A stretch of DNA of 64,000 nucleotides from [Synechococcus] sp. NIES-970. GTDB taxonomy: Bacteria; Cyanobacteriota; Cyanobacteriia; Cyanobacteriales; MRBY01. Below the pieces are notes generated by a model. The model worked only from the letters and a program-made list of their open reading frames with translations. It did not search any database and had not been told where the DNA came from. Of the stretch, positions 1-64,000 are shown in pieces. The stretch is taken from contig AP017959.1 of the NCBI GenBank assembly GCA_002356215.1, positions 1,876,195-1,940,194 of the forward strand. Direction: 5' to 3'. Numbering within the stretch: position 1 is the first letter of the stretch; every line of letters begins with the position of its first letter. Position numbers and translations under genes: made by a program.

Positions 1-197
1 CCACTGAATACGAAACTATGACCATCTACGAGCGGTTTTGGTTTGCCAATCCTGATTTACGCCTCAGAACCAGCACGGTAAAGCGCTTTGGCGGCTTTAA
101 TACCACGACTTTTTGCATGGAAGAACGGATAACGGCAGTGGCGGCTTCCCCGGCGCAACTCGAAAAAAGCCCGATTTATGCTGTCAGTGGCTGGTAA
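1..197 (+). CDS. cpcS: Phycobiliprotein lyase, CpcS/CpeS family (3' end)
   Basis: This is the C-terminal 65 residues of a gene cut by the window start, read in the frame whose codons begin at position 3 and ending at TAA 195-197. The residues YERFWFANPDLRLRTS near the start and the later FCMEERI match the conserved beta-barrel strands of the CpcS/CpeS family. These lyases attach phycocyanobilin to a cysteine of phycobiliprotein subunits in the cytoplasm. The N-terminal half is missing, so the subtype (CpcS, CpcU, CpcV or CpeS) cannot be decided. The family call rests on motif recognition only. Confidence 0.75.
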   Translation, partial: TEYETMTIYERFWFANPDLRLRTSTVKRFGGFNTTTFCMEERITAVAASPAQLEKSPIYAVSGW

Positions 198-339
198 GTC
201 TTGAGTTTGAGCTATGGTTGTCCCTCAGCTTTGGCCCAGATGTCAGAAAACCTTTTCACCACGAATGGGCTTTCTGGGCAAACAATGGTAGCATTGTAGA
301 CTGCAATATTTGTATCTTAACTTTCTACAAAAACAGATT

Positions 340-609
340 ATGGCTTTAACGCAAGAGCGTAAACAGGAACTCATGGGCGAGTATCAGGTGCACGAAACTG
401 ATACTGGGTCTGCGGATCTCCAAGTTGCTTTCCTCACGGAACGCATTAACCAACTGACTGAACACCTCAAAATCAATAAAAAAGACCATTCTTCCCGACG
501 CGGTTTGTTGAAAATGATTGGGAAGCGGAAGCGTCTTTTACAATTTATTAAATCCCATGACCAAGAACGTTATCAAACCCTGATTGGTCGTCTCGGCGTT
601 CGTCGTTAA
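340..609 (+). CDS. rpsO: 30S ribosomal protein S15
   Basis: The product is 89 residues, the normal length for S15, which binds 16S rRNA early in assembly of the small subunit platform. Typical features are the start MALTQERKQELM, the HETDTGSADLQVAFLTERI segment and the basic C-terminus ending in GRLGVRR. An in-frame ATG lies 30 bases upstream, but the downstream ATG gives the standard S15 N-terminus, so it is preferred. The PAM68-like gene follows after 15 bases and is probably cotranscribed. Confidence 0.97.
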   Translation: MALTQERKQELMGEYQVHETDTGSADLQVAFLTERINQLTEHLKINKKDHSSRRGLLKMIGKRKRLLQFIKSHDQERYQTLIGRLGVRR

Positions 610-624
610 GTTTCTCGCAAATCC

Positions 625-1095
625 ATGGCCCCTAAACCAAAACAGGACCGACTGCCCTTCGAGCCAAAGCAAACGAAGCAGAAAGCGCCTAAGAAAGTAC
701 CTGCATCAACAGCGGTAGCAACGCCAGCAACAAAAGGGCGATCGCCTAAAGATGACGCCAGCTTATCGGTGATTCCCGATGCGGTGAGCAAGCGGATGAT
801 CCGGCGCATGGCCTTGTTTTCTGGGGTGCCGACAGCCTTGGGCATTAGCACCTTTGTGGTTGCCTACTATGTTGTTTCTAATCAATTGCTAGAACTGCCC
901 ACTGTCGCAGTTTTACTGGTCAGCCTGGGTTGTTTTGGCATAGGGGTTGTGGGCCTGAGCTACGGCATTTTATCCACATCCTGGGACGAAAACCGGGTAG
1001 GCAGTCCCCTGGGTTGGGAAGAATTTAGCCTCAACCTTGGCCGGATGGTGGAAGCTTGGCGGGCTGGTCGCCAGGAATCTCGCAGCAAATCTTAA
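625..1095 (+). CDS. PAM68 family photosystem assembly protein
   Basis: The product is 156 residues. The first 45 or so are basic and proline/lysine-rich and probably disordered. Two membrane helices follow (about residues 62-85 and 93-115), then a conserved tail containing SWDENRVGSPLGWEEF, which is the signature of the PAM68/DUF3464 family. In plants and Synechocystis, PAM68 homologues act in early photosystem II assembly in the thylakoid membrane; that role is known for the family and is not shown here. The gene directly follows rpsO. Confidence 0.85.
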   Translation: MAPKPKQDRLPFEPKQTKQKAPKKVPASTAVATPATKGRSPKDDASLSVIPDAVSKRMIRRMALFSGVPTALGISTFVVAYYVVSNQLLELPTVAVLLVSLGCFGIGVVGLSYGILSTSWDENRVGSPLGWEEFSLNLGRMVEAWRAGRQESRSKS

Positions 1096-1333
1096 AGTTT
1101 AGAGCCTTGGTTTTTCAGGGTTTCCGAGCTTAAATAGCACGTATGAGCATTGTCGGTTATCTAATATTTTCTCAGATGTATGTGTTAAAGATAGAGCTGA
1201 GAAGGTGACGATCGCCGACAAATTCATTTTTAAGCGCGTTATCAATAAAAAACACGTTATTAAATCGTTACTCTATACCTAGAGTTTATAAAAGTATTTT
1301 TCTTCAACCTGTCGTAATCTTCGAGGAAAAAAC

Positions 1334-2389
1334 ATGATCGTAGTCATGAAAGTTGGCACCCCTGAAGCCGAAATTGACCGTCTGGGGGGTGAACTAAAAG
1401 AGTTAGGTCTCACGCCTGAAAAAATTGTTGGCGCCCACAAAGTGGTCATTGGTCTCGTGGGGGACACCGCCACTTTCAATATTGAACTGATCCAAGAAAT
1501 GAGCCCTTGGATTGAAGCTGTGTTACGAGTAGAAAAGCCCTTCAAGCGAGTTAGCTTAGAATACCGCCATGGTCAGTACAGCGAAGTTGTTGTGCCGACT
1601 CCCAATGGAGATGTAATTTTCAGTCCGACCCATCCTGTTGTTGTCGTTGCTGGCCCCTGTTCTGTCGAAAACGAAGAAATGATCGTTGAGACGGCCCTGC
1701 GAGTCAAAGCAGCTGGCGCGAAATTCCTCCGGGGCGGTGCTTACAAGCCCAGAACTTCTCCCTATGCATTCCAGGGCCACGGCGAAAGTGCCCTTGAGTT
1801 GCTCGCTGCCGCCCGGAAAGCATCCGGCCTCGGCATCATCACTGAGGTGATGGATACAGCGGATGTGGAAAAAATTGCTGAAGTAGCAGATGTGCTGCAA
1901 ATTGGCGCCCGTAATATGCAAAACTTCGCCCTTCTGAAAAAAGTAGGTGCCCAGGGTAAGCCAGTCCTCCTCAAGCGGGGTTTGGCCGCAACCATCGATG
2001 ATTGGTTAATGGCAGCAGAATATATCCTCGCAGAAGGCAATCCCAATGTGATCCTCTGTGAGCGGGGCATTCGCACCTTTGACAGCAAGTACACCCGTAA
2101 TGTTCTTGACCTATCGGTGATCCCGGTACTGCGCAGCTTGACTCACCTACCAATGATGATTGACCCAAGCCATGGCACTGGTGTGTCTGGTTTTGTTCTG
2201 TCTTTGGCTAAGGGGGCGATCGCCACGGGGACTGACTCTCTGATGATTGAAGTGCACCCGAACCCCAAGAAAGCGCTTTCGGATGGGCCTCAATCTTTGA
2301 CCCCCGACGCCTTTGACCAAGTGATGAAAGAATTGGCAGAGGTGGAAAAATTAACGGGCCGTAGTCAAAAGGAATTAGCAACAGTTTAG
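1334..2389 (+). CDS. aroF: 3-deoxy-7-phosphoheptulonate synthase (DAHP synthase, type I-beta)
   Basis: The enzyme condenses phosphoenolpyruvate with erythrose 4-phosphate, the first step of the shikimate pathway. The 351-residue protein has an N-terminal ferredoxin-like regulatory domain of about 75 residues, as in Thermotoga DAHP synthase. The aldolase barrel follows, with VAGPCSVE, RGGAYKPRTSPYAFQG, QIGARNMQN, ERGIRTF and DPSHGTG. The barrel positions that bind metal and PEP (Cys in GPCSVE, Lys in YKPRTS, His in DPSHGTG) are all present. The N-terminal domain suggests feedback control by an aromatic product. A weak hairpin with a T-run lies just downstream. Confidence 0.95.
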   Translation: MIVVMKVGTPEAEIDRLGGELKELGLTPEKIVGAHKVVIGLVGDTATFNIELIQEMSPWIEAVLRVEKPFKRVSLEYRHGQYSEVVVPTPNGDVIFSPTHPVVVVAGPCSVENEEMIVETALRVKAAGAKFLRGGAYKPRTSPYAFQGHGESALELLAAARKASGLGIITEVMDTADVEKIAEVADVLQIGARNMQNFALLKKVGAQGKPVLLKRGLAATIDDWLMAAEYILAEGNPNVILCERGIRTFDSKYTRNVLDLSVIPVLRSLTHLPMMIDPSHGTGVSGFVLSLAKGAIATGTDSLMIEVHPNPKKALSDGPQSLTPDAFDQVMKELAEVEKLTGRSQKELATV

Positions 2390-2431
2390 TTCGACGGCAA
2401 CTGATCTTTAATGTCAGTGCACTGATGCGAT

Positions 2432-2460
2432 ATCCCTGCTAGCTTGAGTGGGGATTTTTT
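2432..2460 (+). terminator. Possible terminator after aroF
   Basis: Five bases ATCCC at 2432-2436 can pair with GGGAT at 2451-2455, and a T-run follows to 2460. The stem is short and the loop is 14 bases, so this is only a moderate candidate. Confidence 0.4.
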
Positions 2461-2532
2461 ATTTACGGCCTGAGGTTGCCGCAAAAATCTTGGCCGTTGT
2501 AGCTTAAAGGAATGCACCAGCAATAGAAGGCG

Positions 2533-4527
2533 ATGGAAAAAATGGCACAGCAAGGGGATATTTTAATTTTGGGGGGCGGCATTATCGGTTTGGCGATCGC
2601 CATCGAGCTCCAACAGCAGGGCGCTCAAGTTACTGTCCTCAGTCGTAATTTCACCGAAGCTGCCTGCCACGCTGCCGCTGGAATGTTGGCCCCCGAAGCG
2701 GAAGGCTTAACGGGGGAAATGCTTGAATTGGGGCGGCGATCGCGTGATATGTATGGCGAATGGTGTCGCAAAATTGAACAACTCAGTGGCATCGATGTCG
2801 GTTATCTCCCCTGTGGCATTTTTGCGCCTAAATCAACTCTCCCCCGTCACACCACAACGGACGGTCGCTCTATTTGGCTAGATCGCGGCCAACTATCTCA
2901 CCATGAACCAGGCTTTGGTGAAAGTGTAGTGGGAGCCTGGTGGCATCCCGAAGATGGTCAAGTGGACAATCGTCGCCTGAGCCAAGCCCTCCTGCAAGCG
3001 GCCCAAGGTTTGGGGGTTGTGATCCAAGAAGGCGTTAATGTTTTAGGAATTCAGCAAATACGGGGCCAGGTGAAAGCAGTTCAAACCGATCGCGGGCTTT
3101 TTCATGCCGGTCACTACATTTTAGCGGCGGGCTCTTGGTCTAGCCAGATTACCCCCCTGCCCGTCTATCCGGTCAAAGGGGAAATGATGTCTTTAAAAAT
3201 GCCCAATCCTGACGCCCTGCGGCGGGTGATTTTTGGTGATAGTCTGTACCTTGTCCCCCGTACTAACGGCACGCTGATTATTGGTGCCACCGCAGAAACC
3301 GTGAAATGGCGACCCCAAAACACCCCTAAGGGTATTCAAACGCTCATTAGTAAAGCAATTCAGCTTTTTCCCAGATTAAAAGATTGGGATATTGCCGAAC
3401 TTTGGTGGGGTTTCCGGCCTGCTACCCCCGACGAAAAGCCGATTTTAGGCGCTTCTCCCTGCGAAAATCTCACCTACGCCACAGGTCACTACCGCAACGG
3501 GATTTTACTCGCTCCCATTACGGCAAAATTCATCGGCGATCGCCTGATCCATGGCCAAGCCGATCCCCTCCTCCAAGCATTTTCTTACCAACGTTTTCTT
3601 GAACCCAATCCGATGCAAAGCGATCGCAATGGCCAAAATAATGGCAATGGCCATAGCAATACTGCCCCCAGCTTTTTTATCACCCCAAAAGCTGTTGTAC
3701 GATCAAACCCCACAACTATTCCCCAAGGAGAGCCGATGGATTCCCTCGTTATTGCTGGTCGCCGTTTTTCCTCCCGCCTCATGACTGGTACAGGGAAATA
3801 TCCCTCGATCTCAGCAATGCAACAAAGCATTGAAAGCAGTGGCTGTGAAATCGTCACGGTGGCAGTACGGCGCGTCCAGACCAATGCCCCTGGTCACGAA
3901 GGCCTGGCAGAAGCCCTCAACTGGGAAAAAATCTGGATGCTCCCCAACACTGCCGGTTGTCAAACGGCCGAAGAAGCGATTCGAGTGGCGCGCCTAGGTC
4001 GAGAAATGGCCCGTCTATTGGGCCAGGAAGATAACAATTTCGTGAAATTAGAAGTGATCCCCGATGCGAAATATCTCCTACCTGATCCTATCGGCACCCT
4101 TGAAGCAGCAGAACAATTGGTCAAAGAGGGCTTTGCCGTGTTGCCTTACATCAATGCCGATCCTCTCTTGGCAAAACGCCTTGAGGAAGTGGGCTGTGCT
4201 ACCGTGATGCCCCTGGGTTCCCCCATTGGTTCTGGCCAAGGGATCCAAAATGAAGCCAATATCAAAATTATCATTGAGCAAAGCAAGATCCCTGTAGTCA
4301 TCGATGCAGGGATTGGTTCCCCCAGTGAGGCGGCCTATGGCATGGAACTGGGGGCGGATGCGTTATTGATCAATTCGGCGATCGCCCTCGCGAATAATCC
4401 TGTACAAATGGCCCAGGCCATGGGTCTTGCCACCACTGCTGGCCGTCTTGCTTACCTGGCGGGGCGAATCCCCGTCAAGGCGATCGCCAGCGCCAGTTCC
4501 CCCCAGACTGGACTGGTTACCACCTAG
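2533..4527 (+). CDS. thiO-thiG: Bifunctional glycine oxidase / thiazole synthase (ThiO-ThiG fusion)
   Basis: This 664-residue fusion supplies the thiazole half of thiamine. Residues about 8-355 are an FAD-dependent ThiO domain with the dinucleotide motif GGGIIG at 14-19; it oxidises glycine to the imine used by ThiG. A low-complexity Asn/Gly linker (about 366-375) leads to a ThiG barrel from about residue 402, with LEVIPD and the presumed Schiff-base Lys505, and late [10 protein letters not shown]. Fused ThiO-ThiG proteins are known in cyanobacteria. An AAGGAG sequence at 3725-3730 sits 5 bases before an in-frame ATG at 3736, exactly where the ThiG domain begins. No THI-box riboswitch was recognised upstream, and thiS is not in the window. 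Confidence 0.93.
3725..3738 (+). promoter_or_regulatory. Internal ribosome binding site at the ThiO/ThiG junction
   Basis: AAGGAG at 3725-3730, a 5-base spacer and an in-frame ATG at 3736-3738 lie inside the thiO-thiG fusion. They mark the first residue of the ThiG domain. The arrangement could allow a separate ThiG chain to be made from the same message, or it could be a relic of two formerly separate genes. Confidence 0.45.
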
Positions 4528-4595
4528 GTCTAATGGGAACATGATGCGATGACCGCATTGAGAATATTCTGATTTCGCAAAAAATGGGCGGCCTC

Positions 4596-4609
4596 GTAGT
4601 GCACACTAC
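4596..4609 (+). promoter_or_regulatory. NtcA binding site of nirA
   Basis: The sequence GTA-N8-TAC is a perfect NtcA consensus (GTA at 4596-4598, TAC at 4607-4609). It is followed 22 bases later by a TAN3T-type -10 box, the classical layout of an NtcA-activated nitrogen promoter. This fits the nirA gene directly downstream. Confidence 0.85.
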
Positions 4610-4631
4610 AAAATCCCCCCAGCTGAATGTT

Positions 4632-4637
4632 TACCTT
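4632..4637 (+). promoter_or_regulatory. -10 box of the NtcA-dependent nirA promoter
   Basis: TACCTT at 4632-4637 matches TAN3T and lies 22 bases after the NtcA site. Transcription would start near 4643-4645. The ATG at 4627 is therefore upstream of the message, which leaves ATG 4705 as the nirA start. Confidence 0.65.
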
Positions 4638-4704
4638 GGCAGAACTCCCTGGATCTCTCGCCGACGCCCGAAGCAACCTCAGTATTGAAATCAGGATAAA
4701 TTCC

Positions 4705-6258
4705 ATGACCGACGCCGCCACCCTCCAACAAATCAAACTCACCAAAATTGAACAAGCAAAGCAGGCCAAACCAGGTTTGGCGATTAAAGATGAGTTGACT
4801 ACCCTCGCCCAAGCTGGCTGGGAAGCGATGGATCAAGACGATCTGATTATTCGTCTGAAATTCTTGGGGCTGTTTCATCGGCCCGTGACCCCAGGGAAAT
4901 TTATGCTACGCCTACGGCTGCCCCATGGCATTCTCAGTAGCCAGCAAATGCAAACCCTCGCGGAAGTTGTCCAACGCTATGGCGAAGATGGTAGTGCCGA
5001 TATTACTACGCGGCAAAACCTACAACTGCGTGGTATTCGTCTTGAAGATGCCCCTGATATTTTGGCCAAGTTAAAACAAGTGGGTTTAACCACCGTCCAA
5101 TCGGGCCATGATAATGTGCGAAATATTACGGGTTCCCCTGTGGCGGGCATTGATCCGGCAGAGTATTTCGATACACGGGCTCTGGCCACCCAGCTCCAGG
5201 ATATGATCACTGACTACGGCGAAGGGAGCTTAGAATTTAGCGATCTGCCCCGCAAGTTTAATATTTGCCTTGAGGGTGCTCCTGATAACTCTTCCCATGT
5301 GGAAATCAATGATATCGGCTTTGTCCCTGCCTTTAAGGATGGAGAATTCGGGTTTAACGTCCTTGTGGGGGGCTATTTTTCGGCCCAGCGCCAGGCGGAA
5401 GGAATTCCGATTGATGTGTGGGTTCCCCCCAATGAAGCTGTGTTGGCGGTGAGCCGTGGCATTTTAAATCTATACACTCGCTATGGTGCCGAAGCGGGTC
5501 TCCGGGGAAATCGGGCCAAGGCGCGAGTTCTTTGGTTAGTCGAAGCCTGGGGAGTAGACGTATTTCGGGCCAAATTAGAGGCTGAAATTGGCGATCGCCT
5601 AGAAACGGCCGCCCCCGAAAATGCCTTCACTATGGATAAACGAGATCACATTGGTGTCTATCCTCAGAAACAAACAGGTTATTCCTATGTAGGTTTGCAT
5701 GTACCAGCAGGGCGCCTGACAGCAGAAGATATGTTTGAGGTGGCCCGCTTAGCAGAGATCTATGGTAGCGGTGAGATTCGAACCACCGTTGAGGAAAATT
5801 TAATCATTCCCTATGTGGCAACCGAAAATGTCGATACCCTTTTGACGGAGCCCCTCCTCAAAAAATTCTCGGTAAACCCAACACCTTTGTTGCGATCGCT
5901 TGTTTCCTGCACCGGAAATCGCTATTGCAACTTTGCCATGGTAGAAACCAAAGAACAGGGTTTAGCCCTGGCCCAAGCCCTAGATGCAGAACTAGAGATT
6001 CCCCAGCGGGTGCGCATGCACTGGACAGGCTGCCCCAATTCCTGTGGTCAAGCCCAGGTCGGTGATATTGGCTTCATGGGCACTAAAGCCAAGGTCGCTG
6101 GGCAAATGGTGGAAGCGGTGAATATTTTTACCGGGGGAACCGTGGGGCGTCACGCCAGTCTCGGTTCAACGGTTGCCCAAAAAGTCCCCTGTGGCGATGC
6201 CCTTAAAGAAAAGGTTAAGGAAATCTTAATTGAACAGTTTGGGGCCACGCCTAAATAA
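4705..6258 (+). CDS. nirA: Ferredoxin-nitrite reductase
   Basis: The enzyme reduces nitrite to ammonium with six electrons from ferredoxin, using siroheme and a 4Fe-4S cluster in the cytoplasm. From ATG 4705 the product is 517 residues, the usual length. The cluster/siroheme cysteines are visible as Cys402 and Cys408 (CTGNRYC) and Cys443 and Cys447 (CPNSC), followed by GQAQVGDIGFMG. The sulfite reductase family shares this core, but the NtcA promoter and cyanobacterial length favour nitrite reductase. The longer reading frame from 4627 is rejected because the predicted transcript starts downstream of it. A GGA-containing RBS precedes 4705. Confidence 0.93.
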   Translation: MTDAATLQQIKLTKIEQAKQAKPGLAIKDELTTLAQAGWEAMDQDDLIIRLKFLGLFHRPVTPGKFMLRLRLPHGILSSQQMQTLAEVVQRYGEDGSADITTRQNLQLRGIRLEDAPDILAKLKQVGLTTVQSGHDNVRNITGSPVAGIDPAEYFDTRALATQLQDMITDYGEGSLEFSDLPRKFNICLEGAPDNSSHVEINDIGFVPAFKDGEFGFNVLVGGYFSAQRQAEGIPIDVWVPPNEAVLAVSRGILNLYTRYGAEAGLRGNRAKARVLWLVEAWGVDVFRAKLEAEIGDRLETAAPENAFTMDKRDHIGVYPQKQTGYSYVGLHVPAGRLTAEDMFEVARLAEIYGSGEIRTTVEENLIIPYVATENVDTLLTEPLLKKFSVNPTPLLRSLVSCTGNRYCNFAMVETKEQGLALAQALDAELEIPQRVRMHWTGCPNSCGQAQVGDIGFMGTKAKVAGQMVEAVNIFTGGTVGRHASLGSTVAQKVPCGDALKEKVKEILIEQFGATPK

Positions 6259-6290
6259 ACCAAAACCAGGCGATCGCCTGGTTGCTTCCC

Positions 6291-6338
6291 AAAAAAAGCT
6301 CCCGTGGACTTGATGGTTAGTCTACGGGAGCTTTTTTT
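6291..6338. terminator. Bidirectional terminator between nirA and the small convergent gene
   Basis: A long inverted repeat is visible: AAAAAAGCTCCCGT(G)GAC on the left and GTC(T)ACGGGAGCTTTTTTT on the right. The stem is about 10 GC-rich pairs, flanked by an A-run on one side and a T-run on the other. It can end transcripts arriving from either direction. Confidence 0.88.
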
Positions 6339-6350
6339 AAAGAAGGACGT

Positions 6351-6506
6351 CTAACTTTTGACCGTCTCGTTGACCCAGATGCGATAAAGCTTACCGCTAC
6401 TATCCTTGAGCCAGTGAGCGACAAGACGTTTTGAAGCGCTTTGGTCTTGCTTAGGAAAAAAGGAGCTGGTAGCAGGGCGGGTGATTGGGGAGGCAATAAT
6501 TTGCAT
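6351..6506 (-). CDS. Small hypothetical protein, 51 aa
   Basis: A short open frame runs on the minus strand from ATG at 6506, with AGGAG upstream, to TAG at 6351-6353. The product is basic, begins MQIIASPITRP and ends with a conserved-looking segment RLVAHWLKDSSGKLYRIWV. It has no membrane helix or signal peptide. I do not recognise the family with certainty; short cyanobacterial proteins with a similar W-L-x-D-x-x-G-K-L-Y pattern exist in my memory, but this needs a search. It is convergent with nirA and shares its terminator. A longer frame in another phase covers the same bases but lacks a good RBS. Confidence 0.55.
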   Translation of the reverse strand: MQIIASPITRPATSSFFPKQDQSASKRLVAHWLKDSSGKLYRIWVNETVKS

Positions 6507-6917
6507 GGTTCGAATCTCCTGGGTCGTGGCAATAGGTAATGAACTGATTAAGTCATAATTTACTTTTTCTTAACCTAATTTTCAGTATACACCAAATATT
6601 TTTCCTTGGTTTTACGAAGGCTTAGGATCTTTGCGGGGATAGAGAGCACTTTTTTCTTAACCTAACCTTAATTAAGTAGTCGGTGGGGCGATCGCCTCTG
6701 GGATAAAAAGCCCCGATCTGACCGATATTCTTGTGATTATTTGTTACAAACTTCACGAAAAATCACATTTATCACAGGCAAAAAGACGCCAATTCAGGTT
6801 AGTCTGGAATACGAGTTTGCCCTATGCCAAACCCCAAAAAGCCTTGCATCATCAGCCTTTTAGGTTCTCGGGCAAACAATTTTTAATACACCTGTAAATA
6901 TTTTTTCCCGCGCAACC
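6507..6917. other. Intergenic promoter region of the small gene and hemF
   Basis: This gap of about 410 bases is AT-rich between two divergent starts. It contains two TTTTTCTTAACCTAA-type direct repeats (near 6565-6577 and 6651-6664), which could be regulatory. No supported gene was seen; a 20-codon frame at 6824 is too short to defend. Confidence 0.5.
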
Positions 6918-7952
6918 ATGACAGCTTTGCAAACAGAATCCGCCACTGCCGCAACATCCAAGCCTGTGCCTCCGAGCGATTCAAAGGAACGGGTCAGTCA
7001 GTTTATGCAGCAAATCCAAGACAAAATTTGTCAGGGATTAGAAGCCGCTGATGGTCAAGGAAAATTTCAAGAGGATTCTTGGCAACGGCCAGAGGGGGGC
7101 GGTGGCCGCTCCCGAGTCATGCGCGAGGGAGATGTTTTTGAACAGGGGGGCGTCAACTTCTCTGAAGTGTGGGGCGATCAACTGCCGCCATCGATCTTGC
7201 AACAACGTCCTGAAGCCGCGGGCCATGGCTTCTATGCGACGGGGACTTCGATGGTGCTACACCCCCGTAATCCTTACATTCCCACAGTCCACCTCAATTA
7301 TCGTTATTTTGAAGCTGGTCCCGTCTGGTGGTTTGGTGGCGGTGCTGACCTGACCCCTTACTATTCTTTTGCTGAAGATGCAGCCCATTTTCACAAGACC
7401 TACAGGGCGGCTTGTGATCGTCACCACAAAGAGTATTACAACGTCTTTAAGCGCTGGTGTGATGAATATTTTTACCTGAAGCACCGCGATGAAACCCGTG
7501 GGGTAGGCGGTTTGTTCTTTGATTACCAAGATGGCACCGGGGAGCTCTACAAAGGCCCCCATCCCGACAAGGCGGCTGCAGAACATAGCAAAGCCCTAGG
7601 CGCGCAACCCCAACGCAGTTGGGAAGATATTTTTGCCTTTGTCCAGGACTGTAGCGGGTCTTTCTTGGATTCTTACGTGCCGATTGTTGAGCGGCGACGC
7701 AACACCGAATATGGCGATCGCGAACGACAATTCCAACTGTACCGTCGGGGCCGTTATGTAGAATTCAACTTAGTCTACGACCGGGGGACGATCTTCGGCC
7801 TGCAAACCAATGGCCGCACCGAATCGATTTTGATGTCCTTACCGCCCTTGGTGCGTTGGGAATATAGCTATAGCCCTGAGGCTGGCACACCGGAAGCTGA
7901 ACTCTATGAGCGTTTCCTCAAACCCCAAGATTGGGCGAATTGGGAAGGTTAA
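6918..7952 (+). CDS. hemF: Oxygen-dependent coproporphyrinogen III oxidase
   Basis: This enzyme oxidatively decarboxylates two propionates of coproporphyrinogen III to give protoporphyrinogen IX for heme and chlorophyll. The 344-residue length is typical. Conserved segments include [12 protein letters not shown], the [18 protein letters not shown] substrate region, [13 protein letters not shown], and the C-terminal [14 protein letters not shown] and [12 protein letters not shown]. It acts as a soluble dimer. The gene stands alone and ends in a strong terminator at 7970-8005. Its long upstream region suggests independent control, possibly by oxygen or light, which the sequence does not show. 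Confidence 0.97.
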
Positions 7953-7969
7953 CTTAAACGGCGCTTAAA

Positions 7970-8005
7970 TCCCCCTGAGCCAGAGAAAACCAGGGGGACT
8001 TTTTT
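7970..8005 (+). terminator. hemF terminator
   Basis: TCCCCCTG at 7971-7978 region pairs with CAGGGGGA at 7991-7998, followed by a T-run to 8005. This is a strong intrinsic terminator immediately after hemF. Confidence 0.9.
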
Positions 8006-8181
8006 GGGCAACTGTGTCATTGTTTCTACGGGAGATTGGTTGGACATTGCGAGGTATTTGTCCAGACCTGTGATATTTGGGGCATAATAGCTCAGGTGTT
8101 TTGGGACAAAATTACAACAGTTCACCTTTGATGGTTGTCCTTGTTCCCAAACGGATTTTGTTGTGCCCTAGGAAATAATTA

Positions 8182-8970
8182 ATGCGGGTTACACCGAGAA
8201 CATTACAGAAATATAAGGAAACGGCGCGCCCCATTGTGACCTTGACGGCCTGGGATTACGCGATCGCCCGGCTGGTAGACCAAGCGGGAGTAGATGTTAT
8301 CCTCGTGGGGGATTCCCTGGCGATGGTCGCCCTCGGCTATGAAAATACCCTACCAGTGTCCCTAGAGGCGATGATTCACCATACCCAGGCGGTTTGTCGC
8401 GGTGTTGAAAAGGCTCTGGTGGTCAGTGATTTACCTTTTTTGACCTACCAAGAAAGCCTCTCCCAGGCGATTAACACCGCTGGCCGCATCCTCAAGGAAA
8501 CGGCAGCCCAGGCCATTAAACTAGAGGGGGGCCATCCGGCAATGATAGACACGGTGGCGCGCCTGACCCAATTGGGGATTCCGGTGATGGGCCATGTGGG
8601 TCTAACTCCCCAGTCGGTGCATACCCTCGGCTACCGGCAGCAGGGGAATAATGAATTAGAGGCCACTAGGGTCACCCAGGAGGCGATCGCCCTCGAACAG
8701 GCCGGCGCCTTTGCGGTGGTACTGGAACATATTCCCGCAACCCTGGCCCAAACTATCACTGAAAAACTTGCTATTCCCACCATCGGCATCGGCGCCGGCA
8801 ATTACTGTGATGGCCAGGTATTAGTGACAGCAGATCTCTTGGGTCTAAGCGAAAAATCTCCCCCCTTTGCTAAACAGTATTTAGACTTAGGAAAACTGAT
8901 CACCGACGCAGTCCAAAGCTATAGCGATGATGTTCGTACGCGGCAATTTCCCCCGAATCTGGTCCCCTAA
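8182..8970 (+). CDS. panB: 3-methyl-2-oxobutanoate hydroxymethyltransferase
   Basis: The enzyme transfers a hydroxymethyl group from methylene-tetrahydrofolate to 2-oxoisovalerate, the first committed step to pantothenate and CoA. The 262-residue protein has the PanB barrel motifs [45 protein letters not shown] and the late IPTIGIGAG. The downstream lnt frame starts 44 bases before panB ends, so the two are probably translated from one message. Confidence 0.96.
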
Positions 8971-10588
8971 ATTTCTGCTATTTGGTGCTGGAATTTTAAT
9001 GGGGATGGCCAGTGCCCCCGTAGAAGCTTGGTATTTTGCTTGGGTTGCCCTGGTTCCCCTCTGGCTAGCGGTCGGGCGATCGCCCCAAAAACTTGAACCG
9101 AATTTATCCAGCAGAACCTGGAACCCCATGGCGTTTAGCCGTTACTTTTGGCAGAAATATCGCCAACCCCTAACCCTGAGCTTTTTTTGGGGGCTGGGCT
9201 ACCAAGGATTGACCCTGTTTTGGATTACGGGATTGCACCCGATGACCTGGATGGGAGTGCCCTGGCTGGCGAGTTTGGTGATCGCCATGGCCTGCTGGGT
9301 GATCATTACCCTTTGGGGGGCCGGGATTCCACTATTGTGGGCGGTGGGGATGGCCTGTTTTCAAGAATTTCAGCCCATTGGCTCTAAACTACTGGGGCGT
9401 CTGTCTCGCATTCTCTACGGTGCATCCCTCTGGTGTGTGGTGGAATATCTCTGGAGCCAGAGTGATCTGTTTTGGCACTTTCTGGCCTTTAGTCAGAGCC
9501 CGCACAATTTACCGATTCTTCAATTAGCGCAACTGTCGGGGTTTACCGCGATTTCTTGGATTCTTGTGCTGATTAACGGTTGCCTCGCCGAAAGTTGTTT
9601 AGCAGACGATGGTACTGTTCGCTTTCATCCCAAAAGCTTAATTGTATTGATTTGTGGCCTAATCATCATTGGTAGCGCCCATCTTGTCGGCTGGATCCTC
9701 CTGCAACATACTCCGACCACAAACGGCAATTCTGTCCAAATTGGGATTATTCAAGGAAATATTCCCAATGACATTAAGCTCTACCAAGACGGCACTCAAC
9801 GGGCAATCGCCAACTATCGCGCTGGCTATCAAACCCTCGCCCAGGAACCTCTAGGTCTGATTATTACTCCAGAGACAGCCCTGCCATTGCAAATTGAACA
9901 AATTCTCCAAGCCACCTTTTGGCCCCGTCTGATCCGCACTGAAAATATTCCTCTGGTGCTCGGCGCTTTCGGTAGGGAGGGCAACAATTTCACCAATAGC
10001 CTCTTTACTTTCGATGACCAGGGTTATGTTCTCAGCCGTTATAACAAACAACGCCTTGTCCCCCTGGGGGAATATATTCCCTTTGAACCCCTATTGGGGC
10101 GACTAATCAGCCGCCTCTCTCCCCTAGATGCTCACCTGGTACGGGGCGAAAATCCACTGATTACGAATACTCCTATCGGCCCTGCCACCGTTGCCATTTG
10201 CTACGAATCGGCCTATCCAGAGCATTTTCGCCGCCAAACCGCTGCCGGGGGGGAATTTATCATTGTCGCTTCTAATGATGCCCACTACAGCGAAACCATG
10301 CCAGCTCAGCACCATGCCCTCGATGTGATGCAGGCGATCGCCAATGGCCGCTGGCTCATCCGGGCCAACAATACTGGCTATTCTGGGGTGATCACCCCTA
10401 CTGGTGAAACCCTCTGGCTGTCAGAACTCAACGAATTTGTTACCCATGGCGATCGTATCTATCTACTCACCCACCAGACCCCCTATGTGCGTTGGGGGAA
10501 CTGGCTTGTTAAGGCCCAGGGATTATTCCTTTTCGGGATGGCCTGTTATGGTTTAATCACCCGAAAATTATCAACCCCAACCCTATAA
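8927..10588 (+). CDS. lnt: Apolipoprotein N-acyltransferase
   Basis: Lnt adds the third acyl chain to the N-terminal cysteine of lipoproteins in the cytoplasmic membrane. The 553-residue protein has several N-terminal membrane helices (about residues 15-260) and a C-terminal nitrilase-fold domain with the expected triad: Glu316 (ITPETALP), Lys374 ([12 protein letters not shown]) and Cys425 (AICYES). A final helix lies near the end. The start overlaps panB by 44 bases; an ATG at 8999 is a possible alternative. The lipoprotein encoded at 12147-13733 is one plausible client. Confidence 0.93.
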
Positions 10589-10613
10589 TCCCCACGAGTA
10601 AGGCGCTTCCTAC

Positions 10614-11381
10614 TTAAATACCAATACTTTCTAAAACACTGTCAATGGGTTTGCCTTTGCGAAATTTAGACACTAGAATCGCCGCCTCCGCCCGGGTTAC
10701 TGCTGCTTTAGGCTGATATAAACGGGTTGTCCCATAGAGGCGTTCAAAATTTCGTCCACCTGCTGCATTACCTACATCAAAAGCAATGTAACTTAAATAG
10801 CGATCATCCATCTCGGCGACATCATGAAATCCCCGAGTATGTTGGAGATATTGACGTAATTGCGCAGGACTGCGACGAGAATTTCCTTTAGAATCCAATT
10901 GACTTTTTAAAGCAATCATTTGCTCCCTCGTTAAAGGATCATTCGGTCTAAATCCTCCATCTTCAAAGCCCACAATAAAACCAGCTTCATAGGCGGATTG
11001 GATATAAACAGAATAGGGATTATCTGGCAACACATCTGGAAAAATAGTGCTAGATCCACCAGAAAGCCGAATGGGTGCATCATGCATCACGTTGTAGGCT
11101 TTTATGAGCCAAGCAATAAATTCATCCCGTTGGATAGGGGCATCTGGATTAAAACGATCACTGTTCGCTAGAATAACACCTAGGTGAGTTAACTGCAGGA
11201 TTGCTGCTTTTCCCTCTATTGCTTCAATGTCAATAAAGGGATTAGGGAGATCAAGACGTGCCAAAATAAGCGGTGCTTTTAACTCTAAAGCCTGGACTTG
11301 TGTCGGGAGAGATAAGGCTTGGCCCAATGCAACAAACAGAGGAAAAAAAAGTGCGATTTTTGTGAATTTAGAAGGCTTCAT
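10614..11381 (-). CDS. Exported S-layer homology (SLH) domain protein
   Basis: The 255-residue product starts with a Sec signal peptide (basic MKPSKFTK, hydrophobic core, likely cleavage near residue 31). At least two SLH-type modules follow, recognisable by FNPDAPIQRDEFIAWL, then FPDVLPDNPYSVYIQSAYEAGFI-type spacing with FRPNDPLTREQMIAL, and a third weaker one near YQPKAAVTRAEAAILVSKF. In cyanobacteria SLH proteins bind peptidoglycan-linked polymer or the outer membrane. There is no beta-barrel porin domain, so it is not a typical SLH porin. An AGGAG RBS precedes the ATG. Confidence 0.85.
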   Translation of the reverse strand: MKPSKFTKIALFFPLFVALGQALSLPTQVQALELKAPLILARLDLPNPFIDIEAIEGKAAILQLTHLGVILANSDRFNPDAPIQRDEFIAWLIKAYNVMHDAPIRLSGGSSTIFPDVLPDNPYSVYIQSAYEAGFIVGFEDGGFRPNDPLTREQMIALKSQLDSKGNSRRSPAQLRQYLQHTRGFHDVAEMDDRYLSYIAFDVGNAAGGRNFERLYGTTRLYQPKAAVTRAEAAILVSKFRKGKPIDSVLESIGI

Positions 11382-11567
11382 TTTCTCGCTCCTAACCTTT
11401 TTGGATATGGGGATATGATGTTAAAAATTAGGGACTAATCCTGTCGGATATTCCAGGTAGAAATCCCTAAAAAAGTGCTCGATTAAGGGATGTCTAAACG
11501 GAATTTGCTCTTAGACATCCCCTGGATGGTTTCAATCGAGACAAGACGCTATGTGGGCGATCGCCTG

Positions 11568-12047
11568 TTAGAAAGAAAAGATAGAGTTTTGGTTCTGGAA
11601 GCTGTTCTGGAAACTGCTGTTGTCAACATTGTTCCCAAAACCAATCCCTGCGCCAGTTTGGTGAGCTTCCACGTCGGCCACGCTGCCATTGTTCCCAAAC
11701 CCGAAGGCATCAGATTGCTGTTGGGTAGTGGATTGACCGAGGGTATTGTTGACATTATTGAAAAGACCATCAGCCACCGCAGTTTGGGAGCCGATAATCG
11801 TCGATTGAGCGCCGTTGTTACCACCACTAAAGAAGCCGCTCTGGTTCTGGAAGCTGGATTGGCCCATAGTGTTAGAGGTGGAGTTGCCCACGCCAACGGC
11901 AGCACTGGTTTGTTCAGAAATCATCGTGCTGACAGAGGAGTTGTCGGCTTTAGCAGGTTGGGCGAGGCTGAGAACACTGAGGGCGAGAAAAGCACCAGCA
12001 GTGGCGAGCTTGAAAGATTGGGAACGGGAGGAGAGGGAAAGAATCAT
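11568..12047 (-). CDS. Exported Asn/Gln/Gly-rich repeat protein, amyloid-like
   Basis: The 159-residue product has a signal peptide ending around AKA-DNSS (residue 34). The remainder is rich in Asn, Gln, Ser, Gly and Phe and contains no Cys. Three imperfect repeats of exactly 42 residues can be aligned on Gln46-Thr47, Gln88-Thr89 and Gln130-Thr131, each followed by a GVGN/LFNN/GFGN turn and a Q-rich block. The composition and regular Gln/Asn spacing recall curlin (CsgA) and other functional amyloids, but no curli export genes are seen here. I do not recognise a named family. The plus-strand frame covering the same bases is an antisense shadow. Confidence 0.75.
   Translation of the reverse strand: MILSLSSRSQSFKLATAGAFLALSVLSLAQPAKADNSSVSTMISEQTSAAVGVGNSTSNTMGQSSFQNQSGFFSGGNNGAQSTIIGSQTAVADGLFNNVNNTLGQSTTQQQSDAFGFGNNGSVADVEAHQTGAGIGFGNNVDNSSFQNSFQNQNSIFSF
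11571..11933 (-). repeat. Three 42-residue coding repeats
   Basis: Residues 39-159 of the exported protein fall into three units of 42, 42 and 39 residues. Shared positions are Gln-Thr near residue 8 of each unit, a Gly/Asn turn at about 16-20, and NTMGQSSFQNQS, NTLGQSTTQQQS or NSSFQNSFQNQN in the middle. The units have diverged, so this is an old internal duplication. Confidence 0.75.
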
Positions 12048-12146
12048 GGGTCAGTTACCTGTTTGATTGGATGTATGTTGCCAGGTGATAGTGACCCCAA
12101 TTTTTGGCTTATGCAGTTTTTGATCTTTCTCAGAGAAAACCTTTTT

Positions 12147-13733
12147 CTAAAACAGTTCAGTCGTGATTTTCTGGAGGGGATTTTCGGTGGTGATAGGCGT
12201 TTTCGTTGAGGGAGTCAGGGTGAAATAGGGGGCGATCGCCTCGGCTTCGACCCAGCCTGAGAAGTAATCGACAATGGTCACATCTTGGGTGAGGGTAAAG
12301 AGCTGAAAATCCCCCCGCAGCACATTGGTATCTTGCACCCCTTCAGCGGTATAGCCCTGTTCACTGATGCCCACAGGCCCTAAACCCACGGCATTTTCCT
12401 GGACTTCATCAAAGGCCCTTGTAAAGCGATCGCCTGCCCAATGCCATTCCTCTCCGGGCCAATAGATTCCTTTTTCCCAACGAAAAGCCCCTTCCGGTAC
12501 TGTCACCCGAAACCCAGGGCTATAGGCAATTTCGTAACGGCCTTGTTTGGGTTGGCCGTCAATGCCCAAAGGCACTGTGTTTGCCCACCAAAGCACTTCA
12601 GCGGTGGTTTCAGTCAGGGTCGCACTGGGGGTTGGGGCCAACAAACTGCGGTAGACAGGGACACCCGATGGGGGCAATTGGGTTTCTAGGGCGAACCACC
12701 AGCAATCCCAAGCGTCCCACTGCTGGATTTCACGCCACTGAATTTGGCAAATGCCGTTGCCTGTTGCTACCCAAAGCAAATCTTCCTCAGCATGAAGCTG
12801 TGTTGGAATCGCCCCCACCAGAGGGCTGTCTGTGATGGTGTAGAAAGTCAGTTCCCCCTGGCGCCAGTCATTGGTGAATTCATAAACCCCCAAGCCCCGA
12901 GCCGGAATTTGTCGGGAGCCTTCGGCGGCATATTTCGTCCCGAACCAGAGAATCGTTTCGCTATCTGTAGTTATCCCCTGGAGGTCAGTAATTTGGGTGG
13001 CGATCGCCTCTGGGGGTTGATGCAATTCGAGAGAGTTTGTCGTCAAGTCATAGCGAATAAAAGTGCTGAGGCCGCTAAACCCTTCCCCCTGTTCCGAAGA
13101 AACCGCAAAAAATAATGCATTGCCCACTGGCAGCGCCGCCGTTACCGCCGGGATCCCCAGGTCATTGCCGATACCACTAGCCCGTAACTGTTCGAGGGTA
13201 TAGAGATCGAGGGCGATCGCCTCGGTTTCCCCAGGGGGAATGAGTTCAAAAATGGTCTTTTCTGGGGGATTTTCAAAACTTAAAAAAGGATTGGGGCGCA
13301 AAAAAACGCGATATTGATAAGTCTTCCCCGCCAGTTCTAAAGTTTGAAAAGCGGGATCTTCTCCCGTGCGTAGTCGCTCCAGGTCAGGTTCTTGATCTGG
13401 GGTAAAAACAGCCGGTGGCAGAATAGCCCAAGCCTGGGTTTCACGACAAAAAATTAATTGATGCTGCTTAGTCTGCACCATCACAGTATCCGCATCGGCC
13501 TGGATATCCCAAGCCATAAAATCAAACTGCTCTGCCACCGAAAGATCTGCTTTGATCGTAAACTGTTGGGCTTCAGGGTCAGTCTGGGGGCAGTTTGTTG
13601 CATCGTTTGCTGTCGGCGAGAGCACCTCATCTGAAGCAGTCGAGCCCCCACAAGCATTGAGGAGTATTAAACTGACCCAGAGCCAAGGCGATCGCCTCAG
13701 ATACCGCCTAAAATTCTGCCCTATTATGCCCAT
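12147..13733 (-). CDS. Hypothetical lipoprotein
   Basis: The 528-residue product starts with a basic segment and a hydrophobic stretch ending in the lipobox LLNAC, so Cys28 would be lipidated. A TTG start five codons upstream is possible. The mature part is mostly beta-strand-like with recurring W and G spacing (AVSSEQGEGFSG, TILWFGTKYA, LLWVATGNGICQIQW), which suggests a beta-propeller, but no named family is recognised. It would be anchored in the plasma or outer membrane facing the periplasm. It lies just upstream of, and in the same direction as, the repeat protein and the SLH gene. Confidence 0.8.
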   Translation of the reverse strand: MGIIGQNFRRYLRRSPWLWVSLILLNACGGSTASDEVLSPTANDATNCPQTDPEAQQFTIKADLSVAEQFDFMAWDIQADADTVMVQTKQHQLIFCRETQAWAILPPAVFTPDQEPDLERLRTGEDPAFQTLELAGKTYQYRVFLRPNPFLSFENPPEKTIFELIPPGETEAIALDLYTLEQLRASGIGNDLGIPAVTAALPVGNALFFAVSSEQGEGFSGLSTFIRYDLTTNSLELHQPPEAIATQITDLQGITTDSETILWFGTKYAAEGSRQIPARGLGVYEFTNDWRQGELTFYTITDSPLVGAIPTQLHAEEDLLWVATGNGICQIQWREIQQWDAWDCWWFALETQLPPSGVPVYRSLLAPTPSATLTETTAEVLWWANTVPLGIDGQPKQGRYEIAYSPGFRVTVPEGAFRWEKGIYWPGEEWHWAGDRFTRAFDEVQENAVGLGPVGISEQGYTAEGVQDTNVLRGDFQLFTLTQDVTIVDYFSGWVEAEAIAPYFTLTPSTKTPITTENPLQKITTELF

Positions 13734-13885
13734 TCGCCTTACCGTCAAATTTTGCTATCTTCATTTTCCGGTCAGACCTTTTCCCTAGGGAGCCCTTGCG
13801 TCGGAACTTCATAAAGATTTATCTTTATTGTCCCTAGACTTTTTTGATTTCCGCATCCACCCCCTAGCCCCGGCCACATTTCACC

Positions 13886-14326
13886 ATGGCGCACATTCAG
13901 ATCGACCCCCTGGCCATCCAACTCCAGACCCTAGAAACCGAAACCCTCCTCAAGGCGCTCCTCCGGGCCAAGGTAAACCTGGCAGCTATTTGTGGTGGCA
14001 AAGGCTATTGCGGTACTTGCGTTGTCGCGATCACCAGCGGCGGTGATCAACTCAGCCCTGTGACAGCCCAGGAACAAATCATTTTAGATAACCTGAAAAA
14101 ATCCAGCACTACCCACCGCCTCAGTTGCCAAGCCTATCTTCGAGGCCATGAAACCGTCGCCTGTGATCTGCCACCCAAGGCCCTAACGAAATTACAACAA
14201 ATCTTTGATCGCCTCAAAAATCGCTATGCTCCCAGGGATATTCGCCATCCCCGCACCGGGGAACTGCTCGTTGCCCAGGGTGGGATCGTGACCCAAGATA
14301 TTCTGGAACGCCTCCTCAGTGCTTAG
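13886..14326 (+). CDS. 2Fe-2S ferredoxin (PAP-cluster type)
   Basis: The 146-residue protein has a plant-type ferredoxin fold with the cluster ligands in AAICGGKGYCGTCVV (C-x5-C-x2-C) and a fourth Cys in HRLSCQAYL. The extended C-terminus includes IRHPRTGELLVAQGG. The spacing C-x5-C differs from photosynthetic PetF (C-x4-C), which fits the specialised ferredoxins of the slr0144-slr0152 cluster in Synechocystis (probably the slr0148 or slr0150 counterpart). It likely passes electrons in assembly or repair of photosystem II, an inference from the family. A second ferredoxin with the same pattern lies 1.2 kb downstream. Confidence 0.85.
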   Translation: MAHIQIDPLAIQLQTLETETLLKALLRAKVNLAAICGGKGYCGTCVVAITSGGDQLSPVTAQEQIILDNLKKSSTTHRLSCQAYLRGHETVACDLPPKALTKLQQIFDRLKNRYAPRDIRHPRTGELLVAQGGIVTQDILERLLSA

Positions 14327-14633
14327 TTAGGTAAAGAAATCGCAAAGCATTTCGTCAATTTGCATGAAGAAAAAGTAAAGTTTTGTTGACCAATATTATC
14401 CCCAGGTAGGGGGCGGAATTTTCCATGTTATGTTGGTCTCTCATAACAAAACTGCAGATTTATGCCGAGTTTCTCAGCATTTACAGTCCTAAAAAGGGCT
14501 CACTGTATAGATCGTTTAGAGTGAGGCATCTAAGAGTCGTTTTGCTAAATTTTTTGGCAACATTTAGCGCTTTTTAGTTAGATATTGCCAAATGTTGTTG
14601 CATTGTTTTTGAGTTGGTCTAGGTAACTGGATT
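14327..14633. other. Intergenic region with overlapping inverted repeats
   Basis: About 300 bases separate the first ferredoxin from the pseudo-receiver gene. TTTGGCAA at 14553-14560 can pair with TTGCCAAA at 14585-14592. The overlapping CAACATTT at 14558-14565 can pair with AAATGTTG at 14590-14597. The two pairings exclude each other, and they end 37 bases before the ATG at 14634. No gene was seen in the gap. Confidence 0.5.
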
Positions 14634-15449
14634 ATGGTTGGGACATCCACGCTACATAACCAAACAATTTTGATCGCCGAGATGGATGAGCTTGTGTATG
14701 AACCCATCGCGGCTCACCTCACCCAGGCAGGAGCGGTGGTTCATGTCTTTGGGACAAGACAGGCACTGCTCAAAGAATGTGATCGTCACTGCCCCCAGTT
14801 GCTCCTACTGGGAAGTTTACCGAACACCAATAGTCTTGATTTATTCCGCCAGTGCCGTGATTTTTGGCAAGAGCTGCCCGTGATTTTGTTGGCTCATCAG
14901 CCCCTGGTCAATGATCATTTCCGGGAGTGGGCGATCAAGCAAGGGGTGCGAGAGGTCGTCAGTAGCTACACTCAGCATTTAGCCCAGTTACAGTTGGCGG
15001 TTAAGGATGCTTTATTTCCGCTGCTTGAACCTGTTTCTGTGCGGGCAAAACGGACAATTCCCCCCACGACGATTACAAAAATCACCAGCCCCGATACCAC
15101 CACTGATATTTCCCGTGAGCGGGCGGCGATCGCCTTGAATCAAATTAGCGAATTTGGCAAAAAATATTTTGGAAACCTCGCCATCGGCAACTATTGGCGC
15201 AAATCCCAACAGGATCTCCAAACCGAACACCCTCTCCTCGATTTTTGGGCCGTTGACCATTGGGGGGGCTTTGCCGCTAATTCGGAGGCGATCGCCCCAC
15301 CCACCCCCAAGCTTACTCAGGCCGAACTTCTCAGTCTCAAGCTGTGGGTGAGCACCTTCACCCACGAGTGCGAACGCATTGTGGTGGACTTCCCTAAGCT
15401 CCTCCAGCAATATGCCCTGGGTGAAGCTGACTGCCGCTTTCTCCTTTAA
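14634..15449 (+). CDS. Pseudo-receiver domain protein (PAP cluster)
   Basis: The 271-residue protein begins with a response-regulator-like fold (TILIAEMDELVYEPIAAHL, then LLLLGSLPN, then PVILLAHQ). The phosphorylated Asp is replaced by Gly60, so phosphotransfer is not expected. After a Pro/Thr-rich linker (about 130-165) comes a C-terminal region of about 105 residues with conserved Trp and Phe (IGNYWRKSQQDLQ, LDFWAVDHWGG) that I do not recognise by name. Its position between two ferredoxin genes corresponds to slr0149 in the Synechocystis PAP cluster, from memory. Confidence 0.75.
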   Translation: MVGTSTLHNQTILIAEMDELVYEPIAAHLTQAGAVVHVFGTRQALLKECDRHCPQLLLLGSLPNTNSLDLFRQCRDFWQELPVILLAHQPLVNDHFREWAIKQGVREVVSSYTQHLAQLQLAVKDALFPLLEPVSVRAKRTIPPTTITKITSPDTTTDISRERAAIALNQISEFGKKYFGNLAIGNYWRKSQQDLQTEHPLLDFWAVDHWGGFAANSEAIAPPTPKLTQAELLSLKLWVSTFTHECERIVVDFPKLLQQYALGEADCRFLL

Positions 15450-15484
15450 ATAAATCAAGTTTTTTACCCACCCCCTGATCTCCT

Positions 15485-15997
15485 GTGAAAAAAATCTCAA
15501 TCCAACCCCTCGACAAAACCGTTCCCGTCAATAATGAAGCAACCCTGCTTGATGTCTTGGTGCGGGAAGACATGAATGTCATGCAGGCCTGCGGTGCCCA
15601 GGGTCGCTGTGCCACCTGTCATATCTATGTCAAATCTGGGGGAGAAGCTCTCAGCCCAATGAATGACCAGGAGCGTTTGACCCTGAGTTTCATTGCCACG
15701 GCCCAGGCGAATTCCCGCCTTGCCTGTCAAACAAAAATTCTCGGGGATGGCGCCACCATCGAAGTCCCCCGGGGCATGTATATCGGCTCGATGAACGAAC
15801 TGAAGTCTCTGGTGGGAACCCGCGCCAGCCAAAATATTATTCACCCCCTCACCGGGGAAGTACTGGTAGAAGAAAGTAAATTGATTCTCCGGTCTGCCCT
15901 AGAAAAAATGGCTAGTATTGATGCCGCCCTAGAGACAAACTTATTAGATGTGTTTCAACCATCTTCGGTGTCTAACATCGCCAACTACTTTGATTAA
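15485..15997 (+). CDS. 2Fe-2S ferredoxin (PAP-cluster type)
   Basis: The frame starts with GTG at 15485 and gives 170 residues. Cluster ligands are in MQACGAQGRCATCHIY (C-x5-C-x2-C) with a fourth Cys in SRLACQTKI. A C-terminal extension of about 70 residues ends IANYFD and contains HPLTGEVLVEESKL, parallel to the RHPRTGELLVAQ segment of the first ferredoxin, so the two are paralogues. It is probably a dedicated electron carrier within the photosystem II assembly cluster. No clear Shine-Dalgarno sequence precedes the GTG. Confidence 0.85.
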   Translation: MKKISIQPLDKTVPVNNEATLLDVLVREDMNVMQACGAQGRCATCHIYVKSGGEALSPMNDQERLTLSFIATAQANSRLACQTKILGDGATIEVPRGMYIGSMNELKSLVGTRASQNIIHPLTGEVLVEESKLILRSALEKMASIDAALETNLLDVFQPSSVSNIANYFD

Positions 15998-16053
15998 GTT
16001 GCGCTGTTTTTGCTTTTGTTTTAAACCTCTCTACTGCTCCCCTTGATTTAGCC

Positions 16054-16761
16054 ATGGTTTCTTCTGCTCGCCCCCAAACTCTGCTCTATCACCGCTCTTG
16101 GCAAAAAGCCTGCCACTACAGCCGCCATACGTTTTTTAAATTTGACCCTGACCAAGGTACGGTATGCGATCGCCATGGCCAGCGTAATCTCTTGACCACC
16201 GAAGATTTTATTATTGGTCTTCAAAAAGGTCTTGAACATGAAGTAGGCGAAGCCTCTGGCTGGTTGATGTACCTCATTGGCCAAGAATGGGGCGTAGAAG
16301 ATGCAGCCCAATTTAAGGGATGGTTCCAGGATGAATTTGGCATGTACTTTAAAGATGCCTCCCTCCGCTTCGCCCTCGAAACCTGGTGGTGGCCCCTCAC
16401 GGCCCAGGGCTGGGGAAAATGGCAGGTGGATCTATCTTCTGTAAAGGAAGGGTTTTTGTTTGTAGATCTGTATGATTCGGCAGTGGCTAAGACCCTCGGG
16501 GATGTGGGTAAACCGGTGTGTTTTCTCTATGCGGGTCTATTTGCGGGATTTTTCTCCAGCTTTTTTGACCGGGCCCTCAGCAGCACCGAAATCCAATGCT
16601 ATTCCATGGGGAATGAGTTTTGTCGCTTTCTGATTGGCTCCGAAAAGCGGGTCAAGGCAGCGGAATTTTGGCTCACCTCTGGGGCGACGGCTGGGGATAT
16701 TGAAGCACGGCTCCAAGACATCAGAACCGAGGCCGACCTCGATGCCGTCAATCGCAGCTAA
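16054..16761 (+). CDS. V4R domain protein (slr0144-like)
   Basis: The 235-residue protein carries a C-terminal V4R (4-vinyl reductase) domain, about residues 145-205, recognised by VCFLYAGLFAGFFSSFFDRAL and the following CYSMGNEFCRFLI. V4R domains bind small molecules, and proteins of this type are part of the Synechocystis PAP operon, whose loss impairs photosystem II. No 4-vinyl reductase activity should be assumed. Two Cys in CYSMGNEFC could bind a metal. The next gene follows after 19 bases. Confidence 0.85.
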   Translation: MVSSARPQTLLYHRSWQKACHYSRHTFFKFDPDQGTVCDRHGQRNLLTTEDFIIGLQKGLEHEVGEASGWLMYLIGQEWGVEDAAQFKGWFQDEFGMYFKDASLRFALETWWWPLTAQGWGKWQVDLSSVKEGFLFVDLYDSAVAKTLGDVGKPVCFLYAGLFAGFFSSFFDRALSSTEIQCYSMGNEFCRFLIGSEKRVKAAEFWLTSGATAGDIEARLQDIRTEADLDAVNRS

Positions 16762-16780
16762 GAAATTAGGTTAAAAGACC

Positions 16781-17278
16781 ATGGCACAGGACTCTTTGTT
16801 ACGACGCTGGTTTCCGACCTTTGTAGGACTCTTTGAGAAGTTAGCTCCGGCCCCTCAAAATCTCCCAACTCCGCCTGAGGTCAAAGCGCCGACGGTTCAG
16901 AGCCCGAGGCGATCGCCCCCCAAACCCAGTGGCCCATTTTTTCTCCAGGGTTTAGAGTCGGCTGATTTTTTGTCCCGGGATGATTTGTTGCTTGATCTGC
17001 AATGGCTGGCCCCCCCCTCAGCCTTGGATCAATACGCCGCCACCTTGCAACCGCCGACCCCAGAAACGCCGAGGCGATCGCCCAAAGAAGCCGTAGATCC
17101 AGACGCTGATTCCGACTTCTTCATTCGCGGTCTCCACACCATTGGTAACCTCGAAACCCTCAAAAACCTCGACCTCGTGGCCCATCTCACCTGGGAAGAA
17201 CAGGGCCAGACCCTCCTGGAGGTGGATCCCGATGACTATGACCTCCTCGATGACCTCTTGGATATAGCCGATATTTAG
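16781..17278 (+). CDS. Proline-rich acidic protein of the PAP cluster
   Basis: The 165-residue product has a short amphipathic N-terminus (LLRRWFPTFVGLFEKL), Pro/Ser-rich linkers and two related modules: FFLQGLESADFLSRDDLLLDLQWL near residues 48-71 and FFIRGLHTIGNLETLKNLDLVAHLTW near 107-132. It ends in a run of Asp/Leu. The linkers contain PRRSPPK and PRRSPKE, both encoded across HIP1 octamers. It is not recognised beyond its position, which matches slr0145 or slr0146 in Synechocystis. It could act as a scaffold; that is an inference from its modular, disordered build. Confidence 0.7.
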   Translation: MAQDSLLRRWFPTFVGLFEKLAPAPQNLPTPPEVKAPTVQSPRRSPPKPSGPFFLQGLESADFLSRDDLLLDLQWLAPPSALDQYAATLQPPTPETPRRSPKEAVDPDADSDFFIRGLHTIGNLETLKNLDLVAHLTWEEQGQTLLEVDPDDYDLLDDLLDIADI

Positions 17279-17392
17279 ACTACGTTGGGCAAAATATTAA
17301 AAAATCCAACGTTTTTACCGACTTCTTGCAGAAAAATTTAAAATCTTTCCATCCTAATTCCCTTCCCTCGCTTTAGCTGAATCTGAAAAACA

Positions 17393-17863
17393 ATGATTAC
17401 ACTCCTTGAAAACTTGCTTGAACGCTCGGACGGCGCCTACATTGAGCCCCAAGACCTCGATCAGGTCGATCAAACCCTCCAATCTTGGGGCGATCGCCGC
17501 ATCACCTACCAACTCATCCAGGAAAAAGAAGAAAAAATTGTCGATGAAACCCTTAAACGTTTCCAGACAGACCACGAAATTCTCTTAAAATCAGCCCCGG
17601 CCAATGTTCTAAAAAAATGTAAAGGCGACCTCGTTTCCGTACTGCGTAACTGCGCCACCGCAATGCTCCTCCAGGATGAAGAGTTACTCAAGGACCGCTT
17701 TTTGTACTGGATGCAAAACATCATGCGGGCAGTGAAAAACCAGAAATATAACGACCAGGTTTATCGCATTATCCAAGACGTTGTTCAGGAAGAATTACCA
17801 GCCCAATACGCCCAACAGATGCTCCCCTACCTCCAGCTCACCCACCAATACCTCAGCGAATAA
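17393..17863 (+). CDS. Divergent phycobiliprotein-like protein
   Basis: The 156-residue all-helical protein can be aligned by eye along its full length with allophycocyanin subunits. AYIEPQDLDQVDQTLQSWGDR matches the ApcA RYLSPGELDRIKSFVTSGERR region. LKKCKGDLVSVLRNCATAMLLQDEELL matches the [23 protein letters not shown] region. Cys76 falls at the bilin-attachment position, and Asp79 keeps the C-x-x-D spacing, though the usual Arg at +2 is Gly. Whether it binds a bilin is unknown. It lies 2 bases before the second V4R gene, in the photosystem II assembly cluster. Confidence 0.65.
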   Translation: MITLLENLLERSDGAYIEPQDLDQVDQTLQSWGDRRITYQLIQEKEEKIVDETLKRFQTDHEILLKSAPANVLKKCKGDLVSVLRNCATAMLLQDEELLKDRFLYWMQNIMRAVKNQKYNDQVYRIIQDVVQEELPAQYAQQMLPYLQLTHQYLSE

Positions 17864-17865
17864 CC

Positions 17866-18543
17866 ATGACCCTTTCTGCGATTCCTGGTAACTATTTCAC
17901 CCCCCGGGGCTATATCAAATCTGAACCTGATACGGGCCTTTTAAGAACCCGCCACGGCAATCGTCTTTTGGCTGTGCCAGAAGTCCTCCTGCGTAGCGTC
18001 CACAAAGCACTCCGGGAAGAAACCGGAGAAGCAACACCCTTTGCCCTCTATACCTTTGGCTTTTGGTGGGGAGGCGCATTCTATGACCGTCTCAAAGAAG
18101 AAATAGAAGAATATTACCAACGGACCATCCCCCAGATGAACGCCCTAGAATTTTTGGTGATGATGCGCCAGATCTGGGAAACCCATGGTTTTGGTCACCT
18201 CAATCTAGACTTTAAGCACCGTTCTTTGGGGCTGATCAAGGTGCAGGTAGAAGCGTCAATGATGCAATTGGGCACTGAGGTCGGTCTCAAGGAAGGACAA
18301 ATGCCCTCCTATCACCTAGAAGCAGGCTTCATTGCCGCTTGGTTTTCCCGCTGGGCAGGGAAAGGTATTCGAGCTTGTGCGGTAGATCTCCCGCCGGATG
18401 GCGCAGTGGCGATCGCCCAACCAACAACCCTAGCCACTTTCTTTGTCGGGCTGGCTCCCAAGATTGAGCAAGCAGAAATGTGGGTCAAACAGGGTTTATC
18501 TAGCGCTGAGATCATCGAAAAGTTTGCCGCGACAGATTCCTAA
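17866..18543 (+). CDS. V4R domain protein (slr0147-like)
   Basis: This 225-residue protein is a distant paralogue of the V4R protein at 16054. It has the same start pattern (RGYIKSEPDTGLLRTRHGNRLL and FDPDQGTVCDRHGQRNLL are alignable) and a V4R-like C-terminal half with YHLEAGFIAAWFSRWAG. It lacks the CxxxxxxxC pair of its partner. It is the last gene of the cluster, 2 bases after the phycobiliprotein-like gene. The product probably takes part in photosystem II assembly; the biochemical role is not known. Confidence 0.82.
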   Translation: MTLSAIPGNYFTPRGYIKSEPDTGLLRTRHGNRLLAVPEVLLRSVHKALREETGEATPFALYTFGFWWGGAFYDRLKEEIEEYYQRTIPQMNALEFLVMMRQIWETHGFGHLNLDFKHRSLGLIKVQVEASMMQLGTEVGLKEGQMPSYHLEAGFIAAWFSRWAGKGIRACAVDLPPDGAVAIAQPTTLATFFVGLAPKIEQAEMWVKQGLSSAEIIEKFAATDS

Positions 18544-19606
18544 TCTCAATCAAGTATTCTTCATCAAATTTTCTGGCTCAGGGATATTTAATCAATTGAG
18601 TTAAGACTTTTGTGCCTGTTTGTGAAAATGCCTGATTCTGGAGCGACTAAACAGCTCGATTATTCTTCTTAAGTTATTGAGTTAAGTTTTTTTAGAAAAT
18701 TTACAAAGGGCCGCCACCAAAATAGAATGGCCATTGCCTAAAAGAAATTATCCGGCTTCAAAAAATCAATCAGCCCTAAAATTTGAGAAGAAATCTATCT
18801 CAATCCTCTCAATCATCCATCTTTACTAACAACTATAAACGTATTTATATCTTCAATATTATTTCAGAATAGAGATTGCTTTAATTATGTTAATTGAGAA
18901 TATCTGATTATTTTCCAAGAAAAGAAAGTATACATTAGCTTTAGTCAGATGATTGTAGCTTCGATACAAGCTGTCACTATCTCTTTAAAACGCCTTGTGA
19001 TATTCAAGGTCATTTAAAAAGAGATAATAATTGTTATTGGTGGCGAAGTTTTTCGGGCGATCGCCTCACCCAGCAACTCACACAGTGAAAATGGTTGGAT
19101 GCTTGACAAGCCCATGGGGCCTCCGGTTTAGCAAGACCAGTAAATATCAGCTTTGGCGATCGTCTAATCAAATTTTGTTTGCATAGCATCCCCCCTTAGA
19201 CATGCATACAAAAAAAATTATATGTAAATCTTAAAAAAGAGTGTTGTGCACAGAAATCTAAATGTAGATAGCACTTCAAAAAATTTATGGTCAGGGTTTG
19301 CGCTCCTGGCTGGGGCTAACATAGAGGCGATCGCCATGAGCCGTTTCAATCTAGATCAAATCACTAATTAGTAACCATTTCAAAATTTCATTACATGTAT
19401 TTGTTTTTCGCCCATCGTTGAATTCTGGGTTGTAAACTGCATTACCATCGTGCCTAGAAAAATTGACTAGCATATTAGAAATTGAACATGAATATCTAGA
19501 ACCCATCGCCTAATCACAAAAAATAATGGCTTATCCCTGCAAGTAGCAGTTCTCAAAATTGTTTTGCCCAGGTCACGATATCAACTTAATAAAGGAGCCA
19601 AGCACA
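18544..19606. other. 1 kb AT-rich intergenic region with hairpins
   Basis: No frame of 60 codons or more is present and nothing resembles a broken gene. The stretch holds a repeated ATTGAGTTAAG (18596-18606 and 18675-18685 regions), a small hairpin at 18957-18972 and a long inverted repeat at 18978-19026. It also has a few HIP1 sites. It could hold a non-coding RNA or the remains of a mobile element. Confidence 0.6.
18978..19026. repeat. Long imperfect inverted repeat (candidate structured RNA or MITE remnant)
   Basis: The left arm reads TATCTC-TTTAAA-ACG-CCTTG and the right arm CAAGG-TCA-TTTAAA-AA-GAGATA around a TGATATT loop. Three paired blocks of 6, 6 and 5 base pairs make a hairpin of nearly 50 bases. 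A second hairpin (AGCTT-cgatac-AAGCT) lies at 18957-18972. The function is unknown. Confidence 0.6.
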
Positions 19607-20854
19607 ATGGACAAGGCACCGATTCTTGATTTCATCAGGGACCACATAAACGCGGCAGATAAATCGTCCCATGAGCAAATACAAAAAACATTACAAACTA
19701 TTCGTACACACCTAGGCTTAGAAGTCGCCTTTCTTGCCGAATTCACCGAAGGACAACGGGTTTTTCGTTACGTTGATTCGTCCCATCCGCAATCACCGAT
19801 TCATGTGGGGGGAGCTGATCCCCTCGAAGAGAGCTATTGCCAGCGGATCATTGATGGCCGTTTACCCGAACTCATTTTAGATGCGACTCAGTTGCCTGCT
19901 GCCCAGGAATTAGCAGTGACAACCGCATTACCTGTGGGTGCTCATCTCAGCGTTCCGGTGAGGCTCAAGGATGGGACTCTTTACGGTACTTTTTGTTGTT
20001 TTAGTTTTACGCCAAACCAGTCTCTCAATGAGCGTGATTTGGCCATTATGAGGGTTGCGGCCGAATTTGCAGCGGCTCAAATCGAACACTACCGAGAGGC
20101 AGAAAGACTTAAATCAGAGATACGTGAACGCATCTACGCTGTCTTATCCGGCGATGCGCTATCTATGGTTTACCAGCCTATTTATCACTTGGCGGAAAAC
20201 CGGGTTGTCGGCTTGGAGTCGTTGGCGCGTTTTTTCACCACACCCATGCGATCGCCTGACATCTGGTTTAACGAGGCAGCCTATGTTGATCTCAGTATTC
20301 CCCTCGAATTAATGGCGATCCAACTAGCTCTGGACGGCATTAAGCACTTCCCGGCGGATACTTATGTCGCGGTAAATATATCTCCCAAAACTATTTTAGA
20401 TGGCAAGTTGGGGGACGCCCTGGCTGGGTGGCCGCTGGGGCAAATCGTACTAGAAGTCACCGAGCATGCCGTTATTGATCATTACGATGACATCACTAGG
20501 GTTGTAAATCCGTTGCGGCAGCGCGGGTTACGCATCGCCGTAGACGACGCTGGGGCAGGCTATGCAAGCTTCCGGCATATCCTAAACCTGGCTCCCGATG
20601 TGATCAAGCTTGATATCAGTATCACCCGCAACATCGATACTGATCGTTCGCGGCGCGCCCTAGCCGCGGCCCTCATCAGCTTCGCCCAAGAAACCGGTAG
20701 TAAAATCGTGGCTGAAGGTGTGGAAACGGCATCAGAGCTTGCTGTATTGCAAGAACTCGGTATCAACAAAGCACAGGGATACTTCCTCGGCAAACCCATG
20801 TCCCTGAAAGATGCGAGCCAACTTGTGCAGAATGGTTGTAGCTCTTTAGTCTAG
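19607..20854 (+). CDS. GAF-EAL domain protein
   Basis: The 415-residue protein has an N-terminal GAF domain (about 15-165, with EESYCQRIIDGRLPELILDA) and a C-terminal EAL domain (about 180-405), the family that hydrolyses cyclic di-GMP. The EAL signature is ESL, the metal and base residues appear in VNIS, EVTEH, KLDI and AEGVET, but the loop-6 motif is DDAGAGYASF instead of DDFGTGYSS. Activity is therefore plausible but uncertain. The ATG at 19607 follows AAAGGAG; an earlier ATG in frame lacks an RBS. The gene follows an AT-rich gap and carries few HIP1 sites, so recent acquisition is possible. Confidence 0.9.
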   Translation: MDKAPILDFIRDHINAADKSSHEQIQKTLQTIRTHLGLEVAFLAEFTEGQRVFRYVDSSHPQSPIHVGGADPLEESYCQRIIDGRLPELILDATQLPAAQELAVTTALPVGAHLSVPVRLKDGTLYGTFCCFSFTPNQSLNERDLAIMRVAAEFAAAQIEHYREAERLKSEIRERIYAVLSGDALSMVYQPIYHLAENRVVGLESLARFFTTPMRSPDIWFNEAAYVDLSIPLELMAIQLALDGIKHFPADTYVAVNISPKTILDGKLGDALAGWPLGQIVLEVTEHAVIDHYDDITRVVNPLRQRGLRIAVDDAGAGYASFRHILNLAPDVIKLDISITRNIDTDRSRRALAAALISFAQETGSKIVAEGVETASELAVLQELGINKAQGYFLGKPMSLKDASQLVQNGCSSLV

Positions 20855-21056
20855 TCTTGGTATAACCCATCAAAAAATCGCCCTTAAACCCAGCTTCGAT
20901 GGTGCAATGCTGGAGGCGATCGCCTCAGTGTTCCCGAAAAAAAATTTCCACAGTTCGCAGAGGAGATTCTCGGTTTCCCTGGGGGCGGCGTCCTGTGTAC
21001 ATCATCCATTAAGATAATTCGTGTTATGCATAGAGTTGCATTTCAATGGTTGCTCG

Positions 21057-21728
21057 ATGATTTTATCCTTACACCATGGCCATGCTTGGGATGTCTCCCC
21101 GGCGATCGCCCGTGATCTACAAGCTTCGCTGCAGCAGTGGGTCATCACTGAAAATCGGCTTCCTTCGAATATCACAACCATTGTCGGGGTTGACGTAGGC
21201 TTTGAAGAACAATTTACGGTGACTCGAGCAGCAGCGGTGCTGCTTACCTTTCCAGAACTAACCGTATTAGCAACGGCGATCGCCACACGGCCCACAACCT
21301 TTCCCTACGTCCCGGGATTACTCTCTTTTCGAGAAGTTCCTACAATTCTCGATGCTTTAGCACAACTCCCGCAGTTGCCAGACCTCATTTTCTGCGATGG
21401 CCATGGCTACGCCCATCCCCGACGCTTCGGCCTGGCCTGTCACTTGGGTGTACTCTTAGATTTGCCGACCATTGGCATTGCCAAATCTCGTTATATCGGC
21501 ATTCACTCAGACGTTCCCCTCGAAAAAGGAGCCTGGGTTCCCCTTGAGGATCAAGGAGAAATCATCGGGGCAGTGCTCCGCAGTCGGACAAAGGTACGGC
21601 CCCTTTATATTTCTGTCGGCCACCGCTTAGATCTAGCCACGGCCCTTGGTCTAGTGCTGGCTTGCACCCCTAAATATCGTCTCCCAGAACCAACTCGTCT
21701 AGCGGATAAATTGGCCTCCCGCCGATAA
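21057..21728 (+). CDS. nfi: Endonuclease V
   Basis: Endonuclease V nicks DNA near deaminated bases, especially inosine. From ATG 21057 the product is 223 residues, as in E. coli. Conserved motifs are VGVDVGFEE with the first catalytic Asp, TRAAAVLLTFPEL, PYVPGLLSFRE (the PYIP wedge), FCDGHGYAHPRRFGLA, and the C-terminal YRLPEPTRLADKLAS. An earlier in-frame start at 21021 would add 12 residues with no family support. Confidence 0.94.
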   Translation: MILSLHHGHAWDVSPAIARDLQASLQQWVITENRLPSNITTIVGVDVGFEEQFTVTRAAAVLLTFPELTVLATAIATRPTTFPYVPGLLSFREVPTILDALAQLPQLPDLIFCDGHGYAHPRRFGLACHLGVLLDLPTIGIAKSRYIGIHSDVPLEKGAWVPLEDQGEIIGAVLRSRTKVRPLYISVGHRLDLATALGLVLACTPKYRLPEPTRLADKLASRR

Positions 21729-21808
21729 GGGGTTGCCAACATTCTCTGAAAAAAATTTCCCTGGGACAGCCTGGGTTAATCGCGTTGATAGTTTTCGTTA
21801 GGTTTCCT

Positions 21809-22321
21809 TTAGGTGATCGCACAGGTTTGACGGTAACACCAGCGGAGGAGAATCACGCCTAAAATGAATTTCGTCGCTTCTAGGGCCCAGTACAATCCAT
21901 GCCAAACAAACATTTTTAGGGGCATCGTCGTCACCTCTGCAAAATCCAACATCTCTAGACTAAATCCGGTGAGATGTGGCGTGATGAGATAGGTATAAAT
22001 TAGGGTGATATTAAACAAAATACTGGCAATGACAAGGCCATTGAGGGCTTGGCGATCGCTAAATAAATGTTGAGATCTAAACCCAAAGAAAGCGGTGAGA
22101 ATTGTCGCGGCACAAACCACTTCTAGACGGTTGAAAACACCAAATAAGAGGTAACCCGCAGTGAGAAATCCACGATCATTCATCATGCCTGCCATGGATA
22201 GCACTGGCATAATCACAAAATCTAACAGCAAAGAAGCACTGAGCCAAAACCCCAAGGTTGCCATCACAACGGCCGGCAAATTAAGGGAAAAAAGCTGTTT
22301 TTTCAGGGCATCATTCAACAT
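21809..22321 (-). CDS. Conserved membrane protein, four helices
   Basis: The 170-residue protein has four predicted membrane helices (about residues 15-40, 55-80, 92-115 and 135-162) and short loops. GGGAGAA lies just before the ATG. It resembles small integral membrane proteins common in cyanobacteria (DUF4149-like topology), but I cannot name the family. It is convergent with nfi. Confidence 0.75.
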   Translation of the reverse strand: MLNDALKKQLFSLNLPAVVMATLGFWLSASLLLDFVIMPVLSMAGMMNDRGFLTAGYLLFGVFNRLEVVCAATILTAFFGFRSQHLFSDRQALNGLVIASILFNITLIYTYLITPHLTGFSLEMLDFAEVTTMPLKMFVWHGLYWALEATKFILGVILLRWCYRQTCAIT

Positions 22322-22420
22322 GGTTATTCTCCCAAGTGGGGCCTTACTTTTTTAGCTTAAAAGTTTAGGGGAACCCGGTGGGAGATTACCGATAAAACTG
22401 CATTATCTAGTAATACTCTT

Positions 22421-23353
22421 TCACAAATCGCAATGATTTACCGGATGATCTTCGGGTGATTCTGCCGCATGGTAGGAGCTGCGCACCAACGGCCCAGAGC
22501 GCACATGGGAAAAACCCATTTCCCTGGCGATCGCCCCGAGGCGATCAAATTCCGCTGGTGTCCAGTATTTCTGGACGGGTAAATGGGCCAAAGAAGGCCG
22601 TAAATATTGCCCTAAGGTGAGGCGATCGCAGCCCACCGCCCGTAAATCGCGCAACGCTTGAATAATTTCCGCTTCCGTCTCCCCATGGCCAAGCATTAAT
22701 CCCGATTTTGTCGGCAGTTTAGGATCGCATTGCTTCACCCGTTCAAGCACCCTGAGCGATCGCCCATATTTTGCCCCCCGACGCACTGGCCCCTGGAGCC
22801 GCTCTACCGTTTCAATGTTGTGGTTGTAGCAAGCAGGTTTCGCTGCCACCACCGTCTGAACCCGTTCTGCTTGGGTAATCTCTGCCCCTTGCCCACTCCA
22901 GAAATCGGGGGTTAGCACCTCAATTTGGGTATTGGGGTTTTTCGCCCGAATCGCCGCCATGACCCGCACAAACCAGCTCGCTCCCCCGTCCGCAAGATCA
23001 TCTCTGGCCACCGAAGTCAACACTACATAATCTAAACCCAATAACTGCACCGACTCTGCCACTTTCTGCGGCTCTTCGGGGTCTAAGGGGAGAGGAATTT
23101 GCCCCTTATCCACCTGACAAAAGGCGCAGGCTCTTGTACAAACTTGCCCCATGAGCAGAAAAGTCGCCGTTTTGTTGGCGTAGCATTCTCCCCGATTGGG
23201 GCACTTTCCTTCCTCACAGATGGTGTGAATACCCCGCTGTTTGATAATGCGTTGGACGGTCGAAATTTCGCTGGCCTTACCCAGGGGGGCCTTGACCCAA
23301 TTGGGCATCGGTAAAATGGGTTGGTCGCTAAAACGGGGGGGAATTGAAGCCAT
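22421..23353 (-). CDS. lipA: Lipoyl synthase
   Basis: LipA inserts two sulfur atoms into octanoyl groups on lipoyl domains, using radical SAM chemistry. The 310-residue protein has the auxiliary cluster motif [12 protein letters not shown] (C-x4-C-x5-C) and the radical SAM motif CTRACAFC (C-x3-C-x2-C), then [20 protein letters not shown] and [11 protein letters not shown]. The C-terminal RSSYHAAE holds the serine that ligates the auxiliary cluster. ATG 23353 is preferred over a GTG three codons upstream. Cyanobacteria often have two lipA copies; the other is not in this window. Confidence 0.95.
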
Positions 23354-23532
23354 AAGTTTCACAAAAGGCTACTGAGGGGGATCTGGCGCTTTAAAATTAG
23401 CTTACACTGGTGAAACCTGAATCGCTCAACTTCTAAGGGTCTGTAGATTGTGGCTAATTTCGACCATGGTCAAGGCCGTATCATCGTAAGGAATGAGCCA
23501 GTCAACTATTCGAAGTTGTGAAGGAGTACACT

Positions 23533-24087
23533 GTGACCCACAAAATTCTAGTGATCGACGACAGTAAGGTGATCCGCATGCGGGTTAAAGATATGCTGCC
23601 CGATGGCAATTTTGAGGTGATCGAGGCCAAAAATGGACTAGAGGGTTTCAATCTCATCAATACGGAACACCCTAATTTGATCATGTTGGATTTTTTACTC
23701 CCAAAGATGAGTGGCTGGGAAGTGTACCAAGAAATCCAAAAGCGGCCGGAACTAAAGGCAATTCCCTTAGTGTTAATGTCTGGGCGCAAAGAGGAAGTCA
23801 CGGAAAAACTACCGGAGCCCTTTGAAGAATTTTCGTTTATTGAAAAGCCCTTTGACCAAAAACAGCTGATTAATGCCATCAAAGAGGCGATGGCCAAGGC
23901 GAAAAAGTATTCCCAAACGCTACCGACTCAGTCGATACCTGGGCGTACTGTGGATACGACTGGGGATCCGATGGCGGCAGAAATTGTTGCTCTCCAAAGT
24001 AAAGTTAATGCTCTCCAAGGGGAAATTGAAGTCCTCAGGAAGCAGATGGGACAGTTGGTCAGCTTTGTGAAACAAAAGCTCAAGTAG
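23533..24087 (+). CDS. Response regulator with C-terminal coiled coil
   Basis: The 184-residue protein has a complete receiver domain (about 1-120) with the acidic pair Asp9-Asp10, phospho-acceptor Asp53 (LIMLDFLLP), Ser/Thr switch in LMSG and Lys105 (IEKPF). Residues about 145-184 form a heptad-like coiled coil (EIVALQSKVNALQGEIEVLRKQM). No DNA-binding domain is present, so it likely works by protein contact. The start is GTG 23533, because AAGGAG at 23521-23526 lies 6 bases before it; an upstream GTG at 23518 would place the RBS inside the frame. Confidence 0.9.
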   Translation: MTHKILVIDDSKVIRMRVKDMLPDGNFEVIEAKNGLEGFNLINTEHPNLIMLDFLLPKMSGWEVYQEIQKRPELKAIPLVLMSGRKEEVTEKLPEPFEEFSFIEKPFDQKQLINAIKEAMAKAKKYSQTLPTQSIPGRTVDTTGDPMAAEIVALQSKVNALQGEIEVLRKQMGQLVSFVKQKLK

Positions 24088-24168
24088 GCGATCGCCCAGA
24101 GCCGCTCAGGCTTACCCGAGGCAACTCGGACTGGGAGCATAATTTTTTTGAAGACAGTAATGTAGATA

Positions 24169-24372
24169 ATGGGTGCGCAGTTTTCTTCTCTGGCAAAGGT
24201 ATTGGGGCTGTCGGCTTTGGGTTCGGCGCTGATCAAGTATGGTCTGCCCTATGGCTTCGGTATCGGGGCGATCGCCCCATCGAACCCGGTGGCAGTGGTG
24301 GCGGTTCTGGGCCCATCCCTTGTGATGGGGGGGCTGCTGTGGTGGCGCTCTACCCAGGTCAATGGCTCCTAA
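24169..24372 (+). CDS. Small membrane protein, 67 aa
   Basis: This short protein has two hydrophobic stretches (about residues 8-30 and 41-60) separated by a Pro/Asn turn, and ends WWRSTQVNGS. No enzyme motif is seen. It lies between the response regulator and the transporter gene, all in the same direction. I do not recognise the family; small cyanobacterial thylakoid proteins of this shape are common. Confidence 0.6.
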   Translation: MGAQFSSLAKVLGLSALGSALIKYGLPYGFGIGAIAPSNPVAVVAVLGPSLVMGGLLWWRSTQVNGS

Positions 24373-24450
24373 GGGTAACGAAACTGATCCGAGGGACAAC
24401 GGTCAGTGAAAGCCTGGGAGATAATACAAAAAAATGAGTGATTGAGGCAG

Positions 24451-25650
24451 ATGAACGAGGTGGATTTTCGGAAATGGAGCGGCTTTATTATTCTGCTCAG
24501 TTCCTTCTATATTCTCTGGCAAATTAAATCGTTTCTGCTGCTCCTCTTGACGGCAGTAATCTTGGCCAATGCTCTCAATGTTTTAGTACGCAATCTGCAG
24601 GTGTGGGGCGATCGCCTGGCGGCTCGCTGCAATCAACCCCTATTTCGCATCAAACGCTCCTTCGCTGTCTTCCTTGCCCTCTTCCTCGTGTTGTTCATCC
24701 TTTGGATTGCCCTCACGATCGTTGTTCCCCCCTTCATTGGCCAGTTCCAAACCCTCTTTAGCAAAATCACCACTGGTTTCTACCGTTTTGATGAATGGCT
24801 CAATACCCAAATTCTGATGGTTGAAGATCGGATGGGCCTGCCCATTAGCGAACAATTGCCCAACCTCGATGACTTGGTGCGCCAAGTTCCGCCCCTATTA
24901 AACGAAGTTCTTAACCGTGGTTGGACTCTCTTTTCTGATTCCCTGAGGGTCTTGCTCAATGCCCTATTGCTGCTGATGCTGACCTTGATGTTCCTGAGCA
25001 ATCCCCAACCCTATCGTCGGGGATTCATTCGCCTATTTCCCTCGTTTTATCGGCGGCGGGTCGATGAAATTCTCAATATCTGCAATATTGCCCTTACTGG
25101 CTGGGTGATTGGTGTTTTGATCAATATGGTCTTCATCGGGACCTTGAGCTACATCGGCCTGGTGATTCTTGGGGTCCCCCTGGCCCTCCCCCAAGCAATT
25201 TTGGCTGGCCTCTTAAATCTAATTCCGAATATTGGCCCCTCCCTGAGTGTGATTCCGCCGTTGCTTGTCTCTCTTTTGGAAGCTCCTTGGAAAATTTGGG
25301 CAGTTTTGATCCTTTACTTTGTGATCCAGCAGGTCGAATCGGGCCTGTTGACCCCCTGGATGATGGCGAGGCAAGTATCAATTCTCCCGGCGGTGACGCT
25401 GCTGGCCCAGGTCTTTTTTGCTGTGACCCTAGAGCTAGGCTTCCTGGGTTTATTTCTTGCCTTACCCTTGGCGATTATTGGTCAAATTATTGTGCGGGAA
25501 GTCATTGTGAAAGATATTCTTGACCCTTGGCAGAGCGAACATCCCCATTCAATCTTGGCGACAGTGTCTGGCATGATCGGAGCCGAAACCCACAAGGAGA
25601 CGACAGCACCAGAGTCACCATCAATGGAACCCCCGGCAGACCCAGCTTAA
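24451..25650 (+). CDS. AI-2E family transporter (PF01594)
   Basis: The 399-residue protein has about eight membrane helices in the arrangement of the AI-2E/TqsA/PerM family. It begins FIILLSSFYILWQI and later has the conserved GLLNLIPNIGPSLSVIPP and QQVESGLLTPWMMARQV segments. Family members export autoinducer-2 or act as sodium/proton antiporters; the substrate cannot be told here. The ATG at 24451 follows GAGGCAG. A TTG three codons earlier is less likely. The last 45 residues are Pro/Glu/Thr-rich and cytosolic. Confidence 0.88.
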   Translation: MNEVDFRKWSGFIILLSSFYILWQIKSFLLLLLTAVILANALNVLVRNLQVWGDRLAARCNQPLFRIKRSFAVFLALFLVLFILWIALTIVVPPFIGQFQTLFSKITTGFYRFDEWLNTQILMVEDRMGLPISEQLPNLDDLVRQVPPLLNEVLNRGWTLFSDSLRVLLNALLLLMLTLMFLSNPQPYRRGFIRLFPSFYRRRVDEILNICNIALTGWVIGVLINMVFIGTLSYIGLVILGVPLALPQAILAGLLNLIPNIGPSLSVIPPLLVSLLEAPWKIWAVLILYFVIQQVESGLLTPWMMARQVSILPAVTLLAQVFFAVTLELGFLGLFLALPLAIIGQIIVREVIVKDILDPWQSEHPHSILATVSGMIGAETHKETTAPESPSMEPPADPA

Positions 25651-25823
25651 AACCCAGAAAGCTGTTATGCAATCGAAAAATTCGGAGGATGGAAAACCGG
25701 CCCCCTATCTGGGCGGCGAACCTTGGGAGGAAAGGCATAATGCCAAGGCGCTTAAATTCCTGGGAACAGGTTTTGCTAGGAGAGTTTGATTCGTAATTTG
25801 TTTAAATTAGAGCTGGCAAGATC

Positions 25824-26324
25824 TCACCCAATACCAATGACATATTTGCGCCATTCATGATTGACATCGTCGCGGGTGTATTTGAGGAGCTCAAAGTAAA
25901 GGCTGCTATGAGGTTTGCGGGGCTGGCTCAACAGCTCCATGTTGGCTTCTCTGGGGGTGCGATTGCCTTTGCGGACATTGCAGCGCATGCAGGCCGTGAC
26001 GAGATTTTCCCAGCTATCGACGCCCCCCCGTGACCGGGGAATGATGTGGTCAAGGGTGAGTTGTTCGCCACGCTTGCTGCAATATTGGCAGGTGTGGCGA
26101 TCGCGTTCCAGAATATTTTTGCGGGTGAGGGGGATATCCCGGTAGGGAACTTTGATGTAATGACGTAGGCGGATGACCGTCGGCAGGGGCAGATTGTGAT
26201 AGATGACACGGCCATTGTGCTCTAAACTCTCTGCCTTATCCTTGAGTAACAGCACGATCGCCCGGCGCCAACTGGTGATGTTGAGCGGTTCGTAGGACGC
26301 ATTGAGCACTAATACCTTGGCCAT
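25824..26324 (-). CDS. HNH endonuclease family protein
   Basis: The 166-residue protein has a Zn-binding pair CQYC, the HNH core LTLDHIIPRSRGG, then NLVTACMRCNVRKGN with the second CxxC. This is the widespread cyanobacterial HNH protein starting MAKVLVLNASYEPL. The start at 26324 has GAGGAAAAT before it. A longer frame to 26519 would overlap the divergent epimerase gene and is rejected. It is likely a nuclease with a housekeeping role of unknown target. Confidence 0.92.
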   Translation of the reverse strand: MAKVLVLNASYEPLNITSWRRAIVLLLKDKAESLEHNGRVIYHNLPLPTVIRLRHYIKVPYRDIPLTRKNILERDRHTCQYCSKRGEQLTLDHIIPRSRGGVDSWENLVTACMRCNVRKGNRTPREANMELLSQPRKPHSSLYFELLKYTRDDVNHEWRKYVIGIG

Positions 26325-26478
26325 ATTTTCCTCACCGATTTTTGCAGGAATAATAGGGGACTCAATATTTCCGCATATGCTAGCACAGCTCCCAAAAGTG
26401 GTGGGACATTGGCGTTGGGCAGGCCATTGCGTCACAATCTGTATATAGTTTTGATTCTCTACAGCAACTATTTTTTCA

Positions 26479-27402
26479 ATGAAAATCGCGATTACTGGTG
26501 CTACGGGGCTCGTGGGCAAACGTTTGGTTGAACGGCTTTATCCCACCCATCAGCTCTTGATCTTGACCCGCAACGAAGCCAAAGCCCAGAAAACTTTTCC
26601 GGCCTCGGCCTACCCCAAGCTAGAGATTGTCACTTACCTGCCCACAGAAACGGGGCCCTGGCAAGGGGCCATTTCTGGCTGTGATGGGGTGATCAATTTG
26701 GCGGGAGCCCCGATCGCCGAACAGCGGTGGACAGCGAGCTATAAACAAGAAATTCTGCGTAGTCGCCAGGTGGGTACAGACAAACTCGTTGAGGCGATCG
26801 CCAAAGCCCAAACCAAACCTAAAGTGCTGATCAATGCCTCGGCGATCGGTTATTACGGCACTAGTGAAACAGCGACCTACATCGAGACCAGTGCCATGGG
26901 GAGCGATTTTCTCGCTGAAGTTTGTCAAAAATGGGAAACCGCAGCGCGACAGGCCGAAGCCCACGGCACACGCACAGTGATTCTCCGGTTTGGCATCGTC
27001 CTCGCCAAAGAAGGGGGCGCCCTCGGAAAGATGTTGCTAGCCTTTAACACCTTCATGGGTGGGCCATTGGGCACAGGCAAACAGTGGGTGTCTTGGATCC
27101 ACCGGGATGATCTGGTGGCTCTCATCACCACGGCCCTCGCGGAAGACAGTTGGCAGGGGGTCTATAACGCCACCGCCCCCAACCCAGTGACCATGGGACA
27201 ACTGGCCCAAGCCCTCGGTGCTGTGATCAAACGCCCATCTTGGCTCCCAGTGCCGGGCTTCGTTCTTGAATTGCTCCTGAGTGACGGTGCAAAAGTTGTC
27301 CTGGAAGGACAAAAGGTACTCCCCCAACGCACGGAAGCAGCCGGGTTTCAGTTTAAATTTACAAATGTTGGTGCCGCCCTCAAAGATCTACTACATCCTT
27401 AG
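26479..27402 (+). CDS. TIGR01777 family epimerase (SDR, YfcH/SulA-like)
   Basis: The 307-residue protein is an extended SDR with the NAD(P) motif ITGATGLVGKRLVERL at the start, NLAGAPIAEQRW, NASAIGYYG and the C-terminal DUF1731-type tail VLPQRTEAAGFQFKF. Family members associate with cell division (SulA-like in cyanobacteria and chloroplasts) but their substrate is unknown. It is divergent from the HNH gene with about 150 bases between starts. Confidence 0.9.
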   Translation: MKIAITGATGLVGKRLVERLYPTHQLLILTRNEAKAQKTFPASAYPKLEIVTYLPTETGPWQGAISGCDGVINLAGAPIAEQRWTASYKQEILRSRQVGTDKLVEAIAKAQTKPKVLINASAIGYYGTSETATYIETSAMGSDFLAEVCQKWETAARQAEAHGTRTVILRFGIVLAKEGGALGKMLLAFNTFMGGPLGTGKQWVSWIHRDDLVALITTALAEDSWQGVYNATAPNPVTMGQLAQALGAVIKRPSWLPVPGFVLELLLSDGAKVVLEGQKVLPQRTEAAGFQFKFTNVGAALKDLLHP

Positions 27403-27924
27403 GCCAAATTTCCCTTTAAAATTCCCCAAATCATCGGGCATTTGACGTGGATTTTCGCAGTCATTCTCCCCAGATTTGGGGATCTTCAAAAAATCTTGGA
27501 AGATGTCTCCGAAGCACTCTGGAATTTTCAAATAGCATTCAATTTAAGCGTTCTTCACGTTGCCTTAATCGCCCTTGATAGCGCGTCTCCAATACAATAA
27601 AAGCCTCCGTTTGAAAAATATTTTGCCCCCAAGAAATAATCAAAAAATTTATGTTAGAGTCGGAACCGTTGACGCGATTGAGATGATATTTTCTCAGCCA
27701 TGGCCAATAGGTGTGACAATTTCCAGAATGGAACTCTGATTTATGGGAGCGCGTCTCTAAACTACCTTGACCAACGGCGATCGCCTCCATCCCCAGAACC
27801 CTCTAGTTCAGATAGTGGACTTGCTTGAATGGGGATTTGTCCGGTGTAAGGTAAGCCAGTTTTGTTGGTTGATTTTTGGGATTATTTTTTCTAATCTCGC
27901 AAATATTTTTTTGAGGTTTTATTT
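27403..27924. other. Intergenic region with competing inverted repeats
   Basis: About 520 bases lie between the epimerase and Tic22 genes. CCCCAAATC at 27424-27432 can pair with GATTTGGGG at 27473-27481, while TCCCCA at 27467-27472 can pair with TGGGGA at 27477-27482. An 83-codon minus-strand frame at 27539-27790 is present but has no recognisable family and a Ser/Arg-rich composition. Confidence 0.5.
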
Positions 27925-28767
27925 ATGAAAAGTCTGGTTCATTTGGGTCAAAAAGCATTGTTGATGGGAACGGCGATCGCCGGAACAGTCGCTGGTTTTG
28001 CTGGGGGAGCCCTTGCCTTACCAGAAGCAACTGTGATCGAAAAATTGCGGCCAATCCCAATGTATATGCTGATCAACGACGAGGGGCAGCCCATTTTTGC
28101 GACGATTACCGATCAATCTGGCAATGAATCAGGCGTTACGGGTGTATTTGTGAGCCCATCGGATGCAGAAAATTTGGTGGCTAACCGTCGCACCGAATCT
28201 AACCAACTTTTGCAAGAAGAACGGGCGAAAGCCGATGCAAACCCCGAGGTAATTGCGGCATTAGAAGAGCAAGCTAACCTCTGGGAAGAGGCGACAATCT
28301 TACCGATTGGCCTCGACCGGATTTATCAGTTTGCCCGGAGCAATGAGGCCGAAAATCTGACCTTTAAGTTTCTGCCGACGATGGAGCAGCTCAATGCGGC
28401 GGCCGAGGTGACTCAACAGGAAGATTTTCCTGGAGTACCGCTATTTTTCCTCTCGGTGCAGGAAAAGGATGCCAATGGCCAGGATGTAGTTTCTTTCCCG
28501 ACCCTCGCTAGTAATGGGGGCGATGGCCAAGGGGAAATTCCGGTGTTTTTTGAGGTAGACCCGATCCTTGAGCAGCTCGATGATTTTCCTGAGAATGAAG
28601 ACCTGAGCATCAATGTAATGCCCCTCGAAGTGTTTATCGCCAAGCTATTGGATTCTGATTTACCTGCTGAGGAGCAGGAATTTTTAGAGGCGATGACCTT
28701 GATCCCACCCATGGAGTCGGCCCAGTTGATCCAGTCGATCCTTGAGCAACAGCAGCAGCAGCAGTAA
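27925..28767 (+). CDS. Tic22 family protein
   Basis: The 280-residue protein has an N-terminal signal-like hydrophobic segment (about residues 10-32, ending ALA-LPEA). The Tic22 core follows with PIPMYMLINDEGQPIF, VTGVFVSPSDAENLV, and VPLFFLSVQ. In Synechocystis the homologue (slr0924) acts in the periplasm as a chaperone in outer-membrane biogenesis; plant Tic22 works in protein import. The C-terminus ends in a Gln run encoded by CAGCAG repeats. prmC follows directly and overlaps the stop in one reading. Confidence 0.9.
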   Translation: MKSLVHLGQKALLMGTAIAGTVAGFAGGALALPEATVIEKLRPIPMYMLINDEGQPIFATITDQSGNESGVTGVFVSPSDAENLVANRRTESNQLLQEERAKADANPEVIAALEEQANLWEEATILPIGLDRIYQFARSNEAENLTFKFLPTMEQLNAAAEVTQQEDFPGVPLFFLSVQEKDANGQDVVSFPTLASNGGDGQGEIPVFFEVDPILEQLDDFPENEDLSINVMPLEVFIAKLLDSDLPAEEQEFLEAMTLIPPMESAQLIQSILEQQQQQQ

Positions 28768-29647
28768 GGCCTTGGTTGAGTTGATTGCGGCTCAGGCAGT
28801 GATGCAGTGGCGACAGTGGGCTCAGACCCAGGCGATCGCCACTGCGATTCCCATTTTTGAGGTGGACTGGTTTTTGCAGGGAGTCACGGACTTAACGGCC
28901 CTCGAATTGCGCTTGGGTATTGGTCGCTCTGTCCGTAGTGCCCACAGTTTAGACAAATTGGTGGTCCTCTGGGAAAAGCGCACCCAAGAAGCCTTGCCGG
29001 TGCAATACCTCGTCGGTAAGGCGTCGTGGCGCGACTTTGAGTTGATCGTTACACCAGCGGTATTGATCCCTCGGCCGGAAACAGAATATTTGATTGATTT
29101 GGTGCACAGTCTACCCGCAGATTTACAACAAGGCCCCTGGGTTGATCTCGGCACAGGGAGTGGGGCGATCGCCCTGGGTTTGGCAGACTGTTTTCCTCGG
29201 GCGACAATCCATGCCGTAGACCAGAGTGAGGCGGCCCTAGGGGTGGCCCGTCAGAATGCTGCAGCCTACGGTTTCCAAGAAAAAATTCAGTTTTACCAGG
29301 GCAGTTGGTGGGAACCGCTGGGCCACCTCCGGGGAAAGGTTTCTGGGATGATCTCAAATCCGCCCTACATTCCTTCAGGAATGCTGCCCGATTTGCAGCC
29401 GGAAGTGTATCGCCACGAACCCCACAGCGCCCTCGATGGGGGCACAGACGGCCTGGATGATATTCGAGTGCTGGTCAATGAAGCACCACAATATCTGGTT
29501 TCTGGGGGAATTTGGCTGATTGAGATGATGTTAGGCCAGGGGGAAAGGGTCGCCCAGTTACTCGCCGATAATGGCCAATATGAAAATATTCGGGTGATTA
29601 ATGACTTTGCTGGGGGCGATCGCTATGTGTGGGCTCAGCGCAAGTAA
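28742..29647 (+). CDS. prmC: Peptide chain release factor N5-glutamine methyltransferase
   Basis: PrmC methylates the GGQ glutamine of release factors. The protein has an N-terminal helical domain with PVQYLVGKASWRDFELIV, the SAM motif VDLGTGSGAIALGLAD, and the catalytic ISNPPYIPSG (NPPY). The start is uncertain. TTG 28742 overlaps the Tic22 gene by 26 bases and gives 301 residues with a Ser run. GTG 28799 or ATG 28802 would give about 281 residues, closer to the family's usual length. The stop is secure. Confidence 0.92.
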   Translation: MSNSSSSSKALVELIAAQAVMQWRQWAQTQAIATAIPIFEVDWFLQGVTDLTALELRLGIGRSVRSAHSLDKLVVLWEKRTQEALPVQYLVGKASWRDFELIVTPAVLIPRPETEYLIDLVHSLPADLQQGPWVDLGTGSGAIALGLADCFPRATIHAVDQSEAALGVARQNAAAYGFQEKIQFYQGSWWEPLGHLRGKVSGMISNPPYIPSGMLPDLQPEVYRHEPHSALDGGTDGLDDIRVLVNEAPQYLVSGGIWLIEMMLGQGERVAQLLADNGQYENIRVINDFAGGDRYVWAQRK

Positions 29648-29660
29648 ATATTGATATCGA

Positions 29661-29676
29661 CGTGATCTTTATCACG
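29661..29676 (+). promoter_or_regulatory. CRP-type palindrome upstream of the pilin operon
   Basis: CGTGATctttATCACG is a perfect palindrome of 6-base arms and matches the TGTGA-N6-TCACA consensus of CRP and SyCRP1 at 8 of 10 core positions. It lies 122 bases before the first pilin gene. SyCRP1 of Synechocystis is known to control pilin genes needed for motility, so the context fits. Confidence 0.6.
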
Positions 29677-29757
29677 AGAGACTAAATCGGAAAAATTTAA
29701 GATGAATTCGAGCTAGTTATTCCCCTCAATCTGGGCATAATAAGCATAGGTAGAACT

Positions 29758-29771
29758 ATGGCTTAAGCCAT
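29758..29771. repeat. 14-base perfect palindrome before the pilin operon
   Basis: ATGGCTTAAGCCAT is self-complementary and lies 27 bases before the ATG at 29799, in the presumed leader of the pilin message. It could be an operator or a small hairpin affecting translation. Confidence 0.4.
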
Positions 29772-29798
29772 GAGCGGCATCATGACCGAACGAACACT

Positions 29799-31412
29799 AT
29801 GAAATTTTTCCTGTTCCAAACCTGGCTTAAAATCCGTCGGCGACCTCTAAAATCGTCTATCAACGAAAAGGGTTTTGTGCTGCCATTGGTATTTGGGTTG
29901 GGATTTTTCATGCTCATCATCGGCGCCACCATGATCTACCGCAGCCAGGATGATCAAACTACGGCGATCGCCCAACGGGAAACTTCATCAGGTCTTGCTG
30001 CTGCCGAAACAGGAATAAACCGCGTCTATAACTTCCTCACGGCAAATCGCGTTTTTTCCCAATATCCATCAAGTGATGGTCTCCAATCCTATTCCTGGCA
30101 AAATGACCAAACTTGGGAAACATTGGTCGCTAATGCTGACACCAATCCAATCATTGTCGACCAATGCTTTACAGAAACTGCCATTAATGAAGCTGTTGAC
30201 GAATTGGAGCTTTACGTTGGCGGTGTTTGGGTTCCTATTGACGAAAATCGACCAGAAGAAGGACAGTTTCAAGTCATCAGCTATGAATACATCGGCGCTG
30301 ACAAAGACGATGAGAAAAACATCGATGCTGGCGTACTTATCGGGCGTGGAATTCTCCAGGTAAAAGGGCGTGTCAATACTGATAGTGAAGATGATACAGG
30401 TGATAGTGACCTGGGTACTGCTATTAGCTCCCTCCAAGTGGAAATTCCTATTCTCAAAAACCAGCCAGCCGTGCGCAGCGTGCCTGGCCTCTGGAGTTTA
30501 TCCCCTTACCTACAAGGGAACCAGAAGGTGGAAGGGGACATTATGGTGAGTGGCATCACTGGCTCAGGGTGCGATATTTTTGCTGACGGCGTATTGGACG
30601 CTCTACAGGAATCAATTGTTGGCCCCGGACAGGTTATCCCAGCACCAGGAGTCAGCCAGCCCGATCTTCCTCCTCTCCCTGCCCTTGAGAACCGCAATGA
30701 AATCGCAGCCATCACTGGAAATGCCACCTTTCCTAGAGCAGGAGATAAATTTGTCACACGCACCATTGATGGCGTCACAACCGAGGTCTATCACTACAAC
30801 ATCGGCACAGTTCCTAATGGTTCTAAAAGTCCCCTGAGTATTGACTTGGGGGGAAGCCGTACCGTCACAGTTCGCACGGGCACAAAGACCGTTGCTGGGG
30901 AAACCCGTCAACAAATGGTTATTTTTCATGCCAATGGCAGCGTCAGTGTTGGGGGGAGTGCCTCTATCCGCCACTTGGAAATGGACACCGTGAATGCGGC
31001 TAACAATAAAGCTTTTTTCCAGCTTTATGGTCGAGGGAGCACAGGTACGCCAGCCGGCTCTTTCGCAACCCCAGACTTTTTTCTGTGTATGAATGGGACC
31101 CCAGAATCTAGTTATTTCGTGCTTGGCCCAGACTATACCTATGGAGTCAATGGTGGTGGTGGCGCTGCTGCGACAATTTATGGCACTGTTTGGGTTAAAC
31201 AAGTCTCCAACAGCAACATCACATTGCTTAGTGGGGCGACTTTGCCCTGTGGGTCAAGCTCTAACCAAATTATCGTTAAACAAGAATTAACAATGGACGA
31301 CCTGACAGCCGTTGAAGATATTCTTGGGCAAACTGGTGTGTTAGATGGGGATACTCCTACACCGCCCGTCCTCCGGCCTTTTATCAACTGGAGGCGTTTA
31401 TCTAATGACTAA
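29799..31412 (+). CDS. PilX-like type IV pilus accessory protein
   Basis: The 537-residue protein has a basic N-terminus, a hydrophobic helix (about residues 25-47, KGFVLPLVFGLGFFMLIIGA) and then SSGLAAAETGINRVY, the pattern of PilX-type minor pilins. The long exported part is rich in Gly, Thr and Asn with beta-strand character and a few Cys. The KG-F junction resembles a prepilin peptidase site, but Glu5 is absent, as in PilX. It is the first of four pilin-like genes and overlaps the next by 8 bases. Confidence 0.75.
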   Translation: MKFFLFQTWLKIRRRPLKSSINEKGFVLPLVFGLGFFMLIIGATMIYRSQDDQTTAIAQRETSSGLAAAETGINRVYNFLTANRVFSQYPSSDGLQSYSWQNDQTWETLVANADTNPIIVDQCFTETAINEAVDELELYVGGVWVPIDENRPEEGQFQVISYEYIGADKDDEKNIDAGVLIGRGILQVKGRVNTDSEDDTGDSDLGTAISSLQVEIPILKNQPAVRSVPGLWSLSPYLQGNQKVEGDIMVSGITGSGCDIFADGVLDALQESIVGPGQVIPAPGVSQPDLPPLPALENRNEIAAITGNATFPRAGDKFVTRTIDGVTTEVYHYNIGTVPNGSKSPLSIDLGGSRTVTVRTGTKTVAGETRQQMVIFHANGSVSVGGSASIRHLEMDTVNAANNKAFFQLYGRGSTGTPAGSFATPDFFLCMNGTPESSYFVLGPDYTYGVNGGGGAAATIYGTVWVKQVSNSNITLLSGATLPCGSSSNQIIVKQELTMDDLTAVEDILGQTGVLDGDTPTPPVLRPFINWRRLSND

Positions 31413-31911
31413 TTTGTGGTCACTGCTTTTACGTTTAAACCAAAAGCAATACCGTGGGTTCACTTTTATTGAGGTGCTTGCGGGAATCTTGATTGCGACA
31501 ACATTTACACTGATCGCAACCCAGGCGATCGTGATCGGTACAGTGTTTAAAGTAAGAGCGCGTCGTGTCAGTGAAGCGACTAACGTCATCCGTGCTGACT
31601 TGGAGGAACTACGTTTTTTGTCCACTTCTGCTAATCCTGAAAATATTGACAGTCAGCTAATTGCTTTATGTCGACAGAGCTTCTCTACAGCCTTTATTGA
31701 GTCTTTCGCAAATACTTTGCCACCAGTAAACTCACCAGTAGTACTTCTCAACAAAAGCTATAACTTAAACCGAACGGAGACTTTTTCGGCGTGGAATGTA
31801 CTGCGGCTTAGTTATTCTGTTGAGGATGCAGAAAATGCTAATGTCGTGATCGCTGAACTCCAAGCAGAAATCACTCCAGAAGCATCTGGTAGTTGTCCTT
31901 TTATCCGGTAA
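31405..31911 (+). CDS. Prepilin-type minor pilin (PilV-like)
   Basis: The 168-residue protein has a class III signal: leader of 18 residues ending in Gly, then FTFIEVLAGILIATTF with Glu at +5. PilD cleavage is expected after Gly18. The remainder has two Cys near the end and middle that could form a disulfide, as in minor pilins. The start ATG overlaps the upstream stop region (AATGACTAA), showing translational coupling. An upstream frame start at 31345 is inside the previous gene and is rejected. Confidence 0.85.
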   Translation: MTNLWSLLLRLNQKQYRGFTFIEVLAGILIATTFTLIATQAIVIGTVFKVRARRVSEATNVIRADLEELRFLSTSANPENIDSQLIALCRQSFSTAFIESFANTLPPVNSPVVLLNKSYNLNRTETFSAWNVLRLSYSVEDAENANVVIAELQAEITPEASGSCPFIR

Positions 31912-31941
31912 TCAGTATATGAGTGATGTGACGATTAAAGA

Positions 31942-32484
31942 ATGATCAATCAACTACGCCTTGTTCCCACCACAAAAGGGTTTACACTCATTGAATTACT
32001 CACAGGCATGTTAATTGTGGGCATTTTGGCATCTATTTCTGCCCCTAGTTTTTTGGGATTAGTTAACCGAGGCCGAGTCAATGAAGCTTTGGATCGCACC
32101 AGAGGCGCCCTGCAAGAAGCACAACGGGAAGCTCTTAAAAAAAGTAGCAATTGCGACCTTGCCTTTAGTCCATCGGGTGAGACTATAAATATCACTGGAG
32201 GATGCTTAGTTACTGGCCCTAGAACAATGTCTCAAGTTACCTATCGACACACCTTGGCAAATAATGATCCGAACAATGTTATTCAATTAGACTTTAAGGG
32301 AGTACCTACAGACGACAATTTTAATGATGGTCAAGAAGTATTCGTTTTTCGTGGCAATGGCAACTATGAGCGCTGTTTAGTTATTTCCAGAGCTTTAGGT
32401 TTGATTCGTGTCGGCACTTATGAAAGTTCAGGCCCCAGTGATACATCTACTGATGAAGCAAAATGTATCACGGGTCAGGTTTAA
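31942..32484 (+). CDS. Prepilin-type pseudopilin (GspH/FimT-like)
   Basis: The 180-residue protein has a 13-residue leader ending in Gly, then FTLIELLTGMLIVGILASI with Glu at +5. A conserved helix follows with RTRGALQEAQREALKKS, typical of GspH/FimT. Four Cys in the exported part may form two disulfides. It lies in the pilin operon between the PilV-like gene and the large prepilin, and is probably a minor pilin at the pilus tip. Confidence 0.85.
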   Translation: MINQLRLVPTTKGFTLIELLTGMLIVGILASISAPSFLGLVNRGRVNEALDRTRGALQEAQREALKKSSNCDLAFSPSGETINITGGCLVTGPRTMSQVTYRHTLANNDPNNVIQLDFKGVPTDDNFNDGQEVFVFRGNGNYERCLVISRALGLIRVGTYESSGPSDTSTDEAKCITGQV

Positions 32485-32597
32485 GAGTTAAGTTCAAAAT
32501 CATCTGAATTAAACCATTCTAATCTCCTTAAGTCTCTCTAAAGTCTTTATTCCTGTTCATTATTACCAACTCAATTCTTTTTCAGTGTCCTAAAACC

Positions 32598-35069
32598 ATG
32601 AAACTTGGCAAACTTGCACGCTACAACTCTCCAAAAAATAACGGCTTTACACTGATAGAAATTTTACTGGCGATCGCTTTGAGTTCCATTGTCGTGAGTG
32701 CAGCAGGTTATGCCATCGTTTATGTTAGTCGGAGAAACCAAGTTTCCGAGTTGCAATCTGTGCGCCGGATCGAACTCAACCGCGCTTTAGATTTTATTGC
32801 CGATGATATCCGTGAGGCAACAAGAGTTCAAGGGAATGAAGATAGTCCGGTTGATACACGACTACAAATCGTCAAAGCAGACAATAGTATTATTGAGTAT
32901 TACTATGACCCTGTTACTGCCAGTGATGTTTGGTCTGGGCCTGGAGTAATTCGAAGAAAAGAAGGAACCCAACCCGCAGAAGTGCTCGTTGATGGCATCG
33001 CTAGTGATATTAGTAGTCTTCCTGATACCGGTTGTTCAGGTAGTGATGATTTGATTGCCATCCCAAACACAGGCTTTGTCGTCTGTATCAATAGTGCTTT
33101 CCGTACCGCTGACCTTGCGTTATATGGCCGCCTCAACATTGAAGATCGAGAAACACTCTCTGCAGAAGACTTTTTAATTGTTGCAACTAAATTTGTGACA
33201 AGAAATGCCCCACCACCCCAAAGATGTATCATTCCTGATCTAGCTGGTAAAACGAAAGCTGAAGCTGAAGAATTATGGGACACAGCTGGTTTTAATTTAA
33301 GCAACTTAGATCTCATCGGAGCCGATGATGAAACGATCGCCATTCAAGGGCTGCCAGCTAATAGCCAGCAAGACTGTACAAATACAACCATGGATGCAGG
33401 CGACGCAGACGATGTCTGTACAGTTCCTAACTATGCCGATGGCTCAACAACGATTAGTTCAGCTAAAAGTAATTGGGATAGTAGTGCTTTTACGGGTAAT
33501 TTTACGGCACAAGGTTTTAACATTGACTCAAGCACAGACCTTAGTACAATCAACCAGACAATTGGTGAACAAGTTCTTTCGCCTCAACCATTTGCAGAAA
33601 ATGGTACTGAGGTTATTTGTACTGCGTCTATTCAAGTTACGGAAAAAACCTGTACTGTACCCAATGTCGTCAATAAATCTAATACTGCCGCAACCACAGA
33701 TTTAACCACTGCTGGTTTTACGACGATTACCAACGATGTTCGTCCAGGGATCACCACCTTTACTGTTGGCACCCAATCACCCGCAGGAACAAGCACGACA
33801 TTCTGTTCTGCGCCAGTAACGATTGGTGAGAAAAAATGTACTGTTCCTGAATTCCGAGGTACAAACTCCAATAATCGCACCACTCTTTGGAGTGGGGCTG
33901 AATTTACTGGGACTTTAACCTATGCGGGTCCTAGTGGGGCAAATTTGACCTGGCAGAGCATTCCCCCTGGAGAAGTGCAGTTTTGTGATGCTAGTATCGA
34001 AGTCAAGGAGGCCAAAACTTGTACAATTGACCCTGATCTTATTATTGGTCAAAACGCCAGTACAGCCCAGACGAATTGGACAACAGCTGGCTTCTATGGC
34101 AATACTTTTGATGCTACGGCAGTGGCTGATGGTGAAACAATTGATGCCTTAGAATTTAGAAATCCTGTATCTGGGGAAATGATTACCCCCACCCTGACAG
34201 GTGGTAACTACAGTATCGATTGTGCGACTCTCATTAAAGTTGATGACCAGGCCTGTACAGTACCAGATATGTCGCGTCCTGGTGTTGCTGATTCAGCGAA
34301 AAAGAGTCTGACAGAAGCAAGAAGTGACTGGGCGGATGCCGGCTTCCAGGCCGATCAGCTAATTACTGAAAAGTTTTTGAGCGATAGTGACAAAGTAAAG
34401 GCTCAAAGTGTTCCGGCTGGGACTGCTCTGATTTGTAGCTCGTCAGTGACGATCACTGGTACTGGTTGTGTCGTACCCGATCTGGTCGGCAAATCTGCTT
34501 CTGCGGTCACGAGTATTTGGACCGGCGCAGGCTTCACTGGTACTCTCAATTTCTCGCTTGCTGGTTCCGGTATAAACTCAACTAATCTATCCACCAATTC
34601 ACCGGGTACTAGTTGGAACGGTTTTACTACATTTGCGCAAACACCAACGCGGGGTGACTTAAGAGCTTGCTCAACAACAGGTCATGTTTATAATACTGCC
34701 CCTACCAATGTCGATGCTCGGACAACAACAGCGAACACCAGTAATGGTGTCACAGAATACACAGTCAATATTACTTGGGATTTTCCATTCTCAGCGGGTC
34801 GATATTATGTTTTTACCTGTGAAAGCAACAACAAAAATTCAACATGCAATCCAGTTGTAGACCGGAATAACATCGAAAGTTCAGCTTCAATTGTTCGTTT
34901 CAATGAGAATCCCGTCTTTACAGATAAGCCAGCAACTCATATTTTTACGACATCTTCGACCAACAAAAGAAGATGCTACTCCGTGGTCGCAAGAAATGTC
35001 AGTGGTGATTCTTTAACACCACAAAGCGTAGTGACCAGTACGACACCTGGAGCATGTGTTATCTACTAA
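32598..35069 (+). CDS. Large prepilin with seven PASTA-like repeats
   Basis: The 823-residue protein starts with a class III prepilin signal (Gly16 then FTLIEILLAIALSS, Glu at +5) and a PilW-like stalk to about residue 205. Seven repeats follow, each starting with Cys-x-V/I-P or close variants at residues 210, 274, 352, 414, 475, 553 and 624. Each has a PASTA-like pattern: VPDLVGKS, a helix ending AGF, then a QSPAGT-like turn and a second Cys near its end. A C-terminal domain (about 700-823) with fibronectin-III-like spacing has several more Cys. It is presumably a pilus-tip adhesin; PASTA domains bind cell wall or glycans in other proteins. Confidence 0.85.
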   Translation: MKLGKLARYNSPKNNGFTLIEILLAIALSSIVVSAAGYAIVYVSRRNQVSELQSVRRIELNRALDFIADDIREATRVQGNEDSPVDTRLQIVKADNSIIEYYYDPVTASDVWSGPGVIRRKEGTQPAEVLVDGIASDISSLPDTGCSGSDDLIAIPNTGFVVCINSAFRTADLALYGRLNIEDRETLSAEDFLIVATKFVTRNAPPPQRCIIPDLAGKTKAEAEELWDTAGFNLSNLDLIGADDETIAIQGLPANSQQDCTNTTMDAGDADDVCTVPNYADGSTTISSAKSNWDSSAFTGNFTAQGFNIDSSTDLSTINQTIGEQVLSPQPFAENGTEVICTASIQVTEKTCTVPNVVNKSNTAATTDLTTAGFTTITNDVRPGITTFTVGTQSPAGTSTTFCSAPVTIGEKKCTVPEFRGTNSNNRTTLWSGAEFTGTLTYAGPSGANLTWQSIPPGEVQFCDASIEVKEAKTCTIDPDLIIGQNASTAQTNWTTAGFYGNTFDATAVADGETIDALEFRNPVSGEMITPTLTGGNYSIDCATLIKVDDQACTVPDMSRPGVADSAKKSLTEARSDWADAGFQADQLITEKFLSDSDKVKAQSVPAGTALICSSSVTITGTGCVVPDLVGKSASAVTSIWTGAGFTGTLNFSLAGSGINSTNLSTNSPGTSWNGFTTFAQTPTRGDLRACSTTGHVYNTAPTNVDARTTTANTSNGVTEYTVNITWDFPFSAGRYYVFTCESNNKNSTCNPVVDRNNIESSASIVRFNENPVFTDKPATHIFTTSSTNKRRCYSVVARNVSGDSLTPQSVVTSTTPGACVIY
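33225..34670 (+). repeat. Seven PASTA-like coding repeats
   Basis: The repeats are about 61-79 residues each, begin with Cys then a V-P-x-L/V core, and each holds a second conserved Cys near its end. The DNA copies are well diverged. The best PASTA-like units are the first (IPDLAGKTKAEAEELWDTAGF) and the last (VPDLVGKSASAVTSIWTGAGF). Confidence 0.75.
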
Positions 35070-35145
35070 TGCAAACTAAAGCTCTGTGCTTATCTTTACT
35101 GATGAATTACTAAAATATAAGTCAACTGTCGAGCGTGACTGACCC

Positions 35146-35820
35146 GTGACTTTTCTTTTTCAAATCATCAACTCCAGTTTCCCGTTGGGTTCCTACAACT
35201 ATTCCGAGGGGCTGGAGTTTCTCGTGGAGCATTCCACCCAGCTAGACACCCCCGAAAAATTCCAGCACTGGTTAAACCGAGAACTAAGCTATGGTTCAAT
35301 CCGCATTGATGTCCAGGTGATGCTGGCTGTCAGCCGGGCGATCGCCTGCGATAACCTGGCTCAGTTGCAATATTGGAACAGTTGGCTTAACGGCACCCGG
35401 GAAACCAAAGAACTGCGCCAACAAAGCATCCAGATGGGGAATAGCTTCCTGAAGCTCCTGGGAGATTTAGACCCAGATAAAAAAATAAAATTTGAGGCGC
35501 TGCGATCGCCTCTCGGTAAAAATTGTCACTATGCGATCGCCTTCGGGATTGCCGTGGCCCTGTGGGACATCGAGCCAAAGCAAGCCCTCCTGGGATATCT
35601 GCACAGTTGGCTGAGTAATCTGGTCAGCGCCGGGGTGAAACTGATCCCCCTCGGCCAGACCCAGGGCCAACAAATTATTTATCAGCTCCAGCCTATGGTC
35701 GAGACGGTGACCGAAACCCTGCTCCACCAGCAAGAACGGGATCTCTATGGCTGCACCTGGGGCTTAAGTCTCGCGAGCATGAACCACGAAACCCAATATA
35801 CTCGCCTTTTTCGGAGTTAA
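35146..35820 (+). CDS. ureF: Urease accessory protein UreF
   Basis: UreF works with UreD and UreG to load nickel into urease. The 224-residue protein has INSSFPLGSYNYSEGLEFLVE at the start, matching the SPVGAYSYSEGLE pattern of UreF, and all-helical remainder. The start is GTG 35146, since a stop codon lies two codons before it. No other urease gene is in the window, so the urease set is dispersed. Confidence 0.93.
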   Translation: MTFLFQIINSSFPLGSYNYSEGLEFLVEHSTQLDTPEKFQHWLNRELSYGSIRIDVQVMLAVSRAIACDNLAQLQYWNSWLNGTRETKELRQQSIQMGNSFLKLLGDLDPDKKIKFEALRSPLGKNCHYAIAFGIAVALWDIEPKQALLGYLHSWLSNLVSAGVKLIPLGQTQGQQIIYQLQPMVETVTETLLHQQERDLYGCTWGLSLASMNHETQYTRLFRS

Positions 35821-35875
35821 TTGCCGAGAGAACGGGGTAAGATAGGGGGCATTCTTTTTGCAGAGACTATCCCCC

Positions 35876-36658
35876 ATGACGATGCACCTCAAGCTCGGCT
35901 GGCTCTATCCGACCCTGATGGGAACCTATGGCGATCGTGGCAATGTCATTTGCCTCGAAAAGCGAGCCCAATGGCGACAGATCACCGTGGACGTGGTGGC
36001 TTTGGACAAAGAAGCCCCCCTCGAAGCTTGGGATGCAGTGGATCTGATCGTCGGCGGTGGCGCCCAAGACCGACAACAGGAAATCGTTATGCGCGATCTC
36101 CAGGGGGCCAAGGCTGAAAAATTAAAAGCCCTAATCGAAGACCAAGTACCCGGGGTGTTTACCTGCGGGTCACCGCAACTGCTGGGGAAATATTACGAAC
36201 CCGCCCAGGGGCAGCGGATCGACGGCCTGGGGATTTTAGACCTCGTCAGTAAACATCCAGGCTTTGGGGCAAAACGCTGCATTGGCAACGTGGCCTTTGA
36301 AATCACTGCCGAACCCCTGGCCACAGAACTGAAGGCAAAATTAGGCGATCGCCCCATTGCGATCGGTTTTGAGAACCATGGCGGTCGCACCTATCTGGGC
36401 AATGTCCAACCCCTCGGCAAAGTGCTCAAAGGCTATGGCAACAATGGTGAAGATGGTTGGGAAGGGGCATTTTACCAAAAGGCGATCGCCACCTATGCCC
36501 ACGGGCCGCTCCTGCCGAAAAATCCATTTCTGGCCGATTGGCTCCTCGAAAAAGCCCTCCAGCGCAAATATCAAACAGAGATTAACCTGGCGCCCCTGGA
36601 CGATGAACTCGCCAGACAAGCGCGACAAACGATGTTTCAGCGCCTTGCTTTAGCATAA
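35876..36658 (+). CDS. Type 1 glutamine amidotransferase, GatD/CobB-CobQ-like
   Basis: The 260-residue protein has the nucleophile Cys in VFTCGSPQLLG and a catalytic His in YAHGPLLPKNP, and begins with LGWLYPTLMGTYGDRGNV, which matches the GatD family. GatD works with MurT to amidate lipid II glutamate in peptidoglycan. The MurT partner is not in this window, so the role is inferred. A TTG start at 35858 is possible but ATG 35876 is preferred. Confidence 0.87.
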   Translation: MTMHLKLGWLYPTLMGTYGDRGNVICLEKRAQWRQITVDVVALDKEAPLEAWDAVDLIVGGGAQDRQQEIVMRDLQGAKAEKLKALIEDQVPGVFTCGSPQLLGKYYEPAQGQRIDGLGILDLVSKHPGFGAKRCIGNVAFEITAEPLATELKAKLGDRPIAIGFENHGGRTYLGNVQPLGKVLKGYGNNGEDGWEGAFYQKAIATYAHGPLLPKNPFLADWLLEKALQRKYQTEINLAPLDDELARQARQTMFQRLALA

Positions 36659-36704
36659 CCTCCCCTTTGGGCTCTCCCGTTGGAGAAGGCAACCATTCCC
36701 CTAA

Positions 36705-36728
36705 GTCCCCCCTCCGAAGGGGGCTTTT
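36705..36728. terminator. Terminator between the GatD-like and CBS-EAL genes
   Basis: A C-run (CCCCCC at 36707-36712) pairs with GGGGG at 36719-36723 around a short TCCGAA loop, followed by TTTT. It separates two convergent genes. Confidence 0.6.
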
Positions 36729-36754
36729 AAGAGTCGAGCAATTATTTTGGAGGG

Positions 36755-38425
36755 TTATTCGGCATGTTTGCGCAGGTGGTCGCGGAAAAATTTTATAAAA
36801 GCGTCAGCAGGTAAGGGGCGACTAAATAAAAAGCCTTGGAAAGCATGGCAGTGAAGTTGACGGAGAAATTCCATTTCTGCCACGGTTTCGACCCCCTCGG
36901 CAATGACAGAAAAGTTGAGCTGCTGGGCCATATTAATCAAGGCCGTGGTGATGGCAGCATTTTTGGGGTTTTGGTGGATATTGGCCACAAAGCAACGGTC
37001 AATTTTGAGGGTGTCAAAGGGAAAGTGTTGTAGATAACCCAGGGATGCATAGCCCGTCCCAAAATCATCGATGGCGATCGCCACCCCAAGGGCTTTAATT
37101 TTTTGGAATTGACTCAGGGTGAGATCAATATTGTCCACCAGGGAGCTTTCCGTCAGCTCTAGCTTTAGCCACTGGGGATCGAGTCCGGTCTCGGTTAAAA
37201 TTGCTTTGATCCGGGTCACCAACTGCGGATCTTGCAGTTGCCGGCTCGAAAGGTTCACCGAAATTTGTAGGGGCGGCAGACCGAGTTGTTGCCATTGTTT
37301 CCCCTGGCGACAGGCTTCGCGCAAAATCCATTCTCCCAGGGGCACGATAAACCCCGTCATTTCGGCCAGGGAGATAAATTCTCCCGGTGGAATCATCCCC
37401 CGTTCCGGTGACTGCCAACGGACTAGGGCTTCGGCCCCGATAATTTGTCCTGTGCGGATATCGAGTTGGGGTTGGTAATGGAGCAGAAATTCCCGTTGGT
37501 CGAGGGCTTGCTGGAGCTGGAGATTTTCGCGGGGGAGCAGGCGATCGCGGTCTTCACTCAACTGCTTTACCCGCCGCTGCAAAATTTCTAGCATGCCGAA
37601 CAGCTCTAGGGGATCGAGGATTTGGGATAAATTCGTCTCTGTTAAAATCCCCTGGAGTTCACCGTTTTTACCCGTCACCACAATCCGGCGCACCTGATGG
37701 TATTGAAATAATTCCTGGGCGATCGCCAAAGATGAATCAGGCTGCAGTTGAATCACCGGCTGACTCATCACGACCCCGGCGGTCAAGGTTTTAAAATCAG
37801 CTTCTGCCCCCTGGAGTTTGACGATATCCCGCTCGGTGATGATGCCGATAGGTTTGAGCAGATCCGCCTCTGTCGCCACGATCACTAGACAACTAATGCG
37901 CCGTCGGGCCATGATCTGAGCAACTTCTAGCACGGGCGTCTCTGGCTCAGTCGAAATGACCTGGGCTGACATCACTTCGCGCACTTCCCGAAACCGTAAA
38001 AAATACCCTAAATGGAGCGCCTGGCGTAGGGAACTTAGGGTCGCCACGCCAACCACCCGCTGCTGCGCGTCCACCACGGGTAAGTGACGAATCCGGTGGC
38101 GGCGCATTAAATTGTAGGCTGAAAAAACATCCGTAAAATTTTTCGATTCGATGGTCACCACGGGGCTGGTCATGATGTCCTGGACCCGAGTTTCGTTGAG
38201 GGTTCTCTCAGATAAAGAAAGGCGCACCAAGTCCCGCTCGGTCAGAATGCCGACCAGGCGATCGCCTGTGGTAATGATCAAACAGCTCTGGGGTGACTCC
38301 GTTTTTGTCCCCGTCATGAGGGCGATCGCCTGCTTTAAGGGCGATCGATGATCAAGAAAAATCGGTGGGTCTAACTTAATATCTTGTTCCTTAAAGAATT
38401 CATCACCCTGCAGAAAAAAAGTCAT
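36755..38425 (-). CDS. CBS-domain EAL protein
   Basis: The 556-residue protein has two Bateman-type pairs of CBS domains (about residues 15-290), which usually bind adenine nucleotides. A C-terminal EAL domain (about 305-550) follows. The EAL signature is complete: [29 protein letters not shown] and AEGVET. It is therefore a likely active cyclic di-GMP phosphodiesterase gated by nucleotide binding. No membrane helix is present. It is convergent with the GatD-like gene. Confidence 0.93.
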
Positions 38426-38610
38426 ACCGCTCCGTCAGGATTTTCATTGAATTTTAAGGAATTCTAACCTAAAGACTTAGACAGACCATGGGCTGCTGGT
38501 TGCCAGTTTTTTACATTGCCCAGATTAAAGAACATTGCTTAGCCCTCCAAATGCCTCAATTCGGGGGACCTTTTCGGCATTAGGCCACCCCAAAAAAAAG
38601 AGTAAAAACG

Positions 38611-39261
38611 CTATAAATGGCCTGTTTTTACATAGATAATGCACCCCTCCCGACTGAAGGGGGTGTGGATACTATCAGGAGGATTGCGCAGCCAAGTTCC
38701 CGCTGGATAAATTCCCTGTTCATCCTCAAAGGTGCCTTCTAGAACAAAAATTTCTTCCCCACCCCAATGGCGATGGGTCTGAAAATAAGTCCCCGGCTCC
38801 CAGCGCACAAGGGCGACATTTTCCCCCTGGAAGTTATGTAAAGGCATCACTAATAAGCCTTTTACTAAGCCAGGCACCCAAGGTTGCTGACGGGTATTCA
38901 CCCGCACAAAGGTTTGGTCGGCCGGATCCATCTGCCAGAGTTTCACAAAAATTGTGCAGCCCGTTTCACTGTGGGGGCGATGGCTGGAGCCAACGGGATT
39001 GCGCACATAGGTGCCCGCCGGATATTCCCCGTAGTCGTCGGCAAAGGTGCCTTCAAGGACAAAAAATTCCTCACCGCCACCGTGGGTATGGGCCGAAAAA
39101 TAACTGTCGGGAGCATAGCGTACTAGGGATGTGGCTCGGGCCACCTCTGCTCCATCACGGTCTAATAGACGCCGCTCTACCCCGGCCATCGGGGAAGTTT
39201 GCCAGGGCAGAGTTTGGGTATCGAGGACGACCCGCTCCTGTAAATTGGCGTGGAGTTTCAT
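38611..39261 (-). CDS. Two-cupin protein (ChrR-type cupin)
   Basis: The 216-residue protein carries two similar cupin modules. The first has HTHGGGEEFFVLEGTF and the second HRHWGGEEIFVLEGTF, each followed by a conserved R-N-P and His, giving metal-binding H-x-H...E...H sets. The pattern is that of ChrR-like cupins. The start lies 4 bases after the end of the M20 peptidase gene, so they form an operon. Confidence 0.85.
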   Translation of the reverse strand: MKLHANLQERVVLDTQTLPWQTSPMAGVERRLLDRDGAEVARATSLVRYAPDSYFSAHTHGGGEEFFVLEGTFADDYGEYPAGTYVRNPVGSSHRPHSETGCTIFVKLWQMDPADQTFVRVNTRQQPWVPGLVKGLLVMPLHNFQGENVALVRWEPGTYFQTHRHWGGEEIFVLEGTFEDEQGIYPAGTWLRNPPDSIHTPFSREGCIIYVKTGHL

Positions 39262-39265
39262 TGGA

Positions 39266-40477
39266 TTAAGCTAAGAATTTTTCAACGCAGCGCACAAACA
39301 TTTCGACCCCCATCCCGAGGGCACTTTCATCAAAGTTAAAGCGGGGGTGGTGGTGGGGATAGGCTAGGTCAAAGTAGGGATTCGCCGAACCCAGGAAAAA
39401 ATAACAACCAGGCACTTCCCGCAGGAAGAACGACATATCTTCGCTGCCCATGGTCTGACATTCGGGCATCACGCCGAGGGGAGTTTCGATCGCCTCTTCG
39501 GCCACGGAACGCACCAGTTCGGCCATGGCCGGATCGTTGATCGTTGGTGGATAGAGGTGCACATGGTCGAGTTTGTAGCTGGCGCCGTAGCTCTGACAAA
39601 TGCCGTTGACGATGGTTTCGAGGCGATCGCCGATGGTTTTTTCCAATTGGGGATTGAAATAGCGGATGGTCCCTTTGAGGTCGGCATAGTCAGCGATCAC
39701 ATTCATCGCGTGGCCTGCTTTAAACTCTCCCACGGTGACCACCGCCGCATCGAGGGGATTCACAATGCGCGAAACGAGGGTTTGCAGAGCCCCAACGATC
39801 TGAGCGCCGACAACAATTGCATCGACGGTTTGGTGGGGCAAGGCGCCGTGGCCCCCCTTACCTTGCACCCGCAGATTAAAGCTTTCCACTGCCGCCATCA
39901 ACGCGCCGGGGCGTACACCGACAGTGCCCAAGGGCAAGTTATTCCAGAGGTGCAGGCCAATGATCCCATCCACATCGGGGTTCCGTAGCACGCCTGCTTG
40001 GATCATCGGTTTCGCGCCACCGGGACTTTCTTCGGCGGGTTGAAAAATTATTTTTACGGCCCCCCGGAAGCGAGCGCGATTTTCCTGGAGATATTTGGCT
40101 GTACCCAGGGCGATCGCCACATGGCCGTCGTGCCCACAGGCATGCATCACCCCTGAATGCTGGGAACGGTAATCAACTTCGTTTTCTTCTTGGATGGGCA
40201 AGGCATCCATATCGGCGCGGATTCCCAGCACTTTCCCGGTTGCATGGCCTTCAATCAGGGCAACAATACCCGTTTCAGCAATGCCCGTTTCGTGGGGGAT
40301 CCCCCATTCTGTAAGCTTGTGGCTGATTAATTGGGCCGTCGCATTTTCCCGGAATGCCAATTCTGGTTTCTGGTGAATTTGACGGCGCCATTGGACGATC
40401 TCCCCTTGGAGGGCTTGGATGTCTGGGCGAATCCGATGTTTATGGAGAATGGCATCTAAACTGACGGTGGCAACCAT
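39266..40477 (-). CDS. M20D family amidohydrolase (N-acyl amino acid hydrolase)
   Basis: The 403-residue protein has the metal-binding motif MHACGHDGHVAIALGTA, QPAEESPGGAKPMI with catalytic Glu pair, and a dimerisation insert. This is the hippurate/IAA-amino acid hydrolase family. The substrate is unknown; N-acetyl-amino acids are likely. It is transcribed before the cupin gene in a probable operon. Confidence 0.93.
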   Translation of the reverse strand: MVATVSLDAILHKHRIRPDIQALQGEIVQWRRQIHQKPELAFRENATAQLISHKLTEWGIPHETGIAETGIVALIEGHATGKVLGIRADMDALPIQEENEVDYRSQHSGVMHACGHDGHVAIALGTAKYLQENRARFRGAVKIIFQPAEESPGGAKPMIQAGVLRNPDVDGIIGLHLWNNLPLGTVGVRPGALMAAVESFNLRVQGKGGHGALPHQTVDAIVVGAQIVGALQTLVSRIVNPLDAAVVTVGEFKAGHAMNVIADYADLKGTIRYFNPQLEKTIGDRLETIVNGICQSYGASYKLDHVHLYPPTINDPAMAELVRSVAEEAIETPLGVMPECQTMGSEDMSFFLREVPGCYFFLGSANPYFDLAYPHHHPRFNFDESALGMGVEMFVRCVEKFLA

Positions 40478-40548
40478 GGCAAACTCGGCATCAACCCGTA
40501 AAAATCTGTCCCTCTAGTGTAGAAGATTCTTTTTTGCCCCGCCCATGG

Positions 40549-41301
40549 CTAAACCACGAATAGGCCGTAAATAACCCCGAGGGCGATCGCCACGCTGGCC
40601 CCCACGAGGGTGTTGAAAATATTGACCACTTCATTGGTTAAGAGGGCGAATTTTTCCTGAATCGTTGCACCGATCACACTTTCGATATTGGTCGCCACAA
40701 ATGCCGCCACCCCACACCAAAAAATTCCCAGTCCATCGATTAAACCAACTCCATAACCGACGAAGGCGATCGCCACCGAAGCAACGATCCCAGCGAGGGT
40801 GCCTTCCAAACTCACGGCCCCTTCTGTGCCTCGGGGGACGGGCTTGAAGGTGGTGATCAAAAAAGTGCGCTTGCCGTAAGCTTTCCCCACTTCACTGGCG
40901 CTGGTGTCAGACAGTTTGGTGCTAAAGCTGGCCACATACCCAAGCCATAACAGGGGTTGGAGATTTTCTGGGGCGAGGAGCGTGCCAAGGGCGCAGAGCG
41001 TCCCGACCAGCGCTGAACCCCAAACATTTTCTGGGCCCCGCAAACCACCACGACCTTCGGCAATGCCAGCGGCTTCTTTGATTGCTTTGCCAACCTTGGT
41101 AACGGCGACCCCCACCAAGAAGTAAAACATCACCACGGTGTAACCCTGCCAACTAAGACAGCCCCACACCAGCACCCCTAGCAGCCAAGCATGGAGATAG
41201 CCCCAAGGGGTGAGGAGTTTTTTTGGGAGGCTAAAGGCCAGCAAAATAAGGGCCGAGTTGAGGGCGATCGCCGCGAACCAAGGATTTGTGAAAAAATTCA
41301 T
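40549..41301 (-). CDS. DUF92 family membrane protein, probable phytyl phosphate kinase (VTE6-like)
   Basis: The 250-residue protein has about six membrane helices and the DUF92 motifs RGGLRGPENVWGSAL, SFSTKLSDTSASEVGKAYG and KPVPRGTEGAVSLEG. The plant homologue VTE6 and cyanobacterial sll0875 convert phytyl phosphate to phytyl diphosphate for tocopherol and phylloquinone; menA for phylloquinone lies about 7 kb away. ATG 41301 is chosen over a TTG two codons earlier. Confidence 0.87.
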   Translation of the reverse strand: MNFFTNPWFAAIALNSALILLAFSLPKKLLTPWGYLHAWLLGVLVWGCLSWQGYTVVMFYFLVGVAVTKVGKAIKEAAGIAEGRGGLRGPENVWGSALVGTLCALGTLLAPENLQPLLWLGYVASFSTKLSDTSASEVGKAYGKRTFLITTFKPVPRGTEGAVSLEGTLAGIVASVAIAFVGYGVGLIDGLGIFWCGVAAFVATNIESVIGATIQEKFALLTNEVVNIFNTLVGASVAIALGVIYGLFVV

Positions 41302-41510
41302 GCACAAATTATGACTAATTTTTTAACTGATGGGATATGTGGACTCCCACCAATGGAGTGCAACAGGCAGTCTAAACCTATGCTAACGTAATGAAATTAT
41401 CATTATTCAGTAGTCAATAGTGCTGACAATGCCTAGGGCAGGCAAATACAAAATCTATTGCGTCACAAAACAACCCAGGGTCGTTCCCTTGAAGCGCTTA
41501 ATTTGGCCAT

Positions 41511-41539
41511 AAAAAAAGGAGAGAACAAAACGTCTCTCC
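41511..41539 (-). terminator. psaC terminator
   Basis: Read on the minus strand, GGAGAGA pairs with TCTCTCC over a cgttttgt loop and is followed by seven T. This is a strong intrinsic terminator just past psaC. Confidence 0.85.
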
Positions 41540-41627
41540 GGGGATGACCAGAATGATTGAAAATGTTAATGGGATAGTGTTTTAATATGACCCAATCCAA
41601 AAAAGGCTTGTCTTAAACGGGTAGAAT

Positions 41628-41879
<252 letters not shown>

Positions 41880-41978
41880 TTAACTCCTACAAGAATGTGG
41901 TTTGATTATGTCAGCATTCTGGATTATGGGTTAGTTTACCGCAGGGCCAGAAGTCCCTTGGCGAAAAGGTGATATAAG

Positions 41979-41994
41979 TTTACGTTGCGTTACA
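41979..41994. promoter_or_regulatory. Candidate HLR1 (RpaB) site
   Basis: TTTACG-TTGC-GTTACA matches the HLR1 consensus of two G/T-TTACA hexamers with a 4-base spacer, with one mismatch. RpaB binds HLR1 at photosystem I promoters. The site lies between the divergent psaC and DUF1997 genes, about 106 bases before psaC. Confidence 0.5.
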
Positions 41995-42124
41995 TATCCG
42001 GGAAAATCCTTGTTCTTGCGTCAATTTTGGGCCTTTTGGGGAATTTTCTCGATGTCGTTTTTGGGCCAGCCCGAGAAGGTTTCTCTGTATAGATGTAAAA
42101 GTTGAAATTAAGTTGTTATTTTCT

Positions 42125-42694
42125 ATGGCCATTCGATTCCATGCCCTCGAAGCGATTTCTCTCTCTGTGCCAGATGCTCCCCGGCCAATTCAGGAGTATC
42201 TACGGGAGATTGATACCCTTGTGGGGGCGATCGCCGACCCAGAGCGTACGAAAAAATTGGCCCCTGATCAATATCAATTGCAGATGCGGCCTATCGGCTT
42301 TCTAGATTTGTATCAATTTCAACCCATTGTCACCCTACAGATTTGGTGCGATCGCCATGGCCATGTCCATATCAAAAGCATCGATTATCAACTGCGGGGT
42401 CTTGAGGCATTTATGAAGGGATTTTGCCTTGAAGTAAAAGGTTTGCTGCGACCAGTGCGTCACCATCGGCGATGGTCACTCCAGGGCCAGGCGGATCTGC
42501 AGGTCAAGCTCGAATTACCGCCCCCCCTATGGTTGACCCCCAAAGTCCTCATTCGCAAAACAGGCGATCGCCTCCTCAAAGAAATCCTCCAGCGCATCAA
42601 AAAACAGCTCCTCACAAAACTGATTACCGACTATGAAGTCTGGGCCGAGACTACTGGCAATTACAGCGGACTCTCTATTTCCCCTAATCCCTAA
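42125..42694 (+). CDS. DUF1997 family protein
   Basis: The 189-residue protein matches the DUF1997 family common to cyanobacteria and plastids, with YQLQMRPIGFLDLYQFQPIV near residue 55 and a conserved C-terminal amphipathic helix. No signal or membrane helix. It is divergent from psaC. Function is not known. A TTG start four codons earlier is possible. Confidence 0.8.
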   Translation: MAIRFHALEAISLSVPDAPRPIQEYLREIDTLVGAIADPERTKKLAPDQYQLQMRPIGFLDLYQFQPIVTLQIWCDRHGHVHIKSIDYQLRGLEAFMKGFCLEVKGLLRPVRHHRRWSLQGQADLQVKLELPPPLWLTPKVLIRKTGDRLLKEILQRIKKQLLTKLITDYEVWAETTGNYSGLSISPNP

Positions 42695-42806
42695 CAAAAT
42701 CGCAAAATTTCCCGTAAAATCTGCCATTTTACCGCTACAAAAGTTAATTTCTTCCCCCAAGAAAAATCGTTATGATAAAACCGTAAGCTCCAGTTGTAGA
42801 TTCTCC

Positions 42807-42929
42807 ATGGATATCAAATTATTGTTACTGGCCCTCACTGGCATTTTCACCATTGCTTGCCTATTTTTTGGCACGAAAAATGGTTTTTATGATTCAGATG
42901 ACTACCATGGCAACGGTTCTGCCCATTAG
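42807..42929 (+). CDS. Small single-helix membrane protein, possible NDH-1 subunit NdhP
   Basis: The 40-residue product has one membrane helix (MDIKLLLLALTGIFTIACLF) and a conserved tail FGTKNGFYDSDDYHGNGSAH. The tail looks strongly conserved in memory among cyanobacteria and suggests a small NDH-1 subunit such as NdhP, but this is not certain. The gene is too short for usual ORF cut-offs. It lies after the DUF1997 gene in the same direction. Confidence 0.6.
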   Translation: MDIKLLLLALTGIFTIACLFFGTKNGFYDSDDYHGNGSAH

Positions 42930-43057
42930 TCATCAAGCCCTATGGCGGGCTCTCCTCTCCCCTTTTCGAACAAGGGCCACTCCTTAAATTTCTTTGCGAT
43001 GCTCTAGGATCTCCCGCGGCGATCGCCTTCCTGGGATTCTAGGATTTTTTGTGCCTA

Positions 43058-44710
43058 ATGTCCCCTGTCACGACCCCAGATTTGTCCCCCTTAGCCTGCT
43101 ATCCCCATGCCGTTGGGTATCAGGCAGAAGGCGTCTGTCTACAGATAAAACTAGGCTCCTATCAACTGCTCTTAGACTGTGGCATTACTGATTTAGAACC
43201 TTTACTCAACCAGGCAAATCCCCCGGACATGGTGTTTTGTAGCCATGCCCATCGAGACCATGCCGAGGGACTGCTGAAGCTTCATCGCCATTGGCCAGAA
43301 GTCCCCATTTTTCTCAGTGCAGCAACTAAAACCCTGTTGCCCCTCAATTGGCCCGGTGCAGTGATCCCAGAAAATTTGGGAAACATTATTCCCTGGCGAT
43401 CGCCTGTGGCAATTGCCGAAAATTTGACGATCCAACTATTCCCCGCGGGGCATCTCCCTGGGGCGGCGGCGGCCCTCTTTACCCTCCAGACCCCTGAGCG
43501 GGACTATTCCCTCTTCTATACCGGAGATTTTGCAGTTTCCCACTTCCAACTGGTCAATGGTCTGTCCATCGAAGCTCTACGGGGTCTCCAGCCAGATGTG
43601 CTGATTTTGGAGGGGAGCTACGGAACCATGCGCCATCCCCACCGCCGCCAGCAGGAAAAGTACCTCACCCAAAGAATCCTTGAAGCCTTAGAAGTGGGGC
43701 AATCTGTAATTTTGCCAGTGCCACGCCTGGGTCTCGGCCAAGAAATTCTCAAACTGCTGCGATCGCACCATCAGTTTACGGGGAAAAAAGTTGATATCTG
43801 GGTTGAAGGTCAAGTGGCGCGGGGCTGCGATTTGTATTTAGAGCTCTTGGCCGAATTACCGAATCCTGTCCAGAATTTTGCCCGCCATCAGGCTCTTTTT
43901 TGGGATGATCGGGTTTATCCACGCATGCACCGCCTGGCTCCAGGAGAATACCCCGATCTCACGGCGGGGAACCATGTGATTATTACCGACTATGCCAACG
44001 ACTTCGCTAAATATTGCGAAGGCTCTTCCTCCCCTTGTTTGCTGCTTTTACCGGAACACCCTGGGGTTTGGCTGAACTTTGACACGCCTCCCCTGGCGGC
44101 GATCGCCCCCCAGAAAAATGTCCAGATCGAAACCTATCTCCTCGCTGAACACAGTGATGGCCGCAACACCACCCAACTCATCCATAACCTCCGGCCCCAG
44201 CATGTGGTCTTTTTTCATGGTTCCCCCCAAGATCTCGAAGATCTCACGGCCCTCGAAGAGCTCCAGAGTCGCTACCAGCTCCACTGCCCAGCACCAGGAA
44301 AATGGGTTGATCTGCCCATCGGCGCCACATTTCTCCAGCCCCAAGGCCCAGAGCAGACCGAGTATGAAGGAGAAATCAACGAAGTGGGCACTTGGATCAC
44401 CATTAGCCTGCCCAATGGCCTCGCGGAGGATCCCCGTTGGCAAACCTTTGCTGACACAGGTCTAGTGGAAGCCCGTTGGCAGGGGGAAGAACTGGTGCTG
44501 CGGGGTATCCATGAACGGGAATTGCTGCGCCACAATATGGATGCCCAGCGATTTGAGCATCTGGACTGCTGTTTTAATTGTTGTTTTCAAAAAGGGTTGC
44601 GCTGTCACCAACCAAAATCCCCCCTGTATCGCTTTAAGGTGACACCGGAGGGATATTGTCCAGAATTTAGGGCGATCGCCAAGACCGACGAGCTCATCCA
44701 GGAATCCTAG
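43058..44710 (+). CDS. MBL-fold / beta-CASP metallohydrolase
   Basis: The 550-residue protein has the metallo-beta-lactamase motif SHAHRDHAEG and, further on, FPAGHLPGAAA and YTGDF. Insertion of a beta-CASP-like region (about 190-370) suggests RNA processing like CPSF-73/RNase J relatives. The C-terminus has a Cys-rich segment (LDCCFNCCFQKGLRCH) that may bind zinc or iron. Overlaps the convergent gene by 4 bases. It is not RNase J itself; substrate unknown. Confidence 0.85.
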   Translation: MSPVTTPDLSPLACYPHAVGYQAEGVCLQIKLGSYQLLLDCGITDLEPLLNQANPPDMVFCSHAHRDHAEGLLKLHRHWPEVPIFLSAATKTLLPLNWPGAVIPENLGNIIPWRSPVAIAENLTIQLFPAGHLPGAAAALFTLQTPERDYSLFYTGDFAVSHFQLVNGLSIEALRGLQPDVLILEGSYGTMRHPHRRQQEKYLTQRILEALEVGQSVILPVPRLGLGQEILKLLRSHHQFTGKKVDIWVEGQVARGCDLYLELLAELPNPVQNFARHQALFWDDRVYPRMHRLAPGEYPDLTAGNHVIITDYANDFAKYCEGSSSPCLLLLPEHPGVWLNFDTPPLAAIAPQKNVQIETYLLAEHSDGRNTTQLIHNLRPQHVVFFHGSPQDLEDLTALEELQSRYQLHCPAPGKWVDLPIGATFLQPQGPEQTEYEGEINEVGTWITISLPNGLAEDPRWQTFADTGLVEARWQGEELVLRGIHERELLRHNMDAQRFEHLDCCFNCCFQKGLRCHQPKSPLYRFKVTPEGYCPEFRAIAKTDELIQES

Positions 44711-45021
44711 TCCTGGTTTTTAGCATCCGGAAAATGGGGGAAAATCTGTTCCGCTGCCGGACAATCCTCAGAAACGGCAATTTCCACGTCCATTTTTGGT
44801 ACCGAAGCTAGTTTTTGGGTGATGGCCCCAACACTTTCTAAACGAACCAGTTCTTCCCAGGAGGAAATTTCGTCTTCTTCTTCCGTTTCATAACGAATAG
44901 TCAGAATTTCCCCCTCAAAGGCTGTGATTGTTGCATTTTCAATCCAGCGCTGTTGATCCCGCAAGAATATGCAAACTTCCTTTTCATCATTGCAGATTTG
45001 ATTAATCTTGCGGTGTAGCAT
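44707..45021 (-). CDS. Conserved cyanobacterial protein (DUF6679-like)
   Basis: The 104-residue protein begins MLHRKINQICNDEKEV and has FLRDQQRWIENATI and RYETEEEDEISSWEELVRLES, which seem typical of a cyanobacteria-only family. GGAGAAGCTT before ATG 45021 decides the start; a longer frame to 45081 exists. Acidic C-terminus. No known function. Confidence 0.78.
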   Translation of the reverse strand: MLHRKINQICNDEKEVCIFLRDQQRWIENATITAFEGEILTIRYETEEEDEISSWEELVRLESVGAITQKLASVPKMDVEIAVSEDCPAAEQIFPHFPDAKNQD

Positions 45022-45105
45022 AAGCTTCTCCAAAGTTTGAGCAGGGCGCATTAATATTTCTCTACTAAGCATTGTAGACAATCTCTCTACACTTTTACAG
45101 TCCCC

Positions 45106-45993
45106 TTAGAGGCTATGTTGACTTAAAATTTTGCGGATATTTTCTGCCACTTGTGCCACCTGTTCTACCATCGCCAAATGGCCACATTGTTCAATTTCCA
45201 GAACATTGTCCCCCCGACAACCAAAACCATGGTGGAAACTGGCTAAATGGCGCACATATTTTAACTCCATCACCATATCTTGCTGACCCGCCAAGAAATA
45301 AACAGGTTGGGATAATGTTGCGATCAATTGGGGGAGATGATGGACTTCCTGTTCGGTGGTGGTTTCTAGGAGAGAGCCCAGGGCCGCTTGGGCATCAGCT
45401 TGGAGAAAGTCATGGATTCTCTGCTTTCCCCAATGGCGTTTGAGAGGCCGGTGGACCATCAGTCGAGAAAAGACCACATCTAACAGGGGTAAGTGCTTGA
45501 GCATCGGCCAGCGATTTTTAACCAATGCTTGCCCTGCAGTGCGAAATTTTTCAAAATCTTCTTTGAGGTAAATGCCACCGCCGGAGTTGAGGCAGATGAC
45601 CCCTCGCACGCGGTCAGCACAGGCCGCCGCTCCCCAAAGGGCAATACTGCCCCCTAGGGAATGACCGACAAGCCAGACATTTTCTAAATGCAGGGTTTGG
45701 AGTAAGTGCTGGAGGTCAGTGGCATATTCGGCAAGGGTATAGCCTTGATTTGGATAGCGATCGCCCTTGATTTTGGCTGCCGATTCCCCAAAACCACGCA
45801 AATCATAGGTAAGACAATCATAGTCTGACTGCAAGGATTGGATTAGGGGTTGCCAATAGATGCGACTGAGGAGCCAGCCATGGATAAAAACGAGGACAGG
45901 CCGCTCCGCGCAACCGCCGAGGTGATGGTGCGGGTGGGGGGCCGGCGTTAGCTCATAGGTATGGAGCACATCCCGAATGATCGTTGTTGCCAT
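45106..45993 (-). CDS. Alpha/beta hydrolase
   Basis: The 295-residue protein has an oxyanion segment FIHGWLLSRIYW, the nucleophile elbow GHSLGGS, the acid region GQQDMV and CGHLAM with catalytic His. This is a standard serine hydrolase of unknown substrate. An N-terminal His-rich loop (PHPHHHLGG) is unusual. Confidence 0.9.
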   Translation of the reverse strand: MATTIIRDVLHTYELTPAPHPHHHLGGCAERPVLVFIHGWLLSRIYWQPLIQSLQSDYDCLTYDLRGFGESAAKIKGDRYPNQGYTLAEYATDLQHLLQTLHLENVWLVGHSLGGSIALWGAAACADRVRGVICLNSGGGIYLKEDFEKFRTAGQALVKNRWPMLKHLPLLDVVFSRLMVHRPLKRHWGKQRIHDFLQADAQAALGSLLETTTEQEVHHLPQLIATLSQPVYFLAGQQDMVMELKYVRHLASFHHGFGCRGDNVLEIEQCGHLAMVEQVAQVAENIRKILSQHSL

Positions 45994-46075
45994 AAAGTTT
46001 CGCGGTTGATGGGCTCATACTGCGCCGTCTTTTATTGTAAACAAAGGATGGCTTTCGGGAAAAATCACAGCAAAG

Positions 46076-46801
46076 CTAACGCTGGGGACGGAGGAGGCGA
46101 TCGCGCACACTGATAGCGATCCGCTGGCCCAAATAGTCTGGAATTGCACTTTCATTGGGGCCAAACAGATAGAGAATCAATCTTGTGCGGCCGCGCCAGG
46201 AAACAAGGTTGGCATTAATCACCAACAGATCTTCTTGCCAAATGGCATACATGACCCGGTAAAGCAGCCCCACCTGTTCTTCTGCTTCGATAATCAGGGT
46301 CGGTAGATGAAATACCGGATCGATATAAAACTCTGTGCTCACCTGATCGAGGCCCTGATCGAAGTTAAATTCAACTGCCAGCATTTCTTCGACCTCAAAT
46401 CGTCCGGCGATCGCCTCCCGGATCGCCCGACAGAGATTGTCCGCTGTTTTTGGGCTTAGGGACTGATTGTTGCGGGAGATACTGAGTTTGATGAAAACCA
46501 ACATCGGCGCTTGGGTCTGGCCATAGAGACTCAAATTGTGGATGGTTAGACCATAGGCCGTCAGGATGCCGAAAATATCGCTCAGAAGGAAGGATTGGTT
46601 GCGGTAGGCAAATTGAAACGTACTCCGGGAGCCATCGGTGTTAACTTCGATCAGTGGTTCCTTGGAACGATAGAGCTGATAGGCCAATTGCAGGTTTTGA
46701 AATTGGGCGTCACTACTGACAAACTGTTCATAAAACTCGGGAAATGAACGGTTAAAGCGCTTGAGCAGCTCTAGGTTGGATGGTTTGAGCGCATCGGTCA
46801 T
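46076..46801 (-). CDS. Tandem ACT domain protein
   Basis: The 241-residue protein has two ACT-like modules, seen as FLLSDIFGILTAYGLTIHNLS and VGLLYRVMYAIWQEDLLVINA, as in GlnD C-termini and plant ACR proteins. ACT domains bind amino acids or glutamine. No catalytic domain is attached. Probably a regulatory sensor. Confidence 0.8.
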   Translation of the reverse strand: MTDALKPSNLELLKRFNRSFPEFYEQFVSSDAQFQNLQLAYQLYRSKEPLIEVNTDGSRSTFQFAYRNQSFLLSDIFGILTAYGLTIHNLSLYGQTQAPMLVFIKLSISRNNQSLSPKTADNLCRAIREAIAGRFEVEEMLAVEFNFDQGLDQVSTEFYIDPVFHLPTLIIEAEEQVGLLYRVMYAIWQEDLLVINANLVSWRGRTRLILYLFGPNESAIPDYLGQRIAISVRDRLLRPQR

Positions 46802-47027
46802 GGTGGGTGTGGGGCCTTTTTTAGAATACTGACGGGACAGTCGCGGTAATTTGAGTTAGATCTCCGAGCAACCCTGACCCCTTCAGTGTACTTCAGGAAC
46901 TCCGTTGCTTCTCCCTTTTGGCGCCTTGGGAACAATCCCCCAGGCTTGATCAAAAAATCTTGTAAGATTATCAAGCATATCGATTTTTCTTGTCCTGCGA
47001 TTTCACCCGAGGCGAGCGCCCCAGCCA

Positions 47028-47540
47028 ATGAACATGGGTTTCCTGAAACGACTCCTTAATCCCACCGTTGACGTTCCGAGCGCCCAGCTCAATGATTCAC
47101 AACTCGAATCTGCGGGGCAACCCCGGATCTTTTTTAGCCTTGATCGAGACCTAGACCTCTATGAATTAGAAGAACTTTGTGACCAAGTGGGTTGGGCGAG
47201 ACGGCCCATTCGAAAAGTACGCAAGGCAATTCAACATAGTTTTTTGGTGGTCACGGTCTGGGAAGTACGCAATGATAAACGGCGTCGCTTAATTGGTTTT
47301 GCCCGGGCCACCTCCGATTGTGCGTTTAATGCCACGGTTTGGGATGTGGTGATTCATCCCCAATTCCAAAGCCAAGGTCTGGGTAAAGGCTTGATGCAGT
47401 TCATCATCAAAAAATTGCGGGAATCGGACATCAGTAACATCACCCTATTCGCAGATCCCCAGGTGGTTGATTTCTATCGGCGTTTGGGCTTTATCCTCGA
47501 TCCCGAAGGGATTAAGGGGATGTTTTGGTATCCCAGTTAG
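47028..47540 (+). CDS. GNAT family N-acetyltransferase
   Basis: The 170-residue protein has the acetyl-CoA loop [21 protein letters not shown] and a C-terminal FYRRLGF motif. It resembles the plastid/cyanobacterial GNAT group related to NSI. The N-terminal 35 residues are variable. Likely acetylates proteins or polyamines; target unknown. tRNA-Pro follows. Confidence 0.9.
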
Positions 47541-47631
47541 GGATTGGTATCGTTGCACCCAGACAAAATTTTTTTCTTTTAAAAGACTGGGTTCTGGGGT
47601 CAATTTGTCCTAGAATAGAACTCTAGTACAA

Positions 47632-47705
47632 CGGAATGTAGCGCAGTTTGGTAGCGCATCGCGTTTGGGACGCGAGGGTCGCAGGTTCGAATCCTGTCAT
47701 TCCGA
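47632..47705 (+). tRNA. tRNA-Pro (UGG)
   Basis: The acceptor arms CGGAATG and CATTCCG pair perfectly. The anticodon loop TTTGGGA gives anticodon TGG with G at 37, as usual for tRNA-Pro. The T-arm GGTTCGAATC is standard. CCA is not encoded. Confidence 0.95.
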
Positions 47706-47827
47706 TTTTTATCCAAATCCTGGCCCTGGGCGATCGCCCTCCGGGTAAAATCCGATCAGTGCAGCGCGAACCTCAGTCGCTGCCAATTTGTTGCAAACAT
47801 TTTTTATTTTTTAAAAAACCACTAACC

Positions 47828-48118
47828 ATGTCTGAAATTATTACCCAAGCCGTTAGCGATCGCATTTGCCGCCACATGAACAAAGACCATGGAGAGGCCG
47901 TCTTACTCTATGCCAAACATTTTGGCCATTGTGAAAACGCCGCAGCTGCAGAAATGTTGTCCCTTGATGCCACAGGGATGCAGCTCGAAGTCCGCACCAC
48001 CACTGGCGCCACAACAGCGGTCACGATACCTTTCCCGAAAACCCTAAAAAATGCGAAAGAGGCTCATACCGTCCTCGTTGAAATGATGCAGATGGCCCAG
48101 GGCACAGCGACGACTTAA
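47828..48118 (+). CDS. DUF2470 family protein
   Basis: The 96-residue protein begins MSEIITQAVSDRICRHMNKDHGEAVLLYAKHF, with the HMNKDH motif of DUF2470, which is related to heme-handling HugZ and GluTR-binding proteins. It may bind heme or chlorophyll intermediates. The longer frame starting at 47648 lies in tRNA-Pro and is rejected. Confidence 0.9.
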   Translation: MSEIITQAVSDRICRHMNKDHGEAVLLYAKHFGHCENAAAAEMLSLDATGMQLEVRTTTGATTAVTIPFPKTLKNAKEAHTVLVEMMQMAQGTATT

Positions 48119-48209
48119 GCGCGTCAGTGCTTGAAAAATACGAGGAAAAGAGCATCCCGGAAAAGGTTGCGGTACACTTTTCTGAATAATTTGCTCGTTT
48201 AAAGAAGAA

Positions 48210-49160
48210 ATGCTCACGGAAAATCCTCCCACCTTGACAACCTCAGAGACTAGGCGTCTGTGGCTAGCTGCCCTGAAACCCCCCATCTATACGGTGGCGA
48301 TCACCCCGGTGCTTGTCACTACGGCGGCGGCCTATGGAGAATTAGGTGTCTTTGATTTAGGGCGGCTCGGGCTTTTTCTGGGGATTTCGATTTGCTTGAT
48401 TGCCTGGATGAACCTCAGCAATGATGTTTTTGATGCAGCCACGGGGATCGATGTGAACAAAGCTTCTTCCCTGGTGAATCTCACGGGTGATCGCCCCCTC
48501 GTTTTTCGTGTCGCCCTTGGTTTCCTCGGGCTAGGCCTGGGCGGTGTTGCCTTCATGAGTTACCTCCAGCAGGATTGGATGGTCTTTAATTTGATCTTCA
48601 TCGCCACGGCGATCGCCTACACTTACCAGGGGCCACCGTTTCGTCTGGGTTATTTGGGCATCGGTGAATGGATTTGCTTTCTGGCCTACTTCATTACCGG
48701 GTTAGGGGTGTTTTATAGCCAAGCCCAGACCCTGACAATGAATGCAGTGTGGGCTTCCCTTTGGGTTTCTTTTACAACCAGTATTATTCTTTTTTGTTCC
48801 CATTTTCACCAAGTCGAGGACGATTTCGCCGCCGGCAAAAAATCACCCATTGTTCGTCTGGGTACGGAGCGGGGGGCAGCGGTCTTGACTTACAGCCTTG
48901 TGGGAGTTCTGGCCTTGACTTGCCTGTTAGTGGCCGCCGGCATTTGGTCTCCCTGGATGCTCCTTAGTTTTGGCAGTGCCCCCTTTGCCCTGGAGCTGAT
49001 CAACCATGTCCGCCTGAATCATGACAAGCCAGACCAGGTGAAAAACTGCAAGTTTATCGCTGTGAAATTTCACTTTTTTAGCGGGCTTCTGTTGGCGATC
49101 GCCTACATTTTGTCCTACTACGATTTAACGTTTCTTAATGTTACTGGCCTGGGCTATTAA
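48210..49160 (+). CDS. menA: 1,4-dihydroxy-2-naphthoate phytyltransferase
   Basis: MenA attaches a phytyl chain to DHNA to make phylloquinone, the photosystem I A1 cofactor. The 316-residue protein has about eight membrane helices and the prenyl-binding motif [14 protein letters not shown] (N-x3-D-x4-D type) and [18 protein letters not shown]. It overlaps the convergent yajQ-like gene by 4 bases. Confidence 0.93.
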
Positions 49161-49648
49161 CGGTAATTATTAAACTGAATTGGCATCGGGAAATCTAAAT
49201 CACGAATTGCCTGCATTACATCTTGGAGATCATCTTTGGACTTTGCAGAAATCCGTACCGCATCCCCTTGAATTGCCGCTTGCACCTTTTTGAAATCGGT
49301 TTTAACAAGCTTCGTAATCACCTTGGCATCATCTTTAGAAATGCCCCGGCGCAGTTTAATTACTTGGCGGATTCGCCCGCCGCTGGCCGATTCTGGGTTG
49401 CCATAATCAAAGAGCTTCGGCGAGAGATTGCGCTTAATCGCTTTTGTCACCAGGATTGTTTGCACCGCATCCAGGGTGAAGTCACTGGTGGTATTGATCG
49501 TAATTGTATCTTCGCCTAATTCGATGGTGGTATTGGTATCCTTGAGGTCATAGCGAGTTTTAATATCCCGGAGCGCTTGATCAATAGTATTGACCAACTC
49601 TTGACGGTCAAAATCGCTCACCACATCAAAGGAACTTGTAGAAGCCAT
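49157..49648 (-). CDS. YajQ family cyclic di-GMP/nucleotide-binding protein
   Basis: The 163-residue protein starts [20 protein letters not shown] and matches the YajQ/UPF0234 family, two ferredoxin-like folds. Some members bind cyclic di-GMP and act as transcription cofactors. With two EAL proteins in the window it may be part of that signalling, which is only a suggestion. Confidence 0.93.
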
Positions 49649-49737
49649 AGAATGTTTTCGTTGAATGCAACAGGTAAAAAGCTACGATAAAACTTGGGTC
49701 GAATAAAGCATTTTTCAAACCCAAGGACAACAAACTG

Positions 49738-50172
49738 TTAATAGCCCTGGACAGCTACGACACTCAGGGAAAACAGAATGATGTTTGCCACATTCCCCAC
49801 CGCGAACATCATTGACCGCAGCACAGGAATATTCAGGATGTAAAACAGGGGATAGAGGGTGCGGGCAACCAGAAAGGCGATCGCCGCTCCCATGGCCCAG
49901 GGGGAATCAACCCCCGTCACCAAGGCCGTTAAACAAGCTACACCGTAAACTGTCAGCGCTTCAAAGGCATTTTGATGGGCCCAATTCGCCCGTTTTGCAT
50001 AGCCTGGCAACCGATCAACCGTGGCCCGGGGCTGCCGGAAAACCTCTAGGCGATCGCTCATTTGGCTTGCCACCTTGACCCGCGCGTAGCCCACCACACC
50101 ATAGGGGAGATACACCAGAAAAACTGCACCAACTAAGGAATAGACAAGAACAGCAGTAACGGACAAATTCAT
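49738..50172 (-). CDS. MAPEG family membrane protein
   Basis: The 144-residue protein has four membrane helices and the MAPEG-like region RANWAHQNAFEALTVYG with later ARTLYPLFYILNIP. MAPEG proteins include microsomal glutathione S-transferases. No clear substrate. Confidence 0.82.
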   Translation of the reverse strand: MNLSVTAVLVYSLVGAVFLVYLPYGVVGYARVKVASQMSDRLEVFRQPRATVDRLPGYAKRANWAHQNAFEALTVYGVACLTALVTGVDSPWAMGAAIAFLVARTLYPLFYILNIPVLRSMMFAVGNVANIILFSLSVVAVQGY

Positions 50173-50199
50173 TGATCAATCCTACAAATGTGGCAATAT

Positions 50200-50703
50200 T
50201 TAGTCGAAATAAAATAGGGTGACCAGCTTCCGCTGCTCCTCTGCTTCCTGACAGGTCTGCAGGAGGGTGTCACTATCGTGGAAGGCAAAGCAAATTAATT
50301 GCTGACAACGGGAAATAATTTCACTATTGCAAAGGCTACTGGCTTCCCCGAGGGATAATTCATCATTTTCGGGGTGTTCTACCAAGTGAACAACCTTCTC
50401 AAGCTCAACGCGGGATTCGCGGGGTTGTCTTTCCAAACTTTGGGGGAGGATCACGGTCAAAAGGCTAGAGTCTGCCCGCATGACCCCCTTAATTGCTGCT
50501 GAATTCGTCCCTGTCGCGCCAGAAGTGATAATCCGGTTTCCCCCAAGGGCAAGGGCGTAGCTCATCATTTCGATCAGATGCTGGTGGGTAATCGGGACAT
50601 GCCGAGAACCGAGAAGGGCAATGCGTTTAGAGCCAGTTTGTTGGATGGCAGCTAGCTCTTGCGCCAGGGTATCAAGGGTCGGAATATCTAAAGATTGACT
50701 CAA
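50200..50703 (-). CDS. SLOG/DprA-like Rossmann protein
   Basis: The 167-residue protein has IALLGSRHVPITHQHLIEMM, NRIITSGATGTNSAAIKG and SLLTVILP, the signature of the SLOG (LOG/DprA) nucleotide-binding fold. The start is TTG 50703; no ATG is available before the fold begins. Function unknown. Confidence 0.75.
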   Translation of the reverse strand: MSQSLDIPTLDTLAQELAAIQQTGSKRIALLGSRHVPITHQHLIEMMSYALALGGNRIITSGATGTNSAAIKGVMRADSSLLTVILPQSLERQPRESRVELEKVVHLVEHPENDELSLGEASSLCNSEIISRCQQLICFAFHDSDTLLQTCQEAEEQRKLVTLFYFD

Positions 50704-50846
50704 AGATCGTAGGGGGACGCGATGGCCTAAATAGTCGATGCTATTCTAATCAAACATTCTTGATAAAGCAATCCTTGATCTTTCTTTCGTCTGGCTCTTG
50801 CGCATTTTAAAGGTCTAATGCTAGATTTATATACTGTTTGCAGCTT

Positions 50847-50920
50847 GGACGTATAGCTCAGTTGGTTAGAGTACATCGTTGACATCGATGGGGTCACTGG
50901 TTCGAATCCAGTTACGTCCA
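50847..50920 (+). tRNA. tRNA-Val (GAC)
   Basis: Acceptor arms GGACGTA and TACGTCC pair perfectly. The anticodon loop TTGACAT gives anticodon GAC. The D-arm AGCTCAGTTGGTTAGAG and T-arm GGTTCGAATCC are standard. CCA is not encoded. Confidence 0.95.
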
Positions 50921-51196
50921 TACAATTAGAATCAGTAAATCTCCTTTCCTTTGTTTGTCTGAGCAAGGTTTTTCTGGGCTTGAATTTTCGGAGAGTCTTT
51001 GGGGCTGCACATGGCGCGCGTGGGGGCGATCGCCTTTTGGTGGATGGGTCTATTGCGGGAGCCCAAACCAGAAAATATGCAAAGGCGGTCAGCCTTAGGT
51101 TATATTGCTGCGTAACAAAATCCGCAAACTCTTTTATTATTCCTTAAAGTCAGGGTTCATTATCGTTGCGTTCCCCTCGCTTTTACCTACTGCTCT

Positions 51197-54100
51197 ATGA
51201 CGTTTCTCCAGCACCCTATCCAGGCCCAGGCATCGTTGCTCGATATTCTTGATCAACGAGCACAAACCCAAGCTGATGCCCAAGCCTATCTTTTTTTGCA
51301 AAATGGAGAAACTGAATCTGGGAGTTTAACCTACGGAGAATTGGCCCACAGAGCCAAGGCGATCGCCAAGCAGTTAGCGCCCTGGCGCGGCGAACGGGCT
51401 CTTCTGCTGTATCCCTCAGGGCTAGAATTTATCACTGCTTTTTTTGGTTGTCTCTATGGGGGGGTGATCGCTGTGCCAGTGTATCCCCCCAAACGTAATC
51501 AAAAATTATCGCGCCTGGTGGCGATCGCCCAAAATGCTGAGGCCGCCCTTGCCCTTACTACCGAGGCTTTTTTGCCAGATATTCAGCAAAAATTCACCCA
51601 AGATACCCACTTTGCCACCCTGACGCTCCTGGCCACGGACGGGATGGAAAATATCGGTGGTGAGTTTGAACCCCAGGCCGTTGCTGGGGAGGGTCTTGCT
51701 TTTTTGCAGTACACCTCCGGTTCGACGGGGACACCGAAGGGAGTGATGGTTTCCCACCACAACATTCTTCATAACCAGCGACTGATTCAAAAGGCCTTTG
51801 GTCATCACGAAAAGAGTATTGGGGTCGGCTGGTTACCCCTTTTTCATGATATGGGGCTAATTGGTCACGTTTTTCAACCCCTTTATGTGGGTTTTCCGAG
51901 TATTTTGATGCCTCCGGTGGCTTTTTTAAGTCATCCAGGCCGTTGGCTCCAGGCGATCGCCAAATACCGTGCAACCACCAGTGGTGGGCCAAATTTTGCC
52001 TATGATCTTTGCCTAGATCGTCTGACCGATGGCGACTGCGCCGCCCTTGATTTGAGCAGTTGGAGCCTCGCTTACAGCGGCGCTGAACCGGTGCGAGCCA
52101 GTACCCTGGAAAAATTCAGCGAAAAATTTGCTACCCATGGATTTCGCCCAGAGGCATTTTATCCTTGTTATGGCATGGCAGAGGCGACCCTGTTCATCAC
52201 TGGTGGTGACAAAACTAAAGCCCCCATCACCACAAAAGTGCTTGAATCAGACAACGTCTTTGTTAGTTGCGGTCAGCCTGCTCAAGATACTCAAGTGGCG
52301 ATTGTTGATCCAGAATCTTTCCTCCCCTGCGCTGAAGGGGAGACGGGGGAGGTCTGGGTCCAGGGCGAGAGTGTGGCCCAGGGCTATTGGCAGGCCCCCA
52401 TGGCTACCCGAGAAACCTTTGGGGCTTCCCTGACGCATCAGGGGAAACCTTTTTTACGCACGGGCGATCTAGGGTTTGTGAAGGCAGGAGAACTTTTTAT
52501 CACGGGTCGCTTAAAGGACTTGATCATCATTCGCGGCAAAAATCACTATCCCCATGACATTGAGTTGACAGCGCAACAGGCCCATCCAGCGCTGCGGGAG
52601 AACTGTGGGGCGGCCTTTACAGTAGAGGTTGATGGAACGGAAAAACTCATGGTTGTCCAGGAAGTGAAGCGCACTTTTCTCCGGAATTTAGACCCAGGGG
52701 CGATCGCCCAAACTGTCCGCCAGGCGATCGCCCAAAACCATGAACTCCAGACCTACGGCATTGTGCTGATTAAAACCGGTAGTATCCCCAAAACTTCCAG
52801 CGGTAAAATTCAACGACATCGCTGTCGCCAAGCCTTCTTACGAGATGAATTAGTGATTGTGGGGAAAAGTATTCTTGGGGAAAACAATGCCGAATATCTC
52901 CAGGCGATCGCCCAGGCGAAACAATCCCCCCAAACCCCACGTGAGCTCATCGATCAGCTGCGGGGACAATTGGCCCAAGCCCTTTCTCTCCCCCTAGAAA
53001 CCATTCAACCAGACCAACCCATTGCCGCTCTCGGTTTAGATTCCGTGCAGGTGGTGGAGATTAAGCACTATATCGAGCAACAATTTGACTTGACTGTGCC
53101 CCTAGAAAAGTTTTTTGAAGAGATTACCGTCTCCCAACTGGCCCAAGACATTCTCAATCTCTCCCAGCATCAACCCCCACAAAATATCACTTCTGCCAAT
53201 TCTCTCAATGGGCAACAGCCCAAGGCGTCCCCACAACATTCAGCCATTGATCTCGACGAACGGCTTCGCTTGGCCTACAAACCCAGTCGTAATGTTTTAG
53301 ATAAAGCACGGGAATTTAACCTGGCCGATCAATTGCGGGCCAATGACCTGTTGCCCTATTTTCGTGCCCTAGAACGCAACGAAGGGGCCACCTGTATTTT
53401 TGAAGGGCGCCAGCTGATTATGTTGGGCTCTAACAATTACCTGGGTCTAACCGCCGATATGCGAGTCCGGGAAGCGACTGCAAAAGCAGCCCTAGAAGAA
53501 GGGCCGAGTTTGACGGGGTCGCGTTTGTTAAATGGTTCTACCAAGCAACATCGAGCATTTGAGGAAAAATTAGCCGCCTTTGTGGGCCATGAAGATGCCC
53601 TCGTCTTCACCACAGGCTACCAGGCGAATCTGGGGTTTATTTCGGCCTTGATGAACGAAAATACGACGATGATCCTCGATAGCGAAGCCCACGCTTGTAT
53701 CTATGATGGGGCGTTTATGAGTCGCTGCAAGGTGGTCCAGTACCACCACAATGATCTCCAAGATTTAGAAGCAAAATTACGTCAAATTGCCCCCCATTCC
53801 GCAACGATGGTCACCATCGATGGGCTGTATTCTATGACAGGAGATATTGCCCCCCTTCCAGAAATCCGTGCGTTGTGCGATCGCCATGGAGCAACTCTAG
53901 CGGTAGATGATGCCCATGCCCTAGGAGTTCTCGGAAAAGCGGGCCGGGGAACCGAGGAACATTTCGGGATGATTGGTGGCAGCGATCTTCTCTGTGGCAC
54001 CTTTTCAAAAAGCTTAGCCTCTATTGGTGGCTGGGTTGCAGCGGAGGCAAAGGTCATTGACTGGATTCGTTTCAATGGTCGGTCGATGTTGTTTTCTGCC

Positions 54101-54478
54101 TCAATTCCCCCGACTTCCTTGGCGGCAGCTTCGACCGCGCTGGATATCTTAATCGCTGAACCCTGGCGCGTTCAAAAGCTCCATGAAAATGCTCAATATT
54201 GGCAGCAGGGATTGCAGTCCCTCGGGTTTACGGTGGGGGCGGCCCAAACCCCGATTATCACAGTGCATATTGGTGATGATTTTAAATGTATGCAGTTCTG
54301 CAAGGCCCTTCTGGATGCAGGGGTCTATGCCAATGCGGCGGTGTATCCGGCAGTACCACGCAATAAAGCGGCTCTCCGCACCAGTGTGATGGCCACCCAT
54401 ACCCGCGATCATCTGGATCAAGCCTTGGCAATTTTTGCTGAGGTGGGCCAGAGGTTTCAGGCTGAGGTCGAGGCTTGA
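51197..54478 (+). CDS. Fatty acyl-AMP ligase - acyl carrier protein - serine-palmitoyltransferase-like fusion
   Basis: The 1093-residue protein has three parts. Residues about 10-560 are a fatty acyl-AMP ligase with P-loop TSGSTGTPKG (173-182) and motif PKTSSGKIQRHRCR. Residues about 583-655 are an acyl carrier protein with LGLDSVQ, Ser616 being the phosphopantetheine site. Residues about 690-1090 are an alpha-oxoamine synthase with GSRLLNGST, FTTGYQANLGFIS, DSEAHACIYDG (His832), DDAHALG and GTFSKSL (PLP Lys938). The last part resembles serine palmitoyltransferase more than BioF or KBL. It would load an acyl chain on the ACP and condense it with an amino acid, most simply serine, to a 3-keto long-chain base. 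The next gene starts 2 bases downstream. Confidence 0.9.
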   Translation: MTFLQHPIQAQASLLDILDQRAQTQADAQAYLFLQNGETESGSLTYGELAHRAKAIAKQLAPWRGERALLLYPSGLEFITAFFGCLYGGVIAVPVYPPKRNQKLSRLVAIAQNAEAALALTTEAFLPDIQQKFTQDTHFATLTLLATDGMENIGGEFEPQAVAGEGLAFLQYTSGSTGTPKGVMVSHHNILHNQRLIQKAFGHHEKSIGVGWLPLFHDMGLIGHVFQPLYVGFPSILMPPVAFLSHPGRWLQAIAKYRATTSGGPNFAYDLCLDRLTDGDCAALDLSSWSLAYSGAEPVRASTLEKFSEKFATHGFRPEAFYPCYGMAEATLFITGGDKTKAPITTKVLESDNVFVSCGQPAQDTQVAIVDPESFLPCAEGETGEVWVQGESVAQGYWQAPMATRETFGASLTHQGKPFLRTGDLGFVKAGELFITGRLKDLIIIRGKNHYPHDIELTAQQAHPALRENCGAAFTVEVDGTEKLMVVQEVKRTFLRNLDPGAIAQTVRQAIAQNHELQTYGIVLIKTGSIPKTSSGKIQRHRCRQAFLRDELVIVGKSILGENNAEYLQAIAQAKQSPQTPRELIDQLRGQLAQALSLPLETIQPDQPIAALGLDSVQVVEIKHYIEQQFDLTVPLEKFFEEITVSQLAQDILNLSQHQPPQNITSANSLNGQQPKASPQHSAIDLDERLRLAYKPSRNVLDKAREFNLADQLRANDLLPYFRALERNEGATCIFEGRQLIMLGSNNYLGLTADMRVREATAKAALEEGPSLTGSRLLNGSTKQHRAFEEKLAAFVGHEDALVFTTGYQANLGFISALMNENTTMILDSEAHACIYDGAFMSRCKVVQYHHNDLQDLEAKLRQIAPHSATMVTIDGLYSMTGDIAPLPEIRALCDRHGATLAVDDAHALGVLGKAGRGTEEHFGMIGGSDLLCGTFSKSLASIGGWVAAEAKVIDWIRFNGRSMLFSASIPPTSLAAASTALDILIAEPWRVQKLHENAQYWQQGLQSLGFTVGAAQTPIITVHIGDDFKCMQFCKALLDAGVYANAAVYPAVPRNKAALRTSVMATHTRDHLDQALAIFAEVGQRFQAEVEA

Positions 54479-54480
54479 CC

Positions 54481-55287
54481 ATGCAGCATGTCATTATTAC
54501 GGGGGGATCTAGTGGGATCGGCTTGGCAATCGCCTGTCAGTTAGCCCGGCAGGGAGACATAAATCTTTCGATTATTGCTCGCAACCCCGCGAGACTCCAA
54601 GGGGCCAAAGAAGAAATTCAGCAAGCCTTTGGGACTCCCCAGCAACGGTGTTTAACCCTTGCGGCGGATGTTTCTCAACAGCCTGAAATTGCCCAGGCGA
54701 TCGCCCAGGCGATCGAAAAATTTGGCGCTCCGGGTATGTTGATTACTTCAGCAGGTATTGCCCATCCTGGTTATTTTCAAGAACTGCCTTTAGGCATTTT
54801 TGAGCAAACCATGGCGGTGAATTATTTTGGTACGTTGTACGCGATTCGCGCGGCTCTACCGGCCATGACTACCCAAAAACAGGGACAAATTGTGCTGATC
54901 TCTTCTGGGGCAGGTCTGGTCGGTTTATTTGGCTATACCCCCTACAGTCCGAGTAAATTTGCCCTACGAGGCTTGGCAGAATCCCTCCGGGGAGAATTAA
55001 AATCATTGGGGATCCGGGTGGCGATCGCCTATCCTCCCGATACTGATACCCCCCAACTGGCGGCCGAAAATTTGACAAAACCGCCGGAAACCAAGTTAAT
55101 TACAGGAACGGCCCAAATGTGGACAGCCCAGGCGGTGGCAGCCACGATTCTCCGGGGAATCCGTCGCCAACAGTTCGTCATTGCCCCTGGCCTCGAAATG
55201 CAACTGCTTTATCGTTTGCATAGCCTTTTCGCCCCCCTCCTGCAATGGTATTTTGATCAGTTGGTGGCCCGGGCAAAACCGGACTAA
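54481..55287 (+). CDS. 3-ketodihydrosphingosine reductase-like SDR
   Basis: The 268-residue protein is a classical SDR with TGGSSGIG (7-14), Asn114 in VNYFG, Tyr155 and Lys159 in YSPSK. Segments SSGAGLVGLFGYTPYSPSKF and the motif AYPPDTDTP (183-191) followed by ENLTKPPETKLI closely match eukaryotic KDSR (FVT1/TSC10), which reduces 3-ketosphinganine to sphinganine with NADPH. This fits the product expected from the upstream fusion. Two membrane-proximal hydrophobic segments near the C-terminus (about 232-262) also fit KDSR. The start is ATG 54481, 2 bases after the previous stop. Confidence 0.9.
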   Translation: MQHVIITGGSSGIGLAIACQLARQGDINLSIIARNPARLQGAKEEIQQAFGTPQQRCLTLAADVSQQPEIAQAIAQAIEKFGAPGMLITSAGIAHPGYFQELPLGIFEQTMAVNYFGTLYAIRAALPAMTTQKQGQIVLISSGAGLVGLFGYTPYSPSKFALRGLAESLRGELKSLGIRVAIAYPPDTDTPQLAAENLTKPPETKLITGTAQMWTAQAVAATILRGIRRQQFVIAPGLEMQLLYRLHSLFAPLLQWYFDQLVARAKPD

Positions 55288-55316
55288 ATTTTTGATTTTT
55301 TTGATGACCTCTTCCC

Positions 55317-57110
55317 ATGGAACCCCACCCCATGAACCATTCTGCGAAAACCATTGTCGATCTCCTGCGTCACCGTGCCGATAGCACCCCCGACCGCCTC
55401 GGCTATCATTTCATCTCCGGGGAAGAAGCGATTAAGCAGTTCACTTATGCTCAACTAGAACAGCAGGTGAAGGCGATCGCCGCCCATTTACAAACTTTTA
55501 TCAGTCTTGGCGATCGCATTTTATTGGTCTTTCCCTATGGAGCGGGTCTCGAATTTGTCGCTAGTTTTTATGGCTGTCTCTACGCCGGGGCGATCGCGGT
55601 AACGATCAATCCTAGCCGCAGTGACGATGCCATTGACAAACTCCTCGAACGGGTAGAAGACTGCCAAGCTACCGCGATTTTAACCACTCGCCCCCTCATT
55701 GATTATTTCCAAGGCAAGCTCACAAAGGCCCCCCTCCAAGCTGCGGGCCTCGCCCAGAGATTTAGCCAAATCAAAGTCGTTGCCATGGATGAAATCCCCC
55801 AGGCGATCGCCACCCATTGGCAAGTCCCGGATATTACCGATGAAACCCTTGCTTTCTTGCAGTACACATCCGGTTCCACTGGCAAGCCTAAAGGCGTAAT
55901 GGTTACCCATGGCAATGTCCTACACAATTCCGCGACTATCTACAAATCTTTTAACCATTGCCCCGAAAGCAAAATGGCCAGTTGGCTACCGATGTTCCAC
56001 GACATGGGGCTGATTGGTGGTGTGCTCCAACCCCTCTATGGCGGTTTTGAAACCTTCTTGATGTCTCCCGTTGAGCTGGTGCAGAAACCCGTGCGTTGGC
56101 TAGAAGTCATTTCCCAGTACCGCATCACCACCAGCGGTGGCCCGAACTTTGCCTACGATCTCGTTGCTCGACAAGTGACCCCAGAGCAACTGAAAAACTT
56201 GGATCTCAGCTCCTGGGATGTGGCCTACAGTGGTGCTGAAACAGTCCGGGCCCACACCCTTGAAAAATTCACCCAAACCTTTGCCCCCTGCGGCTTTCGC
56301 CATGAAGCCTTTTATCCCTGCTATGGTATGGCCGAAGCAACCCTCTTCATCAGTGGTGCCAGCACCAAAAAAGCACCTGTAATCCAGCACATCGCTGCTG
56401 AAGCCCTCGAACAGAATCAGGCGATTATTAGCACTGATGGTAGTCGCGGGATTGTCAGTTGTGGCTGGCCCTGGTTGGGGGATGAAGTGATCATCGTTGA
56501 CCCCGAGACAAAAACAAAACTCCCAGAAGGTCAAGTGGGAGAAATTTGGGCCGCCGGGAAAGGTATCGGCAAAGGCTATTGGGAACGCCCTGAGGCGACA
56601 AAAGAAACGTTTCAAGCTTATGTCGAGGGCCAAGGCCCCTATCTACGCACAGGAGATTTAGGTTTTCTAAAAGATCGAGAGCTTTTCATTACTGGGCGCA
56701 TGAAGGATGTGATGATTCTCTGGGGCCGCTATCGCTACCCCCAAGATATCGAACTTACCGTTGAACAATGCCACCCGGCCCTCCGTCCTTGTGCCGGCGC
56801 TGCTTTTTCTCTGGAGGTAGCCGATGAAGAGCGGCTGGTAGTAGTGCATGAATTAGAGCGCAGCTATGTGCGCAACTTTGACCTAGAAGAAATTGTGGGG
56901 GCCATTCGCCAGGCGGTTTACCAAGAGCATACCGTAGAAGTTTACGGCATTGCTTTACTAAGAACGGGTAGCATCCCCAAAACCTCCAGCGGTAAGATTC
57001 AACGACACGCCTGTCGCCAACAATTTGTGGATGGAACCCTCAATAGCGTCGCCGTATGGCGTTTGCCCATTACAGAGAGCAATGTTGCCGCCTTAGCGAA
57101 TAGCCTCTAA
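55317..57110 (+). CDS. Stand-alone fatty acyl-AMP ligase
   Basis: The 597-residue protein is a paralogue of the ligase part of the first fusion protein, with P-loop TSGSTGKPKG (184-193), WLPMFHDMGLIGGVLQPLY, SGGPNFAYDL, YGMAEATLF and PKTSSGKIQRHACRQ. Shared insertions place both in the FAAL group rather than acyl-CoA ligases. It has no carrier domain and would need the fusion's ACP or a free one. It probably activates the second fatty acid, the one that N-acylates the long-chain base, but no acyltransferase gene is adjacent. ATG 55332 is an alternative start. Confidence 0.9.
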   Translation: MEPHPMNHSAKTIVDLLRHRADSTPDRLGYHFISGEEAIKQFTYAQLEQQVKAIAAHLQTFISLGDRILLVFPYGAGLEFVASFYGCLYAGAIAVTINPSRSDDAIDKLLERVEDCQATAILTTRPLIDYFQGKLTKAPLQAAGLAQRFSQIKVVAMDEIPQAIATHWQVPDITDETLAFLQYTSGSTGKPKGVMVTHGNVLHNSATIYKSFNHCPESKMASWLPMFHDMGLIGGVLQPLYGGFETFLMSPVELVQKPVRWLEVISQYRITTSGGPNFAYDLVARQVTPEQLKNLDLSSWDVAYSGAETVRAHTLEKFTQTFAPCGFRHEAFYPCYGMAEATLFISGASTKKAPVIQHIAAEALEQNQAIISTDGSRGIVSCGWPWLGDEVIIVDPETKTKLPEGQVGEIWAAGKGIGKGYWERPEATKETFQAYVEGQGPYLRTGDLGFLKDRELFITGRMKDVMILWGRYRYPQDIELTVEQCHPALRPCAGAAFSLEVADEERLVVVHELERSYVRNFDLEEIVGAIRQAVYQEHTVEVYGIALLRTGSIPKTSSGKIQRHACRQQFVDGTLNSVAVWRLPITESNVAALANSL

Positions 57111-57118
57111 GAGATGCT

Positions 57119-58363
57119 ATGAAAGTCGCAATTATCTCGAGTACTTTCTTGCCTTCCCATGATGGGGTAAGCATTACCTTATTTGAGCGCCTCAAGGCAC
57201 TCTCTAATCGAGGGCATCAGGTTATTTGCTTTGTCTCTAGTTATCAAGAGGTGGCAGATATCTATCCCCGCTGGTCTGATTATGTGGGGGATTTGTTTGA
57301 AAATGTGACAATTGTGCCATTGCCGAGCGTTGCTTGGTTAGGGATTCCCCAAGAGCGTAATCCAAAACGGGGTAGCTTAGGGTTGCTAGAAATGACCTTA
57401 GGGGAGTTTGCGCCGGACTTAATTCAAATTGAGGAACCAGAAAGAGTTTGGACGACGCTTTTTACTTTGCCGGGGTGGTTGTATGCCCAGAAAAAGCAGA
57501 TTCCTTACATTGGCTGCTATCGGACAAATTTTGTAGATTATCTCCAGGATTACGCCCCTGTTTGGTTGGTTTATCCGGCAAAATTGATGGCCATGGTCTT
57601 AACCCGTCGTCTGTATAAAAAATGCTCTGTAACTTTAGTGGGTAGTGATTTTGTGGCGGAACGCTTGAATCAGTGGCGATTACCTAATGTGGTGTGTATG
57701 CCAGTGATTGGCCCGCCACAAATTGCCAATCCACAGATGTTGAAACAGGCTGATTTTTTTCAACAGCACTATGGACTGTCTGATCTTGATCAACGGGTAA
57801 AGGTTTTATTTTTAGGGCGACTTTCTCCGGATAAAAATTGGGCGTTTACCCTCCAATATTTGAGCGCTTTACGGGGGCAAAGCTTAACTCAGGATTTTGT
57901 GCTGCTTATTGCGGGCCGGGGCGAATTAGCTGAGGCGATCGCCCAGAGTGAATTTGCCCAAACATTACCGACAGTGATGTTGGGAGAAGTGCCCCATCAG
58001 CAAGTCCCTCGGTTATTAGCAAATGTCGATCTCCATGTAACCACTTCCCTGAAGGAAACCTTTGGGCGGACGGTCCAGGAATCTCTTTATGTGGGGACAC
58101 CAGTGCTAGCCCCAGACTGTGATTGGGCACGCAATTTAATAGAACCCGAGGTGAATGGCTATCTTTATTCTGCCGATAGTGGTGAGGATTTTATTGAAAA
58201 ATTAGCCCAATTAATTGATTCCCCAGGCGATCGCCAACTTTTGCAAAATAACATCCAACGCTATCACCAACAACGAACAGCCCAACCAGACCCCAGCCAA
58301 CGGTGGATTGACTATCTAGAAAGTCAAGTACACCTAGCGCAACAAAAGCTCAGGCATGGTTAA
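57119..58363 (+). CDS. GT4 family glycosyltransferase
   Basis: The 414-residue protein has a GT-B fold with N-terminal IISSTFLPSHDGVSITLFERL and the C-terminal donor motif TSLKETFGRTVQESLYVGTPVLAPD (E-x7-E type). It resembles lipid glycosyltransferases of the GT4 family such as SqdX and MgdA, which act at the membrane surface. In this cluster it probably glycosylates the sphingoid lipid. It starts 8 bases after the second ligase and overlaps the convergent flippase by 30 bases. Confidence 0.87.
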   Translation: MKVAIISSTFLPSHDGVSITLFERLKALSNRGHQVICFVSSYQEVADIYPRWSDYVGDLFENVTIVPLPSVAWLGIPQERNPKRGSLGLLEMTLGEFAPDLIQIEEPERVWTTLFTLPGWLYAQKKQIPYIGCYRTNFVDYLQDYAPVWLVYPAKLMAMVLTRRLYKKCSVTLVGSDFVAERLNQWRLPNVVCMPVIGPPQIANPQMLKQADFFQQHYGLSDLDQRVKVLFLGRLSPDKNWAFTLQYLSALRGQSLTQDFVLLIAGRGELAEAIAQSEFAQTLPTVMLGEVPHQQVPRLLANVDLHVTTSLKETFGRTVQESLYVGTPVLAPDCDWARNLIEPEVNGYLYSADSGEDFIEKLAQLIDSPGDRQLLQNNIQRYHQQRTAQPDPSQRWIDYLESQVHLAQQKLRHG

Positions 58364-59671
58364 AATACGCCGCTGGAGTTCGCGCCAAGTCCCTAGTAGA
58401 TTTAGGCTAAACCCAAAGCCATTGGCAATCACAGTCGCAATGCCAGCCCCCAAGGCACCATGATAATAAGTGAGTACCACCAGGAGCGGGAGATAAACGA
58501 GCAAAATAGCGGTGGCATTATTTCGCAGTGAAATCTGGGGTTTATCCATCGCAAATAGAGCCGGCTCTAAAAGATTATTGCCCATCGTAAAAATCCCAGC
58601 CATCATCAGCAGCACCAGGGGGCCATAGGCAGCAGTGAAATCAGCCCCCATCGCGTAGTAGAGGAGCCATTGCCCAGTCAAGAGGATGGCAAGCAAAAGG
58701 ATGGCCCCAATGCCTTGCAGGATGCGGCCCAGTTTCCATAGGAGTTTGCGGAACTGTCGCCAGCGGCTTTGGGCACTGAGATGAGCGAGTTCTGGGTAAA
58801 CAGATTGGGTAAAAAGCAACGCTAAATCCCTGAGGGGCGTTGAAAATTCATACCCTGCCCGAAAAAGGGCTACAGCACTGGGGTTGGCAAAGACTCCCAC
58901 AATCAATGGACTAAGACTAAGGGCGAGGGGTAAGGACGCATTGAGGTTAGAGACAAGACAAAATTTCAAAAGCTGGGGCTTGATGGTGAGTAACGGTTTT
59001 AAGGAGCGATTGATTTGAGACAGAGCGCCGCGTTTATAGGCTTCTCGCCATCCCCAAAACAGTAAAATCACCGCATTTAAGACTTCCCCCAGGAGCCAAG
59101 CGAACAGATAGGCACTCAGGGGGGCTTCGAGACGAAAGGCGATCGCCGTACCCAGTAGCCGCGTGAGGGGAGCCACCATTTGCAGGATGGCTAAAAGATC
59201 AAAGCGATCGCAAAGCCGCAGTAAGCCCATCGGCGTTGAGCTGAGGGTCAACAAAATTAAAAGACTCAGACGCTGTACATCCTGAACCATCGGTAGATCC
59301 CAGCCCACCAAGGGCCCGACTAGGGGGGCCGCTCCCACCGCAATCAAATATCCGCCCAAAGAGCCTAAAAGATCAAGGCAGGTAGTCAGTTTAAGTAAAT
59401 TTTGAAAACTGAGATGGTCTTGATGCTTGAGATAATCAGCGCCGTAACGAATCAGGGCTTGCCAGGATTGGAAAGTCGTTAGACCAATGATCAGCTCCAT
59501 ATAAGCGCGCACTAGAATCAGCTGACCAAAAGTGGAGACACCGAGGGCATGGGCAGTCAAACTGAGATAGCCGAAATTGGCGATCGCCATCAAAACTTGA
59601 CCACAGAGCAACCAGCTGAAATTTTTTAAAATTTTACGGAGAATGCGGTCAGCCCAAAAAAACTTAGTCAT
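58334..59671 (-). CDS. Wzx/MATE-like flippase
   Basis: The 445-residue protein has about 12 membrane helices and the polysaccharide-flippase (MOP superfamily) start NFSWLLCGQVLMAIANFGYLSL. It probably moves a lipid-linked sugar or glycolipid across the plasma membrane. The gene runs against the cluster, ending inside the glycosyltransferase gene, and shares a short divergent promoter region with the hydroxylase gene. Confidence 0.87.
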   Translation of the reverse strand: MTKFFWADRILRKILKNFSWLLCGQVLMAIANFGYLSLTAHALGVSTFGQLILVRAYMELIIGLTTFQSWQALIRYGADYLKHQDHLSFQNLLKLTTCLDLLGSLGGYLIAVGAAPLVGPLVGWDLPMVQDVQRLSLLILLTLSSTPMGLLRLCDRFDLLAILQMVAPLTRLLGTAIAFRLEAPLSAYLFAWLLGEVLNAVILLFWGWREAYKRGALSQINRSLKPLLTIKPQLLKFCLVSNLNASLPLALSLSPLIVGVFANPSAVALFRAGYEFSTPLRDLALLFTQSVYPELAHLSAQSRWRQFRKLLWKLGRILQGIGAILLLAILLTGQWLLYYAMGADFTAAYGPLVLLMMAGIFTMGNNLLEPALFAMDKPQISLRNNATAILLVYLPLLVVLTYYHGALGAGIATVIANGFGFSLNLLGTWRELQRRILTMPELLLR

Positions 59672-59728
59672 TAATTCTTGATGAAATAAAGCTTTGATCC
59701 CAAGGGTCTAGCTAAGACATTGCAAAGC

Positions 59729-60361
59729 ATGAGCAATGCAGGGGAGATTATAATACCAAAGTTTACAAAGTGGCCCCAGGTCAGCACCCGGCCACCTGTT
59801 GTGCCCATGGAGATTTCACTTAAAGTGCCAGTGCCATTTATGGAAATTTTGCTACCCTTGTTGATCTTTAGTCTCTCCTTTATTTTTGGAAGTTTCCTTG
59901 AATATTGGATTCATCGTGCTTTCCATGCCCACCCAAAGCATTTCCTCAAGCGTATTTTTCCAAAACTAGGCCAAGGTCATACCCAACACCATATTGGGGG
60001 TACAGGCCAAGGTTTTTTGTGGGAATTTCGTAATTATGTCGTGGGCACCAGTGTGGTGATGTTTCCTTTATTTCTCCATTCTTTCACCCTGGGAGTGAGC
60101 TGGTTTCTGGGCTGTTTTATCTATGCTGCCTTTGCCGCCTATGCCCACCAACTACAGCATGACAATCCAGTGAAATGTTTCTGGCTGCCGATGCCTGTCC
60201 ACTATGTCCATCACAAATACAACCAGTGGCATCATAATTTCGGCATTGGTGTGGATTGGTGGGATCGCTTATTTGGGACCTATCGTCCGAAATCAGATTG
60301 GCTTACAGAAAAAGAACAACGTACTGCTGGCCAAAAGCTTTGGCAAATTAAATGGCTTTAA
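59729..60361 (+). CDS. Fatty acid hydroxylase / sterol desaturase superfamily protein
   Basis: The protein has two to four membrane helices and the di-iron histidine set of the superfamily: HRAFHAHPK, GHTQHH, HQLQHDN and HYVHHKYNQWHHNFG. These enzymes hydroxylate or desaturate lipid chains. Sphinganine C4-hydroxylase and fatty acid 2-hydroxylase are members, which suits the neighbouring genes. The start could be ATG 59729, 59807 (GTGCCC-ATG) or 59840; 59729 gives 210 residues. It ends before the ndhD terminator. Confidence 0.85.
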   Translation: MSNAGEIIIPKFTKWPQVSTRPPVVPMEISLKVPVPFMEILLPLLIFSLSFIFGSFLEYWIHRAFHAHPKHFLKRIFPKLGQGHTQHHIGGTGQGFLWEFRNYVVGTSVVMFPLFLHSFTLGVSWFLGCFIYAAFAAYAHQLQHDNPVKCFWLPMPVHYVHHKYNQWHHNFGIGVDWWDRLFGTYRPKSDWLTEKEQRTAGQKLWQIKWL

Positions 60362-60399
60362 GGGAAATGCCCCAGGAATTAGTGCAGTTTTGGGGCCAT

Positions 60400-60427
60400 A
60401 AAAAAGGATGGGCAATTTCGCCCATCC
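60400..60427 (-). terminator. ndhD terminator
   Basis: Read on the minus strand, GGATGGGC pairs with GCCCATCC over a 6-base loop, followed by six T. Strong intrinsic terminator downstream of ndhD, also separating it from the hydroxylase gene. Confidence 0.88.
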
Positions 60428-60505
60428 CTCACCCATAATTTTTTCCAAGTTTATGGCGCCGGGACGTCTGTTTGAGGCTTTTCCCAGCCAGTTGCCCGGT
60501 GATCG

Positions 60506-62113
60506 CTACTTCAATTGAGGTGCAATTAGAGCAGGAGCTTGGGGCGTTAACCAAACATGGGCTTGGCGATCGCCTTTTTCCGCAATCTGTTCTGCATAAA
60601 TCGGCAGAGCAGAACGGACTTTTGCTGCCACTTCAACAGTCTTGAGATCGTAGGTGGTCGTTGCTAATTTCGGATATAGACCAATGGCAATGATCGGTGC
60701 CAAGAGACAAACCGCAATAAAGACTTCCCTCGGTTTTGCATCGGTTCCAACCGATAGCATGACGGGAGACTCAGATGCTTTGCCGTAGAACACTTCCCGC
60801 AACATAGAGAGCAGATAGATTGGTGTTAAAATCACGCCGACCGCAGTCAGAAAAATGGCGATCGCCTTAAAGCCATAGCTATAGGCATCACTGTTGCTCA
60901 AACCCAAGAAAACCGTCAGTTCACTCACAAAACCACTCATGCCTGGCAGAGCCAAGGACGCCATCGCCGCAGCCGTGAACATCGCAAAGGTTTTGGGCAT
61001 TAGCCGCGCGATTCCACTCATCTCATCCATCATCAAAGTATGGGTACGCTCATAGGTCACCCCAGAGAGGAAAAAGAGAGCTGCCGCAATAAAGCCATGG
61101 GACAACATCTGAAGCACAGCCCCATTCATGCCCAAATCGGTAAATGAAGCAATGCCGACGAGCACAAAGCCCATATGGGAAATCGAAGAAGACGCAAGAC
61201 GACGTTTTAGGTTGGTCTGACCAAAAGCCGTTAGAGCGCCATAGACAATGTTGACAATGCCGAGAATGATCAGCAACGGTGCAAAACGAATGTGGGCCTC
61301 TGGTAGCATCTCCATATTGAGACGAATCAGACCATAGCCTCCCATTTTTAGTAAAACCCCAGCAAGAATCATCGATACCGGTGCAGAAGCTTCACTGTGG
61401 GCATCGGGGAGCCAAGTATGGAGCGGGAAAATCGGTAATTTCACCCCAAAACCAATCAAAAAGCCAGCATAGGCAAGGAGTTCCAAAACAGGCGGGTAAT
61501 CCTTAAGACCCAGAGCCTGCATATCAAAGGTTACTGCACCGCCATAGAAGGCCAGAGCTAAAGCAGAGGCAAGGATAAACACCGAACCCAGGGCAGTGTA
61601 GAGGATAAATTTGGTCGCCGCATAGAGACGCTTCTTACCACCCCAAATAGAAATAAGGAGGTACACAGGCACCAACTCAAGCTCCCACATGATGAAAAAT
61701 AAGAGCAAATCCTGCACGGCAAACACGCCGATTTGGGCGCTCAACATCACCAAAATCAAGGCAGCAAACAGCTTTGGTTTCTTTGTAACGTTCCAGGCGG
61801 CGAGGATGGCCAGGGTGGTGATCAAGGTCGCCAACAGAATCAAAGGCATCGACAGACCATCAACCCCAAGGGACCAGTTCAAACCTAATTGGGGAATCCA
61901 GGAGAAATTTTCAGTGAGTTGAAATTCCGTACGACCGAGATCGTAGTTTTGCCAAAAAGCAGTGATCAAGAGAGCAAAATCTGTGAGGGCTACACCCAAG
62001 GTATACCAACGGATGGTTTTACCTTCTTTGTCCGGAATGAGAGGAATGACAAGGGCAGCAAGGATCGGCAAGGCGATCGCCACGGTGAGCCACGGAATTT
62101 GCAGGCTATCCAT
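60506..62113 (-). CDS. ndhD: NAD(P)H-quinone oxidoreductase chain 4 (NdhD)
   Basis: The 535-residue protein has about 14 membrane helices and the antiporter-like core of complex I subunit 4: [45 protein letters not shown]. It is part of NDH-1 in thylakoids, used in cyclic electron flow and respiration. The length and C-terminus fit NdhD1/D2 rather than CO2-uptake NdhD3/D4, but the subtype needs a tree. Confidence 0.95.
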
Positions 62114-62426
62114 AGGACTAGGAAAAAATACTTATTATTGCGTTTGGCTTTGATTATATGAACTTTTATTACAGATTGCCAAGGGGATCTGAAAACTTTT
62201 TGTCCATGAATCACAAGAAACAAAATTCTTGGCGGGATCATGCAGCACAAGAAAAAATCAATGTATTTCCCACAAGGCCATAGCGTTTTTCATTGCTATT
62301 TTTAGAATTGCCGCAGCAAAGTCTCCCCCTGACCTAAAAGGCAGGAGTGTTTTTTGGTCTCTACTCAGAAATCTTGATGAGGGGGTAGATTGATGACTGG
62401 TTACTTACCGATTACAGGGGCGCTCT
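62114..62426. other. Intergenic region upstream of ndhD
   Basis: About 310 bases between ndhD and the anti-sigma-like gene. A 17-codon frame at 62393 is too short to support. No strong hairpin was seen. Confidence 0.4.
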
Positions 62427-62948
62427 TTATTGGGGCGATTCTGTAGCACTGGCAAGTTTTGGAATTTGTAATACGGGGCGATTTAGAACCACAGCAAGGG
62501 CTTCATCCTCTACGGCAGCATTCGTTTCGACTGAAAATGTTGTGGTTGGGGTCAGAGGGGAATTGTCGGCGAATAGGGTCCGGCCCCACTGAGGGGCTTG
62601 ACCAACAAATCCGGCCACTAACAAGGCGGCGATCGCCCCACTACCCCAAAGGGAGATGCTTCTTAACTGAGTGCGGCGTAATCTTGCCAGAACCCGTTGA
62701 CCCAGATATTGGGCAGAGATACTAGTGGGAATGGGAATTAATTGTAAAGCTTGCCGCAGTTGGCGGAGTTGATGATATTGGCGCTTGACCTCAGGATTGG
62801 TATCCAAGAGATGCTGAATTTCGCGGCGTTCGTCCGGGGTGGCTTCTCCGTCAAAGTAAGCACTAAGACGTTGAAATTGTTCAAAGTCTGGGGTTACTGG
62901 AGCCTCATCATAGATTGGTTGCTGATAAAAAGAGCGGATTTTTTTCAT
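62427..62948 (-). CDS. Membrane anti-sigma factor-like protein
   Basis: The 173-residue protein begins with a cytoplasmic helical domain containing RLSAYFDGEATPDERREIQHLL, the anti-sigma (RseA/ZAS-like) pattern without zinc Cys. One membrane helix (about residues 99-115) follows, then a Pro/Thr-rich periplasmic tail. It lies 73 bases downstream of the sigma gene in the same direction, the usual sigma/anti-sigma layout. Confidence 0.8.
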   Translation of the reverse strand: MKKIRSFYQQPIYDEAPVTPDFEQFQRLSAYFDGEATPDERREIQHLLDTNPEVKRQYHQLRQLRQALQLIPIPTSISAQYLGQRVLARLRRTQLRSISLWGSGAIAALLVAGFVGQAPQWGRTLFADNSPLTPTTTFSVETNAAVEDEALAVVLNRPVLQIPKLASATESPQ

Positions 62949-63021
62949 TGCTATGTCACCCCCGAAAGGCGATCGCCACTAAAAATTGATTGATCACTTA
63001 AAAAATTTTAAAACTAGCACC

Positions 63022-63678
63022 CTATTCGGTGAGATAAGGCTGAAGAATATCTTGGAGCTTGGCGCGGGCACGGGCAATGCGAGACTTTACCGTACCTAAA
63101 GACACACCAGTAATTTCGGCGATTTCTTCGTAGGGGAGACCTTCAATTTCCCGGAGGACAATAGTTGTTCGAAACACCTCTGGTAGTTCGGCGATCGCCT
63201 GCCGTAGATGTTCATAAAACTCCTGGGTTGCCAGATCATCATCAGGACTGGGGTCATCGGCCGCTACATCCCAGGTCACTTCCCCATCTTTTGTTTGTAA
63301 CGGATTATCGAGGGAAAGGGGACGCCGGATCCGCTTCCGTTTACGGAGCTCATCGTAAAAAAGATTGGTAATGATTCGGCTAAGCCAACCTTTAAACTTT
63401 TGGGGTTCATTGAGCCGCTGCAAATTACGATAGACCCGAATCCAAACTTCCTGGGAAAGATCAGAGCGGTCTTGCCAGTCCGGAGCAAGGTGATACAAAA
63501 GTCGATCCACATGGGACTGATAGCGTCGGAGGAGCTCCACAAAGGCCGCTCTATCCGGTTTACTACCTGCCTGGCACTGGAGGATTAAATCATAGTTAGA
63601 GAGTTTTTCCGGAGACACACCACTCTGGGGAACGACGCCCCCATGGGAAGGGATGGAAATATAAAGGGATTGGCTCAT
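63022..63678 (-). CDS. sigG: ECF-type sigma factor (SigG-like)
   Basis: The 218-residue protein has sigma regions 2 (DLSQEVWIRVYRNLQRL, FKGWLSRIITNLFYDELRKRKR) and 4 (LPEVFRTTIVLREIEGLPYEEIAEITGVSLGTVKSRI). It is a group 3/ECF sigma without region 3. The start MSQSLYIS at 63678 is preferred over an ATG 15 bases earlier. It is probably held inactive by the next gene's product. Confidence 0.9.
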   Translation of the reverse strand: MSQSLYISIPSHGGVVPQSGVSPEKLSNYDLILQCQAGSKPDRAAFVELLRRYQSHVDRLLYHLAPDWQDRSDLSQEVWIRVYRNLQRLNEPQKFKGWLSRIITNLFYDELRKRKRIRRPLSLDNPLQTKDGEVTWDVAADDPSPDDDLATQEFYEHLRQAIAELPEVFRTTIVLREIEGLPYEEIAEITGVSLGTVKSRIARARAKLQDILQPYLTE

Positions 63679-63803
63679 GCTCTCGTCACCCATGCAGTGA
63701 AGTCATAACAGGATTGCCTATTCCATGACCCACTTTAGGTAAAAAAAGTTCCCGTTTTCCCGCCTTGTATTTCCCGCACTAAACCTGGACTGCAATGCAA
63801 TCT

Positions 63804-64000
63804 TTAAGAAAAGACGTTTTCTTCACTTTCAAAGCCAGAAGCATAGCCCTCTAGGAGTTTACTGACTTGGGCAATAACACTCTTGTCTTGGCCTGGGGAG
63901 GCGATCGCCTGACGTTCAGGATAAAAATCAGGCCGATCGAGATACCGAGACAAAGCCGCATCAACCTGCTCATTAATCAAATCTTGCAACTGCTCATGGG
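63804..64000 (-). CDS. Hypothetical protein, 3' part (cut by the window end)
   Basis: The minus-strand frame is open to position 64000 and ends at 63804. The visible 65 residues include HEQLQDLINEQVDAALSRYLDRPDFYPERQAI-like acidic helices and a tail ending SEENVFS. No family is recognised. The start lies outside the window. Confidence 0.6.
   Translation of the reverse strand, partial: HEQLQDLINEQVDAALSRYLDRPDFYPERQAIASPGQDKSVIAQVSKLLEGYASGFESEENVFS

Follow-up and report, generated by a model that had tools for sequence, protein, structure and literature searches.

The window, i.e. the whole stretch of 64,000 nucleotides that was analysed, contains a cluster of six genes, all of whose ORFs were confirmed by an ORF listing and a Pfam-type domain search:

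50846..50921, + strand: tRNA-Val (GAC), lying before the cluster and listed as context (tRNA/Rfam search)
51197..54478, + strand: FAAL-ACP-AOS fusion, 1093 aa (ORF, domains, model scores, PDB scores, tree)
52952..53146, + strand: ACP domain of the fusion, residues 586-650, with the serine in GLDS (PF00550)
53291..54454, + strand: AOS domain of the fusion, residues 699-1086 (NCBIfam range, residue table)
54481..55287, + strand: KDSR-like short-chain dehydrogenase (SDR), 268 aa (ORF, PDB match, motif, co-occurrence)
55317..57110, + strand: FAAL2, predicted second fatty acyl-AMP ligase (ORF, AMP-binding domain, model scores)
57119..58363, + strand: predicted GT4 glycosyltransferase (ORF, Glycos_transf_1 domain)
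58334..59671, - strand: Polysacc_synt (PF01943, Wzx-type) flippase (ORF, domain, orthologues)
59840..60361, + strand: FA_hydroxylase, 173 aa, probable start moved from 59720 (ORF, domain, orthologue starts)

Apart from the hydroxylase start, the six genes are those described in a sequence-only reading of this DNA, and the gaps of 2, 29 and 8 bases that it gave among the first four genes agree with the coordinates. The fusion consists of AMP-binding (residues 19-398), ACP (586-650) and aminotransferase I/II (739-1078) domains. The SDR, which has an adh_short domain, starts at an ATG, with a likewise open TTG 6 bases upstream, and the convergent GT4 and flippase genes overlap by 30 bases. The hydroxylase ORF opening at TTG 59720 is too long: the orthologues in two genomes of the genus (G058 and G083) start at the equivalent of ATG 59840, and alignments extended 5' of this ATG pass through stops, so the gene probably starts at 59840. 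A search of Rfam at the gathering threshold yielded two tRNAs and nothing else. Promoter and terminator scans detected fewer sites than were found in shuffled sequences (6 versus 10.0 and 11 versus 13.8, respectively), and we therefore make no claim on transcription.

The gene order fusion-SDR-FAAL2-GT4 is kept in the window and in five other genomes of the genus, to which both the source genome and Picosynechococcus PCC 7117 belong, indicating that the cluster is more than a chance arrangement. Flippase and hydroxylase orthologues are present in all six genomes, and the two genes adjoin each other in each of them, although the pair is unlinked from the core in G211 and G434. Some local variation was also seen: G445 carries one additional gene between FAAL2 and GT4 and has its hydroxylase cut off by a contig end, and the GT4 in the cluster of G083 is a different one. 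Against the single relative G058, the dN/dS values of the six cluster genes were 0.082, 0.123, 0.057, 0.056, 0.144 and 0.039, a range of 0.04-0.14 that is rough because dS (0.8-2.9) is partly saturated.

The AOS part of the fusion is most similar to SPTs. Its top NCBIfam model is SerpalmtaseCFB (435 bits), followed by BetaP (395) and bioF (358), but it stays under the equivalog cut-offs of the SPT models (435/640 for SerpalmtaseCFB, 395/500 for BetaP and 310/670 for AlphaP) and under the curated cut-offs of the other AOS models listed in that search. Among solved structures, the best relative is the Sphingobacterium SPT (354 bits), ahead of KBL (247) and CFAT (218). The structures concerned (PDB 3a2b and 8guh), which we take to be from Sphingobacterium multivorum, are 44% identical to the AOS and share with it the PLP-pocket residues, the GSRxLNG motif and a V at the position of Sphingomonas SPT R378; that enzyme, however, stands alone, without a FAAL-ACP fusion. 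In the tree, eight cyanobacterial fusions form a 100/100 group nested in a clade of 19 rows (98/95) that holds all eight rows labelled bacterial SPT and leaves KBL and BioF outside, where the SPT labels are our own and ALAS and CFAT are absent. This topology places the fused domain inside the bacterial SPT clade with 98/95 support.

The residue table gives a compatible, if less selective, picture. N106 of the GSRxxNG motif is found in 8/8 fusions and 7/7 SPT-labelled rows (3 solved SPTs) and in 0/2 KBL and 0/3 BioF rows, but it is neither specific nor universal, as it is missing from LCB2 (by eye) and from Aureispira and Rubrobacter, although the latter two lie inside the SPT clade, and is present in functionally uncharacterised homologues from Priestia and Nonomuraea. 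The PLP-pocket residues (SpSPT K265, H159, H234, D231 and R390) are conserved in all eight cyanobacterial fusions and in all 39 rows of the table, and hence do not discriminate. For H234, D231 and R390 we assume the roles generally ascribed to them in SpSPT; H159 and K265 are named in a published article (PMC8895605).

An alternative is that the AOS is a duplicated biotin-pathway BioF or KBL unconnected with lipids. These enzymes belong to the same superfamily, and both the bioF model score and that of a PDB chain named dual AONS/KBL (238 bits) would fit such an origin. Such a paralogue is scarcely credible, however, because the source genome encodes another, BioF-like protein that shares 36% identity with the AOS, the domain is fused to FAAL and ACP, and the tree and bit scores place it elsewhere; we rejected it on these grounds. 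The AOS sequences from six genomes that belong to the phylum but not to the class (G001, G007, G016, G021, G041 and G343) do group with KBL and were not counted as SPTs.

The amino acid used by the AOS is most likely serine, a choice that is not readable from sequence with certainty. Use of alanine, glycine or cysteate, which would give a 1-deoxy or sulfonated amino lipid, is unlikely. The position below the curated SPT cut-off would allow it, as would the published statement that Spt can use alanine (PMC11334938), but the CFAT and KBL scores fall well short of that of the Sphingobacterium SPT, and the tree (which lacks CFAT) and N106 place the AOS with SPT.

The neighbouring SDR points to the next step. 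Its best match among 594 PDB sequences is the 3-ketosphingosine reductase TSC10 (PDB 8jat), at only 98 bits and with a lead of 10 bits over the next SDR (other SDRs, 77-88 bits). The ENxTKP motif is common to the window SDR and TSC10 and is missing in the SDRs of the Sinorhizobium and Pseudomonas AOS loci, the latter of which shows hardly any relationship to its counterpart in the window (39% over 83 aa). It is thus well supported, from these comparisons, that the SDR is KDSR-like, its closest solved relative being a KDSR by a narrow margin. No epimerase domain (CerR-type) was found among the six cluster genes in the domain search. The same SDR family also adjoins an LCB2-like AOS at two other loci (L056 and L079), suggesting that one reductase accompanies two AOS lineages.

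The distribution of these enzymes, a check that the sequence-only reading had proposed, was surveyed in 388 genomes drawn evenly from the larger order. The SPT-type fusion occurs in 7 of them, namely all six genomes of the genus and Calothrix SC01, and a related enzyme set (AOS plus SDR) occurs in about one-quarter. The KDSR-like reductase family was found in 88 genomes, 84 of which also carry an SPT-type or LCB2-like AOS, leaving four without an AOS match; the LCB2-like AOS is present in 97 genomes and either type in 104, including 20 without an SDR match. As only four or six candidates were scored per genome, the absences are soft. By genus, 36 of the 38 SDR genera have an AOS, against 47 of 149, and Fisher values for such counts ignore shared ancestry. 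The tally of a whole-fusion search (386 genomes, 2 candidates per genome) was not used, because it mostly hit other FAALs. These AOS would presumably make long-chain bases, as the one in the window is predicted to do.

Among known systems, the proteobacterial sphingolipid genes AasR-AcpR-SPT, as in Caulobacter, provide an acyl-ACP synthetase, a specialised ACP and SPT that act together (PMC9386255). An E. coli-type locus (L114) contains, in order, a FAAL, an epimerase, an ACP and a class I/II aminotransferase that falls in the SPT clade; its FAAL is 31% identical to that of the window, and the locus can be regarded as the unfused counterpart (FAAL, ACP and SPT-like AOS) of the window set. In contrast to both systems, the window has the three enzymes fused into one protein, whose AOS comes closer by bit score to the Bacteroidota-type SPT, a relation that the tree does not resolve. 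The window further differs from L114 in having a KDSR-like SDR where the epimerase sits, and a search with YghO found no homologue in the source genome. In Pseudomonas fluorescens MYb115, PfSgaABC comprises an AOS with shown SPT activity and a proposed KDSR homologue, and a KDSR homologue beside an AOS is called unusual for bacteria (PMC12134224). The chain in that system comes from an iterative PKS, and in the window it would be supplied by a FAAL.

Taken together, we propose that the cluster probably produces an amino lipid of sphingoid type, to which sugar is later added. The fusion would activate a free fatty acid as acyl-AMP and load it onto its own ACP; the AOS domain would then condense the acyl chain with an amino acid (L-serine being the likeliest) and release CO2, giving a 3-keto long-chain base whose keto group the adjacent SDR would reduce. 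Formation of a long-chain base followed by reduction is well supported by family placement and gene association. FAAL2 may activate another acyl chain, whose most likely use would be N-acylation by a transferase, after which the GT4 would add a sugar and the Wzx-like flippase would carry the product across the membrane, with the hydroxylase as an optional chain-modifying enzyme. The pathway of the sequence-only reading thus stands in its condensation and reduction steps; its later steps are only plausible, as no N-acyltransferase was recognised, the hydroxylase is non-specific and the GT4 differs in G083. A glycosphingolipid is accordingly only a plausible designation of the predicted product.

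For N-acylation, the acyl-activating side would be represented by FAAL2, which has acyl-AMP ligase motifs (by eye) and falls together with one of the pair of FAALs found in AOS clusters of other cyanobacteria. In the cluster, the fatty-acid--AMP ligase model PRK05850 scored 445 and 434 bits against a cut-off of 775, and no CoA-ligase model exceeded it among the 25 best models listed. No N-acyltransferase was recognised within the cluster. YghO of the E. coli SPT locus, which we take to be a ceramide synthase, served as the single query for bCerS and gave a noise-level match in the source genome (E 0.265), matches of 6.1e-5 in G434 and 2.9e-4 in G211, and none in the other three of the six genomes of the genus. 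A YghO-type enzyme was therefore rejected for lack of a credible match in the source genome; an unrelated transferase remains compatible with this result.

The hydroxylase is likewise a poor guide to the pathway. Its relatives occur in 125 of the 388 genomes, in all seven SPT-type genomes but also in 118 of the 381 without an SPT-type AOS, so it is not pathway-specific, and we rejected it as a marker. Its association with any AOS had an odds ratio of 1.9 (p 0.007, ignoring shared ancestry). The structural model is of moderate confidence (pLDDT 73) and found no match at E 0.001; the best matches, yeast Scs7p chains at E 0.5-0.9, are no more than suggestive of an Scs7p-like fold.

The GT4 (weak PDB matches, best 28 bits) and the flippase lend themselves to another reading, in which the amino lipid made by AOS and SDR serves specifically to carry or anchor a surface polysaccharide and is not a bulk membrane glycosphingolipid, the GT4 starting the glycan on it and the flippase exporting it. 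PF01943 is a polysaccharide family, and glycan genes often differ between relatives, as the GT4 does in G083. A further parallel is the Sinorhizobium pSymB locus, which we take to be the rhizobial rkp-1 region (RkpG/RkpH), the rkp names not being in the record: there, a 7.5-kb gene, an AOS, an SDR that shares 42% identity with that of the window across 264 aa and a nearby capsule gene stand together. The 7.5-kb gene is annotated as SDR-family and is PKS-like by size. The rkp-1 products are described as making and modifying a lipid carrier for capsule secretion (PMC4881576). The Sinorhizobium AOS, however, is of another lineage (34% identity with the AOS of the window) with a PKS-like partner, its SDR lacks ENxTKP, and no polymerase or capsule export gene was recognised by eye among the window ORFs. 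We consider the carrier role possible but rather less probable than a glycosylated lipid as the end product.

In Thioclava and Methylocystis, an AOS with ACP and AMP ligase also lies beside PKS genes, perhaps for other metabolites, and the window AOS could analogously release the acyl chain towards a specialised amino-ketone of alkaloid or pyrrole type rather than a lipid. This appears improbable, as the six cluster genes include no PKS or NRPS, every one of the six genomes of the genus retains the SDR and a GT4, and one or other AOS type is present in 84 of the 88 genomes with the SDR.

Cyanobacterial membranes are usually described by a handful of glycerolipids. The absence of sphingolipids from cyanobacteria, as assumed in the sequence-only reading, is an incomplete statement: there are reports of an acetylsphingomyelin in Scytonema julianum and of a cerebroside in Moorea producens, both without genes, and Nostoc punctiforme tested negative (PMC8895605). 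No genes for cyanobacterial sphingolipids are described in the sections of literature surveyed. The conserved pairing of an SPT-clade enzyme with a eukaryotic-type reductase offers a direct genetic test, and Picosynechococcus PCC 7117 carries the set. Given how widely AOS and KDSR-type enzymes occur together, sphingoid lipids would become a general cyanobacterial trait that is open to testing.

It is even conceivable, though we advance it tentatively as something short of probable, that sphingoid-base synthesis is widespread and overlooked in cyanobacteria, with FAAL, ACP and a KDSR-type SDR as a single scaffold that has taken up two distinct AOS lineages, the bacterial-SPT type in Picosynechococcus and its kin and, elsewhere, the type grouping with LCB2, the catalytic subunit of eukaryotic SPT. 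If so, the ceramides so far unexplained in cyanobacteria would gain a genetic footing, and the LCB2-like lineage would supply sequences to the question of eukaryotic SPT origin. The placement of this second AOS depends on sampling: it grouped with cyanobacterial BioF in a first quick tree (SH-aLRT 89) and with LCB2 at 100/99 after two LCB2 rows had been added, in a revision that also dropped two long-branch rows (G433_AOSlike and Nonomuraea). Plasmid-borne AOS of Pseudomonas and Paraburkholderia that are linked to PKS genes, and that we liken to SgaB by gene order only, show 53-57% identity with this second AOS and 32-35% with the AOS of the window.

All six ORFs of the cluster, encoding a fatty acyl-AMP ligase (FAAL)–ACP–alpha-oxoamine synthase (AOS) fusion, a KDSR-like short-chain dehydrogenase (SDR), a second FAAL (FAAL2), a GT4 enzyme, a flippase and a fatty acid hydroxylase, were found where the sequence-only reading had placed them in the window (1876195-1940194 of the 3.12-Mb source genome), and its domain assignments match those that we found. 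With ATG 54481 as the start codon of the SDR, the gaps of 2, 29 and 8 bases between the first four genes are correct. The hydroxylase gene is present, but the start proposed for it (59720) was rejected as too far upstream, yielding an over-long ORF; because the orthologues of Picosynechococcus PCC 7117 (G058) and of another sampled genome, G083, have the methionine corresponding to 59840 as their first residue, this start was adopted, giving a protein of 173 aa. The GT4 and flippase genes are convergent and overlap by 30 bases.

The sphingoid-lipid pathway proposed earlier is well supported by sequence in its first two steps, whereas the remaining steps are plausible. In these two steps, the supported core of the pathway, acyl-ACP and an amino acid, most likely serine, would be condensed to a 3-keto long-chain base, which would then be reduced. 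In a phmmer search against solved chains, the AOS domain matched best a serine palmitoyltransferase (SPT) that we take to be from Sphingobacterium (354 bits); SPTs presumably from Sphingomonas scored 273-263 bits, compared with ≤247 for KBL-named, 238 for AONS/KBL-named, 218 for CFAT and ≤188 for BioF chains. SerpalmtaseCFB was the top NCBIfam AOS model (435 bits, below its cut-off of 640), and the domain reached the cut-off of none of the AOS models listed. In a 39-row IQ-TREE phylogeny, from which the G433_AOSlike and Nonomuraea rows of the first tree were removed because of their long branches, the eight fusions from cyanobacteria group together (100/100) and are nested in a 19-row clade (98/95). 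This clade holds all eight rows labelled as bacterial SPT (three solved enzymes, the remainder labelled from similarity), and the KBL and BioF rows fall outside it. The PLP-pocket residues are present in the fusions, yet also in all 39 aligned rows, and are therefore non-discriminating. The asparagine of GSRxxNG (SpSPT 106) occurs in 8/8 fusions and 7/7 SPT-labelled rows of the residue table and in none of the two KBL, three BioF and five second-type AOS rows; it is also found in the Priestia, P. veronii and Nonomuraea rows, and is absent in Aureispira, Rubrobacter and LCB2 (the last read by eye). The same genome encodes a distinct BioF-like protein (36% identical).

Among 594 matched PDB sequences, the top match of the SDR was TSC10, the eukaryotic-type 3-ketosphingosine reductase (98 bits; next, 88), and an ENxTKP motif is common to TSC10 and all eight aligned cluster SDRs, including that of G101. 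At E 1e-45 or better, the SDR occurs in 88 of the 388 genomes of the order, 84 of which have an AOS, either SPT-type (7) or of a second, LCB2-like lineage (77). Either AOS type is present in 104 genomes, and the association with the SDR is significant when shared ancestry is ignored, both by genome (Fisher p 4e-60) and by genus (AOS in 36 of 38 SDR genera and in 47 of all 149; p 2e-22). No AOS match was obtained in four SDR genomes (G118, G527, G577 and G632) and no SDR match in 20 of the 104 AOS genomes; with few candidates scored in each genome, such absences are soft. The two genes adjoin in G229 and G101, lie 1.65 Mb apart in G255 and are on separate contigs in G157.

The second AOS lineage, widespread among cyanobacteria (97/388 genomes at E 1e-90), does not overlap with the SPT-type AOS (0/97 among the seven SPT-type genomes), and 77 of the 97 genomes contain the SDR. 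The best solved chains for its G229 member were, by our assignment of species, Arabidopsis LCB2a (237 bits), Sphingobacterium SPT (232) and human SPTLC2 (231); among NCBIfam models, the top match was bioF (349 bits, under its cut-off), followed by SerpalmtaseCFB (320). The lineage grouped with two LCB2 rows at 100/99 in the 39-row tree and joined cyanobacterial BioF at 89 in the first tree, which lacked these rows; its placement is thus sampling-dependent. In G101, an AOS of this type is fused to a FAAL, and the SDR is 63% identical to that of the window. Two genes close to this fusion (L056 14003-15151 and 16478-17749) give weak matches of the MGDG-synthase/GT28 type, which for the first gene fall short of the Pfam cut-offs. 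Similar clusters of FAALs, ACP and AOS with SDR or GT4 occur at three loci of other cyanobacteria (L079, L095 and L096); in a 16-row tree, FAALs of such clusters fall on both sides of one split (SH-aLRT 96), which has FAAL2 on one side and the fusion FAALs on the other. Because one reductase family follows both AOS lineages, we infer that both would make the same kind of 3-keto product.

Among the nearest plasmid relatives of the second AOS are AOS of Sinorhizobium and, lying within PKS genes or next to them, those of Planktothrix, Paraburkholderia and Pseudomonas. These PKS-linked AOS recall SgaB in gene order; SgaABC is described, and a preference of SgaB for serine demonstrated, in the available text of PMC12134224. 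The SDRs at the Sinorhizobium and Pseudomonas AOS loci do not carry the ENxTKP motif, and the latter hardly resembles the SDR of the window (39% identity over 83 aa). A serious rival to a membrane sphingoid lipid is that the cluster product may be a carrier for a surface polysaccharide, like that of the rhizobial rkp-1 region (PMC4881576, in part). In the sphingoid-lipid pathway, FAAL2 would fit activation of a second acyl chain, and the GT4 enzyme and flippase would fit glycosylation followed by export; an N-acyltransferase was not recognised, and YghO of the E. coli SPT locus, used as a query, matched in this genome only at E 0.265.

The fusion unites equivalents of the acyl-ACP synthetase, ACP and SPT that are separate proteins in Caulobacter (PMC9386255, in part), and a 3-ketosphinganine reductase is described from Bacteroides (PMC9278070, in part). 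According to the available part of PMC8895605, Nostoc punctiforme has no unbranched sphingolipids and its sole AOS is BioF-like; two cyanobacterial sphingolipids are cited there, genes not being given. Spt-like proteins were reported in 38 phyla of Black Sea MAGs in PMC11334938, the accessible main text of which contains 'cyanobacteri' solely within a reference, and neither 'oxoamine' nor 'sphingolipid' occurs in the FAAL review PMC11837247. By title or abstract, none of the best open-access literature matches concerns a cyanobacterial sphingolipid gene cluster, although this does not prove absence. The cluster would be a variant of known sphingoid-lipid pathways, and the wider lead from it is worth testing.

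The SPT-type AOS (E 1e-80) is found in 7/388 genomes of the order and in 6/6 of the genus, all six of which share the gene order fusion, SDR, FAAL2, GT4. A scan of named genomes yielded four records: PCC 7117, a Limnothrix MAG, the Cyanothece SIO2G6 MAG and Calothrix SC01. The Limnothrix RL_2_0 MAG (G445) has one additional gene within the otherwise kept core order, a 675-aa protein with epimerase and FAD_binding_4 domains between FAAL2 and GT4 (L054 16235-18262); the Calothrix fusion lies at the end of one contig, and its SDR is encoded on another. In the Cyanothece MAG, a luciferase-like monooxygenase domain sits between the ACP and AOS of the fusion (L041 1-3906). The GT4 of G083, in the same slot (L051 11807-13042), is 37% identical to that of the window and 51% to that of the G157 cluster, which suggests head-group swapping. 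Relative to PCC 7117, a single genome pair with dS 0.8-2.9, the dN/dS of the six genes is 0.039-0.144, and that of two neighbour genes is 0.042 and 0.067.

Orthologues of the flippase and hydroxylase are present in 6/6 genomes of the genus, unlinked from the core in G211 (other contig) and G434. The hydroxylase family occurs in all seven genomes with an SPT-type AOS, yet also in 118 of the 381 without, and the predicted model of the hydroxylase bears a weak likeness to yeast Scs7p. In other cyanobacteria, hydroxylase genes of this family are flanked by two FAAL genes (L079 7272-7802 and L089 6173-6820).
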